From Mesorhizobium sp. (lineage in GTDB: Bacteria > Pseudomonadota > Alphaproteobacteria > Rhizobiales > Rhizobiaceae), in assembly GCF_016793485.1 (NCBI RefSeq), contig NZ_JAEULZ010000001.1, positions 558,001 to 622,000 on the forward strand: 64,000 nucleotides of DNA, written 5' to 3'. Position numbers and translations under genes: made by a program. Numbering within the stretch: position 1 is the first letter of the stretch; every line of letters starts with the position of its first letter. Below are positions 1 through 64,000 of this stretch, in pieces. The notes under the pieces were generated by a model, which searched no databases, had not been told where the DNA came from, and saw only the letters and a program-made list of their open reading frames with translations.

Positions 1-4
1 GCCT

Positions 5-700
5 TTGTGCCTGCTTCTCGTTGGCTCTGAAGGCTGGCCGCCTTTCCTCATCGGCATCGTCGCGTTTCTCGTCTGCGCCGGCTGCCTGCTGGCGGTGCTG
101 CCACGACTGCCCGACATGCGGGGAGAAGAAGGGCATAGCGCGTCCGTCATCGGCTTCATTCCGATCGCATGGCTGCTTGCGGTGTCGGTCCTCATCGCCG
201 CCGGCTTCGAGCAGGCCGTGCTCGCCTTGCTTCCGGTCTACGGCACCCAGCACGGCATCAACGAAGTCACGATGTCGGCGCTGCTGGCGACGCTGATCGC
301 CGGCAACATCGCGCTCCAGGTTCCGCTTGGGCTTGTCGCCGAGCGCACGTCCGCGCGCCAGGTCAAGTTCGGCTGCGTCGTGCTTGCCGTGATCGGCTGC
401 GTCCTGCTTCCGCTCGCGATCGAGAGCGTGTTCATCTGGCCGCTCCTGTTTTTCTGGGGCGCTGCTACCTACGGCATCTACACCATGAGCATCATCGAAC
501 TCGGCGAACGCTTCACCGGGCCAATGCTTGTCGCGGGCAACGCGGCCTTCGCCATGATGTGGGGCGTCGGCGGCATCATCGTGCCGCCGGTGGCGGGGCT
601 TGCGATGGACGTGTTCGGCCAGCCGGGCCTGCCGATGGCGCTGGGCGCGATCATACTGGTGCTTGGCGTCTTGATGGTCGCGCGCTGGCGGGACGCCTGA
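5..700 (+). CDS. MFS transporter, C-terminal part (5' end outside window)
   Basis: The reading frame is already open at the window edge, so this is the C-terminal part (about 230 residues) of a major facilitator superfamily permease. Six or more hydrophobic segments of about 20 residues alternate with short charged loops, for example ERTSARQVKFG at a cytoplasmic loop typical of MFS proteins. The overall look is of the YcaD-like sugar/drug transporter group, but the substrate cannot be read from sequence. It ends about 230 bases before a class III aminotransferase on the same strand, too far to assume one operon. Confidence 0.8.
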   Translation: MCLLLVGSEGWPPFLIGIVAFLVCAGCLLAVLPRLPDMRGEEGHSASVIGFIPIAWLLAVSVLIAAGFEQAVLALLPVYGTQHGINEVTMSALLATLIAGNIALQVPLGLVAERTSARQVKFGCVVLAVIGCVLLPLAIESVFIWPLLFFWGAATYGIYTMSIIELGERFTGPMLVAGNAAFAMMWGVGGIIVPPVAGLAMDVFGQPGLPMALGAIILVLGVLMVARWRDA

Positions 701-932
701 AGCCTACCGCTTGAAGCGTGTCCGCGATCTCTCTATGACTGCTTCCATGACCCGTCGCCGCCCATTTTCGACGCTGGACGCTGCGGTCCGCCCCTCGCGG
801 CGGACGTTGCGCGCCGAGCTTCTGCGGCTCTGCGCCCGCATCGGCTATTCCCCGCCCGTCTGCCTCTGAATCCGTCGCCGACACCGAGGTCGAACTCCTT
901 GCCGGCTTGATTCAATTTTGAGGCACAACATC

Positions 933-2312
933 ATGACCTATCAGAACTATTCGCTGAAGCAGCTGCAGGCGATCGACGCCGCACATCATCTCCATCCCTT
1001 CACCGATCACAACGAACTGCGCGCGGCGGGCTCGCGTATGATCGTGCGCGCCGACGGCGCTTATATCTACGACAGCGAAGGCAACCGTATCCTCGACGGC
1101 ATGGCCGGTCTCTGGTGCGTGGCGGTCGGCTACGGTCGCAAGGAACTCGCCGACGTCGCCTACGACCAGATGCTGGAGCTGCCCTATTACAACTCCTTCT
1201 TCAAATGCACGACGCCGACGCCGGTCCTGCTGGCGCAGAAGCTGGCCGACCTCGCGCCCAAAAACGTCAATCAGGTGTTCTTCGGTTCGTCGGGTTCCGA
1301 GTCCAACGACACGGCGCTGCGTCTCGTGCGTCACTACTGGGCGCTCGAGGGCAAGCCGCAGAAGAACATCATCATCTCGCGCCGCGACGCCTATCACGGC
1401 TCGACTGTCGCCGGCGTCTCGCTCGGCGGCATGAAGCACATGCATGGCCAGCTCGGCGGCGCGGTGCCCGGCATCGTTCACGTCATGCCACCCTATGCCT
1501 TCGAGAATGCCGAGCCCGGCGAAAGCGACGAGGCCTTCGGCCTGCGCGCGGCACGCGAGGTGGAGCAGGCGATCATCGAGGCCGGTCCCGGCAATGTGGC
1601 TGCCTTCATTGGCGAGCCGGTCATGGGGGCAGGGGGCGTCAAGATCGCACCCAAGAACTACTGGACCGAAATCCAGCGCATCTGCCGCCAGCACGACATT
1701 CTGCTGATGCTCGACGAAGTCATTACCGGCTACGGCCGCACCGGCGAATGGTTCGCGGCCCAGACCTACGGGATAGAGCCGGACACGATCACCACCGCCA
1801 AGGCTTTGACGTCGGGTTATCTGCCGCTCTCGGCGCTGCTGGTCGGCGACCGCATCGCCTCTACCCTCATCGAGAAGGGGGGCGAGTTCTACCACGGCTA
1901 CACCTATTCGGGTCATCCGGTGGCCTGCGCGGTCGGCCTGCGCAACATTGAGATCATCGAGCGGGAAGGCTTGGTGGAGCGCGTGAAAACCGACACCGGT
2001 CCCTACTTCGAGCAGCAATTGCGCGAGCGCATCTCGGGCCATCCATTGGTTGGCGAGACGCGCGCCATCGGCCTGATGGGCGCAATCGAGATCGTGCGTA
2101 GCAAGGAGACGCGTGAGCGCTATCTGCCTTCGGGCAGCGCCGCCGTCGTCATCCGCGACCACGCCATCGCCAACGGCCTCATGTTGCGCGCCACTGGCGA
2201 CACCATGATCCTGTCGCCGCCGCTCATCTGGACGCGCGAGACGATCGACGAAGCCTGCGACATCATCCTCAAGGCGCTCGATCTGGCTCAGGCGGATCTG
2301 GCCGGAAAATAG
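933..2312 (+). CDS. Class III pyridoxal-phosphate aminotransferase (omega-amino acid/putrescine:pyruvate type)
   Basis: A 459-residue fold-type I PLP enzyme of the class III family that includes beta-alanine:pyruvate and polyamine:pyruvate transaminases. It moves an amino group from an omega-amino acid or diamine to pyruvate. Visible landmarks are the phosphate-binding GSSGSESNDTALRL segment near residue 115, the LDEVITGYGRTG aspartate motif, and the Schiff-base lysine in TTAKALTSGY (K290). The length is normal. The ATG at 933 is preferred over an in-frame TTG at 918 because it gives the usual family N-terminus (MTYQNYSLKQL). Exact substrate is uncertain. Confidence 0.9.
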   Translation: MTYQNYSLKQLQAIDAAHHLHPFTDHNELRAAGSRMIVRADGAYIYDSEGNRILDGMAGLWCVAVGYGRKELADVAYDQMLELPYYNSFFKCTTPTPVLLAQKLADLAPKNVNQVFFGSSGSESNDTALRLVRHYWALEGKPQKNIIISRRDAYHGSTVAGVSLGGMKHMHGQLGGAVPGIVHVMPPYAFENAEPGESDEAFGLRAAREVEQAIIEAGPGNVAAFIGEPVMGAGGVKIAPKNYWTEIQRICRQHDILLMLDEVITGYGRTGEWFAAQTYGIEPDTITTAKALTSGYLPLSALLVGDRIASTLIEKGGEFYHGYTYSGHPVACAVGLRNIEIIEREGLVERVKTDTGPYFEQQLRERISGHPLVGETRAIGLMGAIEIVRSKETRERYLPSGSAAVVIRDHAIANGLMLRATGDTMILSPPLIWTRETIDEACDIILKALDLAQADLAGK

Positions 2313-2383
2313 CGCTTGGGTCTTGCGCAACCGCATCTCCGGCACGACGTTATGATGACTGCATCACAGAGGCGGGTCGGAGC

Positions 2384-2740
2384 ATGAAAAATCGTCGTTC
2401 CAGACGTTACGGCGCAATCGCGGTCCCGCCCGGCCTTGCGCTGGCGCCGATGGTTGCCGCCATGCGCCTGCCTCTGCTGGCCGCGGAGGCCGGCACCGTC
2501 GGCAAGATTGCCTCGGAAACGGGCCTGGCCGTCAGGGAAAAAATCGAGGCCGCCGCCGAAGGCATCGTGGCCGCCCAGTGGTCGCTGTTTTCGTCTGCCC
2601 TGTCTTTCTGGCCGGAAATCCTTTCCGGCAAGACGCCGTCCGTGATTTCGGGCGCAGCCGCAGAGCGTTCCCTTCAGGCGGCGCTCGCACCCGCCAGCCG
2701 TCGCGTCAGAGCCAACTACCGTCGGCTGTCGAAGCGCTAG
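2384..2740 (+). CDS. Small conserved-type hypothetical protein, phasin-like amphipathic
   Basis: An 118-residue protein with a basic N-terminus (MKNRRSRRYG) and alanine-rich amphipathic stretches, ending in a basic tail (RRVRANYRRLSKR). It resembles short rhizobial hypothetical or phasin-like proteins that coat polyhydroxyalkanoate granules, but no diagnostic motif was found, so no function is assigned. It starts 70 bases after the aminotransferase and is followed by a strong hairpin terminator, which supports a real transcript end here. Confidence 0.55.
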   Translation: MKNRRSRRYGAIAVPPGLALAPMVAAMRLPLLAAEAGTVGKIASETGLAVREKIEAAAEGIVAAQWSLFSSALSFWPEILSGKTPSVISGAAAERSLQAALAPASRRVRANYRRLSKR

Positions 2741-2764
2741 CAAGCGATTTCATTCTCTGAAAGC

Positions 2765-2796
2765 AAAAGGGCCTGTCGCTTCGACAGGCCCTTTTC
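2765..2796 (+). terminator. Rho-independent terminator
   Basis: An AAAAGGGCCTGTCG / CGACAGGCCCTTTT hairpin with a 3-base loop and T-run. It is nearly symmetrical, so it can stop the plus-strand transcript of the 2384 gene and the minus-strand transcript of the 26-residue gene that ends at 2815. Confidence 0.85.
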
Positions 2797-2814
2797 GCAT
2801 CACTGCGGATTGGA

Positions 2815-2895
2815 TCAGAGATATCCAAGCAGCCACAGGATGATAATCACCGGGATCGGAATACCGATCAGCCACAGAAGTCCGCCACGAAGCAT
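2815..2895 (-). CDS. 26-residue single-span membrane peptide
   Basis: An ORF of 27 codons, too short for routine gene calling. The product begins MLRGGLLWLIG, contains the hydrophobic run IPIPVIIILWLLG and ends in YL. Almost the whole chain is one membrane helix with a single N-terminal arginine. A good Shine-Dalgarno (GGGAG) lies 7 bases before the ATG, and the bidirectional terminator at 2765-2796 follows the stop. Peptides of this kind are common in rhizobial genomes, but no function is known to me. Confidence 0.65.
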   Translation of the reverse strand: MLRGGLLWLIGIPIPVIIILWLLGYL

Positions 2896-2982
2896 AATGC
2901 TCTCCCTGCTGGTTTCCCTGCATCAATGCGGGAAACGCAAGAGGGTTCCGTCGTCAGATTGAGAGCAACCAGTTCGGCATGC

Positions 2983-3160
2983 ACCGCGACTCGCGAAGCG
3001 TCAGACTCCTCACGTGCCTCCACCGCCCGTGCCTGGATCTACAGGTGGCGATGTCGTCTGGGCGGTTACGGACTGCAACAGCAAGATGGACTTCTCCAGG
3101 GTAGGCTTCAGGTAGGATTTACGCGAAAGCGATCGAAGCATTCTACTCTCCGATTGTTGT
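2983..3160. repeat. Diverged direct repeat, copy 1 (contains a RiPP-like peptide gene)
   Basis: About 175 bases that align without large gaps to 4677-4853 in the same orientation. A central block reading CTGGATCTACAGGTGGCGAT in the plus sense is identical in both. The repeat is explained by the paralogous 43-codon genes inside it plus conserved flanks, including a shared 3' segment (GCGACTCGCSAAGCGT). Confidence 0.8.
3010..3141 (-). CDS. RiPP-precursor-like peptide, copy 1 (43 residues)
   Basis: A 43-residue peptide absent from usual gene calls. The N-terminal part is basic and hydrophobic and holds YLKPTL (residues 10-15), matching the YxxPxL leader motif recognised by RiPP recognition elements in proteobacterial lasso-type systems. 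It is followed by LLLQSVTA. The C-terminal part is TTSPPVDPGTGGGGT. The second copy (4704-4835) is identical at 30 of 43 positions and 18 of the last 19, while several codons differ only at synonymous third positions, which argues for selection on the peptide. An SD-like GGAGAG precedes the ATG. No cyclase, RRE protein or protease gene lies nearby, so modification is inference. Confidence 0.6.
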   Translation of the reverse strand: MLRSLSRKSYLKPTLEKSILLLQSVTAQTTSPPVDPGTGGGGT

Positions 3161-3271
3161 CGCCCCCAGAGAGTGGACGATGCAATAGATCAACTCATCA
3201 CGTCAAATTGGCCAAGACGCTTTGCGGTCGCCTAAAGCGTGAAGACAGATTCCGAGGCTTACTGCCGGGCA

Positions 3272-3300
3272 ACAAAAAAGCGGGCCGTAAGCCCGCTTCC
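3272..3300 (-). terminator. Rho-independent terminator for minus-strand transcription
   Basis: Read on the minus strand, GCGGGCTTACGGCCCGC is followed by TTTTTTG, a classic stem and T-run. It lies downstream of the degraded minus-strand gene at 3397-3787 and would end its transcript before the RiPP-like copy 1. Confidence 0.8.
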
Positions 3301-3396
3301 CTTCGTTTCCGAGATTTACCTGGCGCCGGTTCATTCGTGGTCGCCAAACAATCGATCGGTACAAATAACCGCCTCAAACTGGGGGATCTCACGGAC

Positions 3397-3787
3397 TATC
3401 TGTCCAGACCTTCCCGCACCAAGGAGGCGATACGGTGCATGTATGTAGCCATTGCGGCAGCTTCAAGGCCCAGCGGAGCAATGCCTGTCTTTTCTATCCA
3501 GCGTCGTCGGGTGCGGTCGCTCGCCCACTTGCGGGAAACTCCTGGAGTAGCTTGTCAGCTATCTCGTCACCGTCCTCATCGACGAACTCGACGACTACAC
3601 CGCGCGACATGGCGATCGAGGCCTGTCCTCGATCAAAAAGAATTCCAACCCCGGACAAGTCTGCAAACCCCAGGACTGCCTGCTCTATCTCGATGAGCGG
3701 CACCCCGGGGTGCGCTGCTGCCGGTGAATGTAGAATTTCAAGCCGACGATGCCAATAACAAAAGTTAAAAAGTGCAAATAAAATCAA
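3397..3787 (-). pseudogene. Degraded or frameshifted small gene of unknown function
   Basis: Two overlapping minus-strand frames both look coding. The first (3494-3787) contains GVVVEFVDEDGDEIADKLL and ends in PDDAG. The second (3397 to about 3552) carries SRKWASDRTRRRWIEKTG then GIAPLGLEAAAMATYMHRI and ends LVREGLDR, with no good start codon of its own before an internal ATG at 3452. The terminator at 3272-3300 lies downstream. The simplest reading is one gene with a frameshift near 3530, or two overlapping short genes. I do not recognise the family. Confidence 0.35.
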
Positions 3788-3888
3788 TTAGTTAGTAAGC
3801 TTGTAATGTGCTGCTCCTTATCCATTGATGGCAAGACGCTAACAACGGGTATTTGGAACCATCTGCGTCACTCGCGCATTATGTGCTA

Positions 3889-3904
3889 GAGTAGTAACTT
3901 ACTC
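3889..3904. promoter_or_regulatory. Inverted repeat upstream of the RHH gene, possible operator
   Basis: GAGTA-N6-TACTC sits 13 bases before the start codon of the ribbon-helix-helix gene and just upstream of its SD (GAGGGGG). RHH repressors often bind short inverted repeats in their own promoters, so autoregulation is plausible but not shown. Confidence 0.35.
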
Positions 3905-3917
3905 ATGAGGGGGCATC

Positions 3918-4157
3918 ATGGCATTTTTGGAAAGACCGGAACGGCTACAGGTCATGTTGAGCGCGGACGAACTCGTGGCGCTCGATAGCTGGCGATTTGA
4001 CAAGCGTATGCCCAGTCGAGCAGCCGCAGTACGAGAACTGTTGCGCCGTGGCCTGGCAGCGGATGGTTTTCTTTCAGCTGCCCAGAGCAGCAAATCTGGC
4101 GATTTCGGAATTCTAGCCGACAAATCATCAAGCGTAGACGACGAAAACGAGCGGTAA
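3918..4157 (+). CDS. Ribbon-helix-helix-type small regulator
   Basis: A 79-residue protein whose first half (ERPERLQVMLSADELVALD, then RMPSRAAAVRELLRRGL) follows the ribbon-helix-helix pattern: a short beta strand, helix A, a turn with S/R, then helix B. Such proteins bind DNA as dimers; many are antitoxins or autorepressors. No toxin gene follows within the next 100 bases, so a solitary regulator is more likely. The C-terminal third is acidic and probably disordered. A strong SD (GAGGGGG) fixes the ATG at 3918. A hairpin terminator follows at 4213. Confidence 0.75.
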   Translation: MAFLERPERLQVMLSADELVALDSWRFDKRMPSRAAAVRELLRRGLAADGFLSAAQSSKSGDFGILADKSSSVDDENER

Positions 4158-4212
4158 TCTGGAACTTTCCCGGGCGGCCGTCGTTATTCAAACACCCCGA
4201 CTATCCTGCCTC

Positions 4213-4250
4213 AAAAGGCCTGCCGAGCCTCCAGCCGGCGGGCCTTTCCT
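4213..4250. terminator. Bidirectional terminator between convergent small genes
   Basis: AAAAGGCCTGCCG and CGGCGGGCCTTT form a stem with T-rich flanks on both strands, between the plus-strand RHH gene and the minus-strand secreted protein gene. Confidence 0.75.
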
Positions 4251-4271
4251 TATTGGGAGTCTGGCGGGCGA

Positions 4272-4592
4272 TCACCGCCTGCCGATGCGACGAACGTCGA
4301 CAATACGGCCATCCCACTGTCTGACTGCGATCTCGAACCGTGTGTTTCCACGCGATGCCCTATAGACGAAGAAGCGACCGCGACAGTCTATACGACGAAC
4401 GTCGCGGAACCCGCGGCTGCGCAGAATGCGTTCGCCCTGGCTGCAGGTTATACCCCGTCCTTGATTGAGGTTGGTTCCAATTCTGATGTCGATGCTGACA
4501 CTGGATTGGGCTAACGCCACTGTAGGAAGCCCCAGCGGTGAGGCGAAGAGGCAGAGAGATATTCCTATCGACAGAAACCAAGATCTAGTCAT
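4272..4592 (-). CDS. Small secreted basic protein
   Basis: A 106-residue protein starting MTRSWFLSIG with a clear Sec signal peptide (hydrophobic core LCLFASPLGLPTVALAQ). The mature part is basic, with two cysteines (ITCSQGERILRSRGFRDV and IDCRGRFFVY) that could form a disulphide. The ATG at 4592 has an ideal SD (AAGGAG, 7 bases upstream); the frame is open further upstream but lacks one there. Comparable short periplasmic proteins occur in rhizobia, with no known role. It lies 111 bases downstream of RiPP-like copy 2 on the same strand, so read-through from that gene is possible. Confidence 0.75.
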   Translation of the reverse strand: MTRSWFLSIGISLCLFASPLGLPTVALAQSSVSIDIRIGTNLNQGRGITCSQGERILRSRGFRDVRRIDCRGRFFVYRASRGNTRFEIAVRQWDGRIVDVRRIGRR

Positions 4593-4676
4593 CGCGATCT
4601 CCTTACCAGTAAGGCTGAGTCCGTATCCAACCACCAAGTGCAGAGCGCTGCAACGGCCAGTTGGCGACGCACGTAT

Positions 4677-4853
4677 GCAGCGACTCGCCAAGCGTTAGAC
4701 CCCTCAGGTGCCTCCTCCGCCCGTGTCTGGATCTACAGGTGGCGATGTCGTCTGCGCAGTCACTAACTGCAGCAGCATGAGGGACTTTTTGAGTGTGGGT
4801 CTGTTGTACGGACGACGCGAAGAAAGCTGAAACATTCTTGCCCTCCCAACTGT
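4677..4853. repeat. Diverged direct repeat, copy 2 (contains a RiPP-like peptide gene)
   Basis: Partner of the repeat at 2983-3160, same orientation, 1.7 kb away. Similarity is highest over the last 19 codons of the enclosed peptide gene and falls off toward both edges. Confidence 0.8.
4704..4835 (-). CDS. RiPP-precursor-like peptide, copy 2 (43 residues)
   Basis: Paralogue of the peptide at 3010-3141, exactly the same length. It carries YNRPTL (residues 10-15, matching YxxPxL), LLQLVTA and the tail TTSPPVDPDTGGGGT. The SD GGGAGG is ideally spaced before ATG 4835. If cleavage follows VTA, an Asp lies at core position 8, which is where lasso peptides place the ring-closing acid; the core would start with Gln, which is unusual. 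The conserved leader and tail with a variable N-terminus fit a modified secreted peptide, but a plain small protein cannot be excluded. Confidence 0.62.
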   Translation of the reverse strand: MFQLSSRRPYNRPTLKKSLMLLQLVTAQTTSPPVDPDTGGGGT

Positions 4854-4870
4854 TCAGTTGCGGCATCCAG

Positions 4871-4897
4871 AATTTATGCGACCATAGGTAGAGTCAA
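4871..4897 (-). promoter_or_regulatory. Candidate promoter for RiPP-like copy 2
   Basis: On the minus strand TTGACT (4897-4892) and TAAATT (4876-4871) are separated by 15 bases, slightly short of the ideal 17. The TTGACT lies 62 bases upstream of the start; copy 1 has a TTGACG at a similar distance (65 bases), which supports a conserved promoter position. Confidence 0.35.
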
Positions 4898-5036
4898 ACG
4901 CTTCGCTCTGTCGATACCTGTTGCCCAAAAGTAACGCAGGCCAATCGAAAAAACTCGATAGGTAGTTGATTTTGAAGGGCGACTTGCGAGCGCCACCCCT
5001 AAATGCAGTATGCGGTCCATGGGTTTGGGGAAGCCA

Positions 5037-6002
5037 ATGTATCGCTCACTTTTGCATGTTTTCGTTGTCGGTGGACTTGCTGTGTCCTCATTCTCAGCAT
5101 TTGCCGCTGATGACCTGGATACGTACACGGATCGACGCATTATGGGGTTCGGGGAAGCTTATCTCGGAGGACTCCGTGTCGTTCCTTATTTCGACAACGC
5201 AGAGACCAAAAACAACCTGATTGCCGGCGGTGCCGCGAGGGTCAATATTCCGGTTCCGTCAAATTTCAACCTGCAGATCGACGGCTTGGTAGACACCATT
5301 TTCGACGGCGAAAGGTTCGGCGGCGCACCTGGTCTCGACGCATTTGACTACAACGTCACGAATTTCGGCGGCGCCGGCCATTTCTACTGGCGCAATCCCG
5401 AGCGCTTCGCTTTTGGTATCATGGGAAGCTGGACACGGTACAACTACGAGGACATTGGATCGTTTGACCCCGTCGAGGGGTACACCGGTGAAACGCGATA
5501 TCACGACCTCAAGACTGGTGGCTTTGACGCGCAGATCTATCTTGATCGCTGGACACTGTACGGCCAAGCCTATCTCGGAGAGCGTACGAGACGTTATTTC
5601 AATCCCAACACCGGAGAAGATTCACTGGATTACCAGTTCTGGGGGCTTCGAGGCGTCGTGCGCTATTATCAGACAGACAATCTGCGCTTTGATGCTGAGG
5701 TAGGCTACGGTCAGGAAGATCTATCCGCGTTCGAAGAGATTGCTGACTATACCGTGAATACTTGGCAATTCGCGGCTCAGGCGACCTACCGCTTCGAGGA
5801 AAGCCCGATCTCCGTTTTTGGACGGTACCAGTTCGAGAGCCGGGATCAGGAAGGCGAAGATATCTTCGGTGCACCGCTCCCGGACTTCCACCGCTTTTTG
5901 GTCGGCATAAGGTATTCGTTCGGTTCCGGTTCGCTTCTCGATGAAGAACGTAATGGCCCGGCGATGGACACCTTGCAACGCACGAGCGTGCTGAGAAGAT
6001 AA
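5037..6002 (+). CDS. Outer-membrane beta-barrel protein
   Basis: A 321-residue protein with a signal peptide (MYRSLLHVFVVGGLAVSSFSAFA) and a mature part made of alternating aromatic/hydrophobic strands such as FAFGIMGSWTRYNY, WTLYGQAYLGERT and FLVGIRYSF. The last strand motif F-x-V-G-x-R-Y-x-F is typical of outer-membrane barrels, although a C-terminal extension of about 25 residues follows it. It has no recognisable porin selectivity loop, so substrate and role are unknown. ATG 5037 gives the best signal peptide; an upstream ATG at 5010 is also in frame. Confidence 0.75.
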   Translation: MYRSLLHVFVVGGLAVSSFSAFAADDLDTYTDRRIMGFGEAYLGGLRVVPYFDNAETKNNLIAGGAARVNIPVPSNFNLQIDGLVDTIFDGERFGGAPGLDAFDYNVTNFGGAGHFYWRNPERFAFGIMGSWTRYNYEDIGSFDPVEGYTGETRYHDLKTGGFDAQIYLDRWTLYGQAYLGERTRRYFNPNTGEDSLDYQFWGLRGVVRYYQTDNLRFDAEVGYGQEDLSAFEEIADYTVNTWQFAAQATYRFEESPISVFGRYQFESRDQEGEDIFGAPLPDFHRFLVGIRYSFGSGSLLDEERNGPAMDTLQRTSVLRR

Positions 6003-6312
6003 GATGCGGCCAAACCGGCTGGAACGGGTTGGCCCATCAGACACGTGATCAAGAGTTGGTCCACGGCGAAAGGCAAAAACCGCGCCTGCAGTGCGCGGTC
6101 TTGCCATTCAACGCATGGCCCCTCACGTACTGTACGCTGCGAGGGTAACGGCTCCGGTACGCGAGACCTGATCCGGAGCGTCGGGCGGCTGCGATGTCCG
6201 CCGTGCAATCCGTTGTAGAGGGACATTCTTACCGCGTGGTTATCGAGAGCTTAAGCAAACCTAAATTTGCGATTTTTTTGATTAAATTGCGTTTCCGTCG
6301 CGTCAGCCTTCG
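6003..6312. other. Intergenic region with a weak terminator hairpin
   Basis: About 310 bases without a credible gene. It contains a hairpin at about 6074-6105 (ACCGCGC-N5-GTGCGCGGT) that may end the barrel transcript. The stretch at about 6240-6290 is AT-rich and probably holds the promoter of the cupin-cobQ unit. I searched for a cobalamin riboswitch here because cobQ follows and saw no convincing B12 box or core. Confidence 0.5.
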
Positions 6313-7029
6313 GTGCCGGCGGGGCACTGGCTCGCGGCTCGCAATGCCGTTTTCCAGCTAGGCGTAGCGGCAAAACTCGACCAATGTGCGCGCCTATTAA
6401 CGGCGAGCGAAACGTTGAGCGATCCCGCAAAAAAAATTCTTTCCGATGTACGGAATTTCCTGGCCGACGTCGACGACACCACTGTTCGGTCGTTCGTGTC
6501 GGCTATGGAATGGGAAATGCCGGTGCGCAATCTGGCGTCCCGTCCGCTGCCCTGCCTCGTGCACCTCGATCGCATCGCCGAGATTTCCAAAGGCAGCGGG
6601 CGCGGCCTCGCAGAATTCCTGCGTGACGAGGCGCGAAATCTGCATTGGGGCCAGACTTATACGGCGTCGGATTTCGGGGCCCGTTTCATAGACAATTACG
6701 GCTGGCTCGAAGTCTTCGGCACACGCGGGCAATTCGTGAACGACACGATCGCCGGCGGCTTCCTCATTCTCGGGCCGGATATAGAATATCCTGACCACCA
6801 CCATGTAGCGGAGGAAGTCTACATTCCGCTGACCGGCAGCACGGACTGGCGCATGGATGGCGGCGCGTGGCGCAGGCGGGTCGCAGGCGAAGTCATCCAT
6901 CACGCGTCCAATGTCAGCCACGCCATGCGCACCGGCGACGAGCCTCTGCTCGCCTTCTATCTCTGGCGCGGCGGGCCGCTTGCAGCGCGCTCGACGATCA
7001 CCGGCCTCGTGGAGAAGCCCGAGGCATGA
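6313..7029 (+). CDS. Cupin of the dimethylsulfoniopropionate (DMSP) lyase-like family
   Basis: A 238-residue protein whose C-terminal half is a single cupin. The metal and catalytic motif HHHVAEEVY (H162-Y170) and a second HH...H set (H196, H197, H203) follow the pattern of DddQ/DddL/DddW enzymes, which cleave DMSP to acrylate and dimethyl sulfide using a transition metal and a Tyr. The N-terminal half is helical, as in DddQ. The start is a GTG. Its stop overlaps the cobQ start (ATGA), so the two are translationally coupled. True DMSP lyase activity is inference; many family members act on unknown substrates. Confidence 0.65.
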   Translation: MPAGHWLAARNAVFQLGVAAKLDQCARLLTASETLSDPAKKILSDVRNFLADVDDTTVRSFVSAMEWEMPVRNLASRPLPCLVHLDRIAEISKGSGRGLAEFLRDEARNLHWGQTYTASDFGARFIDNYGWLEVFGTRGQFVNDTIAGGFLILGPDIEYPDHHHVAEEVYIPLTGSTDWRMDGGAWRRRVAGEVIHHASNVSHAMRTGDEPLLAFYLWRGGPLAARSTITGLVEKPEA

Positions 7030-8495
7030 CACGCGCCATCATGCTCCAGGGCACAGGCTCGGATGTCGGCAAGACAGTGCTTGTCGCCGGCCTTTGCCGT
7101 GTCGCGCGCAATCGAGGCATGAACGTGCGACCGTTCAAGCCGCAGAATATGTCGAACAACGCCGCCGTCGCCGACATTCCCGGTGAGATGGGCGGCGGTG
7201 AGATCGGCCGTGCCCAGTGGTTGCAAGCGATCGCCTGCGGCGTCGCCCCCTCCATCCACATGAACCCGATCCTGCTGAAGCCGCAGAGCGATGTCGGCAG
7301 CCAGATCATCGTGCAGGGCAGGGTGTTCGGGCAGGCAAAGGCGCGCGACTACCAGTTGCTCAAGCCGCGCCTCCTGGAAGCCGTCCTCGATTCCTGGAAC
7401 AAGGTCGGGGAGGGGGCGGATATCGTCATCGTGGAGGGCGCAGGCTCGCCGGCCGAGATCAACCTGCGCCCGCGCGACATCGCGAACATGGGTTTTGCGA
7501 CCGCCGCCGACGTTCCCGTCATCCTCGTCGGCGATATCGACCGCGGCGGCGTCATCGCCTCGCTCGCCGGCACGCATGTCATCCTGTCGGAGGAAGACCG
7601 CCGCATGATCGTCGGCTACCTCATCAACAAGTTTCGCGGCGACGCCTCGCTGTTCGACGATGGGATCGACGCGATCCACAAATTCACGGGATGGCGGTGC
7701 TTCGGCGTCGTGCCTTGGCTGCATGCCGCCGCCATGCTGCCGTCGGAGGATTCCGTCGTGCTGGAGCGGCTTGCGTCCGGCAGCCCGCGTCCGCTCAAGA
7801 TCGCCGTGCCGATGCTGTCGCGCATCGCCAATTTCGATGATCTCGATCCTTTCAAGGCCGAACCGCAGGTCGAGCTGGTCTTTGTCGCCCCCGGTCACCG
7901 ACTGCCTGACGATGCCGGCCTCGTCGTGATCCCCGGCTCCAAGTCCACCATCGCCGACCTGATCGACTTCCGCCGCAACGGCTGGGATGCCGATCTGGCG
8001 GCCCATCGCAGGCGGGGCGGACATGTCGTTGGCATCTGCGGCGGCTACCAGATGCTCGGCCGCGTGGTGCGCGATCCACATGGCATCGAGGGGAGCGTCA
8101 AGGAGACCGAGGGTCTTGGCCTGCTCGATGTCGAGACCGTCATGGAGCCCGAGAAGACCGTGCGCAACGTCGAGGCGCGTTCCCTGACCTACGACGCGCC
8201 GCTGTCGGGCTACGAAATCCATCTCGGCCGCACCACCGGCCCTGACTGCCTGCGCCCGACCGTCGTCATCAACGGCATTGAGGACGGCGCGACCTCGTCG
8301 GACGGCAAGGTGTCAGGCACCTATCTGCATGGGCTTTTCGGGGCTGACACGTTCCGTGGAAGGTTTCTGGAGAGCCTCGGCGTCAGGGGCGGCGGGCTGG
8401 ATTACCGTGCCGAGGTCGAGCGCGCGCTTGACGAACTGGCGTCGCATCTCGAACGCCATCTCGACTGCGACGTCATCTTCGCTGCTGCCCGCTGA
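7026..8495 (+). CDS. cobQ: Cobyric acid synthase
   Basis: 489 residues, the usual length. It amidates four carboxylates of adenosylcobyrinic acid a,c-diamide using glutamine and ATP during cobalamin synthesis. The N-terminus has the dethiobiotin-synthetase-like P-loop MLQGTGSDVGKTVL and the KPQNMSNNA signature; the C-terminal class I glutaminase-like domain has the nucleophile in GICGGYQMLG and a final His in TYLHGLFG. The start ATG overlaps the stop of the cupin gene. No other cob genes are in the window, so this is a detached pathway member. NrdJ (43559-47350) is one B12 consumer nearby. Confidence 0.95.
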   Translation: MTRAIMLQGTGSDVGKTVLVAGLCRVARNRGMNVRPFKPQNMSNNAAVADIPGEMGGGEIGRAQWLQAIACGVAPSIHMNPILLKPQSDVGSQIIVQGRVFGQAKARDYQLLKPRLLEAVLDSWNKVGEGADIVIVEGAGSPAEINLRPRDIANMGFATAADVPVILVGDIDRGGVIASLAGTHVILSEEDRRMIVGYLINKFRGDASLFDDGIDAIHKFTGWRCFGVVPWLHAAAMLPSEDSVVLERLASGSPRPLKIAVPMLSRIANFDDLDPFKAEPQVELVFVAPGHRLPDDAGLVVIPGSKSTIADLIDFRRNGWDADLAAHRRRGGHVVGICGGYQMLGRVVRDPHGIEGSVKETEGLGLLDVETVMEPEKTVRNVEARSLTYDAPLSGYEIHLGRTTGPDCLRPTVVINGIEDGATSSDGKVSGTYLHGLFGADTFRGRFLESLGVRGGGLDYRAEVERALDELASHLERHLDCDVIFAAAR

Positions 8496-8538
8496 CACGT
8501 TCTCCCGGGAGGCGCGTCGAATCGGCTATATCCTGACA

Positions 8539-9198
8539 ATGGCCGAAGTTTCTCTCTACGCCCCGGTAAAGAAGTTCCTGGAAAGCCTCGATTTCGTCGT
8601 GAAGGGCGAGATCGGCAACTGCGATATCGTCGGCCTGCGTGAAGGCGAGCCGCCGGTCGTCGTCATCTGCGAGCTGAAAATGCAGTTCAACCTGGAACTC
8701 ATCTTGCAGGCCGTCGACCGGGCCAGCGCCTCTGACGAGGTGTGGCTGGCAGCCGCCATGTCGGCGCGCGGCAAGGGTCGGGAATCCGACAGCCGGTTTC
8801 GCGCGCTCTGCCGGCGTCTGGGTTTCGGGCTGATCGGGGTCACCTCGCGCGGCGCGGTCGAACTCCTGCTCAGCCCCGCTGCACCGGCTCCGAGGCGCGA
8901 TCCGAGGAAGCGGTCGAGGCTGATCGAGGAGCATCGGCGCAGGCGCGGCGATCCGGCTGTCGGCGGCAGCACGCGTTCCCCCGTCATGACAGCCTACCGG
9001 CAGGACGCGCTCACCTGCGCTGCGGCGATGGCGCAAGGCCCGCGGCGTCCGCGCGACCTTGCTACCCTGACGCCGCGCGCCGGCAAGATCATGCTGGACA
9101 ATGTCTACGGCTGGTTCGAGCGAGCCGAGCGCGGTGTCTATGTACTCACCGATGCCGGCCATGCCGCGCTGGTGCGCTGGCCGCAGGCGGAGGCCTAG
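8539..9198 (+). CDS. DUF2161 family protein (restriction-like nuclease fold)
   Basis: A 219-residue protein matching the DUF2161 family. The N-terminal half has a PD-(D/E)xK-like arrangement: D and E/K in GNCDIVGLREGEPPVVVICELK, with the ELK forming the last strand motif. The C-terminal half is a basic, winged-helix-like region (TLTPRAGKIMLDNVYGWFERAERGVYVLT). Activity is not established for the family. It starts 43 bases after cobQ and may be transcribed with it. Confidence 0.75.
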   Translation: MAEVSLYAPVKKFLESLDFVVKGEIGNCDIVGLREGEPPVVVICELKMQFNLELILQAVDRASASDEVWLAAAMSARGKGRESDSRFRALCRRLGFGLIGVTSRGAVELLLSPAAPAPRRDPRKRSRLIEEHRRRRGDPAVGGSTRSPVMTAYRQDALTCAAAMAQGPRRPRDLATLTPRAGKIMLDNVYGWFERAERGVYVLTDAGHAALVRWPQAEA

Positions 9199-9596
9199 CC
9201 GTTCTCCTCATACCACTTGACGATGGCAGGCATGTTCTTCTCGAACCCGCCCGGAATGAAGACGTTGAACAGTGCGGCGTGCGTTTCAGACCGGTTGGCG
9301 AAGTCGTGCGTCACGCCGGCTGGGACCACGATCACGCTGCCCGCCGGAGCCTCGACCCATGTGTCACCGACCAGCACCGACATTGTTCCCTCGACGATGC
9401 GGAAAATCTCGTCATTGGCCTCGTGCGAATGCGCGCCGGGCCCTTCGCTCATCGGCTCCAGCCGCCATTCGGATATGGAATAGGCGTCGCCGGCCTCGGC
9501 CTCGTCGGCCTGAAAGGTGGCCAGCATCGTCGGCAAGCGGTATGAGCGGCCCTGTCCCGGCAGGCAGACGACAGGCGTACGCGATCTGGTTTGCAT
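9195..9596 (-). CDS. Small cupin-domain protein
   Basis: A 133-residue single-domain cupin. Motif 1 appears as GAHSHEANDEIFRIVEG (two His and a Glu as metal ligands) and motif 2 as AGSVIVVPAGVTHDFAN. The substrate is unknown; similar proteins include sugar isomerase-like and oxidoreductase cupins. It is convergent with the DUF2161 gene, overlapping it by 4 bases. Confidence 0.8.
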   Translation of the reverse strand: MQTRSRTPVVCLPGQGRSYRLPTMLATFQADEAEAGDAYSISEWRLEPMSEGPGAHSHEANDEIFRIVEGTMSVLVGDTWVEAPAGSVIVVPAGVTHDFANRSETHAALFNVFIPGGFEKNMPAIVKWYEENG

Positions 9597-9617
9597 GGCT
9601 CGTCCTCCATCAAATCC

Positions 9618-9653
9618 AAAAAGAAAAGCGCCCGGCCGAGGGACCGGGCGCCT
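9618..9653 (-). terminator. Terminator of the TSUP transporter gene
   Basis: On the minus strand GGCGCCCGGTCCC-loop-GGCCGGGCGC is followed by TTTTCTTTTT. It lies about 75 bases past the stop of the 9728-10513 gene. Confidence 0.8.
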
Positions 9654-9727
9654 CCGTTGCCTGAGCTACCCTGAACCCCCAGGGCTCAGCTGACGATTCG
9701 CGTTTGGTGATTCTACGAGGCTTTGGT

Positions 9728-10513
9728 TCAAACGCCAAGCATGGCGCGCAGCGGGTGCGCGGGGTCGGCGAGCAGCCTGAGCGCCATGGCGACGCAGACG
9801 ATGACAAGCAGGGGCTTGATCAGCCTGGCTCCGTTCTTCAGCGCCAGCGCGGCGCCGAGCCGCGCACCCGCGAACTGGGCCACGCCCATGATCAGCCCGA
9901 TCTTCCACGACACCACGCCGACCGCCGCGAAGGCGGCGAAACCGCCGAGATTGGTCGCGAAGTTCAAAAGCTTGGTGTGCGCTGTCGCTTTCAGCAGGCC
10001 GTAGCCCGCCAGCGATACGAAGGCGAGCATCAGGAAGGAGCCGGTGCCCGGACCAAACACGCCGTCATAGAAGCCGATCAGCGGGACGATCGCCAGCCCG
10101 AATGCAGTCGGGCCGATCCGGCGCGCCCGGTCCACATCGTCCAAATTGGGTTTCAGCGCGAAATAAAGTGCGATGGCGACCAGCACGACGGGCAGGGCGA
10201 TCCGCAGCGCGTCTCCCGGGATTGACGTTGCAACCAGCGCGCCGATGGCCGAGGCCGCGAAACCGAGCGCCGCCCACGGCAATTGCTGGCGCACGTCCAC
10301 CTTGCCCTGCCGCGCATAATGAAGCGCGGCCGAACCCGTGCCGAACAGGCCCTGCAGCTTGTTGGTTCCGAGCGTCTCGGCGGGCGAGAAGCCGGCCAGA
10401 AGCAGCGCCGGTATGGCGATCAGCCCGCCACCGCCTGCGATCGAATCGATGAAGCCTGCCACGAATGCGGCGAGTGCAAGCAGGAGGATGACGTGGGTGG
10501 CGAGATCGGACAT
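9728..10513 (-). CDS. TauE/SafE (TSUP) family membrane permease
   Basis: A 261-residue integral membrane protein with about eight hydrophobic segments. The hallmark GFIDSIAGGGGLI in the first segment and the repeated GFYDGVFGPGTGSF in the second half are the two inverted TSUP repeats. The family exports or imports sulfite, sulfonates and related anions. Its substrate here is unknown; the neighbours do not help. Confidence 0.88.
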   Translation of the reverse strand: MSDLATHVILLLALAAFVAGFIDSIAGGGGLIAIPALLLAGFSPAETLGTNKLQGLFGTGSAALHYARQGKVDVRQQLPWAALGFAASAIGALVATSIPGDALRIALPVVLVAIALYFALKPNLDDVDRARRIGPTAFGLAIVPLIGFYDGVFGPGTGSFLMLAFVSLAGYGLLKATAHTKLLNFATNLGGFAAFAAVGVVSWKIGLIMGVAQFAGARLGAALALKNGARLIKPLLVIVCVAMALRLLADPAHPLRAMLGV

Positions 10514-10611
10514 TGGTGGGGCAGGGACGCGGGCAGGGCATCAATGCCCGGAAATTACGGCGCTTCGACCACATGAGGACCACTTGCGCAAGCCGCATTT
10601 CCCGCTAGCGT

Positions 10612-11082
10612 ATGCGCATGTCTGATGAAGGTCACAGGTCGGGGATGTCGATGGCCAAGGGGTTGCTTGCCCAGATACGCGGGATTTTCGAGGGCGATCC
10701 GGGCGTCCGCAAGGTCGCCGACGACCCGGTGCTGTCGGCCGAACTGCTGCTGCTTTTCCGCATGATCCTCGCTGACGGGCAGGTTTCCGACGCCGAGATG
10801 GCGGTCTTCCGCCGCATCTGCAAGGATTCCTTCGGAATCGGCGAAGAGAGCATGCAGGGGGTCATCGATTACCTGAACGACTTCGGCTACGAGACCAACG
10901 GTGCGCAGGCGATCGACATGTTCAGGGAACTCGATGTCGACCGCCGCAAGGAACTTGCCCGCCACATGGCCGAGATCGCCAAGGCCGACAGCAATCTCGC
11001 TGAAAACGAGGTGCGCCTGCTTCGCCGCACGCTCGATCTGCTCGGCATTTCCCCGGTGGACGTGGTCAAGCCTGCGAGTTGA
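10612..11082 (+). CDS. TerB-like cytoplasmic protein
   Basis: A 156-residue all-helical protein with the TerB signature acidic sites: LLLFRMILADGQVSDAEM near residue 45 and HMAEIAKADSNLAENEV near residue 125, both D-x-x-x-x-x-E-type metal-binding turns. TerB-like domains are linked to tellurite resistance and membrane stress, but stand-alone copies have no defined role. Several in-frame starts exist (10612, 10618, 10651); the last has the best SD-like upstream sequence. Confidence 0.8.
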   Translation: MRMSDEGHRSGMSMAKGLLAQIRGIFEGDPGVRKVADDPVLSAELLLLFRMILADGQVSDAEMAVFRRICKDSFGIGEESMQGVIDYLNDFGYETNGAQAIDMFRELDVDRRKELARHMAEIAKADSNLAENEVRLLRRTLDLLGISPVDVVKPAS

Positions 11083-11091
11083 ACGGCCGCC

Positions 11092-11886
11092 TCAAGCGGC
11101 TTCCAGCTTCAGCTCCACAGCCACCGGAACATGGTCCGATGGCTTCTCCCAGGCGCGCACATGCTTGTCTATGGAGGTTGACGCCAGCAGGTTGGCAGCC
11201 TCCGGCGACAGCATCAAATGGTCGATGCGGATGCCGTTGTCCTTCTGCCACGCGCCGGCCTGGTAGTCCCAGAACGTATAGACGCCGCCCGCCTCGGTCG
11301 TGGCGCGGACGGCTTCCGTGAAGCCGATATTTTCCAGCCGCCGAAACGCCTGCCGCGTGACCGGCTGGAACAGTGCGTCGTTCACCCAGTTCTCTGGAAA
11401 CCGCGCATCGATCGGCTCGGGGATGACGTTATAGTCGCCGGTCAGCACCAGCGGCTCTTCCAGTTCTAGCCTGTCCTTCGCCCAGCGCTCCAGCCGCGCC
11501 ATCCAGGCCAGCTTGTAGGGAAATTTCACGGGGTCGTCGGCCGGATTCCCGTTCGGCAGGTAGAGAGACACGACCCGCAGCGAGCCCTTCGCCGTCGAGA
11601 ACACGCCCTCGATGAACCGCGCATGGTCGTCGCTGTCATCCCCCGGCAGGCCACGATTGACCTCGTCGAAGCGCAGCTTCGACAGGATCGCCACGCCGTT
11701 GAAGCCTTTCTGGCCATGTGTCTCGACATGATAGCCGAGCGCCTCCACCTCAAGCCGGGGGAAACCCTCATCCACCGTCTTGATTTCCTGCAGGCAGACA
11801 ATGTCCGGGTTCGCCTCCTGCAGCCAGTGCAGCAGGTTGCCGATGCGGGCGCGCACGCCGTTGATGTTCCAGGTCACGATCTTCAT
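11092..11886 (-). CDS. xthA: Exodeoxyribonuclease III (AP endonuclease)
   Basis: A 264-residue member of the exonuclease-endonuclease-phosphatase family, used in base excision repair at abasic sites. Motifs: MKIVTWNINGVRAR with catalytic Asn, CLQEIKT (metal Glu), SLYLPNG, LTGDYNV (Asp/Asn) and the final PSDHVPV with catalytic His. The length is normal. It is convergent with the TerB gene. Confidence 0.93.
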   Translation of the reverse strand: MKIVTWNINGVRARIGNLLHWLQEANPDIVCLQEIKTVDEGFPRLEVEALGYHVETHGQKGFNGVAILSKLRFDEVNRGLPGDDSDDHARFIEGVFSTAKGSLRVVSLYLPNGNPADDPVKFPYKLAWMARLERWAKDRLELEEPLVLTGDYNVIPEPIDARFPENWVNDALFQPVTRQAFRRLENIGFTEAVRATTEAGGVYTFWDYQAGAWQKDNGIRIDHLMLSPEAANLLASTSIDKHVRAWEKPSDHVPVAVELKLEAA

Positions 11887-12108
11887 GTGGGGATGGTTAG
11901 CATGAAGAAGCGTTGCCGTTCATCCCCAAAACAGGCGTCTGGCTTCTTTGCTGACATGCCGTCGCGAACGGCCACCTCGCCCCCGCTTCGCAGGGGCGAG
12001 GTGGGAGCCCTTCCGACCAAACGCCGCCGCCGCTGCTTACTCCCCCACCTTGCATCCTTCCCCCACTCGGTTTAGGCCCTGTCCGCCTTACAGAGAACGG
12101 TTTCAGCC
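11887..12108. other. Intergenic region between divergent xthA and serS
   Basis: About 220 bases. It holds a GC-rich hairpin, CACCTCGCCCC-loop-GGGGCGAGGTG at about 11980-12012, and presumably both promoters. No small gene was seen. Confidence 0.5.
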
Positions 12109-13413
12109 ATGCTCGACATCAAATGGATTCGCGAAAACCCGCAGGCGCTCGCCGAGGCGCTGGTGAAGCGGCAATGGTCCGCCGAGAAGGCGCAGTCGAC
12201 CGTCGATGACGTGATCGCGAGGGACGAGGCGCGCCGCGCCCATCTGGGCGGCCTGCAGGAGCGGCAGGAACGCCGCAATTCCGCCTCCAAGGAAATCGGC
12301 AACGCCATGCGCTCCGGCGACATGGCCAAGGCCGAGGAACTGAAGGGCGAGGTGTCGGCGATCAAGGAATGGCTGGCCGGCGCAGAAGCCATGGAGCGCG
12401 AACTGGACAATGCGCTCGAGGATGCGCTTGCCGTGCTGCCAAACGTGCCGCATGCCGACGTTCCCGTCGGCGCTGACGAACATGATAACGTCGAGGTCCG
12501 CAAAGTTGGTGAGCCGCGACCGCATTTCAACTGGACGCGCGAGCACTACGAGATCGGCGAAAGCCTCGGCATGATGGATTTCGAGCGTGCCGCAAAGCTT
12601 TCGGGCGCGCGCTTCACCGTGCTGAAGGGCCAGCTTGCCCGCCTAGAACGTGCGCTGGGCCAGTTCATGCTCGACCTCCACACGACGGAGCACGGCTATA
12701 CGGAGGTGATCCCGCCGCTGCTGGTGCGCGACGATGTTCTTTATGGCACGGGCCAGCTTCCGAAATTCGCGGAAGACCTGTTTTTCACGCCGCATGGCGA
12801 AAGCCGCCTCGGCCTCATCCCAACCTCGGAAGTCCCGCTGACCAACCTCGTCCGCGAGGAAATCACCGCGCACGAAAAACTGCCGCTGCGCTTCACCGCG
12901 CTCACGCCTTGCTTCCGCTCGGAAGCGGGCTCCGCCGGCCGCGACACGCGTGGCATGCTGCGCCAGCACCAGTTCTATAAGGTGGAGCTCGTCTCGATCA
13001 CCGACGCCGAGTCCTCGCGCGATGAACATGAGCGCATGACGCAATGCGCCGAAACCGTGCTGAAAAAGCTCGACCTGCCGTTCCGCACCGTCGCGCTCTG
13101 CACCGGCGATATGGGCTTTGGCGCGCAGAAGACCTATGACATCGAGGTCTGGCTGCCCGGCCAGAAGGCCTACCGCGAGATTTCGTCCTGCTCGGTCTGC
13201 GGCGACTTTCAGGCGCGCCGCATGAACGCCCGCTACCGCCCGCCGGAAGGCAAGGGCACCGCTTTCGTCCACACGCTGAACGGCTCCGGCGTCGCGGTGG
13301 GCCGTGCGCTCATCGCCGTCATGGAAAATTATCAGGAAGCCGACGGCGCCATAACCATTCCTGAAGTGCTGCGGCCCTATATGGGCGGCCTGACAAAGAT
13401 CGCAGTGCGATAG
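12109..13413 (+). CDS. serS: Seryl-tRNA synthetase
   Basis: A 434-residue class II synthetase that charges tRNA-Ser. The N-terminal helical arm (about residues 25-105) precedes the catalytic domain with motif 2 ([21 protein letters not shown]) and motif 3 ([20 protein letters not shown]). The length is standard. It is followed within 3 bases by surE, then pcm, an order conserved in Rhizobiales. Confidence 0.97.
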
Positions 13414-13416
13414 ACA

Positions 13417-14175
13417 ATGCGAATTCTCATAACCAACGATGACGGTATCAACGCCGAAGGCATAGCTACCCTGGAGCGCGTGGCGCGCACATTGTCCGAC
13501 GATGTCTGGGTCGTCGCGCCGGAAGCCGACCAGTCCGGCTATTCCCATTCGCTGTCGCTTTCCGAGCCGCTCAGGCTGCGCAAGATTTCCGACAAGCATT
13601 TCGCCGTGCGCGGCACGCCGACCGACTGCGTCATCATGGGCGTGCGCCGCCTGCTGCCCGGACTGCCAGACCTCGTGCTCTCCGGCATCAATTCCGGCAC
13701 CAACATCGCCGACGACATCACCTATTCCGGCACGGTCGCCGGCGCGATGGAGGGTGCTATCCTTGGCATCCCGGCCTTCGCGCTCAGCCAGGCCTACAAT
13801 GTCGAGGGCGGCCAGCGCTTCGTTCCCTACGAGACCGCCGAGGCGCTTGCGCCCGACCTGATCCGCAAGCTGCTGGACGTCGACCTGCCGAGGGGCAGGT
13901 TCCTCAATCTCAATTTCCCGAGCTGCAAGCCGGAAGCCGTCGAGGGCGTTCGCGTCACAGGACAGGGCAAGGTCGGCTACAACATCGACATCGAGGAGCG
14001 CGCCGACGGTCGCGGCTTCCCGTACTACTGGCTCCGCTTCGGCCGCGACCTCGGCGATCTGCGCGACGGCACTGACATCCATGCGGTGAAGAACAATTTC
14101 GTCTCGGTGACGCCGCTGAAGTTCGATTTCACCGCGCACGAACTGCACGATCAACTCACCAAGGCGCTTGCATGA
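13417..14175 (+). CDS. surE: 5'/3'-nucleotidase SurE
   Basis: 252 residues. It is a metal-dependent phosphatase acting on nucleoside 5'- and 3'-monophosphates, linked to stationary-phase survival. The N-terminal metal site is [13 protein letters not shown], followed by the conserved [25 protein letters not shown] core. It sits 3 bases after serS, and its stop overlaps the pcm start, indicating one operon. Confidence 0.96.
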
Positions 14176-14840
14176 ACGACGCAGCCGCAACGGACACCCA
14201 GAGCCAGCGCGAGGCGTTTGCTTCGTTTCTTCTGCGCCTGCGCGGCAAGGGTATCGTCGCGAAGCCGCTCGTCTCCGCCTTTGAGGCCACGCCGCGTCAT
14301 CTTTTCGTTCCCGAGCGCTGGCAGTCGGTCGCCTGGAGCGAGGGCATGATCCCGATCGAGTGCGGCGAGGCGATCGAGGGCCCCGACTTGCAGGCGCAGG
14401 TGATCGCGTCGCTTGCGATCGAGCCGGGCCACCGCGTGCTGGAAGTCGGCACCGGGTCGGGCTTCACCGCTGCCGTCATGTCGCGACTGGCGGCGCGTGT
14501 CCTGACGCTCGATCGCTACAAGACTCTGACAAACTTGGCGCGCCAGCGCTTCGAATCCCTGGGGATCACGAATGCCTTTGCGCGCCAGGCCGATGGTTTG
14601 CAGGGCCTGGCGTCGGAAGGTCCCTTTGACCGCATCGTTGTCTGGGCGGCCTTCGACAGCCTGCCACGCAATTTTGCCGAGCAGCTTGCCTCCAATGGCG
14701 TGATGATCGCGCCGATCGGGCCCGAAGAGCAGCCGCAGACGCTCGCCAAGCTGACCAAGATGGGCAGCCGTTTCGAGCGCGAGGACGTCGGAACCGTGCG
14801 GCTGCAGCCCATCATGCGCGGTCTCGCCGCGGCGATTTGA
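14172..14840 (+). CDS. pcm: Protein-L-isoaspartate O-methyltransferase
   Basis: 222 residues. It methylates isoaspartyl residues in aged proteins with S-adenosylmethionine. The SAM-binding loop is [18 protein letters not shown], preceded by ISxPxx-like IECGEAI and [10 protein letters not shown], and followed by GVMIAPIG. The surE-pcm pairing is a widespread repair/survival unit. The ATG overlaps the surE stop. Confidence 0.94.
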
Positions 14841-14946
14841 GCAAAGACTGAATAAATTCCGCTTCAAATGAGAAGGGTTTAACCGGACGGTAAGATTAAC
14901 GCGCTTTTATTGAGTCAGTTGTGTTCGAGTGTGCGCGGGTTTTGCC

Positions 14947-16278
14947 ATGCAGGTCAGGGTTTTGAAGCGTAACGGGCTGAGGCTGTCGCAGGGGGTGGCG
15001 GTTCTCCTCCTGGCGGGTATTTCCGCAGGGTGCTCTTCCGCCCGGTTCGGCGGAACCGACGATTTCATGACCGCCTCCACCACGCCCAACCAGCGCGAGA
15101 TCATCCGCCCGAGCGGCGATACCGGCGCTCAGCCCGCAGGCAACTACGACAATCAGGGCTATATCGGCTCGCAGGCGGCTCCAGCCAGCGGCGGCGTCAC
15201 GCGCAGCGAACTTGCTCCTGTGTCCAACGCTTCCAGCGCTCCGGCCCCGCAGCCAACCCAGACCGCGTCCATCCCGCTTGCCGAAACGGCCGGCGGCACC
15301 ATGGCGCAGCAGCAGGCCAGCGTGAACGGCAACGAAGCAGGGACTCGCGTCACCGTCCAGGCGGGCGACACGGTCTACGGCCTTGCCCGCCGCTACGGCG
15401 TTCCGGCCGACACGATCATGCGCGCCAACAACATGTCGCCGTCGGACAATCTCCGCTCCGGGTCGAAGATCCTGATCCCGGGCACTTCCTCCGAGATCGC
15501 AACCCAGACGGCCTCGGTTGCCACGACCAAAGCTGCGGAAACCGCGAAGACCGTGGCCGCCGGCACCTACAAGGTGCAGGAGGGCGACACCGTCTCGCGC
15601 ATCGCCAGCAGGACGGGTGCGAGCGTGACCGCCATCAAGCAGGCCAACGGTCTGTCGGACGGCGCTATCCGCATCGGCCAGACGCTGAAGATTCCGGGCT
15701 CGGGCGGTTCCACGCAGGTTGCCTCCGCAGCACCGGCCACGCCGGTCAAGACCGACGCCGCGCCTGCTGCCACGAAAACCGCTGCTGCGCCCGCGCCGGC
15801 GCCCAAGCAGCCTGAGAAGAGCGAGCAGGTCGCCGCCTACACGCCGCCCAAGAAGACCGAGAAGGTCATCGACGAGGCGAGCGAGACCGCCCCTGATGCG
15901 ACCGGCATCGGCCGCATGCGTTGGCCGGTTCGTGGCCGCGTGATTTCGCAGTTCGGCAAGGGCGGCGGCAAGACGAGCGATGGCATCGACATCTCGGTGC
16001 CGGAAGGCACTTCGGTCAAGGCGGCCGAGAACGGCGTCGTCATCTACGCCGGCGACGGCCTCAAGGAATTCGGCAACACCGTTCTGGTACGCCACGAGGA
16101 TGGGCTCGTGACCGTGTACGGCCACGCCAGCAACCTCAAGGTCCAGCGCGGCGACAAGGTCAAGCGCGGCCAGGAGATTGCGGTCTCCGGTATGAGCGGC
16201 CAGACAGATGCGCCGAAGCTCCACTTCGAGGTCCGCAAGAACTCCGCACCGGTCGATCCTGCCGCCTATCTGGAATAA
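14947..16278 (+). CDS. LysM/LytM lipoprotein of the NlpD type (amidase-activator-like)
   Basis: A 443-residue envelope protein. A lipoprotein-type signal peptide ends at AGISAGC. Two LysM peptidoglycan-binding repeats follow (RVTVQAGDTVYGLARRYG near residue 135 and YKVQEGDTVSRIASRTG near residue 210), then a Pro/Ala-rich linker and a C-terminal M23/LytM domain. The usual HxGxD metal motif reads SDGIDIS, so the first zinc ligand is lost, as in E. coli NlpD, which activates an amidase rather than cutting itself. The role in cell separation is inferred. ATG 14947 gives the lipoprotein signal; an in-frame GTG lies at 14929. Confidence 0.85.
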   Translation: MQVRVLKRNGLRLSQGVAVLLLAGISAGCSSARFGGTDDFMTASTTPNQREIIRPSGDTGAQPAGNYDNQGYIGSQAAPASGGVTRSELAPVSNASSAPAPQPTQTASIPLAETAGGTMAQQQASVNGNEAGTRVTVQAGDTVYGLARRYGVPADTIMRANNMSPSDNLRSGSKILIPGTSSEIATQTASVATTKAAETAKTVAAGTYKVQEGDTVSRIASRTGASVTAIKQANGLSDGAIRIGQTLKIPGSGGSTQVASAAPATPVKTDAAPAATKTAAAPAPAPKQPEKSEQVAAYTPPKKTEKVIDEASETAPDATGIGRMRWPVRGRVISQFGKGGGKTSDGIDISVPEGTSVKAAENGVVIYAGDGLKEFGNTVLVRHEDGLVTVYGHASNLKVQRGDKVKRGQEIAVSGMSGQTDAPKLHFEVRKNSAPVDPAAYLE

Positions 16279-16330
16279 AAGACCAGAAAAATCGCGCGGG
16301 CCGCCTGACCTCCAGTCTGGCCCGCACCTT

Positions 16331-16361
16331 ACGCCCGCCCGCAAGGGCGGGCATTTTCGTT
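16331..16361 (+). terminator. Terminator after the serS-surE-pcm-NlpD cluster
   Basis: CGCCCGCCC-GCAA-GGGCGGGC followed by ATTTTCGTT. It lies between the plus-strand lipoprotein gene and the convergent minus-strand ABC importer operon. Confidence 0.75.
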
Positions 16362-16417
16362 CACGGGCATCCTGACGGATTTATTATGGCCGCATGTTCG
16401 CGAGTCATTTGAATCCC

Positions 16418-18070
16418 TTAGCCCTGTTCCTGCATCCTCTTCGCGAGCGCGCGATGCAGGTCCGGCGCTGCTTCGACGAGCATTCGAGCCGCGTCGGACT
16501 GCGGATGCGAGAGCACTTCCTGCGTCTTTCCGGTCTCGACGATCCTGCCTTCGTGCATCACCATGACCTCGTCGGTGATCGCCCTCGCGACAGTCAGGTC
16601 GTGGGTGATGAAGATGTAGGCGATACCGAGCTTCTGGTTCAGTTCTGCGAACAGATCGAGGACTTGCGCGCGGATGGAGACGTCGAGCGCCGAGACGGGT
16701 TCGTCAGCGATCACCAGTTTTGGGCGAGTGATGATCGCGCGGGCGATCGAGATTCGTTGCCGCTGGCCGCCCGAAAATTCGTGCGGATATTTTTGCATGT
16801 CGGAAGGCTGCAATCCGACCTCATGCAACGTGTGCTTGACCAGTTCGCGCCTTTCGGCCTTGCCCGGGTTGTTGTCGAGCAGATGGAGCGGCTCGGCCAC
16901 AAGCCATTCGACCGTCCGGCGCGGGTTGAACGAGCCATAAGGGTCCTGGAAGACGACCTGCATGTCGCGCCGGGCAGGCCGCAGCGCGGCCTCGTTGCGT
17001 CCGGTCAAGACAGCGCCCCTGAACGCGACCGATCCGGAGGTCGGCTTTTCCAACGCCAGGATCATGCGGGCAAGGGTGGATTTTCCGCAGCCGGATCGTC
17101 CGACCAGTGCAACGGAGCGTCCTTCGCCGAGAGTGAAGGAGACATTGTCGACCGCGCGGAACGGCTGCGGTTTCTCGAAAAGGGACGTACGGCGACCGGG
17201 ATAATCCTTGGTGATGTTCTGCACCGAGAGGAGCGGAGCCTTGTCCCGGGAAAGGGGCGACCGTTCGGCAGTGGACGACGCCGAAACGCGCTTCCCCCGT
17301 TCGGGCACATGCAGGGAGGCCTGCGCGAGCTGGCGCGTATAGGGGTGGAGCTGTGTCGAGAGAGTCTGCGCGGTGTCGCCCGTCTCCATCACTTCGCCGC
17401 CTCGCAGGATGGTGATGCGGTCCGCCATCTCCGTTACGACCGCGAGGTCGTGCGAGATGAGCAGCAGGCCCATGCGGTTTTCGTGCACCAGTTCGCGCAG
17501 TAGTTCGAGAATCTGCGCCTGCAAAACGACATCCAGCGCGGTTGTCGGCTCGTCGGCGATCAGCAGCTTCGGCTTCAGCGCACAGGCGATTGCGATGACC
17601 ACGCGCTGCCGTTGCCCACCGGAAAGCTCGTGCGGATAACGCGTCAGCGCAAATTTTTCGAAAGGCAGGCCGACCCGGTCGAGCATCGCTCGGGCTTTCG
17701 CCTCGGCGTCTGTCCTGTTGGCGCCGGTGTGCAGCCGGATGCCTTCCGCGACCTGTTCACCGATCGTCTTCAGGGGATTTAGAGCGGTCATAGGCTCCTG
17801 GAACACCATCCCGATGTCGTCGCCGCGCAGCGCACACATGTCCTCTTCGGAAGCGTTCACAAGGTCCGAACCGCCAAAACCGATCCGCCCGGAAAGACTG
17901 GCGAATTCCGGCAAAAGTTTCATGATGGAAAGAGCCGTCATCGACTTGCCGGAGCCGGATTCGCCGACGAGGCCCATGACTTCGCCGGCCTCGATCCTCA
18001 GGTCGATGCCTTTCAGGATCGGCGTGCCACCGATGTCGAGCGCAAGGTTCTCGATTTCGAGCAGGCTCAT
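16418..18070 (-). CDS. Peptide-type ABC transporter ATPase with two fused ATP-binding domains
   Basis: 550 residues, a fusion of the DppD- and DppF-type ATPases as in YejF or GsiA. Two Walker A motifs (GLVGESGSGKSM near residue 40; ALVGRSGCGKST near residue 320), two signatures (LSGGQRQR and FSGGQRQR) and two Walker B motifs (LLIADEPTTALD, LVIADEPVSALD) are all intact. Each half has the oligopeptide-transporter extension (TRQLAQASLHVPE). It energises the permeases encoded immediately upstream; the start overlaps the permease stop. Confidence 0.93.
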   Translation of the reverse strand: MSLLEIENLALDIGGTPILKGIDLRIEAGEVMGLVGESGSGKSMTALSIMKLLPEFASLSGRIGFGGSDLVNASEEDMCALRGDDIGMVFQEPMTALNPLKTIGEQVAEGIRLHTGANRTDAEAKARAMLDRVGLPFEKFALTRYPHELSGGQRQRVVIAIACALKPKLLIADEPTTALDVVLQAQILELLRELVHENRMGLLLISHDLAVVTEMADRITILRGGEVMETGDTAQTLSTQLHPYTRQLAQASLHVPERGKRVSASSTAERSPLSRDKAPLLSVQNITKDYPGRRTSLFEKPQPFRAVDNVSFTLGEGRSVALVGRSGCGKSTLARMILALEKPTSGSVAFRGAVLTGRNEAALRPARRDMQVVFQDPYGSFNPRRTVEWLVAEPLHLLDNNPGKAERRELVKHTLHEVGLQPSDMQKYPHEFSGGQRQRISIARAIITRPKLVIADEPVSALDVSIRAQVLDLFAELNQKLGIAYIFITHDLTVARAITDEVMVMHEGRIVETGKTQEVLSHPQSDAARMLVEAAPDLHRALAKRMQEQG

Positions 18071-18927
18071 CGCCGCCGCCTGAGCTTGGGGTCGAGCACG
18101 TCGGCCAGCCCGTCGCCGATGAGGTTGAGACCGAGCACGGTGAGGACGATGGCCATGCCAGGCGCGATCGCGAGATGAGGTGCGACCGCCATGCGGGTCT
18201 GCGCGTCGAAAAGCATCCGCCCCCAGCTAGGCATGGGCGGCTGTGCGCCGAGTCCAAGGTAGGAAAGACTGGCCTCTGCGAGTATGCCGAGCGCGAACTG
18301 TATCGTGCCCTGTACCAGCAGCAGGTTGGCGATGTTGGGCAGGATATGCTCGACGGTGATCAGCACGCTTCCCTTGCCGGCGGCGCGGGCAGCCAGAACG
18401 AATTCGCGCGGCCAGAGCGAAAGCGCGCCTGCGCGGGCCACGCGGGCGAAGACCGGGATGTTGAAGATGCCGATGGCGATGATGGCGTTTATCGCGCCCG
18501 GCCCGAAAACCGCAGTAATCATGATCGCCGAGAGCAGGGCAGGGAAGGCGAAGACGACGTCGTTTGCCCGCATGAGCGCATCGTCGATCCAGCCCCCTCG
18601 CGCAGCCGCCCAGCAGCCGAGCGGTACGCCGATGCCCATGCCAATGCCGACCGCGACGAGCGCCACGGCGAGCGAATTGCGCGCCCCGACCATGATCATC
18701 GACAGCACGTCGCGGCCGAACTGGTCGGTGCCGAGGATGTGGTCCCACGACGGAGGGAGCATCCGGTCGGCTACCACCAGCTTGGTGACGTCGTATGGTG
18801 TCCAGAAGAACGAAAGAAGCGCCATAGCGGCGATCAGCGCCGTGATGACAATGCCGGTCGCGAACGAACGATTTACGAAGGCGACCCTGAGGAAGCCGCG
18901 TTCGCGGTTTGCCGCGACGTCGCTCAC
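18067..18927 (-). CDS. Peptide-type ABC transporter permease (DppC-like)
   Basis: 286 residues with an N-terminal helix (FATGIVITALIAAMALLSFF) and the BPD-type TM domain. The EAA loop region is visible as REFVLAARAAGKGSVLITVEHILPN. The GTG start at 18927 overlaps the stop of the upstream permease (GTGA) and gives the normal family length; the frame is open further upstream but that part is the shadow of the neighbouring gene. Confidence 0.9.
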   Translation of the reverse strand: MSDVAANRERGFLRVAFVNRSFATGIVITALIAAMALLSFFWTPYDVTKLVVADRMLPPSWDHILGTDQFGRDVLSMIMVGARNSLAVALVAVGIGMGIGVPLGCWAAARGGWIDDALMRANDVVFAFPALLSAIMITAVFGPGAINAIIAIGIFNIPVFARVARAGALSLWPREFVLAARAAGKGSVLITVEHILPNIANLLLVQGTIQFALGILAEASLSYLGLGAQPPMPSWGRMLFDAQTRMAVAPHLAIAPGMAIVLTVLGLNLIGDGLADVLDPKLRRRR

Positions 18928-19871
18928 GAGCGCGTCCTCAGGCGGGGATCGACCACCGCATAGGCCATGTCGACCAGCAGATTGATCAGGATGACGGAGG
19001 CGACCAGCAGCATGACAACGCTTTCGACTACGATGAGGTCGCGCTGGTTGATGGCCTGAACAACAAGCCGCCCCAGGCCGGGCAGGTAGAAGACGTTCTC
19101 GATAATGACGGTGCCGGCGAGCAGGAAGGCGAATTGCAGGCCAAGGATTGTCAGGACGGGAAGCATCGCGTTTCGCAACGCATGGCGCCATAGAGCGGCT
19201 TCACGCGACAGGCCCTTGGCCCTCGCCGTGCGGATGAAATCTTCGCCGAGCACCTCGATCAGGGCCGAACGCGACACACGCGCCAGGATCGCCGCCTGCG
19301 GCAGCGCGAGCGCGATGGCGGGCAAGACCAGCGCCTTCAGCGACGGCCCGATGCCTGCCTCCCAGCCGGGGAATCCTCCGGCCGGCACTACCCGCAGCCA
19401 CACGGCGAACACATAGACGAGCAGGAGGGCGAACCAGAAATTCGGTATGGCGACGCCAACTTGCGAGATTGCCATGGAGATCGTATCGGCCGGCTTGCCG
19501 CGTCTTGCAGCCGCGAAAACCCCGACTGGAATGGCGATCGCCGTCGAAAGCGCCAGCGCGATTAATGCCAGCGGCAGGGATACGGTGATCCGTTCGGCGA
19601 TCAGTTCGCCGACAGGGACGGAGTAGGTGTAGGACTTGCCGAAATCGAACGTCAGCAAGCCGCCCGTCCAGTGGAAATACCTGACAAGGAAACCCTGATC
19701 GAGCCCCATCTGGACGCGAAGCGCCTGTACGGCATCGTCGGTGGCGTTCATGCCGAGCATCAGCCGCGCCGGGTCGCCGGGGATAACTTCGAGCACTGAG
19801 AACACGACGATCGACGCCACGACCAGCGTGACGAGGCCGGAAACGACACGGCGCAGGAGATAAGCGGTCAT
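18924..19871 (-). CDS. Peptide-type ABC transporter permease (DppB-like)
   Basis: 315 residues, beginning with the family start MTAYLLRRVVSGLVTLVVASI. The periplasmic part carries GDPARLMLGMNATDDAV and the EAA loop reads DFIRTARAKGLSREAALWRHALRNAMLP. Six hydrophobic spans. It is the third domain of a complete importer with the binding protein (19952-21430), the DppC-like permease and the double ATPase, all in transcription order. Confidence 0.92.
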   Translation of the reverse strand: MTAYLLRRVVSGLVTLVVASIVVFSVLEVIPGDPARLMLGMNATDDAVQALRVQMGLDQGFLVRYFHWTGGLLTFDFGKSYTYSVPVGELIAERITVSLPLALIALALSTAIAIPVGVFAAARRGKPADTISMAISQVGVAIPNFWFALLLVYVFAVWLRVVPAGGFPGWEAGIGPSLKALVLPAIALALPQAAILARVSRSALIEVLGEDFIRTARAKGLSREAALWRHALRNAMLPVLTILGLQFAFLLAGTVIIENVFYLPGLGRLVVQAINQRDLIVVESVVMLLVASVILINLLVDMAYAVVDPRLRTRS

Positions 19872-19951
19872 CCCGATGCTTTACCCGCCCAGGCTAAAGA
19901 CGACCGCCATCTTTAGCCCAGCCGATTGGTCTCCGCGAGTATCGATTGGTC

Positions 19952-21430
19952 CTAGTCCACCCACCTGACCTGGGTCAGGTCGTTCGCCTGGATCGGGGAG
20001 TTTTCCCAAAGGCCCTCGATCTTGGCGTCCCAGATGCCGATCTTGGGCAGTTCGAACAGGAAGCCGTTTACGGCATCGTCCGCGAGGATTTTCTGGGCTG
20101 TCCCGTACAATTCCTTACGCTTGGCCTCGTCGGCTGTCAGGTTCAACTCCTCGATCACCTTGTCGAAGGCGGGATTGTCGTAGTTGAAGTAGTAGTCCTT
20201 GCGCGCATAGATATCGATGTCGTTCGGCTCGGTGTGAGAGACGATCGACAGGTCATAGTCCTTCTCGGTGAAGACCTGCTTCAGCCAGTCGGCCCACTCG
20301 ACCGGGATGATTTCGGCATCGATGCCGATGCCGCGCAATTCGGAAGCGATGATCTGGCCGCCATCGCGGGCGTAAGTGACAGGTGGCAGCTTCAGCGTCG
20401 TCTTGAAGCCGTTTGGAAAGCCTGCTTCGGCGAGCAGTTCCTTCGCCTTGGCGGGGTCGTAGGGATAGGTTCCCGTGAGGTCGATGTAAGCCTCGTTGGC
20501 CGGCGAAAAGTGCGATCCGATCGGCACGCCGTAGCCACCGGAGGCGCCGTCAATGATCGCCTTCCTGTCGATAACGTGGGCGATCGCCTGCCTGACCTTC
20601 AACTGGTCGAGGGGAGGTTTCTTGTTGTTGATGGCGAGGATCGTCTCGCCTTCGGTGGAGCCGATGACGACCTTGAAACGCGGGTCGGATTCGACCTGCG
20701 GCAGCGCGTCGCCGAGCTGGTAATTGGGCAGGGCCTGCACGTCGCCGGAAAGAAGCGCCGGCACGGCCGCGGCGGCGTCGGGAATGATCCGGAATTCAGC
20801 CCGGTCGAGCGCAACGGGTTCGCCCCAGTAACTATCGGCCTTTACAAGCGTGATCGACGAGCCTTTGGCCCACCTGTCGAACTTGAACGGTCCGGTGCCG
20901 ATCGGCTTCTCCTTGTTGGTCTCGGCCGAATCCGGCGCGACGATCACGGCGTCGCCCCAGCCGAGATTGTAGAGAAACGATCCCTGAGGGTTCTTCAGGG
21001 TGACCTTGAGCGTCGCGGGATCGACGACTTCGACGGTGTCGATCGCAGCAAACAGGCCTTTCTGCGCGTTGGTCGAGTCGTCGGCACGGGCGCGGTCCAG
21101 CGAAAACTTCACATCGGAAGCGTCAAAGTCGGTGCCGTCATGGAATTTGGCGCCCGTTCTCAGCTTGAAGGTGTAGGTCTTGCCGTCATCTGAGATGGTC
21201 CAGCTTTCGGCAAGCGCCGGCAGCACTTCGCCGCGCGAACCTATGCGGGTGAGCCCCTCGAAGACGTTCGCATAAAGCACCTCGTCGATCGCGGCCGCGG
21301 CGCCGGCTGTGGGGTCTAGGTGCGGGGGTTCAAGCGGGATGCCAAGTACCAGATCGGCGCGTGCGGCAGAGGCCGTGCTTGAGGCGAGCGCCATGAGCGC
21401 AGCGGCGAAGATGGATTTCAAGACGGTCAT
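19952..21430 (-). CDS. Peptide-type ABC transporter substrate-binding protein (SBP family 5)
   Basis: 492 residues with a Sec signal peptide (MTVLKSIFAAALMALASSTASAARA). The family 5 pattern is clear: LDPTAGAAAAIDEVLYANVFEGL near the N-terminus, AESWTISDDGKTYTFKLR and KFHDGTDFDASDVKFSLDR. Ligands of this family are di- and oligopeptides, opines or nickel; which applies here is unknown. First gene of the operon; its promoter should lie in 21431-21535. Confidence 0.92.
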   Translation of the reverse strand: MTVLKSIFAAALMALASSTASAARADLVLGIPLEPPHLDPTAGAAAAIDEVLYANVFEGLTRIGSRGEVLPALAESWTISDDGKTYTFKLRTGAKFHDGTDFDASDVKFSLDRARADDSTNAQKGLFAAIDTVEVVDPATLKVTLKNPQGSFLYNLGWGDAVIVAPDSAETNKEKPIGTGPFKFDRWAKGSSITLVKADSYWGEPVALDRAEFRIIPDAAAAVPALLSGDVQALPNYQLGDALPQVESDPRFKVVIGSTEGETILAINNKKPPLDQLKVRQAIAHVIDRKAIIDGASGGYGVPIGSHFSPANEAYIDLTGTYPYDPAKAKELLAEAGFPNGFKTTLKLPPVTYARDGGQIIASELRGIGIDAEIIPVEWADWLKQVFTEKDYDLSIVSHTEPNDIDIYARKDYYFNYDNPAFDKVIEELNLTADEAKRKELYGTAQKILADDAVNGFLFELPKIGIWDAKIEGLWENSPIQANDLTQVRWVD

Positions 21431-21570
21431 GGCGGCCCTCCCAGTGCCTGTTTGCGCGGATAGAAGCGCTAATTTGCCGTTCAGTAAAACAGCTTTTTCG
21501 CAAATGCGAGAGGGAAACTGAAATGGTTTTCTATTTCAAACGGTTAGATGATTGCTGCACTGCAAGATTT

Positions 21571-22143
21571 TCATGCGCCGGCTTTTCCCAACAGCCTGCC
21601 AAGCAGAAGAAGGCCGTCCGGCCAAAGGCCCAGCTTCGCTTCGTTGCCCATGTGGCCGAGGTCGCCGGCATCGGCGAAGTCGGCACCCCAAGCTGTGGCA
21701 AACGCCCGCGCCTTGTCGAAGGTGACGCGTGGGTCCGTCCGGCTGGCGACGACTAGCGCAGGGAAGGGCAGGGGCTGCAAGGGCATCGGGGAAAACGGAC
21801 GCACGAGGTCGAACGACGGATCGGGGTCCTCGACATTGGTGGCCGCGACCAGAAAGGCGGCCAGAACCTTGGCGCGCTGGCTTTCGGTCGCCTGGGTTGC
21901 CCATTTGACTGTGGTGGCGACAGACAGGGAGTGCGCGAGGATCACGACCTTGCGCGGGGCCGCCGCGACGGCCGCGTCCAAACGGGCAATCCAGTCGTTC
22001 GGTTCTGGCTTGTCCCAGTCTGCCTGAAGGACGCGCGACGAATTGGGAAACGCGCGGCACCAGTGTGACATCCAGTGATCGGGCTTCGAGTTGCCCCGGC
22101 CCGGCACAACGAGGAAATCGAAGTCGCCGGCGACCTTGATCAT
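21571..22143 (-). CDS. RBBP9/YdeN-family alpha/beta hydrolase
   Basis: A 190-residue serine-hydrolase-like protein. The first strand reads FLVVPGRGNSKPDHWMSHW, typical of RBBP9/YdeN, and the nucleophile elbow is LAHSLSVATTV. A conserved late region GDLGHMGNE carries the catalytic His. The ATG at 22143 overlaps the purB stop by one base (TGATG), so the two are coupled. Substrate unknown. Confidence 0.85.
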   Translation of the reverse strand: MIKVAGDFDFLVVPGRGNSKPDHWMSHWCRAFPNSSRVLQADWDKPEPNDWIARLDAAVAAAPRKVVILAHSLSVATTVKWATQATESQRAKVLAAFLVAATNVEDPDPSFDLVRPFSPMPLQPLPFPALVVASRTDPRVTFDKARAFATAWGADFADAGDLGHMGNEAKLGLWPDGLLLLGRLLGKAGA

Positions 22144-23450
22144 CAGGATTCCCCGAATACCCGCCGGAAGATCGTGTCGACATGCTTGGTGTGGTAGCCG
22201 AGGTCGAATTTTTCGCGGATTGCGGCTTCGGATAATGCGGCCATGACCTCCGGATCCCCGAGGAGTTCCTCGAGGAAGTCGGCGCCCTGTTCCCACACTT
22301 TCATCGCGTTGCGCTGGACGAGGCGGTAGGCGTCCTCGCGACTGACGCCGGCCTGCGTCAGCGCCAGAAGCACGCGCTGTGAGTGCACGAGACCACGGAA
22401 CTTGTTCAGGTTCCGAAGCATGTTGTCGGGGTAGATGACAAGCTTTTCGATCACGCCCGCCAGCCGGTTGAGCGCAAAATCGAGGTGGACGGTCGTGTCC
22501 GGCCCGATGACGCGTTCCACGCTGGAATGCGAAATGTCGCGTTCGTGCCAGAGCGCGACGTCCTCCAGCGCCGGCGTCACCGCCATGCGGACAAGGCGCG
22601 CCAAGCCGGTCAGGTTCTCGGTGAGCACCGGGTTGCGCTTGTGCGGCATGGCCGACGAACCCTTCTGGCCCGGCGAGAAGAACTCCTCGGCTTCCAGCAC
22701 TTCCGTGCGCTGCATGTGGCGAATTTCGATCGCGACATTCTCGATCGATGAGGCAATGACGCCGAGTGTTGCGAAGAACATCGCATGGCGGTCGCGCGGG
22801 ATGACCTGCGTCGAGATCGGCTCCGGCTTGAGGCCTAGTTTCTCGCAAACATGCTCTTCGACACGCGGGTCGATGTTGGCGAATGTGCCCACCGCGCCTG
22901 AAATAGCGCCGGTGGCGACTTCTTCACGCGCGGCGACAAGGCGAGTGCGATTGCGGTGCATCTCGGCATAGAAGCGGGCAAAGGTCAGGCCCATCGTCGT
23001 CGGCTCGGCGTGAATGCCGTGGCTGCGTCCGATGCGGACGGTGTCCTTGTGCTCGAATGCGCGCTTCCTCAGGGCTGCAAGCACGCGGTCGAGGTCGACA
23101 AGCAGGATGTCTGCAGCCCGCACCAGCTGGATGTTGAAGGTGGTGTCGAGCACGTCTGACGATGTCATCCCCTGATGGATGAACCGCGAATCCTCGCCGA
23201 CGAATTCAGCAAGATGGGTGAGGAACGCGATGACGTCGTGCTTGGTGACGCTCTCGATTTCATCGATGCGTTCGACATTGAATTCGGCCTTGCCGCCTTT
23301 TTCCCAGATCGTCCGGGCGGCTTCCTTCGGGATGACGCCCAGTTCGGCCAGAGCGTCGCAGGCATGCGCCTCGATCTCGAACCAGATGCGGAAACGGGTT
23401 TCAGGCGACCAGATGGCGACCATTTCCGGTCGCGAATAGCGCGGGATCAT
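22143..23450 (-). CDS. purB: Adenylosuccinate lyase
   Basis: 435 residues. It catalyses two steps of purine synthesis: SAICAR to AICAR and adenylosuccinate to AMP, each releasing fumarate. Motifs include the start MIPRYSRPEMVAIWS, the TSSDVLDTTF region, the His in RSHGIHAEPTTMG and the fumarase/aspartase signature GSSAMPHKRNPVLTEN with the catalytic flexible loop. Length is normal. Confidence 0.97.
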   Translation of the reverse strand: MIPRYSRPEMVAIWSPETRFRIWFEIEAHACDALAELGVIPKEAARTIWEKGGKAEFNVERIDEIESVTKHDVIAFLTHLAEFVGEDSRFIHQGMTSSDVLDTTFNIQLVRAADILLVDLDRVLAALRKRAFEHKDTVRIGRSHGIHAEPTTMGLTFARFYAEMHRNRTRLVAAREEVATGAISGAVGTFANIDPRVEEHVCEKLGLKPEPISTQVIPRDRHAMFFATLGVIASSIENVAIEIRHMQRTEVLEAEEFFSPGQKGSSAMPHKRNPVLTENLTGLARLVRMAVTPALEDVALWHERDISHSSVERVIGPDTTVHLDFALNRLAGVIEKLVIYPDNMLRNLNKFRGLVHSQRVLLALTQAGVSREDAYRLVQRNAMKVWEQGADFLEELLGDPEVMAALSEAAIREKFDLGYHTKHVDTIFRRVFGES

Positions 23451-23511
23451 CGTGGAAGCCTTCCTGTCCGTTTTTGGGTAGCCGCTCCCCTAACAGAGGC
23501 GGCCACAATGC

Positions 23512-24051
23512 TCAACGCGGCTGACGCGCAAACCAGAGGGAGGTGGCAATCAGCGCAATAAAGCCGACGGGGAAAAAGAGCCGTAGGCCGAGAACCGCGA
23601 ACTGATAGAGCGCAGCCGCGACGGTGAAAACAAACTGGAAGAACCAGACTACGGTGAAGGCTGCCGCATGCCATTCGGCGTAATAGGAGCGATACTCCAG
23701 CGCGAACAGCCCGCCGATCGCCACGAATGATGCTGTCGCAAGGGAGACAAAGGCCGCGGCAAAGGCTGTCTCGGGACCGCGCCGGTGTGACAGGAAGCTT
23801 GCCAGGATCAGGCCGATCGGAAAAGCAGCAAAGCCGCCGATCCCGAAGAACGTCGCTATGGTTCTGATGTGATATGGCGTTTGCCAGCTATCCCAGGCAA
23901 GCACGGCTGCCGCGCTTGCAAACATTGCCAAGCCCCAAAGCATGGCGCCCGCAAGGGTCGGCAGTAGTGGCGGCGGCGCGTTGGTCAGCGCGCCTTTCAG
24001 CCAGCCCGTATCTGCGCTGGTTTTTGCATTGCTGTGATCAAAGGCGGTCAT
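23512..24051 (-). CDS. Four-span membrane protein of unknown function
   Basis: 179 residues with four clear hydrophobic segments (LAGAMLWGLAMFASAAAVLAW, GIGGFAAFPIGLILASFL, AAAFVSLATASFVAIGGLF, FFQFVFTVAAALYQFAVLG). The N-terminus is polar and the C-terminus basic. I recognise no family. It sits 12 bases downstream of the P1 peptidase on the same strand, so it is probably the last gene of that transcript. Confidence 0.7.
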   Translation of the reverse strand: MTAFDHSNAKTSADTGWLKGALTNAPPPLLPTLAGAMLWGLAMFASAAAVLAWDSWQTPYHIRTIATFFGIGGFAAFPIGLILASFLSHRRGPETAFAAAFVSLATASFVAIGGLFALEYRSYYAEWHAAAFTVVWFFQFVFTVAAALYQFAVLGLRLFFPVGFIALIATSLWFARQPR

Positions 24052-24063
24052 CCGCGCGTGGCC

Positions 24064-25059
24064 TCATCGTGATGACCATGTAGGGAAGAGATCATTTGGG
24101 GAAGGCGTGGCCGCGCATACACCGCGCGCTATCGCCCGCGCCATCGTGGCTCCGGCGGCCGCGTAAAGGTCGATCGCATCGTCAAATGAAAGAACCTTGC
24201 CGCTTGTACCCGTGCCCAAGGCGAAAACGAGGTCGCCGTCGGCGGGTGTATGCGTCGGCCAGATCGATCGCGCGAAGCCGTCATGAGCGCAGATCGCCAA
24301 CCGCTTGGCGGCGGCTGGGGTCAGCACCGCATCGGTCGCGATAACTGCTATAGTCGTGTTAGCGAGCTTGTCCCTAAACTTCAGGAGAATGCTGCGGGCG
24401 TCCTCGGGGATAGGCGAAGGATACCCAAGCCCCCCGAACTCGTTGCCGATTTCGAATGGCGCAGCCCAGAAATGGCGACCGCGACCAAGTGTGACGGAAC
24501 CGGTGGCGTTCACGACAGCCAGCGCACCAATATTGACGCCGTTGTCGAGCACGGTGGATGCGGACCCCAGGCCGCCCTTCAGGCCTGATGTCAGCGATCC
24601 GACGCCGGCTCCGGCCGTGCCGATCGCAAAATCCCGGGAAGCGACCTGTACGGCCTCGAACCCCATGTCCCGATAGGGCGCGTAGCGGCCCCACTCCTTG
24701 TCGCCGTTGTTTGCAAGGTCGAAGACGATTGCGGCCGGGACGATCGGGACGACGTTGCCGCGTACCTCAAAGCCGATACCTCTTTCCCGAAGTGCTGCCT
24801 GGACGCCGGAGGCTGCGTCGAGGCCGAAGGCCGAGCCACCCGAAAGCGCCAGGGCGTTCACGGTCTCGACGGTGTTGTGGGGTTCAAGGAGATCGGTTTC
24901 GCGCGTGCCGGGCGCGCCGCCCAGAACCTGCACGCCGGCCACAGTCGGCTGGTCGCAAACGACCACGGTTACGCCTGACTTCAAGTTCCCGTCCGATATG
25001 TTGCCGACGCTCAGACCGGGAACATCAGTGATAAGATTGCGCTTTCCAGTGCGGAACAT
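24064..25059 (-). CDS. P1/S58 family self-processing peptidase (DmpA/NylC-like)
   Basis: 331 residues of the Ntn-type P1 family, which includes D-aminopeptidase DmpA and 6-aminohexanoate-oligomer hydrolase NylC. Landmarks: ITDVPGLSVGN at the N-terminus, LSGGSAFGLDAASGVQAAL, and the candidate autocleavage site LANTTIAVIATDA, where Asn-Thr would give a Thr nucleophile at the new N-terminus. Its ATG overlaps the stop of the upstream binding-protein gene, suggesting linked roles such as uptake and hydrolysis of a peptide-like amide; that is inference. Confidence 0.85.
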   Translation of the reverse strand: MFRTGKRNLITDVPGLSVGNISDGNLKSGVTVVVCDQPTVAGVQVLGGAPGTRETDLLEPHNTVETVNALALSGGSAFGLDAASGVQAALRERGIGFEVRGNVVPIVPAAIVFDLANNGDKEWGRYAPYRDMGFEAVQVASRDFAIGTAGAGVGSLTSGLKGGLGSASTVLDNGVNIGALAVVNATGSVTLGRGRHFWAAPFEIGNEFGGLGYPSPIPEDARSILLKFRDKLANTTIAVIATDAVLTPAAAKRLAICAHDGFARSIWPTHTPADGDLVFALGTGTSGKVLSFDDAIDLYAAAGATMARAIARGVCAATPSPNDLFPTWSSR

Positions 25060-26120
25060 CAGGGGACCGCCACTTCGGTGAAGCGCGTGCCGTCGAAGCG
25101 GAACAGCCGATAGGGGTTTTCGCCGAGGTCGCCGTTCTCGTCGAAACGTATTGTCCCGATCGCCGTCGCGAAGTCACTGCCTGACAATCCCGATGGCAAC
25201 AACTGCCCGGCAATCGCCGCGTGCGCAACTTCAACGGCGGCGTAGGCCGGCAGCACGTAGCCCTGCGCCAGCAGCCGGCGGTCTGCAAAAGCCTTGGCCA
25301 CCTCGGGCAGCGCTAGGTCTACCCATTCCGGCAGCGCGACCATCAGTGTCCCCGGGACAAGGGGAACCTCGCCGGTGGAACGCAGGGTCTCACCCGATGC
25401 AACGATAATGTTTGCCTCGGGCTGCGCTGCGTCCCGCGCGATGACCGCGACATCGTCGCGTTCGCCGCCCACGAAGGCGCGCGTCGCTCCTGCACGCTGC
25501 AGCCGGCCGACAAGTGCAATCTGGTTGTCGAGCTGCGGGCGGAACGTATCGACGAATACCGGCGACAGGCGGGCCTGTTCAGCGGCAATCCGCACGCTTT
25601 CAGCCAGTTCGCGGCCGTAGATGGTGCCGTCGTCGACGATTGCGAACAGATCGCGCTGCCAATTTTTTGCCAGCAGGCGACCGGCAGCCTCCCTTTCGCC
25701 GTCTGCCCGGGGACCGAGGCGATAGACAAGCCAACCCGTGCGATTTCGGCGGTCCGTGATGCTATCGGTACGAACGCCAACCGTAATGGTCGGAATATTG
25801 GCCTGTTTGAGGATGGGGAGTGCCGCCTCGAGCGCTTCGCTGCACAGGAAGCCGACGACAACCTGTACCTGAGCCGCAATCAGTTCGCGCGCCGCCCGCG
25901 CCCCGCCTTGGGCCGTGCAGCCATCGTCGGCGACGGCGAGCCTGACCGATGGATCGCCCAATCGTTCAGCAGCAAGGTTGGCGCCGGTCCGCATTTGCTG
26001 CCCGAGAATAGCGGATGGACCCGAAAGTGGCGCAGCAAGGCCGATCAACGCTTGCGCTCCAGCCTCGCTGACCGGCACGGACGCGGCAAGTGCGCAGAAT
26101 ATCGCTGCCAGAAGTCGCAT
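25059..26120 (-). CDS. Leu/Ile/Val-type periplasmic binding protein (Peripla_BP_6)
   Basis: 353 residues with a signal peptide (MRLLAAIFCALAASVPVSEAGAQ). The mature start ALIGLAAPLSGPSAILGQQMRTGANLA is the family 6 pattern, with later VVVGFLCSEALEAALPILK and TYG-type ATRAFVGGERDDVAVIARDA. No permease or ATPase genes of this system are nearby, so it is an orphan binding protein coupled to a P1 peptidase. ATG 26120 fits the signal peptide; an upstream in-frame ATG is less likely. Confidence 0.85.
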   Translation of the reverse strand: MRLLAAIFCALAASVPVSEAGAQALIGLAAPLSGPSAILGQQMRTGANLAAERLGDPSVRLAVADDGCTAQGGARAARELIAAQVQVVVGFLCSEALEAALPILKQANIPTITVGVRTDSITDRRNRTGWLVYRLGPRADGEREAAGRLLAKNWQRDLFAIVDDGTIYGRELAESVRIAAEQARLSPVFVDTFRPQLDNQIALVGRLQRAGATRAFVGGERDDVAVIARDAAQPEANIIVASGETLRSTGEVPLVPGTLMVALPEWVDLALPEVAKAFADRRLLAQGYVLPAYAAVEVAHAAIAGQLLPSGLSGSDFATAIGTIRFDENGDLGENPYRLFRFDGTRFTEVAVP

Positions 26121-26259
26121 GCGCCGGTTTGATTCTCCAGTTGCCGATACAATGACCGGTGTAGCCGACGACCGGCAAGACTCAAAGCCGGACATTCGCC
26201 GTCCCCGTGATACCGTTGCTTGTTCCCCCGGTATTCCAGCAATATATGGGTCTGGGAGG

Positions 26260-26781
26260 ATGCATGACCGTCTAGGGAATTCGAGAGTGTTGAAAAAGAA
26301 CGATGTCGGGCCGCAGACCTATCGCGATGCGATGGCGCGGTTTGCGGGCGCTGTCCATGTCATCACGACCGAAGGCCCGGCGGGTCGCCGTGGCACGACG
26401 GTGATCGCCGCATGCTCGGTTTCCGATGCGCCCCCAACCGTACTCGTGTGCCTTAATCGCGAGAACGCCAAGAACGATACCTTCATCAAGAACGGCAACT
26501 TCGCGCTCAATACGCTGGCATCGGACCAGCAGGCCCTAGCAGAGGCGTTCTCGGGCCAGACTGGCCTCCCTGCAGAGGAACGGTTCTCGGTGGCCGAGTG
26601 GGACAAGATTTCGACTGGCGCGCCGACGCTGCTGAGCGGGTTAGCCGTGTTCGATTGCGAGATCATCGATACGAAGGACCACGCCACGCATCGAATTCTG
26701 TTTGGCGAGGTGAAGGGCATTCGCATCGGCGATGCGCCGCATCCGCTGATGTATTTTGAACGCGGTTACCGGTTTTTCTGA
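26260..26781 (+). CDS. Flavin reductase-like, FMN-binding protein
   Basis: A 173-residue protein of the HpaC/RutF flavin reductase family, which supplies reduced flavin to a partner oxygenase. Features: YRDAMARFAGAVHVITTEG, the TACSVSDAPPTVLVCLN-type segment (here AACSVSDAPPTVLVCLN) and the C-terminal HPLMYFERGYRFF. No oxygenase partner is visible. The ATG at 26260 directly abuts its SD-like GGGAGG; GTG 26287 or TTG 26290 are alternatives. Confidence 0.8.
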   Translation: MHDRLGNSRVLKKNDVGPQTYRDAMARFAGAVHVITTEGPAGRRGTTVIAACSVSDAPPTVLVCLNRENAKNDTFIKNGNFALNTLASDQQALAEAFSGQTGLPAEERFSVAEWDKISTGAPTLLSGLAVFDCEIIDTKDHATHRILFGEVKGIRIGDAPHPLMYFERGYRFF

Positions 26782-26835
26782 ACCGCTTGCAGCCGGTGCC
26801 CCCCGCCGCTTAAACTCGGTGCTGGGAGGAAATCG

Positions 26836-27174
26836 ATGACTGGCGCTGCGCATCTGGATGATATCCGGGACCCACTGATCATCGCCGAAGGATGGAAGTC
26901 CGACGGGCGGGGCGTGGCGATCGCCACGGTTGTCGAAACATGGGGTTCTGCGCCGCGACCGGCAGGCAGCCATCTTGTCGTCGATGACGAAGGTAATTTT
27001 CACGGTTCGGTATCGGGCGGTTGCGTCGAAGGTGCTGTCGTGACCGAAGCGATCGATGTCATTGGCTCCGGAAAGCCGCGAATTCTCGAATTCGGCGTTG
27101 CCGACGAGACTGCCTGGCGCGTCGGACTATCATGCGGCGGGCGTATCAGGGTGTACGTCGAGAGGCTGGGGTAA
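26836..27174 (+). CDS. XdhC/CoxI N-terminal domain protein
   Basis: 112 residues, the small XdhC_CoxI domain as a separate polypeptide. The motif TVVETWGSAPRPAGSHLVV and GSVSGGCVEGAVVTEA, with the conserved Cys in SGGC, are diagnostic. The family inserts or sulfurates the Mo cofactor in xanthine- or CO-dehydrogenase-like hydroxylases. Next on the strand is the matching Rossmann-domain protein. Confidence 0.88.
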   Translation: MTGAAHLDDIRDPLIIAEGWKSDGRGVAIATVVETWGSAPRPAGSHLVVDDEGNFHGSVSGGCVEGAVVTEAIDVIGSGKPRILEFGVADETAWRVGLSCGGRIRVYVERLG

Positions 27175-27183
27175 GGCGGCGTC

Positions 27184-27900
27184 ATGGAGTCTGGGTTGCT
27201 CAACGCCGTGAACGACGAACGCCGCGCGCGACGTGCCGTTGTCGTCGTCAAGGACCTTGAGGACGGCAGCGCCCGGCTGGTGCGTGAAACAGAAGAACTC
27301 GGCGGAGAACTGGGCGAGGCCGTCGCGAAAGCCTTTCGCACCGGCAATTCCGGTCTGGTCGAGGCCGGCGGCAGGAGCGTTTTCCTCAACGCCTATCTGC
27401 CGCAACCGCGTCTCGTCGTAATCGGCGCGGTCCACATAAGCCAGGCGCTCGCTCCGATGGCGCGTATCGCCGGTTACCCAATCGAATTGATCGATCCCCG
27501 CACGGCTTTTGCAAGCGCGGATCGTTTTCCTGATGTCGAACTCCATGCCGATTGGCCCGAAACCGTTCTCGCCAAGCGGCCGCTCGATGCCTATTCGGCG
27601 CTCGCGGCCGTCACCCACGATCCGAAGATCGACGACTATGCGCTGAAAGCTGCGCTCGACGCCGGGTGTTTCTATGTCGGTGCTCTTGGCAGCCGGAAGA
27701 CCCATGCAAAGCGCGTCGAGAGGCTTCTGGCGCTTGGAGCGACTACTGCACAGGTCGAGCGCATTGCGGCCCCGATCGGTCTTGATATCGGCGCATCCTC
27801 TCCCGCCGAAATCGCCGTTTCCATACTCGCACAGATTGTCCGCGCCTTTCGCTCGCGCGGCGCTGGAAGCGACAGGCTGCCGAAGGGTGAGGCGGCGTGA
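27184..27900 (+). CDS. XdhC Rossmann-domain protein
   Basis: 238 residues, the C-terminal XdhC partner. The Rossmann region reads PRLVVIGAVHISQALAPMA, followed by LAAVTHDPKIDDYALKAAL and YVGALGSRKTHAKRVERL. In many bacteria this is fused to the small XdhC domain; here the two are adjacent genes. Its stop overlaps the next start (GTGA), so it is co-translated with the cytidylyltransferase fusion. Confidence 0.88.
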   Translation: MESGLLNAVNDERRARRAVVVVKDLEDGSARLVRETEELGGELGEAVAKAFRTGNSGLVEAGGRSVFLNAYLPQPRLVVIGAVHISQALAPMARIAGYPIELIDPRTAFASADRFPDVELHADWPETVLAKRPLDAYSALAAVTHDPKIDDYALKAALDAGCFYVGALGSRKTHAKRVERLLALGATTAQVERIAAPIGLDIGASSPAEIAVSILAQIVRAFRSRGAGSDRLPKGEAA

Positions 27901-29507
27901 AATTCGGGCCTGTTGCGCTTGCGGAAGCCGAGGGCGCCCTGCTTGCCCATGCCGTCGCGGCCGGTGAAAAACTCTTCCGCAAGGCGCATTGCCTGACGGC
28001 GGAGGATGTCGTTTTCCTGCGGGAAGCGGGAATAGCGGAGGTTGTAGCCGCGGTTCTTTCCTCCGACGATATCGACGAAAATGCCGCTGCGACGCGAGTC
28101 GTAACGGCCATGCGTTTCGGCGGAATCGAGGCGAAGCCGGCGACCACTGGCCGGGTCAATCTTTATGCCAAGCAGGCGGGTCTCTTTACCGTAGATCGGA
28201 CATTGGTCGATCGATTGAACGCCCTCGACCCTTCGATCACTCTTGCCACCATCGTGCCCTATAAGCCGGTGAGACGGGGAGACATGGTCGCCACGGTCAA
28301 GATCATACCTTTTGCCGTAGACCGGACGCTTGTCGATCGCGCCGCCTCGCTTCTGTCGTCCGCCCAGATATTCGCAGTCCTTCCCTTTCGCTCCGTTTCC
28401 GCTGGTTTCATTCAAACGGTGCTGCCCGGTCTGAAGGAGAGTGTTCTCGCGAAGAGTACACGGGTCATGGCGGCTCGACTGGCGCGTTCCGGCAGTACGA
28501 TCGCCGAGGAAATGCGGATCGGGCACGACGCGGTCGATTTGGCTGAGGCCATGTCGGTGCTCTCTGAAAGGCATGACATGGTGATCGTTTTCGGAGCGTC
28601 CGCGCTTTGCGATTTCGATGACGTCATTCCGTCCGCGATCAGACGGGCTGGGGGCGCGGTCCTGCGTGCGGGCATGCCGGTCGATCCCGGCAATCTCCTG
28701 GTGCTGGGGCGGTTGAACGGCAAGCCTGTCATCGGCGCGCCTGGCTGTGCGCGCAGCCCGAAGGAGAATGGTTTCGACTGGGTGCTCGATCGCTTGATCG
28801 CCGGCCTTGATGTAACTGACGACGACATAGCCGGCATGGGTGTTGGCGGCCTCCTGATGGAAATTCCCACGCGTCCGCAGCCACGCGAGGCTTCGCTTGC
28901 GGCAAGACCTGTCGATGTGCACGCAGTCATTCTGGCCGCCGGCCGGTCGAGCCGTATGGGCGGGCCGAACAAGCTGATGGCGCATTTTTCCGGCCGCCCC
29001 TTGATCCGGCAGACCGTCGAGCGCGCACAGGCTTCCCTTGTTCGGGGCGCGGTCGTCGTCACAGGCCATCAGGCCGAGCGCGTCAATGATGCTCTGGACG
29101 GACTTGACTTGGAGATCGTGCGCAATCCCGATTTCGCGTCGGGACTTTCAAGTTCGCTCAAGGCCGGCATAGCCGCCTTGCCGCCGACGTCCAGCGGCGC
29201 GCTGATACTGCTCGGCGATATGCCGGCAGTTTCGGCGGCCGACATGAACAGGCTAGTCAGTGAGTTTCGCAAGGCGGGCGGGAAGGCTATCGTGCGCGCC
29301 ACACATGATGGCAAACGTGGCAATCCCGTCATTTTGCCACGGGCGCTTTTCGGTCAGGTCTCCACGCTGGAAGGAGACACAGGCGCGCGGCATCTGGTCG
29401 AGTCCGGGTTGGCTGAGGTGATCGATGTCGAGATCGGGGCAGGGGCATCGATCGACGTCGATACGCAGGATGCGCTTGAAAGCGCCGGCGGCGTGCTTCA
29501 AGACTGA
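27897..29507 (+). CDS. Molybdopterin-binding/Mo-cofactor cytidylyltransferase fusion
   Basis: 536 residues in two parts. Residues 1-340 are a MoeA/MogA-like molybdopterin-binding region (KLFRKAHCLTAEDVVFL; VDRAASLLSSAQ; ASALCDFDDVIPSAI). Residues 340-536 are a MobA/MocA-type nucleotidyltransferase with LAAGRSSRMGGPNKL and LLGDMPAVSAADMNRL. It likely makes the molybdopterin cytosine dinucleotide used by xanthine/CO dehydrogenase-type enzymes. The start is a GTG overlapping the XdhC stop. The Mo-hydroxylase it serves is not in the window. Confidence 0.85.
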   Translation: MKFGPVALAEAEGALLAHAVAAGEKLFRKAHCLTAEDVVFLREAGIAEVVAAVLSSDDIDENAAATRVVTAMRFGGIEAKPATTGRVNLYAKQAGLFTVDRTLVDRLNALDPSITLATIVPYKPVRRGDMVATVKIIPFAVDRTLVDRAASLLSSAQIFAVLPFRSVSAGFIQTVLPGLKESVLAKSTRVMAARLARSGSTIAEEMRIGHDAVDLAEAMSVLSERHDMVIVFGASALCDFDDVIPSAIRRAGGAVLRAGMPVDPGNLLVLGRLNGKPVIGAPGCARSPKENGFDWVLDRLIAGLDVTDDDIAGMGVGGLLMEIPTRPQPREASLAARPVDVHAVILAAGRSSRMGGPNKLMAHFSGRPLIRQTVERAQASLVRGAVVVTGHQAERVNDALDGLDLEIVRNPDFASGLSSSLKAGIAALPPTSSGALILLGDMPAVSAADMNRLVSEFRKAGGKAIVRATHDGKRGNPVILPRALFGQVSTLEGDTGARHLVESGLAEVIDVEIGAGASIDVDTQDALESAGGVLQD

Positions 29508-29510
29508 CCG

Positions 29511-30389
29511 ATGACCTTTCGCATCTCTCTGCTTCTCTCCGGCTTGCTGTCCCTTTCGCTGGTCGACACCGCTTTCGCGCTGACGCTCAAGCCATTCAAG
29601 GACGAATTGTTCGCTTATCCCGCCATCCTGTCTACGGAAGCGGGCGGAGCTTATACCGTTGTCGACTACAACGAGGCGCGCGACATCAACAAGCGCGACC
29701 AGGTTCCTGAACGCAGGGTGCGTGGAAACTACATCTCGACCGGCGTCAGGAAGGCGCAGAAGGATGTTTCGCTGAAGACGGAGGCTGGCACGATCCGGCA
29801 TTTCGCGGTCGGCAAGACCGAAGGCGCGCAGGTCATCACGATCTATCTTCACGGGCAGGGGGGGAGCCGCAAGCAGGGCGTGGACGACTTCACGTTCGGC
29901 GGCAATTTCAACCGCATCAAGAATTTGATGGTGGCGAATGGCGGGCTCTATCTGTCGCCGGATTTCCCTGATTTCGGTGAAAACGGCGCCAATCAGATCG
30001 CTGCGCTTATCGACCACTATGCCGCAAAATCGCCCGGCGCCAGGATTTTCGTTGCCTGCGGATCGATGGGCGGCATGCTATGCTGGCAACTGGCTTCCAA
30101 CAGCACGACGGCCAACCAGATTTCAGGCTTGCTGTTGCTGGGCTCGCTCTGGGACGAAAACTTTCTCTCCAGCGCGGGCTTCAAGGCGAAGATTCCCGTG
30201 TTCTTCGGTCAGGGCAGCCGCGACACCGTTTTCCCGGTCGAAAAGCAGGAGGGTTTTTTCAGGTCGATCACCGAGCGCTCGCCCGGCTATCCGGCGCGGT
30301 TTGTGAGATTCGAGACCGGCACGCACGGGACGCCGATCCGTATGATCGACTGGCGCGAAACGCTGAACTGGATGCTGTCTGTCCCCTGA
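29511..30389 (+). CDS. Secreted alpha/beta hydrolase
   Basis: 292 residues with a signal peptide (MTFRISLLLSGLLSLSLVDTAFA). The hydrolase fold is shown by ITIYLHGQGGSRKQG near residue 105 and the nucleophile elbow ACGSMGGMLC (GxSxG) near residue 185; the catalytic Asp may lie in GSRDTVFPVEKQ and the His in TGTHGTPIRM. Substrate unknown. It starts 3 bases after the cytidylyltransferase fusion, perhaps in the same transcript. Confidence 0.8.
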   Translation: MTFRISLLLSGLLSLSLVDTAFALTLKPFKDELFAYPAILSTEAGGAYTVVDYNEARDINKRDQVPERRVRGNYISTGVRKAQKDVSLKTEAGTIRHFAVGKTEGAQVITIYLHGQGGSRKQGVDDFTFGGNFNRIKNLMVANGGLYLSPDFPDFGENGANQIAALIDHYAAKSPGARIFVACGSMGGMLCWQLASNSTTANQISGLLLLGSLWDENFLSSAGFKAKIPVFFGQGSRDTVFPVEKQEGFFRSITERSPGYPARFVRFETGTHGTPIRMIDWRETLNWMLSVP

Positions 30390-30393
30390 TCGA

Positions 30394-31446
30394 TCAGGGC
30401 CCCATATCGTAGTCAAGCACGGTTTCCGGGTTGATCTCGCCGTCGTAGGACGCATCGACATCGTACTTCACCAGCGTGAATTCCCCATTCCTGAAGAGCC
30501 AGGTGCCGGAATCGGAGGCGTCGCCCACTCCGCGCCATTTTCCGGCCGAGGTAATCGATCGGCTAGCCTCGTCGTAGAACGAGTTGACCAGCTTGGACGT
30601 GGCGGTGTAGCCGATGATGGACAAGCTTTTGACCTTCTCGTCGCTGTCGTCGTTTTCATAGCGGATATCGAGTTCCGGGGTAGCGAACTGCACTTCGCGA
30701 AGGCCCTCATTCTCGTCATGCTGGTAGTAGACGTGGCTCTCGTTGTACGCGCCCGTGCTGCAATAGAACCGGAATAGCCTTGCCGTCCTTTCAGGTTCGC
30801 TGTCGGCATCGGTGCTGTAGCGATACGGAATCCGATACTGCTCGACCTCGACGTTAGCCGGGTCGCCACCGGGCAGATTGCGATCGCACTCCGTGTGCGC
30901 GGTGTTGAAAAGCGTTCGCGCGTCGGACAAAACCGTGTCGGACTGTTCTGGCGCAGGCGCGTCGGGGCAGTCCGTCGGCAGCGCCTCTTCGTAGCTGATG
31001 GTCGACTGCTTAAGGTTGCCCTTGTCGATATGCAGCGGAATGAAAGGCTCACCCTGAATTGCGGGGTTCGCGAGCCGCAGCGTGTAGCATCCGGCAAATA
31101 CCTTCTCGCCGCCCCCCTTGTCGAAGGCGGTGATCGACACCGGCAGGTAATAGAACGTACTGCCCGCGGCGCCTTCGGAAGCGACGTTGCCGGTAATGAC
31201 GTTCACCTGCTGCGTGCCCTCATACCCCTTTGCAAAGGTATCGAGATCCTTGGCGGGTTTCTGATCGCCGAAATAGCCCCAGGCTCGCGCATATTCCTGG
31301 CGGTTTATGGCGTTATAGTAGGACTGGATCAACGATGCCGCGCTGGAGCGGTCGTCTATGTATCGCGTTTCCTGTGCATGTGCGGCGAGGGTCGGAATGC
31401 AGCTCAGAAGAACTGCCGTGGGGAAGGCAAGGACCGTCACGCGCAT
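30394..31446 (-). CDS. Secreted DUF1176-like protein
   Basis: 350 residues with a signal peptide (VLLSCIPTLAAHAQ). An N-terminal NTF2/SnoaL-like segment (SLIQSYYNAINRQEYARAWGYFG) is followed by a cysteine-containing beta-rich region (FAGCYTLRLANP, FRFYCSTGAYNESHVYY) and a C-terminal WLFRNGEFTLVKYDVDASYDG block resembling DUF1176. The role is unknown. It is convergent with the secreted hydrolase. Confidence 0.75.
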   Translation of the reverse strand: MRVTVLAFPTAVLLSCIPTLAAHAQETRYIDDRSSAASLIQSYYNAINRQEYARAWGYFGDQKPAKDLDTFAKGYEGTQQVNVITGNVASEGAAGSTFYYLPVSITAFDKGGGEKVFAGCYTLRLANPAIQGEPFIPLHIDKGNLKQSTISYEEALPTDCPDAPAPEQSDTVLSDARTLFNTAHTECDRNLPGGDPANVEVEQYRIPYRYSTDADSEPERTARLFRFYCSTGAYNESHVYYQHDENEGLREVQFATPELDIRYENDDSDEKVKSLSIIGYTATSKLVNSFYDEASRSITSAGKWRGVGDASDSGTWLFRNGEFTLVKYDVDASYDGEINPETVLDYDMGP

Positions 31447-31886
31447 GTCGAGAATCTCCGCCGCTTTGACGACAGCATAACATCGATTGCGGCAGGCGAT
31501 TGACCGAAGCCTTAAGGAACGGTCGATGGATCAGCGTCTTGCAAGTTGCCGCGGGTGGCGGGGAAAGTCCGCCGGTCGCGCGCCGAGTTCGCCGTGGTCG
31601 GCCTTGCACATCGCATGAAGCAGGGCGAGCGCCGCACCGAAATTAACCTGTTCAGTGGGGCGCGGGCGGGAGAACAACTCTGTCCTGAACACCTTCGTCC
31701 AGCTCCAATTAGTCCTCCCACCGTAAAACTAGTCGATTCGCACAAATTGTGCACTGCAACATATCGCATGGCTGCTATGCGCCACGGAAGGTTGGCAAGC
31801 ATAGGTAAATTGCCGAACAAACTGCGTCGCGAATTTTAACCGAAGGTCGATATGGTGCCCTGAAGAAGTTCAAAGCTTGTCCTGAC
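31447..31886. other. Intergenic region upstream of the J-domain gene
   Basis: About 440 bases between divergent genes. The right half (31700-31860) is AT-richer than its surroundings and probably carries the promoter of the J-domain gene. Short frames exist on both strands but none has a good start or coding look. A strong SD (AGGGAGG) lies at 31887-31893, immediately right. Confidence 0.5.
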
Positions 31887-31898
31887 AGGGAGGTTATC

Positions 31899-32417
31899 AC
31901 GTCCACGAAACGCGATTTCGCTTCGCTGCTGGACGACCTGTTCGTCGCGGCGGAAACGCCGGCTGCGCAAGAGCCGCGGCCAACGATACCGTTCGACTAT
32001 CTAACCGTTGCTGAAGAACTCCATTCCGGACGCATCAAGGTGTCGGACGACGATGTTTCCGCCGAATATCGACGCTCGAGCGAAGATTTTGCGGCCGAGT
32101 TGAAGGCCCTTCTTGGGGAACTCGAGGCGGAGCAGAAGGCCGAGGATGCTGAACAGGCTGCGGACCAATCCGTAGAGGTATCGGATGACGTTCTGGTTGA
32201 GACGCTGTCCACCGACCCGGACGCCATTGCGATCGAATTGGGTCTGGATGGTTCCGCGCTGCCCGATCTCGGCCGGTTGCGGCGGGCATTCGCCCTGAAA
32301 AACCACCCTGATCGCGTACCGTCGCATCTGCGTCAGAGGGCGCTGCAGCGGATGCAGGTCGCAAACGGCCTGATTGACGAAGCCAAGCGCAAGGCAGTCG
32401 CCAAGGCCCGGGGCTAA
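31899..32417 (+). CDS. J-domain protein (DnaJ-like C-terminal domain), start codon unclear
   Basis: The C-terminal 50 residues form a J domain: LRRAFALKNHPDRVPSHLR has the HPD motif that stimulates DnaK ATPase. The preceding region is acidic and Ala/Glu-rich, likely coiled. The only ATG/GTG/TTG in frame is GTG at 32040, but coding sequence clearly extends left (DFASLLDDLFVAAETPAAQ, then TIPFDYLTVAEELHSG) to a perfect SD at 31887-31893. No usual start follows that SD; ACG at 31899 has proper spacing. The given start is therefore provisional. Confidence 0.65.
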   Translation, partial: TSTKRDFASLLDDLFVAAETPAAQEPRPTIPFDYLTVAEELHSGRIKVSDDDVSAEYRRSSEDFAAELKALLGELEAEQKAEDAEQAADQSVEVSDDVLVETLSTDPDAIAIELGLDGSALPDLGRLRRAFALKNHPDRVPSHLRQRALQRMQVANGLIDEAKRKAVAKARG

Positions 32418-32513
32418 CGACTGGCCTTATTGACAATCGATCTTTCATTTTCGTGGTGGTCGCGCTAGATCGCCGACTTCCTCTGCGAAAATCATTCAGC
32501 AAAAACCCGGAGT

Positions 32514-33572
32514 ATGCGCATGGAAATGCGACGCCTTGGCCGCACGGATTTGTCCGTTTCGCGTATCTGTCTGGGCACGATGACATGGGGCCAGCAGAAC
32601 ACCGAAGCCGAAGGTTTTCAGCAGATGGACGCGGCTTTCGAAGCGGGCGTGAACTTTCTCGACACGGCCGAGCTCTATTCGATCCCGCCAAAGGCGGAAA
32701 CTCAGGGCAGCACGGAGCGGATCGTCGGCAATTGGCTCAAGGCACGGGGCAATCGCGACAAGGTTGTCGTCGCCACGAAGGTCGTGGGGCGCACACAGAT
32801 GGAGTGGTTTCGCGGCGGCCGACCGTCGAAACTGGTACGGGCTGACATCTTCGATGCGATAGACAAGTCATTGACGAGATTGGGAACGGATTACGTCGAT
32901 CTCTATCAGCTCCATTTCCCGGAGCGAAAGATCCCTTGGGGATCGAACCCGACCCGCTACGGAAAATGGCCGGCAGATCGCTACGACGACGAGACCCAGA
33001 TCGAAGAGACGCTCGGCGTTCTGGACGAATTGGTGAAACTCGGTAAGATTCGCCATTTCGGCGTATCGAACGAGAGCTCGTGGGGTGTCATGCGCTTCGT
33101 CGCCGAGGCCGATAAAAGCAATGGACCGCGTGTCGTTTCGATCCAGAACGCTTACAATCTGGTCAACAGAACTTTCGAGGTGAATCTCGCGGAAGTCTGT
33201 GAGCGCGAGGATGTGGCGTTGCTGGCCTATTCGCCGCTGGGACAGGGATATCTGACCGGCAAATACGACAACGGGGCAAGGCCCGAGGGAGCCAGGTCGA
33301 CGCTGTTCAACCGCGGACAGCGCTACGAGACGCCGGGGGCAGCCGAGACGATCGCCGAATACACCGCGCTCGCGCGCGGTTTCGGGATGGAGCCTGCGCT
33401 TTTTGCCGCTGCGTTTGTGCTCGATCAGAATTTCGTTGTTTCCAGCATCATCGGAGCGACGAAGATGTGGCAACTGGAAATGGCCTTGGCCGCCGCCGAC
33501 GTGCAGTGGACCGACGAGATGCGGAAGGCTGTCGACGCCATTCATCAGCGGACCGGCAATCCCTGTCCCTGA
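32514..33572 (+). CDS. Aldo/keto reductase, Tas-like
   Basis: 352 residues. An NADPH-dependent TIM-barrel reductase. The tetrad is visible: Asp and Tyr in FLDTAELYSIPP, Lys in VVVATKVVG, His in LYQLHFPER. The insert PKAETQGSTERIVGNWL and overall pattern match the Tas subgroup of family 13. ATG 32514, 32520 and 32526 are all in frame and too close to separate. Confidence 0.9.
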   Translation: MRMEMRRLGRTDLSVSRICLGTMTWGQQNTEAEGFQQMDAAFEAGVNFLDTAELYSIPPKAETQGSTERIVGNWLKARGNRDKVVVATKVVGRTQMEWFRGGRPSKLVRADIFDAIDKSLTRLGTDYVDLYQLHFPERKIPWGSNPTRYGKWPADRYDDETQIEETLGVLDELVKLGKIRHFGVSNESSWGVMRFVAEADKSNGPRVVSIQNAYNLVNRTFEVNLAEVCEREDVALLAYSPLGQGYLTGKYDNGARPEGARSTLFNRGQRYETPGAAETIAEYTALARGFGMEPALFAAAFVLDQNFVVSSIIGATKMWQLEMALAAADVQWTDEMRKAVDAIHQRTGNPCP

Positions 33573-33653
33573 GTTTGCGGGTTCAGGCTGACTAGCCGCG
33601 ACCGGATCAAAGGCCTATGCCTGTCGGAACGATCTGGATCGGGAGAGCGCGAC

Positions 33654-33902
33654 GTGCTGCGGGTGACAAAGGCGCCGGTTGAAGCCATCTATGTGCCAAC
33701 CGCGCGGCGGAAGCTGCTCCATCCCGAGACGGCGCGGGCTTTGGCCGAAGACATACTGCAAAACGGGTTGAAGACACCGATACAGGTAAGGCACGACGGC
33801 AAGCGATACATCCTTGTCGAAGGCCTGCATCGCCTTGAGGCTGTGAAATGGCTCGGTGAGGCCGAGATCGACGCTTACCTCGTTCAGGCCCGCAAGCACT
33901 AG
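33654..33902 (+). CDS. Small ParB N-terminal-domain protein
   Basis: 82 residues covering only the ParB/sulfiredoxin-like domain: LHPETARALAEDILQNGLKTPIQVRHDGKRY (given here in outline) and the core VEGLHRLEAVKWLGE, which corresponds to the GERRxxA box of ParB. The HTH part of ParB is missing, so it is a stand-alone nuclease/CTPase-like domain of unknown role. GTG start with SD GGGAGAG. It overlaps the convergent aminotransferase gene by 4 bases. Confidence 0.75.
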   Translation: MLRVTKAPVEAIYVPTARRKLLHPETARALAEDILQNGLKTPIQVRHDGKRYILVEGLHRLEAVKWLGEAEIDAYLVQARKH

Positions 33903-35053
33903 CGTTTCGACAGCCAGCCCTCGATCCGATCGATTGCCGTGACCATGTCGGCATGGCTGCCTGCATAAGAAAAGCGCATATAGCGGTGGCCGGCGAGCGG
34001 ATCGAAATCCCGTCCCGGGGTGGCGGCGACCTGCGCTTCAGCAAGCATGCGCTTCGCGAAGGCCATGCTGTCATTTGTCAGCTTGGTTACGTCGCAGAAG
34101 GCATAGAACGCCCCGTCCATCGGAGCGGCGAAAACGAAGCCAAGTTCAGGAAGCCGCAACTGCAGGAGTTCGCGGTTCCAGGCGTATCGAGCCTTTACCT
34201 CTTCGAGTTCCGCGGTTGCGCCGAAGGCCTTGATGGCGGCGATCTGGGATAGTTCCGGCGCGGAAATGTAGAGGCTTTGTGCAATGCGCTCGACCGGACG
34301 GACGAGTTTTTCGGGCAGGACCATCCAGCCGATGCGCCAGCCCGTCATGCAGTAATATTTAGAGAAGGAGTTGATGACGGTGACGTCTGCTCCAAAGCTC
34401 AAGGCGCTTACATCCGGCGCCGAATATGAAAGGCGGTGGTAGATTTCGTCGGAAATGACAGAGATGCCGAGTTCCCCGGCCGTTTCTATCAGTTCCCTCA
34501 ATTCTTCCGCGGGAATCGCGGCGCCCGTCGGGTTGGCCGGGCTGGCGAAAAGGACGCCTTTCACCGGGGTGGCGGCGTGAGCCTCGCGCAAGTGTTCCGC
34601 ATGGAGATACGGTGCGCCGTCCAACTCTATCTCTACGACGTCGAGGCCGAGCGCAGCCATGATGTTGCGGTAGGCAGGGTAGCCGGGAGCGGCGATTGCG
34701 ACCCGGTCGCCGGGATCGAACATCGCGAGAAAGGCCAAGTTGAAGGCTGCCGAGGAACCCGTGGTGACGGCAATCCGCTCTGGCGGAACCTCAAGACCGT
34801 AGTGGTCCGCGTAATGGCCTGAGATCGTCTCGCGCAAGGACCGCAAACCCAAAGCGTCGGTATAGCCGATCCGCCCGAGGGCAAGGGCCTGGGCCGCAGC
34901 CTCCCGAACATCACGGGGGGCGGGATCGGACGGCTGGCCGACCGCCATCGAGACAACAGGCAGGCCGAGCGCCTTGAGCCGGTTGGCTTCGGCGAGGATA
35001 TCCATGGCATGAAACGGCTCGACATCGCCGCGTTTCGAGATCGCTACAGTCAT
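33899..35053 (-). CDS. Class I/II aminotransferase (AspC/AlaA-like)
   Basis: 384 residues, fold-type I PLP enzyme. Motifs: TTGSSAAFNLAFLAMFDPGDRV, SPANPTGAAIPAEEL, SDEIYHRLSY and the lysine in NSFSKYYCMTGWRIG. The N-terminal ISKRGDVEPFHAMDI and LPVVSMAVGQPSDPAP fit the aspartate/aromatic aminotransferase subgroup. Substrate cannot be fixed from sequence. Confidence 0.9.
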   Translation of the reverse strand: MTVAISKRGDVEPFHAMDILAEANRLKALGLPVVSMAVGQPSDPAPRDVREAAAQALALGRIGYTDALGLRSLRETISGHYADHYGLEVPPERIAVTTGSSAAFNLAFLAMFDPGDRVAIAAPGYPAYRNIMAALGLDVVEIELDGAPYLHAEHLREAHAATPVKGVLFASPANPTGAAIPAEELRELIETAGELGISVISDEIYHRLSYSAPDVSALSFGADVTVINSFSKYYCMTGWRIGWMVLPEKLVRPVERIAQSLYISAPELSQIAAIKAFGATAELEEVKARYAWNRELLQLRLPELGFVFAAPMDGAFYAFCDVTKLTNDSMAFAKRMLAEAQVAATPGRDFDPLAGHRYMRFSYAGSHADMVTAIDRIEGWLSKR

Positions 35054-35117
35054 TTGCTCCGGTTCCTCGGCCCTGCGCGCCGCAGAAATGCCCGATTGGT
35101 GTGGGGATCACAAGTTC

Positions 35118-36569
35118 ATGATGTTTTCCACGCTGACTTTCCATCGCCGCCATGCTGGTTTACCAGTCGTGGCCGCCATGGACGCTCTTGTTTTTTACAT
35201 GCTCAAGCTTGGTCGCGCCGCCGCCGTGGCCGTGCTGGCTGTCATTGTCGCCTCGACCGCACCGGTCGCTGCCTTTGCGCAGGGACGGGTGCCCATCGTT
35301 CGAGACGCCGAGATCGAGGCGCTCGTTCGCGAGTATGCGCGGCCGATTCTCAAGGCCGCGGGGCTTACGAAATCGGGCATCGATATCATCCTGGTGAACG
35401 ATCCGAGCTTCAACGCCTTCGTCGCCGGCCGACGCATGTTCTTCAACACAGGTGCATTGCTGCAGTCGGAAACCCCGAACGAGATAATCGGCGTCATCGC
35501 CCATGAGGCCGGCCACATCGCTGGCGGGCATCAGGAACGCTTGCGTGACCAGATGGCGCGTGCCCAAACCATGGCGGTGATCGCGTCGCTGCTCGGCGTC
35601 GGCGCGATGGCCGCGGGCGCCGCCACGGACCAGAGCGGGCTGGCGGGGGCCGGCGCGGGTATAATGATGGGGGGTAGCGAGACCGCACGCCGCACTCTGC
35701 TCGGCTATCAGCGGGCTGAGGAAGCTGCAGCCGACCAGTCCGGCGCTCACTATCTTGAGGTGACCGGCCAGTCCGGCAAGGGCATGCTAACGACCTTCGC
35801 ACGCTTTCAAAGCGCGCTTTCGCTTTCGGGCGCCCAGGTCGATCCCTACCGCGTCAGCCACCCGATGCCGCGCGAACGCATCGCCAACCTGGAAACGCTG
35901 GTTAAGGCCAGCCCCTACTACGACAAGACTGATTCTGCCGAAATGCAGCAGCGCTACGACATGGTGCGCGCCAAGATCGCGGTCTATACAAAGGGCCAGG
36001 CGGAAGGATCGCGCCTCTTCAAGAAGCTGTCGCCGCTTGCTGCTCAATATGGCGATGCTCTACTTGCCTATCGGTTCAGCAATCCGCGCAACGCGCTGAA
36101 GAAGGCGGACGCGCTGATCAAGCAGCAGCCCAACAATCCATATTTTCATGAACTGCGCGGCGATGTCCTTCTGAAGGCCAATCAGCCGGAAAAGGCTGTT
36201 GCAGCCTACGCAAAGGCGGTTCAACTCGATCCGGGCAAGTCGAGCATCATCCAGATCGCATACGGACAGGCGCTGATTGCGACTGGCAAGACCGAAAACG
36301 TGAAGAAGGCCGCGACGCTGATCAAGGATGCGCTGTCCCGCGACAAGGAAAACTTTACCGGATATACATATCTGGCGCAGGCCTACGGCCAGCTCGGCGA
36401 TGTCGGCGAGGCCGAAATGGCAACCGCCGAGGGCTACTACTACAGCGGCAACTACAATCAGGCGAAGATCTTCGCCATGCGCGCGCAGCAGAAGTTCAAG
36501 CGCGGCGAGCCAGCATGGGTGAGAGCGCAGGATATTATCAGCCAGAAGGGTCCTAAAAAGAAAGGCTGA
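35118..36569 (+). CDS. M48 metalloprotease with TPR repeats (BepA-like)
   Basis: 483 residues from the chosen ATG. A signal peptide (GRAAAVAVLAVIVASTAPVAAFAQG) precedes the M48 domain with HEAGH (zinc site) near residue 135 and the third ligand in AEEAAADQSGAHYLE. The C-terminal half contains TPR-like repeats (PYFHELRGDVLLKANQPEKAVAAY). BepA-type proteases help LptD and outer-membrane protein assembly in the periplasm. Starts at 35088, 35118, 35178 and 35199 are in frame; the last two best fit a signal peptide, so the N-terminus is uncertain. Confidence 0.88.
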   Translation: MMFSTLTFHRRHAGLPVVAAMDALVFYMLKLGRAAAVAVLAVIVASTAPVAAFAQGRVPIVRDAEIEALVREYARPILKAAGLTKSGIDIILVNDPSFNAFVAGRRMFFNTGALLQSETPNEIIGVIAHEAGHIAGGHQERLRDQMARAQTMAVIASLLGVGAMAAGAATDQSGLAGAGAGIMMGGSETARRTLLGYQRAEEAAADQSGAHYLEVTGQSGKGMLTTFARFQSALSLSGAQVDPYRVSHPMPRERIANLETLVKASPYYDKTDSAEMQQRYDMVRAKIAVYTKGQAEGSRLFKKLSPLAAQYGDALLAYRFSNPRNALKKADALIKQQPNNPYFHELRGDVLLKANQPEKAVAAYAKAVQLDPGKSSIIQIAYGQALIATGKTENVKKAATLIKDALSRDKENFTGYTYLAQAYGQLGDVGEAEMATAEGYYYSGNYNQAKIFAMRAQQKFKRGEPAWVRAQDIISQKGPKKKG

Positions 36570-36628
36570 ACCTTTTTGGCGCAACGTGCGACACAGTCGT
36601 GACGGCAAACGGTAGAGGACAGGCGACG

Positions 36629-37447
36629 ATGGGCAAGGCGGTTTGGTTGAGCACGGCGGGAATCGCTGTCGCTGCGGGAATGCTGGTAGTCGGTTACGTT
36701 GCTGGCAAGCCCGGCGTGGCGATGGCCAATGCCGAGACGGCGACTGTTGCGTCGTCAGAAGCGCCGCTCGACAGGGTCGGGATCGAGAACATCATCCGCG
36801 ACTACCTGATGAAGAACCCCGAGCTTTTGATCGACATGCAGCAGGCGCTGGAGGACAAACAGCAAGAGGCGCAGCGTGTGGCCAACCTCGAGGTGATCGC
36901 CGCGGCGCGGGACACGATCTTCAATGCCGCCTATGACGGCGTTGTCGGCAACCCGGCGGGCAAGACGACGATCGTCGAGTTTTATGACTACAATTGCGGC
37001 TACTGCAAACGCGCGCAAGCCGACATGCTGGCGCTGACGGCAGCCGATCCGGACCTGCGCTTCGTGCTCAAGGAATTCCCGATCCTCGGACCGGATTCCT
37101 CCAAGGCACATGTGGTTTCGATGGCCTTTCGCCGGCTGATGCCGGAAAAATATGGCGACTTCCACAACCAGTTGCTTGGCGGACAGGGCCGCGCCACCGA
37201 AGAGGCGGCGATCAAGATCGCCCTGTCGCTCGGGGTCGACGAAGCTAAGCTCCGCGAAGAAATGAAAAATCCGGAGATCAACAAGGCTTTCAACGAAACC
37301 TATGAGCTTGCCAACAAGCTGGCGATCACGGGGACGCCGTCCTATGTGGTGGGCAATGAGGTGGTGTTCGGTGCGCTAGGCCAGGAACTGCTGGCGCAAA
37401 AGATCGCCGAGACACGTGCGGCCGAAGCTGCAGCGCCGGCAAACTAG
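36629..37447 (+). CDS. DsbA-family periplasmic thiol-disulfide oxidoreductase
   Basis: 272 residues. A membrane anchor or signal (WLSTAGIAVAAGMLVVGYVAG) and a helical N-terminal extension precede a DsbA/ScsC-like thioredoxin domain with active site YNCGYCKRA, and the cis-Pro loop TGTPSYVVG. The extension resembles that of ScsC/Com1-type proteins that oligomerise. It starts 60 bases after the M48 protease, in keeping with a shared envelope quality-control role. Confidence 0.9.
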   Translation: MGKAVWLSTAGIAVAAGMLVVGYVAGKPGVAMANAETATVASSEAPLDRVGIENIIRDYLMKNPELLIDMQQALEDKQQEAQRVANLEVIAAARDTIFNAAYDGVVGNPAGKTTIVEFYDYNCGYCKRAQADMLALTAADPDLRFVLKEFPILGPDSSKAHVVSMAFRRLMPEKYGDFHNQLLGGQGRATEEAAIKIALSLGVDEAKLREEMKNPEINKAFNETYELANKLAITGTPSYVVGNEVVFGALGQELLAQKIAETRAAEAAAPAN

Positions 37448-37478
37448 CTTCCCAGGTCCATTCCTCTCACAGGCGCAT

Positions 37479-37502
37479 CCCCGATCCGATCGGGATCGGG
37501 GT
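37479..37502. repeat. Perfect-type hairpin after the DsbA gene
   Basis: CCCCGATCC-GATC-GGGATCGGGG, a strong hairpin about 35 bases past the DsbA stop. No T-run follows, so it may be an RNA-stabilising or REP-like element rather than a terminator. Confidence 0.55.
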
Positions 37503-37607
37503 AGCTGAGGCCCGCGATTCCAGCAATAAATCCGAAACCACGTCGCTTAAGAGGGAAACAATTTCCCTCTGATACGTTTTCAGTCGCGTCACGTTCGGAG
37601 AACTTCG

Positions 37608-37775
37608 ATGCGCAACATGCTGGCTTTCGCCGCGATTGCGGTTTTTGTCGTCAGTACAGGGCTTCTGGAAGTGGTCAGGGTCGATCAACGCCCGATGACC
37701 TCGCTGCCGCCGGCGATGGGCGATTTCGGAACGGCGAAGGTTGATCCGATCGCCGTGACCTCGGTGATTAGATAG
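37608..37775 (+). CDS. Small single-span or secreted protein (55 residues)
   Basis: A 55-residue frame missed by length cutoffs. It starts MRNMLAFAAIAVFVVSTGL, an N-terminal helix or signal anchor, then a short polar tail ending KVDPIAVTSVIR. SD GGAG lies 8 bases before the ATG. I recognise no family; coding nature rests on the SD and the sensible membrane-anchor plus soluble tail composition. Confidence 0.55.
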   Translation: MRNMLAFAAIAVFVVSTGLLEVVRVDQRPMTSLPPAMGDFGTAKVDPIAVTSVIR

Positions 37776-37867
37776 CGGCTATTTTTCAGAAGGCTGACGG
37801 CTGGCGTCAATCCCGGATGCCCTGATAGAGAGAGCGACTAGCGCGCTTTCTTGATTTCACGGATGCC

Positions 37868-39508
37868 ATGCTGACAGTCCAAGAAGTTTCCGGGATTCCG
37901 TTGTTTTCAGACTTACCCGCCGCCGACATCGAGCGTCTGGCGAGGGTGGCGGCAGACATTCAACTCGCCGCAGGGGAATTCGCCGTCCATGAAGGCGGCG
38001 AGGGCGCGCTCTTTGTCGTTCTTTCCGGCAGGATCGAGGTCGTGAAGACATTCGACGGCATCGAACGCACGCTCGGCTGGCGTGTTCCCGGGACGATTTT
38101 CGGGGAAGTTCCGATCACGCTCGGCTCGCCTTTTCCGGGTGGCTATCGTGCGGCCGAACCCTCGCGCGTCAAGCGGATCGAGGTCCAGCAGTATTATGCG
38201 ATCGCGTCGGTCTCCAAGGATGTCGCCCAGAAGGTCAATGCATTGGCGCGCGAACGCCTGGGCGGGCTGCAGGCCATCGCTTCGGAACCGCAAAAGCCGC
38301 GCGTGACCCTGATCGGGCATCGCTGGGACACTGCTTGCGCTGATCTCCGCCGGTTCCTCGCCCGCAACCAGATATCGTTCGACTGGGTGACGCCCGATGC
38401 ACCCGAAGCGGCGGCCTTGGTGTCGGGTTCGAGGTTCGACGGGCCCGTTGCCCGTCTGACGGACGGCACGATCATCGAAAAACCCGAGGTGCGCGATCTT
38501 GCAAACCGACTTGGCCTGCAGACCAGCCCGCATGCAGCCGAATACGATGTCGCCATCGTCGGCGGCGGGCCCGCGGGTCTCGCGGCAGCGGTTTATGGCG
38601 CGTCGGAAGGGCTGCGGACCATCGTCATTGAGCGGGAGGCGCCGGGCGGCCAGGCCGGCACGTCGTCGCGCATCGAGAACTACCTTGGCTTTCCGAGTGG
38701 GATTTCCGGCGACGAACTGGCCAGCCGCGCGCTTCAGCAGGCGCGGCGACTGGGCGCTGAAATCCTCGTCACCCGGTCGGTCGCGGCCATCGATCCGGCC
38801 AAGCATGAGGTGACGCTCGACGGTGGTGATGTCGTCAGGGCGAACAGCCTGATCCTGGCGACAGGGGTGTCGTGGCGACGGCTCGGCATCGAAGGCATGG
38901 ACCGGCTGATCGGCAAGGGCGTGTTTTATGGCGCGTCGCGCAGCGAGGCCAACACGATCCATGGGCAGGCAGTGCATCTCGTCGGCGCCGGAAACTCGGC
39001 AGGGCAGGCGGCATTGCATTTTGCCGGCCACGCGCGGCAGGTGACGCTGGTCGTGCGTGGGGCGCGGATCGAAGACAGCATGTCCCATTACCTGATCGAG
39101 CAGTTGCGCGCCAAGTCCAACATCGAAGTGCTGGTGCAGACCGAAATCCAGTCGGTGCACGGCGACACGCATCTGACGGATGTCGAAATCCGCGACAGGG
39201 TGAGCGGCGCGGTCCGGCGGCATGATTGCGGCGGGTTGTTCATCTTTATCGGCGCGGATGCCGAGACCGGCTGGCTGCCGGCGGACATCGCCAGCAATGA
39301 CCGCGGCTATGTGCTGACCGGCGACGACGTGAAAAAAGCCGGGCGCTGGTCGCAAAGTCGCGATCCCTATCTGCTGGAGACCAGCGCGCCGGGCGTCTTC
39401 GCCTGCGGCGACGTGCGGTTCAGCCCGGTCAAGCGCGTCGCCTCGGCCGTCGGCGAGGGGTCGATGGCGATCGCCTTCGTGCACCAGTACCTGGCGCAGA
39501 AGGGGTAG
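37868..39508 (+). CDS. Cyclic-nucleotide-like domain/thioredoxin-reductase-like flavoprotein lacking CxxC
   Basis: 546 residues in three parts: a cNMP-binding-like domain (LFSDLPAADIERLARVAAD to about residue 120), a thioredoxin-fold linker (TLIGHRWDTACADLRRFL, about 140-215), and an FAD/NADPH thioredoxin-reductase-type module (VAIVGGGPAGLAAAVYG near 230; VHLVGAGNSAGQAALHFA near 375; GVFACGDVRFSPVKRVASAVGEGS near 510). Where thioredoxin reductase has CATC, this reads FYGASRSEA, and no CxxC occurs anywhere. It is therefore not a classical disulfide reductase; electron acceptor unknown. Confidence 0.82.
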   Translation: MLTVQEVSGIPLFSDLPAADIERLARVAADIQLAAGEFAVHEGGEGALFVVLSGRIEVVKTFDGIERTLGWRVPGTIFGEVPITLGSPFPGGYRAAEPSRVKRIEVQQYYAIASVSKDVAQKVNALARERLGGLQAIASEPQKPRVTLIGHRWDTACADLRRFLARNQISFDWVTPDAPEAAALVSGSRFDGPVARLTDGTIIEKPEVRDLANRLGLQTSPHAAEYDVAIVGGGPAGLAAAVYGASEGLRTIVIEREAPGGQAGTSSRIENYLGFPSGISGDELASRALQQARRLGAEILVTRSVAAIDPAKHEVTLDGGDVVRANSLILATGVSWRRLGIEGMDRLIGKGVFYGASRSEANTIHGQAVHLVGAGNSAGQAALHFAGHARQVTLVVRGARIEDSMSHYLIEQLRAKSNIEVLVQTEIQSVHGDTHLTDVEIRDRVSGAVRRHDCGGLFIFIGADAETGWLPADIASNDRGYVLTGDDVKKAGRWSQSRDPYLLETSAPGVFACGDVRFSPVKRVASAVGEGSMAIAFVHQYLAQKG

Positions 39509-39594
39509 GCGTTTGAAACCCACCGGCGGCGCGGTCAAATCACGACTTTGTCGTTTCCCCACCGTTGAACTTTCCCGGCCACTGCTCTAGTTAA

Positions 39595-39737
39595 TCGCCT
39601 GCGGACCGGGCCCCTCTGGCGAGGTTTTTCCTCGTGATGTCGGACCGCATCGGAATGTTCCGATGCTGCGGGTCCACTGTCCGAGACTCCCACCGTCCTT
39701 CGTTCCGATCGATCATTTTCATCGAGAGGAGCTTTCC
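39595..39737 (+). ncRNA. Structured leader upstream of TerC (candidate terC-type cis-regulatory RNA)
   Basis: About 140 bases rich in pairing. CGAGG-TTTTT-CCTCG (about 39619-39634) is followed by a long stem GGACC...CATCGGAA-tgt-TTCCGATG...GGGTCC (about 39650-39684), and TCGGAC/GTCCGA offers an additional pairing. The SD GAGAGGAG at 39724-39731 ends it. Structured leaders upstream of terC (a published candidate motif in Alphaproteobacteria; also the unrelated Mn-sensing yybP-ykoY class) are known, so regulation by metal or pH is plausible. Class assignment is from memory and context only. Confidence 0.5.
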
Positions 39738-40730
39738 TTGGATTTCCTGTTCATAGACTGGCTGGGCACGCCCGCGTGGTTCTGGCTCGCCTTCATCGTC
39801 CTCGTGGTCGCACTGACCGCCTTTGACCTCGGCTTCCTCAACAAGGAGGACCGGGAAATGGGCATAGCTGAGAGCCTGAAGCTCTCCGTCTTCTACATCG
39901 CCGTCGCCATGCTGTTCGGCGCCTGGGTCTGGTATGCGCGCGGGGCCGAGCCCGGCATGCAGTACCTGACCGGCTATTTCATCGAAAAGGCGCTGTCGAT
40001 CGACAACGTCTTCGTCATCAGCCTGATCTTCACCTATTTCGCGATCCCCGCGAAATACCAGTACCGGGCGCTGCTGTGGGGCATCATCGCGGTCATCGTG
40101 CTGCGCGGCCTCATGATCGCGGGCGGCGCGGCGCTCGTCGAGCAGGCTTACTGGGTGCTCTACATCTTCGCCACCTTCCTCATCTTCACCGGCGTGAAGA
40201 TGTTTTTCGCCGGCGACGAGCCGATCGACATCAAGGACAACAAGGCGATCAAGTTCATCTCCAGCCGCATGCGGGTGACCAAGGAACACCACGGGCACCG
40301 CTTCTTCGTGCGCGCGCTCGACCCGAAGACCGGGCGGCTGGCGACGGCGGCGACGCCGCTTTTCCTGGCGCTGGTGGTGATCAACATCGCCGACCTCGTC
40401 TTCGCGGTGGACAGCGTGCCGGCGATCTTCGCCATCACGACCGACACGTTCATCGTCTACACGTCGAACATCATGGCGATCCTCGGCCTGCGCGCGCTCT
40501 ATTTCGCGCTCGCCGCCATGGTGCACCGCTTCCACTATTTGAAATACGCGCTGGCGACCGTGCTGGTGTTCATCGGCACGAAGATCTTCGTCTCCGACTT
40601 CGTCCTCGACGGCGGCAAATTCCCGCCTGTGCTGAGCCTCGGCGTGACGCTGGCGCTGATCGCCGGCGGGATCTTGTTCTCGCTGTGGAAGACGCGGAAC
40701 GAGCCGGAGCCGGAGTTGCCGGCGGAGTAG
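39738..40730 (+). CDS. TerC/Alx-family membrane protein
   Basis: 330 residues with about nine membrane spans. The family acidic motifs in membrane are present: FDLGFLNKEDR, EKALSIDNVFVISLIF and NIADLVFAVDSVPAIFA. Alx/TerC proteins are linked to manganese export and to metalation of exoenzymes. The start is a TTG with an excellent SD (GAGAGGAG); the open frame upstream belongs to the leader RNA. Confidence 0.9.
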   Translation: MDFLFIDWLGTPAWFWLAFIVLVVALTAFDLGFLNKEDREMGIAESLKLSVFYIAVAMLFGAWVWYARGAEPGMQYLTGYFIEKALSIDNVFVISLIFTYFAIPAKYQYRALLWGIIAVIVLRGLMIAGGAALVEQAYWVLYIFATFLIFTGVKMFFAGDEPIDIKDNKAIKFISSRMRVTKEHHGHRFFVRALDPKTGRLATAATPLFLALVVINIADLVFAVDSVPAIFAITTDTFIVYTSNIMAILGLRALYFALAAMVHRFHYLKYALATVLVFIGTKIFVSDFVLDGGKFPPVLSLGVTLALIAGGILFSLWKTRNEPEPELPAE

Positions 40731-40740
40731 GGGCAGTCGG

Positions 40741-40903
40741 CGGTGAGTTGCTCCGAAGCCCTCCCTTCTCCCCTTGAGGGAGAAGGTGGATCGGCGCGAG
40801 AGCGCCGAGACGGATGAGGGGTAAGGTCGGCGCCAAGGCACCCCTCATCCGACTTCGCTTCGCTCAGCCACCTTCTCCCTCAAGGGGAGAAGGAAGGGCG
40901 CGC
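40741..40903. repeat. Palindromic intergenic repeat, copy 1 (RIME-like)
   Basis: About 160 bases made of nested inverted repeats: CTTCTCCCC-TTGA-GGGAGAAGG at the left, GGATGAGGGG/CCCCTCATCC in the middle, and CCACCTTCTCCCTCAAGGGG at the right. It aligns to 42051-42213 without gaps, with only scattered differences. This style of mosaic element is frequent in rhizobial intergenic DNA; it carries no ORF of note. Confidence 0.85.
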
Positions 40904-41034
40904 GTGCCAAACATGCATAGAGATTAGAAGTAAGAGCGACCGCGCTTCCCGTTTTCCGCATAGACGAAATCGAGCCTTTATAGCGCTCGAAATCGTGGGC
41001 GACGCATCTCAGCCGTTCTAAACCTGGCTTTCGT

Positions 41035-41059
41035 AAAATACAATCAATGGGTGTATTTT
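41035..41059. promoter_or_regulatory. Inverted repeat upstream of the HTH regulator, possible operator
   Basis: AAAATACA-N9-TGTATTTT, perfect 8-base arms, 115 bases before the start of the Cro/CI-type gene at 41174. Spacing of about 17 bases between arm centres suits a dimeric HTH repressor. Function is inferred. Confidence 0.45.
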
Positions 41060-41173
41060 TGCGCAGAATGTAGATCGATAAGCTATATTCGGCGAAATAA
41101 AAACAACCTGCGATTCATGGTGCTTTCGGTCGGCCAGAGCGAGACTGACGGAATGTTTTCTGTCGGAGTAGCC

Positions 41174-41566
41174 ATGAAATCTCCAAAGAAAAAGAAGGCA
41201 GTCCGTCGTCGGGCGATTACGCCTGAGGATCGTGAATTTGGCCGGAAAATTGCTGGACTTCGGAAAGCTGCGAACATTACGCAGGAAGAGGCCGCTAATA
41301 TATTTGGCGTATCGGAAGCTCAGTACGGAAAATATGAACGCGCCGAGACGCCGATGCTGGCGTCACTATTCTTTCGCATCAAAAAATACTTTCGTGATAT
41401 TCTCGATAATGCCGCATCCGGGGGAGGGTTCCGCGAAGCACAAGCGCCGTTCCAGGCTTCCCATGCGAGCACGGCCGAAACCTCGCTCCGAACCAAGCTG
41501 GCTGCCATTCGCCGTGCTTTGGAGGATTTAGAAGTCTACATTCATGACAACAAAATCAGGTCATGA
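41174..41566 (+). CDS. Cro/CI-type helix-turn-helix regulator
   Basis: 130 residues. A basic N-terminus (MKSPKKKKAVRRRAITP) leads to an HTH_3 domain: FGRKIAGLRKAANITQEEAANIFG, then VSEAQYGKYERAETPM, with the recognition helix in SEAQYGKYE. The C-terminal part is helical (TKLAAIRRALEDLEVYIHD), probably for dimerisation. ATG 41174 has an SD GGAG; the frame is open upstream without one. It sits alone in a repeat-rich islet. Confidence 0.8.
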   Translation: MKSPKKKKAVRRRAITPEDREFGRKIAGLRKAANITQEEAANIFGVSEAQYGKYERAETPMLASLFFRIKKYFRDILDNAASGGGFREAQAPFQASHASTAETSLRTKLAAIRRALEDLEVYIHDNKIRS

Positions 41567-41685
41567 TTTTGTTGGGCTGTTGGCCTGGTGTTCTACGACT
41601 GCTTTTCTGGCTTGCTGACTGGTCGTAGACCGGTCAACGAACAAGGAGAGTTGGCGAACTCCGTTACTTTCGCTAGCTTTCGATT

Positions 41686-42056
41686 GTGCCGCATCGAGCC
41701 ATCCCGCCCAAGAACCGTGCCTTTGCTCGCTCCATGCGGCGCGAGCCGACCGAGGCCGAGGGTCGTTTGTGGGGGGCGCTGCGTGGGCGGCGACTCGATC
41801 GTATCAAGTTCCGACGACAGGTTCCTGTAGCCGCCTATATCGCCGATTTCCTCTGGCCGAAGCGATGCTGGTCGTCGAGATCGATGGCAGCCAGCACGTC
41901 GATTCCATCTACGACCGGGAGCGGGCTGATCCGCTGCGTTTGCAACGTTTCCGAGTTCTGCGCTTCTGGAATGGCGAGGTGATGCGCGAGCTCGATTCCG
42001 TTTGCGACACGATCATTGCGTTCGTGCGGGATCGCAGTTTGCAGCCCTGGCGGTGA
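41686..42056 (+). pseudogene. DUF559 (Vsr-like) endonuclease, frameshifted
   Basis: The N-terminal half (RREPTEAEGRLWGALRGRRL, KFRRQVPVAAYIADF) and the C-terminal half (MLVVEIDGSQHVDSIYDRER, RFRVLRFWNGEVMRELDSV) of one DUF559 protein lie in different frames. The switch is near 41854, where CTCTGGCCGAAGCG appears to lack one base of the expected Cys codon. The DUF559 fold is PD-(D/E)xK-like. The stop TGA lies inside the palindromic repeat copy 2. A sequencing error could mimic this. Confidence 0.75.
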
Positions 42057-42213
42057 GTTGCTCAGACGCCCCACCTTCTCCCCTTGAGGGAGAAGGTGGA
42101 TCGGCGCGAGAGCGCCGAGACGGATGAGGGGTAAGGTCGGCGCCAAGCCACCCCTCATCCGACCTCGCTTCGCTCAGCCACCTTCTCCCTCAAGGGGAGA
42201 AGGGAGAGCGCTC
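42051..42213. repeat. Palindromic intergenic repeat, copy 2 (RIME-like)
   Basis: Same element and orientation as 40741-40903, 1310 bases further on. It begins exactly at the 3' end of the DUF559 remnant and supplies its stop codon, so the element seems to have inserted there or to have truncated the gene end. Confidence 0.85.
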
Positions 42214-42316
42214 GTTCTGGACCGTCGGCGCGTTGCAGGAGGGGCACGGCATGGATCCTAGGGTCTGCGCCGCGTCGCTTCGCTCCTTGCTCCGCCCTAG
42301 GATGACGAAGGGGAGG
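42214..42316. repeat. Direct repeat B, copy 1
   Basis: About 103 bases beginning GTTCTGGACCGTCGGCGCG and containing CACGGCATGGATCCTAGGGT and CCCTAGGATGACGAAGGG. It aligns to 42490-42592 with a handful of differences. The GGATCCTAGGGTC and CCCTAGGATGAC parts form a REP-like palindrome. Confidence 0.8.
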
Positions 42317-42414
42317 GTAGCGCCTGTCCGTAGGTGGTGAAGAAGGGGGCGCTTTGTGGGTGACGAACGGGGAGGACGCGCTTCGTTGTGCGTTGGCATC
42401 GCCACCACGCTTTC

Positions 42415-42450
42415 GTCATCCTCGGGCTTGACCCGAGGATCCATGCCGTG
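42415..42450. repeat. REP-like palindrome between repeat B copies
   Basis: GTCATCCTCGGGCTTGACCC followed by GAGGATCCATGCC. It is a shorter relative of the palindrome inside repeat B in opposite orientation. Confidence 0.65.
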
Positions 42451-42489
42451 AGCTCGAACGTGTAGGCAGGTGGTGGAGGGCTGGCGCCT

Positions 42490-42592
42490 GTTCTGGACGG
42501 TCGGCGCGCTGCTGGAACGTCACGGCATGGATCCTAGGGTCTGCGCCGCGTCGCTGCGCTCCTTGCTCCGCCCTAGGATGACGAAGGGCAGA
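42490..42592. repeat. Direct repeat B, copy 2
   Basis: Partner of 42214-42316. It ends 9 bases before the stop of the HNH-type gene on the minus strand. Confidence 0.8.
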
Positions 42593-42600
42593 GGGGTCGA

Positions 42601-43452
42601 TTACTGCGGCTTGAAGCGCACGTTGCGCCAACTTGGCGCGGCGACAAAGCTAGGACTTTCAGAACTGCATAGCACCATGCCATTGGTACCGGGATTGGCA
42701 GGCCAATGAATATCGTTTTCGCGATGTTTGCGCCAAAACGGGATGTCCATTTCACCATCCTGATCATTGCAAAGATAAGTGTTGAGGCAAGGTAAATCAA
42801 ACAAGGACTTTTTATCGGTAACCGCGAATCCCACTGGTTTGAATTTTAAACAATTCACCCAGAATGAATCTCTTGCGAAGTTGTATGAAACGACAACGTC
42901 GCGGACTACTGTTAGCCATGGACCGGAATATGGCCAGTAGTAAATCCTTATTTCGGATTCTTTTAGTCGTATTCTATCTTTAAATATTCTTGAAATCTCG
43001 TCGTCAAGACGAGTGTTCTGGCCGGTATCATTGGCTGCTGCAAAACATCCCAGCACCGCGCGGAAAAGTCGATTGGGCTTTGTCCTAATTATATAAGGAT
43101 CTGAAACAATCAATGGGCTTGCTTTTAAGGCTGCCTTTGCTTGAGAAAAGAAGTCGATAACAACCCGATCTTCCGTACCGCCGAGCGAACTGTTGCAGTC
43201 GTGACAGAGCGTTCGAAATGCGACCCCGTTCGAGAATGTTCGAGGGATCAGCGCTTCGATTTGCCCGGATGATGTATTGGTAAAGCCGAAGGCGCGGAAT
43301 TTTCCTGAGTTACCTATCGCCTGCGGAAAGACGTGGCTAACGGTCAGGTTTTCGTGGTGTCCGCAGATCGTACATGGACCTCGGGTTCTCGATATGGGTT
43401 GAACCTGAGTGTCGAAATGTTTGATGTTTCTCGGAGGGACAATGATCGGCAT
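42601..43452 (-). CDS. HNH-type zinc-binding endonuclease-like protein
   Basis: 283 residues from ATG 43452. The N-terminal 90 residues hold GPCTICGHHENLTVSHVFPQAIG and, after a spacer, FRTLCHDCNSSLGGTEDRVV: two CxxC pairs around a central H-V motif, the layout of HNH-type nucleases with a structural zinc. The rest is beta-rich and unrecognised. The gene is visibly AT-richer than its neighbours and lies among repeats, suggesting transfer, possibly a defence or mobile nuclease. An in-frame ATG at 43503 lies within the first of two palindromes and is less likely. Confidence 0.65.
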   Translation of the reverse strand: MPIIVPPRNIKHFDTQVQPISRTRGPCTICGHHENLTVSHVFPQAIGNSGKFRAFGFTNTSSGQIEALIPRTFSNGVAFRTLCHDCNSSLGGTEDRVVIDFFSQAKAALKASPLIVSDPYIIRTKPNRLFRAVLGCFAAANDTGQNTRLDDEISRIFKDRIRLKESEIRIYYWPYSGPWLTVVRDVVVSYNFARDSFWVNCLKFKPVGFAVTDKKSLFDLPCLNTYLCNDQDGEMDIPFWRKHRENDIHWPANPGTNGMVLCSSESPSFVAAPSWRNVRFKPQ

Positions 43453-43486
43453 AGAAAGATCGTTTCCGATTTGTTCCTTATCGCCA

Positions 43487-43521
43487 TTTTGCGCGCAAAA
43501 CAACCTATTTTGCGCGCAAAA
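43487..43521. promoter_or_regulatory. Twin perfect palindromes, operator candidate
   Basis: TTTTGCGCGCAAAA occurs twice, at 43487-43500 and 43508-43521. Centres are 21 bases apart, two helical turns, so two dimers could bind the same DNA face. The pair lies 35 bases upstream of the HNH gene start and past the 3' end of nrdJ, so the HNH gene is the likely target. No known regulator site comes to mind. Confidence 0.6.
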
Positions 43522-43558
43522 GTTGAATAATTAGCAGCTAATGCAGTGGCGTTTTTCC

Positions 43559-46500
43559 TCAGCTACACCCGCTCGTCGCCCCGCAAGTATCGCACTTCTC
43601 GCACGTGCCGTTTCGCACCATCGTGAAGTTCTGGCATTCCGAGCAGGAGTTGCCGGTGTAGCCTTGTAGCAGGGATTTGGCGCGGCGGTCGTTGGCGAGG
43701 GCCTTGGCGTCGGCGGCTTCCTGGGCGGCGGTGTCGGTGAAGAGGGCGGACGTTGCGTCGGCCTCTTCCTCGGCGATGTCCTCGGCAAGCTCGGCGGCGC
43801 GCTCCTCATAGTCGCGCTTGAAGGCCACCGCGCCGTCGCTCTCGGGGCGGATCGCGTGGGCGGCCGCCGTCTGCAGCGAGCGGACGTTGGAGCCGGCGAA
43901 GGCCGTCGGCGCGGAGCGGCTCGGCGTGGAGGTGATGCCGCCGAAACCCTTCGGCTCGGAAGACTGGCCGATGCTCGACACCAGCTTGACCGGCGAGGCG
44001 CCGCGCGTCAGGCCCTTGGAGAAGGGCGTCGCCTTGCCTTCGGTGATGCCCTTGCCGAGCGCCGTGTTGTCGAAGTTCGACTGGTCGACATGGGCGAGGT
44101 CGTGGCGCTCCAGATAGGAGACGGCGAGCTCGCGGAAGACGTAGTCGAGGATCGACGTGGCGTTCTTGATGGCGTCGTTGCCGACGACCATGCCGGCCGG
44201 CTCGAATTTTGTGAAGGTGAAGGCCTCCACAAATTCGTCCAGCGGCACGCCGTATTGCAGGCCGAGCGAGATGGCGATGGCGAAGTTGTTCATCATCGCG
44301 CGGAAGGCGGCGCCTTCCTTGTGCATGTCGATGAAGATTTCGCCGAGACGACCGTCGTCGAACTCGCCGGTGCGCAGGTAGACCTTGTGGCCGCCGACGA
44401 TCGCCTTCTGGGTGTAGCCCTTGCGGCGGTTCGGCAGCTTCTCGCGGTCGCGGTAGAGACGCTCGACCACGCGCTCGACGATCTTCTCGGTGACCTGAAC
44501 CGCGCGGGCGGCGGCGGGCGAGGCGACCAGCGCCTCGACCACATCGTCCTCGTCCTCCTCGTCATCGGAGATGAGCGAGGCGTTGAGCGGCTGGGAGAGC
44601 TTCGAGCCGTCGCGATAGAGCGCGTTGGCCTTCAGCGCCAGCTTCCACGACAGCATGTAGGCGTTCTTGCAGTCCTCGACGGTCGCCTCGTTGGGCATGT
44701 TGATCGTCTTGGAGATGGCGCCCGAGATGAACGGCTGGGCAGCCGCCATCATGCGGATGTGGCTCTCGACCGAGAGGTAGCGCTTGCCGATCTTGCCGCA
44801 GGGGTTGGCGCAGTCGAAGACGGGCAGGTGCTCGGCCTTCAGGTGCGGTGCGCCTTCCAGCGTCATGGCTCCGCAGACGTGGATGTTGGCGGCCTCGATG
44901 TCCTTCTTCGAGAAGCCAAGCGCAGGCAGCATCTCGAAGGAGAAGTCGCCAAGCTGCTCGTCGGTGAAGCCGAACGTCTCCTTCACCCAGTCGGCGCCGA
45001 GCGTCCACTGGTTGAAGACGAACTTGATGTCGAAGGCGGAGCCGAGCGCGGCGTTGACGGCCGCGATCTTCTCGTCGGTGAAGCCCTTGGCCTTCAGCGA
45101 GCCGGGGTTGATGCCGGGGGCCTGGTTGAGGTTGCCGTGGCCGACGGCATAGGCCTCGATCTCGGCGATCTGCGCCTCGCCATAGCCGAGCGTACGCAGG
45201 GCTTCGGGAACGGCGCGGTTGATGATCTTGAAGTAGCCGCCGCCGGCGAGCTTCTTGAACTTCACCAGCGCGAAGTCGGGCTCGATGCCGGTAGTGTCGC
45301 AATCCATGACGAGGCCGATCGTGCCGGTCGGCGCGATGACGGTCGACTGCGCGTTGCGGTAACCGTGCTCCTCGCCAAGCTCGATGGCGCGGTCCCACGC
45401 GATCTTGGCGCGCTCGCCGAGTTCGGCCTGCTTGAGATCGGCATGGACGAGCGGCACGGGATTGACCGCGAGCTTTTCGTAGCCGTCCTTCTGGCCATGA
45501 GCCGCGCGGCGATGGTTGCGCATGACGCGCAGCATGGATTCCGCGTTGCGGTCGTAGTTCGGGAAGGCGCCGAGCTCGGCTGCCATCTCGGCCGACGTGG
45601 CGTAGGAGACGCCTGTCATGATGGCGGTAAGCGCGCCGCAGATGGCGCGGCCCTCTGCCGAGTCATAGGGGATGCCAGAGGTCATCAGCAGGCCGCCGAT
45701 GTTGGTGTAGCCGAGGCCGAGCGTGCGGTACTCGTAGGAGAGTTTTGCGATCTCCTTCGAGGGGAACTGCGCCATCATGACCGAGATCTCGAGCACCATG
45801 GTCCACAGGCGCACGGTGTGCTCGTAGGCCGCAATGTCGATCGTGCCGTCGGCGTTGCGGTAGGGCAGGAGGTTGATCGAGGCGAGGTTGCAGGCCGTGT
45901 CGTCGAGGAACATGTATTCCGAGCACGGGTTGGAGCCGCGGATCGGGCCACCGGCCGGCGAGGTGTGCCAGTCGTTCATGGTGGTGTTGAAGTGCAGGCC
46001 CGGGTCGGCCGACGCCCATGCGGCGTAACCGATCTTCTCCCAGAGGTCGCGGGCCTTCAGCGTCTTCATCACCTTGCCGTCCTTGCGGGCGGTGAGCTTC
46101 CAGTCGCCGTCGGTCTCGACCGCGCGCAGGAAATTGTCCTTGAGCGAGATCGAGTTGTTGGAGTTCTGGCCGGACACGGTGAGGTAGGCCTCGGAGTCCC
46201 AGTCGGTGTCGTAGGTCTTGAAGTCGATGGCCGTGTAGCCCTGCCTTGCGAACTGGATGACGCGCTTGACGTAGTTCTCCGGCACGCCGTCACGCTTGGC
46301 GTCCTTGATGGCGCGCTTCAGGGCAGGGTTCTTGTTCGGGTCGTAGCAGTCGTCGCCGGGGCCTTCGCAGGCTACGCACGCCTTCATGACGGCTGCCATG
46401 TGCTTCTTGACGATCTTCGAGCCGGTGACCAGCGAGGCGACCTTCTGCTCCTCGTTGACCTTCCAGTCGATGAAGGACTCGATATCGGGATGATCGGCGT

Positions 46501-47350
46501 CGACGATGACCATCTTGGCGGCGCGGCGGGTGGTGCCGCCCGACTTGATGGCGCCGGCGGCGCGGTCGCCGATCTTGAGGAAGGACATCAGGCCGGACGA
46601 GCGGCCGCCGCCGGACAGCTTTTCGCCTTCGCCGCGCAGATGCGAGAAGTTGGAGCCGGTGCCCGAGCCGTATTTGAACAGGCGGGCTTCACGCACCCAC
46701 AGGTCCATGATGCCGCCCTCGTTGACGAGGTCGTCGCCGACGGACTGGATGAAGCAGGCGTGCGGCTGCGGGTGCTCGTAGGCGGACTTCGACTTGGTCA
46801 GCTTGCCGGTGAAGGGATCGACATAAAAGTGGCCCTGGCCGGGGCCGTCGATGCCGTAGGCCCAGTGCAGGCCGGTGTTGAACCACTGCGGCGAGTTGGG
46901 CGCGACGCGCTGCGTGGCGAGCATATAGGACAGTTCGTCCATGAACGCCTGCGCGTCATCCTCGGACTTGAAGTAGCCGCCCTTCCAGCCCCAGTAGGTC
47001 CAGGTGCCGGCAAGGCGGGTGAAGACCTGGCGGGCATCGCGCTCGGAACCATAGCGCTCGGCCTCGGGCAGTTCGGCAAGGGCGGCCTCGTCGGGAACCG
47101 AGCGCCACAGGAAGGAGGGGACGTCATTCTCCTCGACCTTCTTCAGCCGCGCGGGGACGCCGGCCTTGCGGAAATACTTCTGCGCGAGGATGTCGGCGGC
47201 GACCTGGGAGAACTGCGCGGGCACGTCGATGTCGTCGAGGCGGAAGACGACCGAGCCGTCCGGGTTCTTGATCTCGGAGAGCGCCTTGCGGAATTCGATC
47301 TCCGCGTATGCGGATTGTCCTGCCTTGGTGAAGCGCCGCTCGATATGCAT
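43559..47350 (-). CDS. nrdJ: Adenosylcobalamin-dependent ribonucleotide reductase (class II)
   Basis: 1263 residues. It makes deoxyribonucleotides using adenosylcobalamin as radical source, without oxygen dependence. Recognisable parts: [15 protein letters not shown], the disulfide cysteine in [15 protein letters not shown], the active-site [10 protein letters not shown] region, the [13 protein letters not shown] strand and a C-terminal Cys-rich tail ([19 protein letters not shown]) typical of large rhizobial NrdJ. Length is normal for that group. An NrdR box lies upstream at 47617-47634. Confidence 0.96.
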
Positions 47351-48233
47351 GGTCCCGTGTCCCTTCTTATCTATATATAGCGCCTTGCGAGGGAACTTTC
47401 CCGCCCAATCTCACGAAGACGCAGTCCACCGTTGCCGCCGTCCCGAAACGGCGACTTCCCTGTCCCTCGCTGCTGCCCGCTGCCTGACATGCCAACTCCT
47501 TGCGGAGCCTTGCTTTCCGGTCTGCGGACGGACCCGCGAAAGTCCCTCAAAACTGAAAACTCGATGATTCCTCCATCGGAGGAATTCCACATTATCTAGC
47601 GTCGAGTTTGCCCGCAAACACTAAATATAGTGTTAACAGAGTATTTTTCAAACCCGTCGCCTTGTCCCTAACAGCCCCTCATGCGCATGCAAAAACCAAG
47701 CCTCCGGTCGTTCATCCAAACCGGACAAACCGCCTGAAAACCCGCTCAAATCTGGAAACTTTATACCGGCCTGGAGTTCTTCCGGCCGCGCCCGAAACAG
47801 GAGCGCATGGCCTATAAAGGGCGACTCGTTTCCGGCCGTCAAGGATTCGTTTTTAATAGTTTTGTGACCCCAACATCTTGTGTGCCGGCTATGTGGATAA
47901 CGGGGAGGATTTGCGCGGGTTTTCCGTATCCGGCATCGAAAACAACCGCCAAGGCGATGATACGAACTGTCGGGCGGTTTTACGCCGTCACGTGGAAGCG
48001 GTCATGACGGCGAAACCCCCGGCGGGCTGCCGGCGGCTCCACATCACGCATATGTGTGCGCGGTTCCGGCCCGTTTGTCGAAAATGCCGCATAGCTTGTC
48101 GTTGACGCCGCCGTGGCGCCGGCGCCTAGTCGCGGCCGAACGTTACGGCATCCGACCAGGTTTCCCTTAAGGAAATCGTTAACGATGCGCTCCTAGGCTC
48201 TGCGTGTGTCCCTTCGGTTTGGTTTGAGTACCG
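47351..48233. other. Long intergenic region between divergent nrdJ and the GGDEF gene
   Basis: About 880 bases without a convincing gene. It contains the NrdR box, a hairpin GATTCCTCC-ATC-GGAGGAATTCC (about 47566-47588) in the nrdJ leader, and one exact DnaA-box-like TGTGGATAA at 47892-47900. I looked for a cobalamin riboswitch in the nrdJ leader and saw no core match. Short frames (for example 47807-48007) lack SD and composition support. Confidence 0.5.
47590..47634 (-). promoter_or_regulatory. nrdJ promoter with NrdR box
   Basis: AACACTAAATATAGTGTT (47617-47634) fits the NrdR consensus palindrome ACACTATATATAGTGT closely. On the minus strand it is followed by TAGATAAT (about 47598-47591), a good -10 element, so the box overlaps the -35 area. 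NrdR represses ribonucleotide reductase genes in response to dATP/ATP. A second box at the usual spacing was not seen. Confidence 0.7.
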
Positions 48234-48995
48234 ATGGAAAAGCTCCGTCCGTGGCTTGAGAATTTTGGCTTCGATTCCCTGAAGCGTGCCGCGCTTCTCC
48301 TTGTCACCGTGCTTGCCGGTGTCGAGTTGCTGGTCGTCATCTACTACTGGGACTTGGGACGCAGCAGGCTCGAATCCGAACTGGCAATTTCCGCCGTCAT
48401 CGCGGTTCTGGTCGGCTTGCCGGTCATTCTCTACGTGGTGACGCAGCACAGCCGTCTGCAAAGGCTGACAGAGAAACTGGCGCAACTCAGTTCCTCCGAC
48501 CAGATGACCGGGCTTCTCAATCGCCAGACGTTCGTCGAGCGCCTGGGGGTGCGTCTGTACAAGACCGGCAAGGGCAAGAGCGCCGGTGTGCTGGCCTACA
48601 TCGATGCAGACCACTTCAAGGCGATAAACGACCGCCATGGACATGCCGTCGGCGACAAGGTCATCCAGATCATCGCCACGAAAATCAAGGCTATAGCCAG
48701 GCAGAACGACCTGTGTGGTCGGCTGGGCGGCGAAGAGTTCGGTATTTTCCTGCCGGGCGTGACGCTCGCAGAGGCCGGGGCGATCGCCGACCGACTGCGA
48801 TGCGAGGTCAATGAGTCCGAAAGCGAACTTGGCGTGCCAGGCCTGAAGATGTCGGTGTCCATTGGGATCGCATCCCACAAGCCGGGTGCAACGGCGCTAG
48901 ACACCATGCAGGCAGCGGACCGCAGCCTCTATGCAGCCAAGAATGGGGGACGAAACGCGGTGGTCGTCGAACTGGAGCGCTACCGGTTCGGCTGA
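48234..48995 (+). CDS. Membrane-anchored GGDEF diguanylate cyclase
   Basis: 253 residues. Two membrane helices (AALLLVTVLAGVELLVVIYYW and ISAVIAVLVGLPVILYVV) and a short linker precede a GGDEF domain: YIDADHFKAINDRHGHAVGD and the active-site loop GGEEF. The catalytic loop is intact, so it should make cyclic di-GMP. No sensor domain apart from the membrane part and no EAL domain. Confidence 0.92.
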   Translation: MEKLRPWLENFGFDSLKRAALLLVTVLAGVELLVVIYYWDLGRSRLESELAISAVIAVLVGLPVILYVVTQHSRLQRLTEKLAQLSSSDQMTGLLNRQTFVERLGVRLYKTGKGKSAGVLAYIDADHFKAINDRHGHAVGDKVIQIIATKIKAIARQNDLCGRLGGEEFGIFLPGVTLAEAGAIADRLRCEVNESESELGVPGLKMSVSIGIASHKPGATALDTMQAADRSLYAAKNGGRNAVVVELERYRFG

Positions 48996-49014
48996 ATTTA
49001 TGGCGAGATGCTGG

Positions 49015-49497
49015 TCAGGCGTATTTGCGCGGATCGGCGCCGAACGCTGCGATGAGCTTGCAGAGGTCGGGTTCGTTGAGCATACGGGCCGCGTCAGCGG
49101 GTTTCACCCACTTGCGCTTGCGCTGCCGCCTTTCCTTCCACTTGTCGGCCACCATGTCGACTTCGAGGGGAAATACGAGAACCTCACACGGGACGGCTTC
49201 GCCTGATGACCGGATCTTGCTGTAGAAGTAGCGGCCGGCTTCCTTGCGCGCGACGGCGCCGGAAATGCCTGCTTCCTCGCCCGCTTCGCGGGCAGCGGCA
49301 TCACCGAGATCCTCGCCAGCTTCCGGCCAGCCCTTGGGCAGCACCCAACGCCCGGTGTCGCGGCTGGTGATCAGCATGATCTCGACGCCCGTTTCGGCCT
49401 TGCGCCAGGGAAGGGCAGCAACCTGGATGCGGCAGGGCAACTTGCCAAAGAGCCGGCGCACCCTTTCGACCAGATTGTTGCCCGTTACCGCGTTCAT
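49015..49497 (-). CDS. NUDIX hydrolase
   Basis: 160 residues. The NUDIX box reads GWPEAGEDLGDAAAREAGEE-AGI, matching GX5EX7REUXEEXGU. The start region RRLFGKLPCRIQVAALPWRK and WVLPKGWPEAG resemble the DIPP/diadenosine polyphosphate hydrolase subgroup. ATG 49497 has the SD GGAGGT; the frame is open upstream. Confidence 0.9.
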   Translation of the reverse strand: MNAVTGNNLVERVRRLFGKLPCRIQVAALPWRKAETGVEIMLITSRDTGRWVLPKGWPEAGEDLGDAAAREAGEEAGISGAVARKEAGRYFYSKIRSSGEAVPCEVLVFPLEVDMVADKWKERRQRKRKWVKPADAARMLNEPDLCKLIAAFGADPRKYA

Positions 49498-49708
49498 GAC
49501 CTCCACGAGGCTAAGCCTCGACCCCTCCGATTCATTTGCCGTCTTACTATTTTTAGGGCTAATTCCCGAAAATAGAAGCGGAAAAACGTTCAAAAACAGG
49601 CAAATCCAGCCACACTCCAGCCTCGGCGGCTGGAAAGTGCATGAAAACATGATTCGGACGCTGGAATGTGACGCGAGAGGCGCCGGTATGTAACGGCGGC
49701 TGAGGTCG

Positions 49709-50206
49709 TCAGCCGACGTGGTCGTCGGCAATCGGCTTCTGGTAAGTGAAGCCCATGTCCCACGGGAAGTAGATCCATGTGTCCTGGCTGACTTCGGTCA
49801 CGAAGGTATCGACCAGCGGACGGCCCTTGGGCTTGGCATAGACCGTGGCGAAATGGGCTTTCGGCAGCATGGCGCGTACGATGCCGGCTGTCTTACCGGT
49901 GTCGGTGAGGTCGTCGATGATCAGAACGCCTTCGCCCTCGTTTTCCGTCAGCGAGGGCGTGATCTCCTTGAGGACCGCGAGTTCGCCCTGCGAGGTGTAG
50001 TCATGGTATGACGCGACACAGACGGTCTCGATGACGCGGATCCCGAGTTCCCGTGAGATGATGGCTGCGGGCACAAGACCGCCGCGCGTGATGCAGACGA
50101 TCGCCTTCCACTGGCCGTTGACGCCCGAAAGCCGCCAGGCGAGCGCGCGCGCATCGCGGTGGAACTGGTCCCACGAAACCGGGAAAGCCTTTTCGGGAAG
50201 CGACAT
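49709..50206 (-). CDS. gpt: Xanthine (hypoxanthine/guanine) phosphoribosyltransferase
   Basis: 165 residues. Type I phosphoribosyltransferase that salvages xanthine and guanine. The PRPP-binding motif [18 protein letters not shown] and the N-terminal [19 protein letters not shown] are as in Gpt, with the C-terminal [10 protein letters not shown] for base contact. ATG 50206 gives the family start [19 protein letters not shown]. Confidence 0.93.
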
Positions 50207-50313
50207 GCGATTGCACTCCACTCGTTGGAATGCAGCCGGAATTAGCCGGGAAGCCGGGTTTCTGGCAAGTCCGAGATAGGGCCGTCGACCGATTGTCCGC
50301 AGCTAAACTTGCT

Positions 50314-51138
50314 TCAACGGGACAGAAAGGCGGTGACGGGCACGGACTGCAGGACGGTGCGGGTGACGCCGCCGAAGAGAAGCTGCTTCAGCCACGAGTG
50401 GCTGTAAGCGCCGAGTACGAGCAGGTCTGCTCCGGTTTCCGCGAGACGGTTGCGGATGACATCGTCGGCCGCTAGCCCGCCGGACGCGGCATTGTGGATG
50501 GTCACGGCGACGCCATGCCGCTCAAGCGCGGCTGCGATGTCGACCCCGGGCTCGACATCGTCGGGACCTTCCGGAGGATCGACGAGCAACACTTCGACGC
50601 CTTCGGCCTCGATCAGGAAGGGCAGCGCGTCAAAGGTTGCGCGCGACGCTTCGCGGCTGCCGTTCCAGGCGACGACGACCCGGCGAAATGCGGCGAGGGG
50701 CGGGGCCTCGCGCGGGGTGACCAGAACCGGGCGCCCTGCATCGAAGAGCAGCGCGTCGACATCCGGAGAGGCGCCGTCCTCGCCGCCCTGCGAGGCGACG
50801 ACCAGATCGCAACTGCGCGCGCTGGCGATGCCGGAATGGGCGCTGTCGCCCGAAAAGCTCTCGAGGCTACGCCATTCGGCGGCGACGCCCGCGCCAGCGG
50901 TGCGCTCGCGAAACACGGCCTCGATCTTCTTCGACCGCTCGTCGTTGATCTCGCTGGTGGCCTGGATGAACTCGGCGTCGGGAAAACCGATGGTCGAGGT
51001 GTAGGGGACCGGAAGCGCCTCGGCATGCAGGCCGATGAGATGGCTTTCGAAGCGCGCGGCAAGCGCGCCGGCACAGTCGCTGACGCGCTGCGCGTCCTCC
51101 TCGCTCTGGATGATGGCAAGAATGGTCTTGAAGGGCAT
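50314..51138 (-). CDS. Universal stress protein with tandem Usp domains
   Basis: 274 residues. Domain 1 starts MPFKTILAIIQSEEDAQRV; domain 2 starts FRRVVVAWNGSREASRATFDAL and ends with the ATP-binding motif LGAYSHSWLKQLLFGGVTRT. The tandem form is common in rhizobia. ATG 51138 has a strong SD (GGGAGG). Confidence 0.88.
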   Translation of the reverse strand: MPFKTILAIIQSEEDAQRVSDCAGALAARFESHLIGLHAEALPVPYTSTIGFPDAEFIQATSEINDERSKKIEAVFRERTAGAGVAAEWRSLESFSGDSAHSGIASARSCDLVVASQGGEDGASPDVDALLFDAGRPVLVTPREAPPLAAFRRVVVAWNGSREASRATFDALPFLIEAEGVEVLLVDPPEGPDDVEPGVDIAAALERHGVAVTIHNAASGGLAADDVIRNRLAETGADLLVLGAYSHSWLKQLLFGGVTRTVLQSVPVTAFLSR

Positions 51139-51279
51139 GGTTTCCTCCCTGAGGCGCGACGCCAAGATGCATCCACTCCGCTGTCACAGGCAAGGTGGGT
51201 GGGTGGCGCAACTTTGAACAAGAAACAAACGCTTTGGCGACCAGCGGCGTTCCGGCAGAACGGTTGTTTCGTTTGCGGA

Positions 51280-52017
51280 CTATTTCGCGGGCAGTGAGGC
51301 GACCATGGCTTCGACCGCCTGCCGCGCGGCGTCGAGCGCCTCCGGCGTGCGAGCGCGCACGACCAACTCGGTGTGGAAGCCGCCGTCGAGATATTTCGGA
51401 TAGGAGCCGATGATGGTGTCGGGATGCGCCTTCTGGATCTCGGCCAGCGGTCCGCCGATGATACCTTCGCCGTGCGGGCAGGGAACCGTCGCCGAAAGCA
51501 GTTTCGTGCCCGTGCGCAGCGTCGGGACGACATTGTCGAGCATCGCCTGGAAGATGGAGGGGACGCCGGCCATGACGTGGACGTTGCCGATACGAAAGCC
51601 GGGCGCGACCGAGACGGGATTGTCGATGTGCTCCGCGCCGACGGGCATGCGCGCCATGCGCTTGCGGGCCTCGTTGAACTCGATGTCGCGCTTTGCGTAG
51701 CTCTCGCCGAGCAAGGCCAAGGCCTTTGCGTCGTATTCGCAGGGAACGCCGAAGGCCTTCGCTACGGAGTCGGCGGTGATGTCGTCATGTGTCGGGCCGA
51801 TGCCGCCGGTGGTGAAGACGTAATCGTAGCGGACGCGCAGCGCGTTGACGGCGACGACGATCTCGTCTTCCTCGTCGGGGACGACGCGCACTTCCTTCAG
51901 GTCGATGCCGATCGCCGTCATGATGTCGGCGAGATGACCGATGTTGCGGTCCTTGGTGCGGCCCGAGAGAATCTCATCGCCAATGACGATCATGGCGGCT
52001 GTGACGATATCGGACAT
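51280..52017 (-). CDS. CinA N-terminal (molybdopterin-binding-like) domain protein
   Basis: 245 residues with the COG1058 domain: IVIGDEILSGRTKDRNIGHLAD, FTTGGIGPTHDDITADSVA and VMAGVPSIFQAML. The C-terminal nicotinamide-nucleotide amidase domain of full CinA is absent, as in many alphaproteobacterial paralogues. It may act as an ADP-ribose pyrophosphatase-like enzyme; uncertain. Confidence 0.87.
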   Translation of the reverse strand: MSDIVTAAMIVIGDEILSGRTKDRNIGHLADIMTAIGIDLKEVRVVPDEEDEIVVAVNALRVRYDYVFTTGGIGPTHDDITADSVAKAFGVPCEYDAKALALLGESYAKRDIEFNEARKRMARMPVGAEHIDNPVSVAPGFRIGNVHVMAGVPSIFQAMLDNVVPTLRTGTKLLSATVPCPHGEGIIGGPLAEIQKAHPDTIIGSYPKYLDGGFHTELVVRARTPEALDAARQAVEAMVASLPAK

Positions 52018-52194
52018 TCTGTGACCTCGGAGAGACTGACGTCACTTAGCGCGCAGCCCGGCGCGCCGCAACGCCTTCCATTCTGTGAACAATCTGTCCG
52101 CGAACAGGCGGCTTCCATTGAACGATCAAGCCACTAGTTCTGCGATTGTGCGGCGCAGCAGGCGCCTGATGGATTTCACGCAGGAGTAAAGACA

Positions 52195-52794
52195 ATGGCA
52201 AAAATTCTGGTGCTCTACTATTCGAGCTGGGGCCACATGGAGCAGATGGCGAAGGCTGCAGCCGAAGGCGCGAAGGACGCCGGCGCGGACGTGACGATCA
52301 AGCGCGTGCCGGAACTGGTGTCCGAAGACGTTGCCAAGGCAGCCTACTACAAGCTCGATCAGGAAGCGCCGATCGCCCAGCCGCTGGAGCTTGCCGACTA
52401 CGACGGCATCATTCTTGGCGTCTCGACCCGCTACGGCTCGATGGCAGCGCAGATGAAGAACTTCCTCGACCAGACCGGCCCGCTCTGGGCTAAGGGCGCT
52501 CTGCTCAACAAGGTTGGCTCCGTGATGGCCTCGACTGCCACTCAGCACGGCGGCGCGGAACTCGCGCTCATCAATGCGCAGGTGTTCATGCAGCACCACG
52601 GCATGATCATCGTTCCGCTGTCCTACGCATACCAGGGACAGTCGGGCAACGACGTGGTGCGCGGCGGCGCGCCTTACGGCATGACGACGACCTCGGACAC
52701 CGACGGCTCGCGCCAGCCTTCCGCGCAGGAACTGGAAGGCGCAAAATTCCAGGGCAAGCGCGTTGCCGAGATCGCGGCCAAGCTGCACGGCTGA
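52195..52794 (+). CDS. wrbA: NAD(P)H:quinone oxidoreductase, WrbA type
   Basis: 199 residues. Flavodoxin-like, FMN-binding, two-electron quinone reductase. Motifs: [53 protein letters not shown] and GASTI-type end region [10 protein letters not shown] (here GGAPYGMTT). Length standard. Confidence 0.94.
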
Positions 52795-52815
52795 TTTCTG
52801 CTGAACTGGACTGTC

Positions 52816-52848
52816 GAGGGCGGCCCCGTTGAGGGCCGCCTTTCTCTT
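52816..52848 (+). terminator. Terminator of wrbA
   Basis: GGGCGGCCC-CGTTGA-GGGCCGCC followed by TTTCTCTT, 22 bases past the stop. Confidence 0.85.
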
Positions 52849-52906
52849 ATGTGCTTGTCGTCGACGCGGCCTTGGTTAGTTTGTGCCAATCACGAACGGG
52901 GGCGGC

Positions 52907-53866
52907 ATGGCTTCGATCATCGGCTGGGTTCTCAGCGCAATCTTCCTGATCGTATTTCTCGCCGCCGGCTATTTCGTCCTGGCGACGCGGCGGATTGCCG
53001 AGCGTGCGGAGCGGACCATTCCACCTGCCGGAAAATTCATCGACATCGATGGCAATCGCATCCACTACGTCGAGCAGGGCGAGGGGAGGCCGATCGTGTT
53101 CGTCCACGGACTCGGCGGACAACTGCATCATTTCCGCCATCCGACCTTCCCGACCTTGCCCGGCTATCGTCTGATCGCATTGGACCGGCCGGGGTCAGGC
53201 TATTCGGTCCGTGCGGCGGGCTCGAGCGCGCGACTTCCGGAGCAGGCTAGGGTCGTTGCCGACTTCATCGCGACGCTCGGTTTGGAAAAGCCGCTGCTGG
53301 TCGGTCATTCGCTCGGGGGTGCTGTCGCGTTGACGTTGGCGCTGAACCATCCCGAGGCGATCTCCGGCGTCGTGACCCTGGCGCCGCTGACCCACATGGA
53401 AGATGCCATCCGAGCCGAATTCAAGGCGCTCTACATCAAGTCGACGCCGAAGCGCTGGCTGATCGCGAATACGACGGCGGTGCCGGCGTCCCTGAAATAC
53501 GCGCCGCAGACGCTCGACTTCGTATTCGGGCCGCAGAAATGGCCTGAGGACTACATTATTGCCGGCGGCGGCATGCTGGGCCTGCGGCCGAGCCATTTCT
53601 TTGCCACGTCAAGCGACATCGTGGCGATCGAGCAAGACCTCGGCGCAATAGAGAAACGCTACGGTGAGATCACCGTGCCGGCTGCGATGATGTTCGGTTC
53701 GGGCGACCGGGTCCTCGACCACAAGCGGCACGGGCTGCCGATGCGCGACAAGATCGCCGGGCTCGACTTCGTATTGCTAGACGGACACGGGCACATGCTG
53801 CAGTTCATGGCGAAAGGGGAGGTCGCGGACCTGGTGAAACGCACGGCGCAGAAAGCGTTTTCCTGA
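52907..53866 (+). CDS. Membrane-anchored alpha/beta hydrolase
   Basis: 319 residues. An N-terminal membrane helix (SIIGWVLSAIFLIVFLAAGYF) is followed by a standard hydrolase fold: IVFVHGLGGQLHHF, nucleophile LVGHSLGGAVALTLAL (GHSLG), Asp in MMFGSGDRVLD and His in LDGHGHMLQ. Substrate unknown. Confidence 0.88.
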   Translation: MASIIGWVLSAIFLIVFLAAGYFVLATRRIAERAERTIPPAGKFIDIDGNRIHYVEQGEGRPIVFVHGLGGQLHHFRHPTFPTLPGYRLIALDRPGSGYSVRAAGSSARLPEQARVVADFIATLGLEKPLLVGHSLGGAVALTLALNHPEAISGVVTLAPLTHMEDAIRAEFKALYIKSTPKRWLIANTTAVPASLKYAPQTLDFVFGPQKWPEDYIIAGGGMLGLRPSHFFATSSDIVAIEQDLGAIEKRYGEITVPAAMMFGSGDRVLDHKRHGLPMRDKIAGLDFVLLDGHGHMLQFMAKGEVADLVKRTAQKAFS

Positions 53867-53867
53867 C

Positions 53868-54119
53868 CTAGGAATTGGGCTGGTTTACCGAAGCGGATTC
53901 AATTTGTTTGCCGCCCGCAGTCTTCCGCACGGAAGGCGCATCGAGCCTGTTGCGATAGATTCGCTCGAGAATCTCGCATGCGATGCGCGCGCGGTATTCT
54001 TCCCGCCCGCTGAGAACACAGCCCCCCAGCACCGCCGGCGCCGCACGCGTGTCGTCCCAGACCATCCATTTGCCCGATGGTTCTGGCAGGCACCGAAATC
54101 TCTTGCCGCGCTCCTCCAT
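53868..54119 (-). CDS. Small hypothetical protein (83 residues)
   Basis: The core PSGKWMVWDDTRAAPAVLGG and EEYRARIACEILERIYRNRLD reads like a compact alpha/beta domain found in other short rhizobial proteins. The strand is convergent with the hydrolase, 1 base apart. No function known. Confidence 0.55.
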   Translation of the reverse strand: MEERGKRFRCLPEPSGKWMVWDDTRAAPAVLGGCVLSGREEYRARIACEILERIYRNRLDAPSVRKTAGGKQIESASVNQPNS

Positions 54120-54319
54120 TGCGCACCTCCAAGACGGCCAAAACGCTTAACTTCGGCGTCGCGTATTTGGTTCATCTGCCACAAGGGGTATGGTTACCAA
54201 AAGCTTGATATGGCTATGTTTTGCGAAGCGGGCTACCAAACGAAATACCCGTCTGGAAATGGCCGGACTTCGGCTGTATGATCCATCTGTTCGCGCCATG
54301 CTGGGGAGCTGTAGCGTCC

Positions 54320-54538
54320 ATGACTAGATATGTCGCCGTACAGGAGCCAACCTGTACGTGGGCGGTGTTCGATACGTTGAACGATCTGCCCGCGGAGTTT
54401 GACGGAGTGACCCTGATCGGTCTCGAGGAGGCGGAGGCACTGGAACTCGCCGCTTCCGCAAATGATCAGTGTTCCGACCGGTTGCGGGAAGCGCTGGCGC
54501 TGGGTAGGCTGAGGCTCGTCGCCACGAAGGCCGCCTGA
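54320..54538 (+). CDS. Small hypothetical protein (72 residues)
   Basis: Starts MTRYVAVQEPTCTWAVFDTL and contains LNDLPAEFDGVTLIGLEEAE. A weak SD (GGGGAG) is 12 bases upstream. The composition is typical of real coding, but the family is not recognised. Confidence 0.5.
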   Translation: MTRYVAVQEPTCTWAVFDTLNDLPAEFDGVTLIGLEEAEALELAASANDQCSDRLREALALGRLRLVATKAA

Positions 54539-54715
54539 CGACTGTGAGCGGAAACCGGGCGCCCCGCGTTTCAACGGCGCCTTGCTTGTGTGTCAGGTTT
54601 TCAATCGAGCGAACGGCAGAAGGACTCCGGTCTCGCCCGGACTCGCTTGCACGTCTTTAACGAATTGCTGCGACACTCCGGACCTCGAAGCGACAATCAC
54701 GCAGGGATGGGACGC

Positions 54716-55087
54716 ATGTCGAACGCTCTCAAAAAGATTAGCGCAGTGAAGACCTGCGTTCCACTGACGCTCGTCGCCGCGCTGGCGGCCGGATGTACGT
54801 CCATGCCCACGGACTATGCCGCGACTCTTTCCAAGCAGGATCCGAAATGGACGTCGCCGGAATGCCAGGAAATCCGGGCCACGGCCGCGAACTACAAGGA
54901 ACAGAAGGTCAATTGGGCGGCCGGCGCGCTCATCGGTCCATATGGGCTTGCGATCGTGGCCGCTGGCAAGGAGCATCAGGAAAAGCAGCGCGTGAAGATG
55001 GCTCGCGAAATGCATCTGGCATGTTCCAGCCAGCCGTTGCCGAAGAACCTGCAGGAGAGGCCGGCCACGCAGCAGAAGATCCGGTAG
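54716..55087 (+). CDS. Small lipoprotein
   Basis: 123 residues. The signal peptide ends in a lipobox, LVAALAAGC, followed by a mature region with one Cys pair (SPECQEIR, HLACSSQPL) and a central hydrophobic glycine-rich stretch NWAAGALIGPYGLAIVAAG, which may be a membrane hairpin. ATG 54707 is also possible. Role unknown. Confidence 0.7.
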   Translation: MSNALKKISAVKTCVPLTLVAALAAGCTSMPTDYAATLSKQDPKWTSPECQEIRATAANYKEQKVNWAAGALIGPYGLAIVAAGKEHQEKQRVKMAREMHLACSSQPLPKNLQERPATQQKIR

Positions 55088-55165
55088 AGAGTTATCGTCG
55101 GTGCAACCGATGCGCGGTTTTCTACTGTTGACGAACACACCCGAGTAGTTGCAAGCCAAAGCCGC

Positions 55166-55251
55166 GCGGACGTGGCGGAACTGGTAGACGCAAGGGACTT
55201 AAAATCCCTCAGCCACTGGCTATGCGGGTTCGATTCCCGCCGTCCGCACCA
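55166..55251 (+). tRNA. tRNA-Leu (anticodon TAA)
   Basis: An 86-base tRNA including encoded CCA. Acceptor stem GCGGACG/CGTCCGC, D-arm TGGCGGAACTGGTAGACGC, anticodon arm GGGACTTAAAATCCC with TAA, long variable arm as expected for Leu, and T-arm GCGGGTTCGATTCCCGC. The prophage-type region begins immediately downstream, and tRNA-Leu 3' ends are common integration sites. Confidence 0.97.
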
Positions 55252-55467
55252 TATTGAAATTGCTTAATAAAATGCCTTTTGGAGATCGGTACGCCTCCGA
55301 AACGGTTATGTGTACGGGGTAGCCGTGAGGGTATCCTTTGCGGCATTAGCGTTGCCCGCTGGCGGGGCGGCGGCATCGGCTGTCTCGCCTCATCCTTCGC
55401 TGTACGGTGCCAATTGCGGCGCCAAACTGTTGGTGGTTGGATGGATGCTCCACTAAGGGAGGGGAAG

Positions 55468-55650
55468 ATGGGCGACAGCAAAAGCGCCTTCACGCCGGAA
55501 GAGGTGGAAGCCGAGAACCGTCGACGTCGCAGGGGCCAGACTGTGTCGAGTCAGCGCCCAACCTATGAATGTGTTCATTGCCACTCGACGTTCAGCGCAG
55601 GTGGCGACCCTTCGGTCCCACTTTGCGATTACTGCCTTCATAGTGACTAG
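55468..55650 (+). CDS. Small zinc-finger-like protein (60 residues)
   Basis: Contains CVHCHSTFSAGGDPSVPLC-DYC, a CxxC/CxxC pair with 15 residues between, likely one zinc knuckle. The N-terminus is charged (EEVEAENRRRRRG). Strong SD GGGAGGGG precedes the ATG. It is the first gene after the tRNA and typical of phage small genes. Confidence 0.65.
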   Translation: MGDSKSAFTPEEVEAENRRRRRGQTVSSQRPTYECVHCHSTFSAGGDPSVPLCDYCLHSD

Positions 55651-55712
55651 ATCAGGACTGCTGGACCGCTCGCTCGCTTGCTTTGATTGTGACCCGCACA
55701 ATGGAGACGAAA

Positions 55713-55919
55713 ATGGCAATTCCGAAGGCGTTGTCCGAGGACAAGGTCAAAGAGCATGCAGAGCTCTACGAGAAGTTCGCAGCTGCTGTGGCGCATGCGG
55801 GCGAAATGCTCAAGCAGCACGGAATGAAGTCCCGCGAATTTGAGGAAGCCGACAAGAGTGCCGGCCTAATCGCCGAAGACATCCATCGCCTGATTGGACG
55901 GCGGCATTGGATGGGCTGA
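55713..55919 (+). CDS. Small helical protein (68 residues)
   Basis: Starts MAIPKALSEDKVKEHAELYE and is predicted all helical (EKFAAAVAHAGEMLKQHGMK, SAGLIAEDIHRLIGRRHWMG). SD GGAG lies 7 bases upstream. No known family; likely a phage accessory gene. Confidence 0.55.
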   Translation: MAIPKALSEDKVKEHAELYEKFAAAVAHAGEMLKQHGMKSREFEEADKSAGLIAEDIHRLIGRRHWMG

Positions 55920-55983
55920 ACAGTTCCAGCCCCGCCTCACGGGATGCCCTTCGAGCATTTGAATCATACGACAAGGAGGAGCA

Positions 55984-56199
55984 ATGACAGACTATGGCAG
56001 CTTGATTAAGTGGTGCGAGCAGGAGATTGCCGAACTGCGCAAGAGCATCGAGGCGATCGAAAACGGCCACGTTCGCCACCATCGCAAGGTCGCACCAGAG
56101 ACGACTTTCACGGATACCACCGACAGCGTGCTCGATCACGACAAGGCAACAGTGACATATCTTGAGGGCTTGGTAACCGCCCTTCGCGCCAAAGCCTAG
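55984..56199 (+). CDS. Small coiled-coil protein (71 residues)
   Basis: A heptad-like helix LIKWCEQEIAELRKSIEAIE, a polar middle and a second helix VTYLEGLVTALRAKA. The SD AAGGAGG is ideal. Function unknown; part of the string of small phage-region genes. Confidence 0.65.
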   Translation: MTDYGSLIKWCEQEIAELRKSIEAIENGHVRHHRKVAPETTFTDTTDSVLDHDKATVTYLEGLVTALRAKA

Positions 56200-56202
56200 T
56201 GC

Positions 56203-56236
56203 AAAGAAAAGGCCCGGCCACCTGAGCAGCCGGGCC
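56203..56236 (-). terminator. Terminator of the minus-strand small-gene operon
   Basis: On the minus strand GGCCCGGC-TGCTCAGGTG-GCCGGGCC is followed by TTTTCTTT. It ends the transcript of the three coupled genes between 56260 and 57286. Confidence 0.8.
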
Positions 56237-56259
56237 AATGTTCCCGACGTCGGGAAGTT

Positions 56260-56331
56260 TCAGCCGATCATCCAGCGGCAATACAGCCCCATGGCGATCG
56301 ACAGGCCGTAGAGCACGTCGAAGTAGGTCAT
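56260..56331 (-). CDS. 23-residue hydrophobic peptide, translationally coupled
   Basis: MTYFDVLYGLSIAMGLYCRW then MIG: one short membrane-compatible helix. Its ATG overlaps the stop of the upstream gene (ATGA), and the operon terminator follows 24 bases past the stop. This arrangement supports translation although the frame is far below usual limits. Confidence 0.5.
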   Translation of the reverse strand: MTYFDVLYGLSIAMGLYCRWMIG

Positions 56332-56624
56332 GCCTTTCGCCTGCGCACGAACGGCTCCTGCTCGCGCTCCAGATAGATGGACACCACCGCGCCAGCCGGG
56401 TCGCGTCCTTCCAACATCAGCGAGTTGCAGACCCATCCGCCCTTGATGGTCGGATCGATCGCCTTTGCGTCTGCGACGAACTGGCAGGCGAGCTCGTTCA
56501 GATGCGCGTCGATGCTCGCTTCGGACTTCATGTTCCGATAGACGCGGCCGAGGGCGGGTGAGATTGCGGTTGTGCTGGCTGCTGCTGCGCCGGCCGCGAG
56601 GACAGTCCTGCGGGTCATGCCCAT
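56328..56624 (-). CDS. Small protein with a Tat-like signal (98 residues)
   Basis: The N-terminus MGMTRRTVLAAGAAAASTTA has twin arginines and a weakly hydrophobic Ala-rich core, like a Tat signal. The mature part has KGGWVCNSLMLEGRDPAGAV and a beta pattern. Its start lies 10 bases before the end of the upstream gene. Function unknown. Confidence 0.65.
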   Translation of the reverse strand: MGMTRRTVLAAGAAAASTTAISPALGRVYRNMKSEASIDAHLNELACQFVADAKAIDPTIKGGWVCNSLMLEGRDPAGAVVSIYLEREQEPFVRRRKA

Positions 56625-57286
56625 GGCATCCTCCAGAAGTCCTTGGCCGACAGAGCGGATGGAGGCCCTATGCGAGCCACGCCGGGCCTGATGATGGTCA
56701 GTTCGTCGGGATCGCGCCGGGGTTTCTTGACCCTGGACAACAGCTCGTGCGCCTCACGCTTGCCGCTGCCGTCGAAATGAAGCTGCCCGAGGTCAGCCCC
56801 GTTCGGATCGCCCGCAGGATCGTAGCTGTAGACCGGAGCAAGGCCTTTGCGGTGCTCCTCGTCGTTCCCCTGGCCGTCCCGCTCCCGCCAGCCAAGGAAC
56901 GGTTCGGAATCGCCATCGTCCTCGCGGTCGTCCTTCCCACCTTGTGCCCAATGCTCTTGCGAACAAGGATAGCGTACCTCCTGCGCGCCGAGCGACGGTT
57001 CATCGTCGCCGTTGGCCTCACCGCAATCATCTTCCTCGGCGTCCTCGTACGGCTGATCGGTCTTCTGGCAGCCGTTCGGATAGGACTGGTCGAACTCGTC
57101 GCCGTTCAACTCCAGATCAGGGTCCGGCTCCATGTCATCGAGCATGTTGATCAGCTTCTCGATGCTGGTGGAGATCGAGGCGCGGTCCTTTCCATCTACG
57201 GTCAAGAAGAACACGCCATTGGCTTCTGCCAGGGCAGCGGCCGCGTAGGCTTGCCCCTTGTTCGTCAGGTCTATGTCGGTTTGCAT
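56615..57286 (-). CDS. Acidic protein with the DDEPSLG motif
   Basis: 223 residues from MQTDIDL. Very acidic middle (EDAEEDDCGEANGDDEPSLGA; later DREDDGDSEPFLGW), two copies of a D-x-E-P-x-L-G motif that recurs in many alphaproteobacterial hypothetical proteins and prophages, often with unknown role. The C-terminus ends KDFWRMPWA. The frame is open to ATG 57358; ATG 57286 has a better upstream purine run. Confidence 0.65.
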   Translation of the reverse strand: MQTDIDLTNKGQAYAAAALAEANGVFFLTVDGKDRASISTSIEKLINMLDDMEPDPDLELNGDEFDQSYPNGCQKTDQPYEDAEEDDCGEANGDDEPSLGAQEVRYPCSQEHWAQGGKDDREDDGDSEPFLGWRERDGQGNDEEHRKGLAPVYSYDPAGDPNGADLGQLHFDGSGKREAHELLSRVKKPRRDPDELTIIRPGVARIGPPSALSAKDFWRMPWA

Positions 57287-57358
57287 TGTCGTCTCTCGGT
57301 CTGGAGCCGGCTTCTGAAGGCCGGCGAAAGTGTCCAGAGTTCTGGATACTTTCATCAC

Positions 57359-57697
57359 TGGTGGCGGACCAGTAGCCGGGGGTTCAGAACACGCCGAGAG
57401 ACGTGCGCGACGCTTTTAGGGGTCACCCCCACTGGACAGAACGGCGCCCCCCGGCCATATAGGTCGGGTCGCATCCGAGCCGCCAAGCTCGTGCGTCGAA
57501 AGACGACAAGTTGTCATCTTTCATTCACCGCCGCCCTACGCCGCCAAGCGTCGGGCAATCCTGCCAAGGATGTGTGCGGTTATCTCGGTCCGGGTTCTGA
57601 CGCCCACGGACACGATGTTCCTGTTCGGTTAAAAAAGCAAGAACTCCCCTCGGGGAGCGCGCTTGCGTTCGTCGCGCCGCCGCGACATGCTGCCCGC
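57359..57697. other. Intergenic region in the phage island
   Basis: About 340 bases. It should hold the promoter of the minus-strand operon and of the plus-strand small genes. A hairpin AACTCCCCTCGGGGAG (about 57640-57657) follows a run TTAAAAAAGC. No gene was seen. Confidence 0.4.
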
Positions 57698-57898
57698 ATG
57701 ATGCACAAGATCATCATGGGGCTCGGGGGAGCTACCGCAGCGCTCGGGGTATTCTTCTGGGTCATGGCCGTGGTGACGACAGCGCTAGGTACGCTGTCTG
57801 CGCCGATCGTCCAGCCTATTGCAGCCGGTGGCGGCCTGGTGCTTGCTGGCGCTGCCGTCTACGCGCTGGGCGCCATCCTCGGGAAGCGCGAGGCCTGA
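57698..57898 (+). CDS. Small two-span membrane protein (66 residues)
   Basis: Residues form two hydrophobic segments (GLGGATAALGVFFWVMAVVT and GGGLVLAGAAVYALGAILG) with a basic C-terminus. No clear SD. It could be a holin-like protein given the phage context, but this is only a guess from size and topology. Confidence 0.5.
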   Translation: MMHKIIMGLGGATAALGVFFWVMAVVTTALGTLSAPIVQPIAAGGGLVLAGAAVYALGAILGKREA

Positions 57899-57922
57899 AA
57901 GCGACATGGGAGGGGAATGCAA

Positions 57923-57988
57923 ATGCGCGACTACGAACAAGAAGAGTTCAACGACTTCCTCAAGCAGCTAATCGACGTCGATGCCTGA
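57923..57988 (+). CDS. Possible 21-residue acidic peptide
   Basis: MRDYEQEEFNDFLKQLIDVD then A. A strong SD (GGAGGGG) precedes it; ATG 57917 in frame is an alternative start. It lies in the run of small genes. Weak candidate. Confidence 0.35.
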   Translation: MRDYEQEEFNDFLKQLIDVDA

Positions 57989-58008
57989 AGCAGCCAGCGC
58001 TGGGCATC

Positions 58009-58215
58009 GTGAAGTTTGTCCTAGAGAACGGCGAATCGAAGCTCAGCGACAAGCAGGCCTTCGTATTTAAGAGAGATGTTCGCGACGCCTACACGGCCCA
58101 ATGCCCCGAATGCGGCGAACAAGTCCGCTGGAGCGAAGCTTACGAGTTTCACCACAGCGGAGAACGGTGTGGTGACTGCCAAGTGCGGTACGAAAAGTTC
58201 ATGGCAGAAGATTGA
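58009..58215 (+). CDS. Zinc-ribbon-like small protein (68 residues)
   Basis: CPECGEQVRWSEAYEFHHSG followed by ERCGDC: CxxC, His, CxxC layout of a small zinc ribbon. GTG start at 58009. Unknown role; phage-region gene. Confidence 0.55.
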   Translation: MKFVLENGESKLSDKQAFVFKRDVRDAYTAQCPECGEQVRWSEAYEFHHSGERCGDCQVRYEKFMAED

Positions 58216-58216
58216 G

Positions 58217-58492
58217 ATGGGGTCTGCCGCACCGAGCCGCGAACGCATCGCCGACGCCTCGAAACAACTGCCTGGGCTCGATGCGCACAGCGTCCAGCAA
58301 ATCCTCTACATCGAGGACGCCTGCCGATCGGCTCCTTCCTCAATCGAGGAATTGAAGGCCGCAGGCCAACCTGGCCGGGCGGTGCTCAGCGACGAGCAGA
58401 CGGCGCTCCTCGACGCTCTCCGAAACGACATGCATTTCCTGCGGTCTCTCGCCGGCGAGAAGGACTTCCTGCGTCCGAAGGGAATGCGCTGA
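58217..58492 (+). CDS. Small hypothetical protein (91 residues)
   Basis: Starts MGSAAPSRERIADASKQLPG and is helical, with a run of short amphipathic helices (SVQQILYIEDACRSAPSSIE; DEQTALLDALRNDMHFLRSL). The start codon overlaps the previous stop region by a base or two, fitting coupled translation. No family recognised. Confidence 0.5.
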   Translation: MGSAAPSRERIADASKQLPGLDAHSVQQILYIEDACRSAPSSIEELKAAGQPGRAVLSDEQTALLDALRNDMHFLRSLAGEKDFLRPKGMR

Positions 58493-58552
58493 CCCCACCC
58501 TTGCCCGGATACCGAAACTTCGGCATCCTGACCGCGGGTGGAGGGGCAAGAT

Positions 58553-58849
58553 ATGGAGTTCTTGATACTGTGGATCATCTGCGGGGTGATCACCGGCATA
58601 GTTGCATCTTCAAAGGGAAGAAGCGGATTTGGTTGGTTTCTGCTCGGATGCTTGCTCGGTATCTTCGGGGTTATCTTCATCGCGTTAATGCCTTCCCTAA
58701 GGCCTCAACCGGTACAGCAGGTGCATCTCATGCAACATGCTGTAACTGGGAACAATGGCTCGGTTCGCGTGAAAATCTGCCCTGACTGCGCGGAGGAAGT
58801 CATGGCGGATGCCCGAATCTGTAAGCACTGCAGGCACCAATTTCTGTAG
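58553..58849 (+). CDS. Membrane protein with C-terminal UPF0547-type zinc ribbon
   Basis: 98 residues: two membrane helices (FLILWIICGVITGIVA; WFLLGCLLGIFGVIFIALM) and a zinc ribbon KICPDCAEEVMADARICKHC, the UPF0547 pattern. SD GGAGGGG is ideally spaced before ATG 58553. Such proteins occur in chromosomes and prophages without known function. Confidence 0.7.
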   Translation: MEFLILWIICGVITGIVASSKGRSGFGWFLLGCLLGIFGVIFIALMPSLRPQPVQQVHLMQHAVTGNNGSVRVKICPDCAEEVMADARICKHCRHQFL

Positions 58850-58854
58850 TTACT

Positions 58855-59664
58855 GTGACCGGGAAGGCAGAGCTAAAAGTCAACTTCGATGCCATGCGGC
58901 GCATCGTGGATCTTGCTGTGCGACGGGCCGTCACCTTCATGGGTATAGGCGTGAATGCAGGCCTAGCCGAGCCACCAATATCTCATCTGCTGCAGGGAGG
59001 TATGCAGTTCAAGGTCGTTCCGGACGAATTGACTGAGTCGCAGCATCAGGACGTAGCCCGCGAGTTTACGAGCTGGATCATCGCGAACGCCTTCCGGGAA
59101 TTAGCGGAATCGTTTTCGGTATTCCTCGTGGAAATTTTCAAAGCTGCCTACGTCTTGCAAAACGAGCCCGTAAGTCATGCCACTTGGTCGAAGGCAGTAT
59201 CAAGGTTTTCCCGAGAAGGGGTAGGCAAGCAGCTCAGCGTCGTTTCAATCATGCTGGGGATCGAAGAGACGTTTACTCCCACTTTTGTGGCGCTCAACCA
59301 GGCAAGAAATTGTCTGGCCCACCGACGCGGCGTCGTTGGCTTGCCGGATGCCACTGAAGGGGGCAAGTTTGTCATGAGATGGCGGGCTTTCGCCGTCACG
59401 TTGGAAGACGGCCGCGACCTCTCGTTGGCCCTGCGGGATACGGCGCCAATTATTATTGAGAAGGACCAATCCATCTCGATGGGAATGACCGATCGGGAAA
59501 AGGCATTTGTTGTTGGGGAAGGCATTCGCCTGGATCGGCACGACTTGGCCGAAATTGCCATGGCGGTTCATTTTGGCTGCGAACACGTTATCAAGGGAAT
59601 GGTAGATCGCGCACGTGAGCTGGGCAAAATGCCGCCGTCCGACCCGGCAAAAACCGAGGGTTAG
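58855..59664 (+). CDS. Helical protein of unknown function (269 residues)
   Basis: GTG start, 5 bases after the previous gene. Helix-rich: REFTSWIIANAFRELAESF, FSVFLVEIFKAAYVL, and FVALNQARNCLAHRRGVVG. The last has the R-x4-6-H pattern of HEPN/RiboL-PSP-like proteins, but the match is weak. Its 3' half is overlapped on the minus strand by an open frame (59245-60030). Role unknown; defence-like activity would be speculation. Confidence 0.65.
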   Translation: MTGKAELKVNFDAMRRIVDLAVRRAVTFMGIGVNAGLAEPPISHLLQGGMQFKVVPDELTESQHQDVAREFTSWIIANAFRELAESFSVFLVEIFKAAYVLQNEPVSHATWSKAVSRFSREGVGKQLSVVSIMLGIEETFTPTFVALNQARNCLAHRRGVVGLPDATEGGKFVMRWRAFAVTLEDGRDLSLALRDTAPIIIEKDQSISMGMTDREKAFVVGEGIRLDRHDLAEIAMAVHFGCEHVIKGMVDRARELGKMPPSDPAKTEG

Positions 59665-60030
59665 CTCCAGCACCGCTTCGGCAGCGGGTCCAGCGGCCAT
59701 TTCCTGCACCGTAGAAACGCCGGTGTGGCGCTCCTGATGCAGTGCGAGGCTCCTGAAGGCCAACCATGCCCGTTCCGCCGCTGCAAGGTGCCCTGGTGGC
59801 CGCGGCTGCCAGTCTGCGGGCTCCTGCCTCATGCACCAGCGCGTCTTATGCCCTTGCCACAGCTCGATGCCGACGAGATCGGAGCCGTCAAACCAGCATG
59901 TCGATCCGAGCTTCAGGAAGTGGAGCATCTTCGACTGCCACCACACGCGCTCGATCTCGTAGCCGCCGGGGCCTTCCCGCCAGCGCGTCCAGCCCTTGGC
60001 CGGCCGGCGGGTGAGTTCGGAGTCGTTCAT
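59245..60030 (-). CDS. Phage-region hypothetical protein with overrunning 3' end
   Basis: From ATG 60030 (SD GGAG, 6 bases upstream) the first 110 residues look coding: MNDSELTRRPAKGWTRWREG, GGYEIERVWWQSKMLHFLKL, WFDGSDLVGIELWQGHKTRW. After about 59660 the frame runs antisense to the well-supported plus-strand gene 58855-59664 and its composition becomes poor. The real gene may have lost its own 3' end at a recombination joint near 59665. Confidence 0.45.
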   Translation of the reverse strand: MNDSELTRRPAKGWTRWREGPGGYEIERVWWQSKMLHFLKLGSTCWFDGSDLVGIELWQGHKTRWCMRQEPADWQPRPPGHLAAAERAWLAFRSLALHQERHTGVSTVQEMAAGPAAEAVLELTLGFCRVGRRHFAQLTCAIYHSLDNVFAAKMNRHGNFGQVVPIQANAFPNNKCLFPIGHSHRDGLVLLNNNWRRIPQGQREVAAVFQRDGESPPSHDKLAPFSGIRQANDAASVGQTISCLVERHKSGSKRLFDPQHD

Positions 60031-60065
60031 GCTATGCTCCAGCGGTTTGGATGGAGGACCTGCAG

Positions 60066-60305
60066 ATGCCGGACAATTCATATGGACCTGGAGAGAACCT
60101 CTCACTCCGGGCAAATCAGGGCGAGCGCATTGTTTTCAACCGCGACATGCATCTCAAGTTTACAATCGAGATGCAGGACGGAACGAAGATCGTCGCTGAG
60201 ATGTGGCCGGGCGCGGAACTTTCTATCACCGTGGGGAAGACGCCGCCTAAAATCACGATCGACAACTGGTCTCGTCCACCCGGCCTCAAACTGGTCGATA
60301 ATTAG
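60066..60305 (+). CDS. Small hypothetical protein (79 residues)
   Basis: Starts MPDNSYGPGENLSLRANQGE; beta-rich (HLKFTIEMQDGTKIVAEMWP, PPKITIDNW). SD TGGAGG 8 bases before ATG 60066. Convergent with the tape measure gene (4-base overlap). Unknown role. Confidence 0.6.
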   Translation: MPDNSYGPGENLSLRANQGERIVFNRDMHLKFTIEMQDGTKIVAEMWPGAELSITVGKTPPKITIDNWSRPPGLKLVDN

Positions 60306-62026
60306 CGGACGGTTTTCATCGGTCTGGCGCCATACCGACCGCTGAAGGATTTGTCGGCGCCGCCGGTGGCAATGTGCTGATCGACAATGTCAGTGACCAC
60401 ACGGATAAGCGTTCCGTCGGGCGTCTTCTGCTGCTCGGTGCGGGTCGTCGTACCGGCCGGTGCGTTGTTGATGATGTTTTGCACAACGACACCGCCTTGG
60501 TTTGCCGAATTCATGCGCGGCAGGAGCGGAGTGTCACCGACGAAACCGCCATTGGCATACCCGCGGTTCATGGCGTTGAGACGAGGGACACCGATGCGGC
60601 GGGTTGCCTCCTGATTTAAGACATACTCGCCTTTGTGCACGATGCCGGCTGGTGTGTATTTGCCGCCATCGCCGGTATAGCCGCCGCTGGCCAGCCCGAG
60701 CATTGATGCGAAGCCGCCTGCCGTGGGGCTGAAACCGCCGCTGAACAGGTTGGAGAATAGGCTTCCGAAGCCACCGGCTGCCTGAGCCGCCCGCAGCAAT
60801 TGGTTGATCACGTCGGTCAGGATGGGGATGAGTTCCTGCGCCTCCAGCTTTCCATCGGATAGAGCGTTGGCAAGTGACTGTCCCGCGTCCATGGCCAGAT
60901 CGCCGAACTCGCGGATGCTGTCATTGATGCGCAGTTGCTGCTCCTCGTATTCGTAGCTGTAGCCGAGCATCTCGCGGAAGCCATCGCGGCTTGCCTTGAA
61001 GGTATCCTCCTTGGATGAACTGCCGCCACCACCACCGCCACCGGGCGGAATGATCGTGGCCTTGGTTGCTGCGTCGCCGTACCGCTTCTTCAGGAGTTCG
61101 ACGAGTTTCTCATCGGCTTTCACGACCTCGCCGAGAAAGGCGGAATTGATTCGCTCGTTGGAGAACGGCCGTCCGCCTTTGCCGTCGTCGACTTGCCCGG
61201 CCATGCCGCCTAGCATTGCTCCCGCCTCGGCGGCGTTGCGCTTCTCGAGAAAGCGGTCCATGCGGCTGCCAAGGTCGTCCATACCCTGCAGCGCGGTCAG
61301 GATTGCCGACTGTGCGTTCACGCTGAAACGACGCCAGGCAGCGTCCCATCTGTCGCCCATCTCTTCGGCACGACGAAGCAGCTTTTCATCTATCACGCCA
61401 CCGGCTTCCTCGGCGGCTTTCTTCATGCCCTCAAGGCCTGCCTTGCCGTCCTTTAGGGCGACGGTGAAGCTACCACCGCCACGACCGAAAGCCTCCGTTG
61501 CGAGCACCATGCGCTCCTGCTCGGATGCGGCATTCTTCATGAGATCCGCGTAGTCGCCCAGTAGGGATTCCGACGACCGGATTTGCCCGTTGCTGTCTCG
61601 TAGCGCGACGCCGTTGGCTTTCAGGATCTCGCCAAGGCGATTGCCCTTGGTGGCGGCTTCGCCGATGCGCTTCGTGAACTGGTCCATGCCGGTTTCGAAG
61701 TCGCCAGCCTCGACGCCGGCCTGCGAGAAGCCAAACGACAATTCCTGCAAGGCCTTGGTCGTGATGCCGATACGGTCGGCGGTATCGACAAGCTTGGATG
61801 CTTCGTTGATGGCGTCGAGCGCTGTCCGGACCAGGGCGAGAGGTGCAAGCGCTGCGACGGCGCCGCCGGCCAGTCCCATGCCAAAGTTTTTGGCGATGCC
61901 GAGGAACTGGGTTTCCGTTCTGGATTTGAACGTTTCCATTGAACGACCGGCCTTGCGCAGCCCATCCTGGAACCGCGCCTGGTTTAAGCCGAGGTCGACA
62001 TGAATACCGCCGATCGATTCTGACAT
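60302..62026 (-). CDS. Phage tail tape measure protein
   Basis: 574 residues. Features of tape measure proteins: an N-terminal helical rod (QARFQDGLRKAGRSMETFKS), membrane-like glycine/alanine segment (GMGLAGGAVAALAPLALVR), long coiled regions, a poly-Gly linker, and a C-terminal GGYTGDGGKYTPAGIVHKGE-YVL motif, which is the typical end of lambda-like tape measures. It fixes tail length and helps DNA ejection. At 574 residues it predicts a short tail or a shortened gene. Confidence 0.9.
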   Translation of the reverse strand: MSESIGGIHVDLGLNQARFQDGLRKAGRSMETFKSRTETQFLGIAKNFGMGLAGGAVAALAPLALVRTALDAINEASKLVDTADRIGITTKALQELSFGFSQAGVEAGDFETGMDQFTKRIGEAATKGNRLGEILKANGVALRDSNGQIRSSESLLGDYADLMKNAASEQERMVLATEAFGRGGGSFTVALKDGKAGLEGMKKAAEEAGGVIDEKLLRRAEEMGDRWDAAWRRFSVNAQSAILTALQGMDDLGSRMDRFLEKRNAAEAGAMLGGMAGQVDDGKGGRPFSNERINSAFLGEVVKADEKLVELLKKRYGDAATKATIIPPGGGGGGGSSSKEDTFKASRDGFREMLGYSYEYEEQQLRINDSIREFGDLAMDAGQSLANALSDGKLEAQELIPILTDVINQLLRAAQAAGGFGSLFSNLFSGGFSPTAGGFASMLGLASGGYTGDGGKYTPAGIVHKGEYVLNQEATRRIGVPRLNAMNRGYANGGFVGDTPLLPRMNSANQGGVVVQNIINNAPAGTTTRTEQQKTPDGTLIRVVTDIVDQHIATGGADKSFSGRYGARPMKTVR

Positions 62027-62352
62027 CAGGCCGCCTCCCTCTCAGCGCTGAGCGTGCGGAGAAAATCCCCAAGCTGTGCACCGACCGCACTGCCGACAAC
62101 AGCCGTGCCATATTCGTCGATCAGGCGGCCGGCATCTCCCAGTTCCATCTGAACGGCGATATGCCCGATCAGCGCGTCGGGGAAACGGATACGCCCAGCA
62201 GCGACGGCGGCTCGCAGGGTGGCAAGGCTTGCACCCTTCTCTGACTGCAACTCGGCAATGATCTCGCTGATCGACCGCCCTACGTGCACCTCCAGCGCGG
62301 CCACCTTGTTGGTGGTGTAGGACAGACCGAGCGTATCGATTTCCTTCGTCAT
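62026..62352 (-). CDS. Tail assembly chaperone-like protein
   Basis: 108 residues: IDTLGLSYTTNKVAALEVHV and IIAELQSEKGASLATLRAAV, then helices. Its place directly upstream of the tape measure, with a TGATG overlap, is where GpG/GpT-type tail assembly chaperones lie. No second frame for a -1 fusion was seen. Assignment is mainly positional. Confidence 0.6.
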   Translation of the reverse strand: MTKEIDTLGLSYTTNKVAALEVHVGRSISEIIAELQSEKGASLATLRAAVAAGRIRFPDALIGHIAVQMELGDAGRLIDEYGTAVVGSAVGAQLGDFLRTLSAEREAA

Positions 62353-62852
62353 GACTTCGCCTTTCGTTTCGCGACGCGTTTCGCGGTCGCTTCAATCTCT
62401 CGTTTCAGTTCCACTTTGATGGTGCTTATGGCGCCGGTGCGACCAGCGCGCATTGCCGGTGCAAGGAAGGGCTTGGCCGGCATCTTGACCGTGCCGAACT
62501 CGACGAGGTGAGCATGGGGAACGATAGCGCTGATGCGGACCGCAGCGCTTTCGGCATTCCTGGCATTGGCTGCGCGCGCGGCAGCAGCGGCCTCTGCCCT
62601 CGATCCGCCGGCCGACATCGTCCGGGCAAAAGCCTGCTTCCCCGGCGAGCGCTTCAAAACCTTGGATTCGATGCTACGTTTCAACTCCCCGGTGGCGACC
62701 GGCGCATTGTTTTCGGCATCATGCTCGATCGGCTTCGCAGCCTTCAGCAAGGCACGCTCCAGCACACGGCGAGCGGTCGCTTTCGTGAACTGCTGCAGCG
62801 CGCGCTGGAGTTCCTGCAAGCCTTCGATATCGACCTTGATAACGCCGCTCAT
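62349..62852 (-). CDS. HK97 gp10-like head-tail connector protein
   Basis: 167 residues. The pattern GLQELQRALQQFTKATARRV, AKPIEHDAENNAPVATGELKRS and VEFGTVKMPAKPFLAPAMRA is characteristic of the HK97 gp10/minor tail family (tail completion). The stop overlaps the next start by 4 bases. Its start is 3 bases after the terminase stop. Confidence 0.85.
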   Translation of the reverse strand: MSGVIKVDIEGLQELQRALQQFTKATARRVLERALLKAAKPIEHDAENNAPVATGELKRSIESKVLKRSPGKQAFARTMSAGGSRAEAAAAARAANARNAESAAVRISAIVPHAHLVEFGTVKMPAKPFLAPAMRAGRTGAISTIKVELKREIEATAKRVAKRKAKS

Positions 62853-62855
62853 CGC

Positions 62856-64000
62856 TCACCCCACGAAATGGATCTGGTAGTTGGGTTTGCGAACGGCGTC
62901 GGGGTTGGCCGCCATCAGCTTCGCCGCGTTCAGCAGCGCGGCAACGGGATCGATCTTGGCGCGGCCGGCAGCCTGCTTCGTGATCGCGGTCGCGTTGCCC
63001 TTGAGTTCGACCTTCACGTTGCCGATCGCCCAAGCCATCAGCGGTTGCCCACAATGCTTGAATGTACCGTCGGCAAGCTTGCGCTCCACGCCGGTGATCG
63101 CGTCATGCAGGTAGCCGCCCTGGCTGACACCGACGACAAGGCCGCCGTCGCCAACTTTGAAGCCGCGGCGCTCCAGTTCGTCCACGAGAGCCGGCAGGCC
63201 GAGCTTGTCGACACCGATCGCATCCTTCTCCGGAAGCTTTTTCGAGGCCTTCACTTTCACGCAGAGATCAGCGACCTCGCGAATGTCCTGCGTGGCATCA
63301 GTGCATATGATGAGATCGCGATCGGCCGCGAAGTCTTTCAGGGTCGTGGCGATGTCCTTGCGGCGCTGGAGCACGATGGAGTGAGCCCATGCGCGGCCCC
63401 AGTGATGCCAACGGCGGGTTTCCTTATGCCTGCCCAGCACGGCAACGCCGAGAAGGTCGTCGAGGCCGCCGCCATCGATTCCCATGGTCACGACGTCGCT
63501 CTGGGCCAGCAAAGCGTCGAGCGTCATCGGCTCGCCAGCATCTGCCCAGAAATCAGCCGCAGCCCAGCGGTCGCGGGCGCGGTTCTGTCCGATCTCCACG
63601 TTGAGGTGCTTGGCCAGGAAGACGGCCAGGTCAGCCTCGTCGCCGAGTTGCTCCTTCACCAACTCTTCCTCCAGCCAGTTCTGTCGAACCGAGCGGCCGA
63701 GGTTAGGATTGGTGATGTAGAAATTCGCCGGATCGAGATAGGCCTCGTCCTCGATCATGGCGGCCGGCCATTCGTAGAGCACGCCAACCGACTTCGGATC
63801 ATCGATCACGCCGTCGCGCACGGCGCGGAAATAGTCGAGCCGGGCCTTGAAGACACCGACAGGCTTCTCGTCGCTATGCGTCGAGATGGCGATCTGAAAT
63901 CCTTCCGGACGTGAGACATGGCCGCCGGTGGCTTCGCGCAGCATGCCGTGCGCACGCGGGTTTTTGCCGAACAGCCACAGTTCCTCGATCAGGACGCCGG
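62856..64000 (-). CDS. Phage terminase large subunit, C-terminal part (5' end outside window)
   Basis: At least 381 residues; the frame runs out of the window. The edge encodes VLIEELWLFGKN, matching the Walker B strand of the ATPase (hydrophobic run plus acidic pair). Then AISTHSDEKPVGVFKARLDY (motif III-type) and the RNase H-like nuclease with MGIDGGGLDDLLGVAVLGR and TDATQDIREVADLCVK, acidic residues in place. It cuts and packages phage DNA. The closest group appears HK97/P2-like. Confidence 0.88.
   Translation of the reverse strand, partial: GVLIEELWLFGKNPRAHGMLREATGGHVSRPEGFQIAISTHSDEKPVGVFKARLDYFRAVRDGVIDDPKSVGVLYEWPAAMIEDEAYLDPANFYITNPNLGRSVRQNWLEEELVKEQLGDEADLAVFLAKHLNVEIGQNRARDRWAAADFWADAGEPMTLDALLAQSDVVTMGIDGGGLDDLLGVAVLGRHKETRRWHHWGRAWAHSIVLQRRKDIATTLKDFAADRDLIICTDATQDIREVADLCVKVKASKKLPEKDAIGVDKLGLPALVDELERRGFKVGDGGLVVGVSQGGYLHDAITGVERKLADGTFKHCGQPLMAWAIGNVKVELKGNATAITKQAAGRAKIDPVAALLNAAKLMAANPDAVRKPNYQIHFVG

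Follow-up and report, generated by a model that had tools for sequence, protein, structure and literature searches.

Two short open reading frames (ORFs) of similar sequence raise the question of what they encode and which enzymes their products would depend on. They lie in the window, the whole 64,000-nucleotide stretch of DNA analyzed here (C49:558,001-622,000). The preliminary description had placed two 43-residue ORFs at 3010-3141 and 4704-4835, both on the minus strand, and we found them at exactly these coordinates, with the same leader motif, YxxPxL ... VTA, confirmed in both (Table 1).

Table 1. Features of the two precursor genes and their surroundings (window coordinates).
Feature	Position	Strand	Remarks
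Precursor peptide gene 1	3010..3141	-	43 aa; candidate RBS GGAG at -10
Leader, copy 1, residues 1-27 (YLKPTL ... QSVTA)	3061..3141	-	Predicted from paralog alignment and lasso leader numbering
Core, copy 1, QTTSPPVDPGTGGGGT	3013..3060	-	If cut after VTA
Ser31, copy 1, candidate phosphorylation site	3049-3051	-	Predicted site
Precursor peptide gene 2	4704..4835	-	43 aa; candidate RBS GGAGG at -11
Leader, copy 2 (YNRPTL ... QLVTA)	4755..4835	-	Predicted on the same basis as copy 1
Core, copy 2, QTTSPPVDPDTGGGGT	4707..4754	-	If cut after VTA
Ser31, copy 2, candidate phosphorylation site	4743-4745	-	Predicted site
TTGAC element 5' of copy 1	3202..3206	-	Weak evidence for a promoter
TTGAC element 5' of copy 2	4893..4897	-	Weak evidence for a promoter
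Lineage-specific stretch with the pair	2930..6068	.	blastn against three congeners

The two copies are homologous (tblastn E value of 9.6e-15 between them) and share 98 of 132 nucleotides. The near-identity of their tails was verified: the final 19 residues differ by a single replacement, G37D, and are otherwise the same (18 residues), with synonymous differences in the codons of residues 25, 26, 27, 40, and 43. Calculation of dN/dS between the copies (NG86) gave 0.43/1.04 for the first 24 codons and 0.026/0.36 for the last 19, the latter based on six changes, and the direction of this pattern, with small counts, fits the selection on the tail that had been suggested. Similarity extends ∼25 nt 3' of the stop codon, and the 120 nt upstream align poorly (47 of 125 columns). 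Chance ORFs could be ruled out from the copy-to-copy tblastn result, from the genome-wide paralogs described below, and from a scan for the leader motif, which matched twice in the window and never in 30 trinucleotide shuffles. The window peptides gave no reported match to a Pfam or NCBIfam family at E values up to 10, in a search where HMMER filters drop most weak matches. A TTGAC element, described as lying 62 to 65 bases upstream of each start, was found at -65 in copy 1 and at -62 in copy 2, the chance expectation being 0.07 per 120 nt. Among the 17 other copies of this genome, it is located at -44 in two and at -109 in one and was not found in 14, so that it speaks weakly for a shared promoter.

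In the congeners G001, G002, and G003, both flanks of the stretch holding the pair are matched by blastn and the stretch itself is not; as judged by this comparison at the corresponding place, it is lineage specific. Such a location, the poorly conserved upstream DNA, and a contig different from that of the enzymes (see below) are what might be expected if the window copies were cut off from their pathway, as decaying or unexpressed leftovers of a duplication. Yet the frames are intact, they are preceded by RBS-like sites, and the tail shows five synonymous changes to one replacement, and we regard this explanation as unlikely.

We then looked for further copies. A profile of 18 copies from the genome carrying the window (here, the source genome) returned 19 short matches in it, the window pair included. 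Ten paralogs form a tandem array (C49:630,969-632,743), 9 kb beyond the window, and the others are located on contigs C21 and C12 (two each) and C40, C13, and C9 (one each). These copies keep the leader and vary in the tail, as RiPP precursors do, and the likeness of tails is greatest in the window pair. With the narrower profile, made of these copies, the family was found in 3 of 61 relatives, source genome included. A broader profile (A3), which adds leaders from two congeners, extended the search of related genomes and detected the precursor family in 19 of 394 same-family genomes, covering 10 of 109 genera (E ≤ 1e-3); copy numbers per genome in this survey and in the kinase survey below are to be read as "at least," with up to 19 candidates per genome scored in the former and up to 5 in the latter. 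Tandem copies occur in the genomes of several relatives, and the leader consensus in the family is YxKPTLxKREKLSxVTA or YEKPxLRKSxVLLQSVTAQ. We conclude that the window genes very probably encode peptides from which small, chemically modified products are made.

A twentieth ORF of the source genome, on C21, carries the same leader ahead of a Peptidase_S74 domain. The fusion of leader and Peptidase_S74 domain occurs in G000, G002, and G343, all of which carry the kinase described below, and might be taken to mean that the leaders recruit a machinery for tagging or regulating folded proteins, the short peptides being decoys or signals and not natural products. The fusion is nevertheless confined to these 3 of 337 genomes and most precursors have short cores, so we hold this view to be very improbable.

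Concerning the enzymes, the prediction that they lie elsewhere proved right: the RRE, the kinase, and the nucleotidyltransferase are encoded on C13 and a B2-type peptidase is encoded on C46. The RRE and the transglutaminase-like protease proposed as search targets for the same genome were both found. On C13, a precursor gene is positioned head to head with a series of genes for a PqqD-type RRE, an HPr-kinase-like protein, and an NTP_transf_5 protein, and an AMP-ligase and two GNATs are encoded on the other side. The cassette of the source genome is thus split between C13 and C46, neither of which carries the window genes. In G002, the RRE, B2 peptidase, and kinase genes come first and are followed by ten precursors and, beyond these, by AMP-ligase, GNAT, and NTP_transf_5.

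We surveyed the kinase independently of the precursors in the 394 same-family genomes, using a profile of 8 kinases (E ≤ 1e-20). The HPr-kinase-like protein was present in 23 genomes, among which are all 19 precursor genomes, and the two sets of genomes have their 10 genera (of 109) in common (Fisher P value of 8e-29, treating genomes as independent of kinship). Genera g1 and g14 each have a member (G003 and G016) with neither precursor nor kinase. The four genomes with a kinase and no precursor at E ≤ 1e-3 (G189, G249, G302, and G380) all belong to genus g109, where G111 and G343 gave weak precursor matches. As a separate observation, precursors and kinase share a phylogeny, which counts against the reading given below.

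Evaluation of the neighborhoods of the 23 kinase genes (20 kb, or 15 kb for the source genome) revealed an RRE in all 23, a B2 in 22 (the exception being the source genome, with its B2 on C46), and an NTP_transf_5 protein in 22 (missing in the G001 neighborhood). Precursors were found by script near the kinase in 13 of the 23, two of these scoring only 12 to 17 bits, and also in G300; the remaining nine genomes have precursors elsewhere or below the threshold. In a class-wide kinase search, the source genome was the only one matched among 385 genomes drawn, and distant kinases could be missed because the profile was built from one family. Plasmids gave no kinase match when searched with the G002 protein (E ≤ 1e-10). 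DUF6065 was considered as a cassette part, as it adjoins precursors in five genomes, but it occurs in 22 of the 394 genomes and is not a core part because only 6 of the 22 carry the kinase. On C21, a second set comprises a PqqD protein (PF05402) and, recognized by eye only, an HprK-like protein and an NTP_transf_5-like protein; it could be an alternative partner of the window precursors.

We then analyzed the sequences of the enzymes. All 8 aligned B2 members match NF033537 (lasso_biosyn_B2) and Transglut_core3, the protein of the source genome reaching 53.8 bits for an NF033537 cutoff of 33. Cys74 and His111 are invariant in the 8 members. The usual third catalytic residue of lasso B2 proteins is Asp, and the residue at the expected place here seems to be Asn or Gly. 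The RRE of the source genome matches PF05402 (45.6 bits; cutoff, 23.4), and the best PDB matches of a profile of 9 RRE members are the lasso RREs TfuB1 (9.8e-13) and TbiB1 (4.5e-8). The kinase scores below curated Pfam and NCBIfam cutoffs. Foldseek matched its structural model (pLDDT 86) to PEP carboxykinases (best E value of 2.6e-9), by loose superpositions (TM by query of about 0.4 to 0.5 and rmsd of 8 to 10) and with no HPr kinase among the 50 matches listed. HPr kinases share the fold of PEP carboxykinases, and the kinase profile matches HprK structures at 9e-5. Residues H156, K179, D196, and D197 are invariant in 8 of 8 aligned kinases and, by our own mapping, would fit the His-Lys-Asp-Asp set that PMC9266682 reports for lasso kinases. 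In the source genome, the NTP_transf_5 protein matches PF14907 with 81.7 bits and the GNAT corresponds to PF13302.

The preliminary description also proposed a search for an asparagine-synthetase-like cyclase in the same genome. The source genome (100% complete) contains no full Asn_synthase domain, its PF00733 matches being a short one of 31 bits at E ≤ 1e-5 and weaker ones. No full domain was found in G157 (95% complete) either, which gave a single 32-bit match, and the other 13 of the 15 genomes tested have longer, stronger matches somewhere in the genome. A search with one AsnB revealed no asparagine-synthetase-type cyclase in the 20 kb (15 kb in the source genome) around any of the 23 kinases. 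Over 48 loci, it gave one match, at L055, where one precursor of G001 directly precedes an AsnB-like gene. Five genomes tested from genus g97 have an Asn_synthase gene about 10 to 30 kb from the kinase, beyond the neighborhoods searched; this is too far for a cluster, yet it is not nothing as a count against the cyclase-less reading.

We next considered the cores of 85 precursors, a subset of the family matches taken from the examined loci and the window (profile score of ≥12 bits and leader pattern) with core starts set by a rule favoring TA. After VTA, the cores have a median of 11 residues and a minimum of 6, with one weak outlier of 46. The Asp reported at core position 8 is real in both window copies. 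An acid (Asp/Glu) is present at positions 7 to 9 in 18 of 85 cores, window copies included (8 of 19 in the source genome), and anywhere in the core in 38 of 85; because of the former count, a ring acid is not a family feature. All 85 cores contain Ser or Thr. Ser occupies one of positions 3 to 5 in 18 of 19 cores of the source genome (shuffle mean, 8.6) and in 39 of the 66 others (shuffle mean, 22.1), counts reached in 0 of 2,000 shuffles in either set, kinship being ignored. The Tyr of the leader is at -17 in 62 of 85 precursors and at -18 in 23, the window copies among them, if the cut is after VTA. The cut site is uncertain, as window-type leaders have this Tyr at -18 after VTA and at -17 if cut after Thr (T26).

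These data bear on whether the peptides are ordinary lasso precursors, with a cyclase elsewhere in the genome or too diverged for recognition. The lasso-type leader, the RRE, and the B2 would agree with this, as would the Asp at core position 8 in both window copies, the Asn_synthase genes of the five g97 genomes, and weak matches of the leaders to lasso_cyano (4 of 14; best E value of 0.014) and to the paeninodin family (1 of 14; E value of 0.15). Two genomes, the source genome and G157, are nevertheless devoid of a full Asn_synthase domain, and the cores, some of only 6 residues, mostly have no acid at positions 7 to 9 and in more than half of the cases none at all. We set the lasso product aside because no cyclase was found in the kinase neighborhoods and most cores have no ring acid (just 18 of 85 at positions 7 to 9), and we find the ordinary lasso explanation hard to credit. 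Hence, the lasso-type leader, the tail-selection pattern, and the distant enzymes of the first interpretation stand, its lasso product is not supported, and the latter should be replaced by a linear, probably phosphorylated product.

We also asked whether the AMP-ligase substitutes for the cyclase. It would adenylate a core or terminal carboxyl and close a ring or join another group, defining a new class of cyclized RiPPs. The ligase and the GNAT are found with the cassette in 11 of 23 genomes, including the source genome, whose ligase is 54 to 76% identical to those of four aligned relatives. However, ligase and GNAT were not found in the examined stretch of the other 12, and the likeness of the ligase to acyl-CoA synthetases, which is below their curated cutoffs, fits N-acylation at least as well. 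Such a cyclase role thus seems quite unlikely to us.

Altogether, we consider it likely that the window genes encode precursors of a RiPP system that uses lasso-peptide parts but no lasso cyclase. Points against this reading are the split cassette of the source genome with the window genes on another contig, the AsnB-like gene next to a G001 precursor, the unexpected third residue of B2, the kinase scores below cutoffs and its loose structural superpositions, the four g109 genomes with a kinase and no precursor match, the lack of effect of the NTP transferase in the Bacillota system (see below), and the second PqqD-containing set on C21. We infer function throughout from homology and co-occurrence, and this applies to the chemical steps, their order, the cut site, and the action of this cassette on the window copies. 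We propose that the stand-alone PqqD-like RRE (C13) would bind the YxxPxL of the leader and that the HPr-kinase-like protein (C13) would phosphorylate a Ser near the core start, which in the window copies is Ser4 (QTTS). Onto this phosphate, the NTP_transf_5 protein would add a nucleotidyl or sugar group; cleavage at or just past VT(A) would be the task of the B2 cysteine peptidase (C46), and the AMP-ligase and GNAT may, as a guess, acylate the product. One cassette would serve 19 precursors in trans and yield short linear phosphopeptides; by analogy with BsfK and LppK, the peptide should be linear, carry its phosphate on an early Ser, and be freed by B2. More tentatively, we envisage, as a possibility short of an even chance, a separate RiPP class in genomes that we take, from gene content and matches to Mesorhizobium plasmids, to be those of Rhizobiaceae. 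In it, one trans-acting cyclase-less, lasso-derived cassette would turn up to 19 scattered precursors into short linear products, which would receive a phosphate, next a nucleotidyl or sugar group, and an N-acyl group from the AMP-ligase/GNAT pair, with the leader also delivering a folded Peptidase_S74 protein to the cassette.

A search of the open-access literature found no paper on a rhizobial system of this kind, and a word search of PMC12710340 found no mention of kinase, nucleotidyltransferase, or Rhizobi. If true, our reading of a conserved cassette with LPP-like logic and a lasso-type B2 peptidase, in a family of probable Alphaproteobacteria, would suggest that lasso machinery lost, or never had, a cyclase more than once. 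The RRE-Finder paper reports that its discrete lasso RRE model retrieved almost 8,000 proteins, of which only about 4,000 co-occur with a leader peptidase and a cyclase; cyclase-less systems like this cassette may be part of the remainder. The cassette would be a natural multisubstrate system, one enzyme set acting on many precursors whose leaders are conserved and whose cores vary. Many of the precursor genes lie far from the enzymes, out of reach of neighborhood-based mining.

We finally compared the cassette with known systems. Of the lasso features, the YxxPxL leader with a Thr near the cut, the discrete RRE (B1), and the B2 leader peptidase are present here; no macrolactam cyclase C was found in the cassettes, and an Asp/Glu at core positions 7 to 9 is not a family feature. 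Paeninodin and pseudomycoidin also involve an HprK-like kinase, and pseudomycoidin also involves a nucleotidyltransferase (PMC8498205, PMC9266682), PsmN, which has been linked to a hexose on the phosphate (PMC9266682); there, however, the C-terminal Ser of a threaded lasso is modified, whereas 6 of the 19 cores of the source genome end in Ser or Thr. In the Bsf system, which likewise has B1, B2, K, and N genes, BsfK, aided by the RRE, acts on a lasso precursor and phosphorylates its core Ser3 (PMC10368454). Bsf leaders have YxxPxL at -17 to -12, and 62 of our 85 precursors show this spacing if cut after VTA, but Bsf includes a cyclase C and a transporter D, while no cyclase was found in the cassettes here and a transporter was looked for by eye. 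The linear polyphosphorylated peptides (LPPs), stated by their authors to be restricted to Bacillota, are made by a cyclase-less system in which LppK phosphorylates Ser3 of the precursor (PMC13381572, Nat Commun 2026). The LPP set of stand-alone RRE, HprK-like kinase, and NTP transferase without a macrolactam cyclase is found here, together with a YxxP leader and a Ser near the core start; the LppA core reads AQSNWK..., two array peptides here have VT-AQSN, and the cut after Thr in LppA would give a -17 Tyr for window-type leaders. Deletion of LppN, the NTP transferase, changed nothing in the host (PMC13381572), and the present system offers a setting for testing NTP_transf_5, as the Bacillota one showed no visible role for it. 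The two differ in the leader motif (the consensus here departs from YxxPxVLxHQxIxFETxxS), in core length (a median of 11 residues here versus 45 in LppA), and apparently in the leader peptidase (a lasso-type B2 in the cassette here and archaeal-type signal peptidase I there). LPP clusters include an MsbA-like transporter; inspection by eye of the regions flanking 8 cassettes here revealed none. Up to 19 dispersed precursors, and an AMP-ligase and a GNAT, present in 11 of the 23 genomes, further distinguish the present system. It would be LPP-like in its working and is lasso-like in its parts, set apart from the lasso class because no cyclase was found and from LPPs by its leader motif and apparently its peptidase, and it is best read as an LPP counterpart outside Bacillota, one that has scattered precursor genes, a B2 peptidase, and cores that are mostly short.

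We examined the sequences standing behind and beside the precursors, the short putative RiPP precursor peptides. A Peptidase_S74 (endosialidase chaperone) domain sits behind a precursor-type leader in the genome studied and in two relatives, G002 and G343. Among 337 genomes, 31 had a match and only these three combined leader and Peptidase_S74; the HPr-kinase-like protein was present in all three (3/3). Genes for DUF6065 proteins were located near precursors in five genomes in total, including G202, G332, G002 (contig C11), and G001 (contig C8), and the DUF6065 family was found also in genomes without the kinase.

Features identified (G000, the Mesorhizobium sp. studied; other G numbers, genomes of the same family; C, contigs; L, fetched loci)
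Feature	Location	Strand	Remark
Leader + Peptidase_S74 ORF	L170, G000:C21:245,796-246,110	minus	Peptidase_S74 30.9 bits, cut-off 22
Leader + Peptidase_S74 ORF	L103 (G002)		
Leader + Peptidase_S74 ORF	L144 (G343)		two copies
DUF6065 gene	L096 9,995-10,753	minus	adjoins precursor
56-bp exact repeat, 3' part of tRNA-Leu	window 55,196-55,251 and L009 10,636-10,691		both G000:C49
222-bp stretch	window 3,892-4,110 and L011 9,550-9,770 (G000:C12)		74% identity
GNAT tandem duplicate, own cassette	L014 5,046-6,150 (G000:C13)	minus	
Conserved segment, ~210-225 nt	window 6,069-6,293		90-95% identity in three congeners
Precursor-like matches	L156 and L157		Mesorhizobium plasmids NZ_CP045499.1 and NZ_CP080533.1
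Asparagine-synthetase-like gene locus with precursor	L055 10,766-12,817 (G001:C84)		
Locus with second PqqD protein	L025, G000:C21:124,000-143,900		

Two placements in the studied genome involve tRNA genes. The copies of the tRNA-Leu repeat are separated by ~17 kb, which by eye contain phage-like-looking genes and an integrase-like gene. Since the array of ten tandem precursors starts ~0.3 kb past the second copy, it may formerly have lain just downstream of tRNA-Leu. Another precursor, on contig C21, starts ~180 bp from tRNA-His. The tandem GNAT copies of the genome's own cassette are 73% identical. The 222-bp stretch lies between the two window precursors, and its match on C12 lies ~2 kb from the precursor of that contig.

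Matches neighboring the conserved segment reached ~72-82% identity in the same three congeners, versus 90-95% for the segment itself, which is possibly a novel small RNA; an Rfam search of it returned no family at the Rfam threshold. By eye, its minus strand carries a GC hairpin and a T run.

The plasmid matches had E values of 2e-5 and 8e-3, the latter weak; one coincided with no listed gene and the other fell within a "hypothetical protein." No maturation genes were listed within 4 kb of either match in the gene table, which is itself incomplete.

A precursor with the family leader and a core lacking Asp or Glu lies immediately ahead of the asparagine-synthetase-like gene in G001. In the studied genome, the genes around the second PqqD protein include, as judged by eye, some for glycosyltransferases and for proteins resembling HprK and NTP_transf_5; the locus also encodes a small protein with the C-terminal end VQAQSGSSNMTNIF; this is perhaps a different RiPP-like system.
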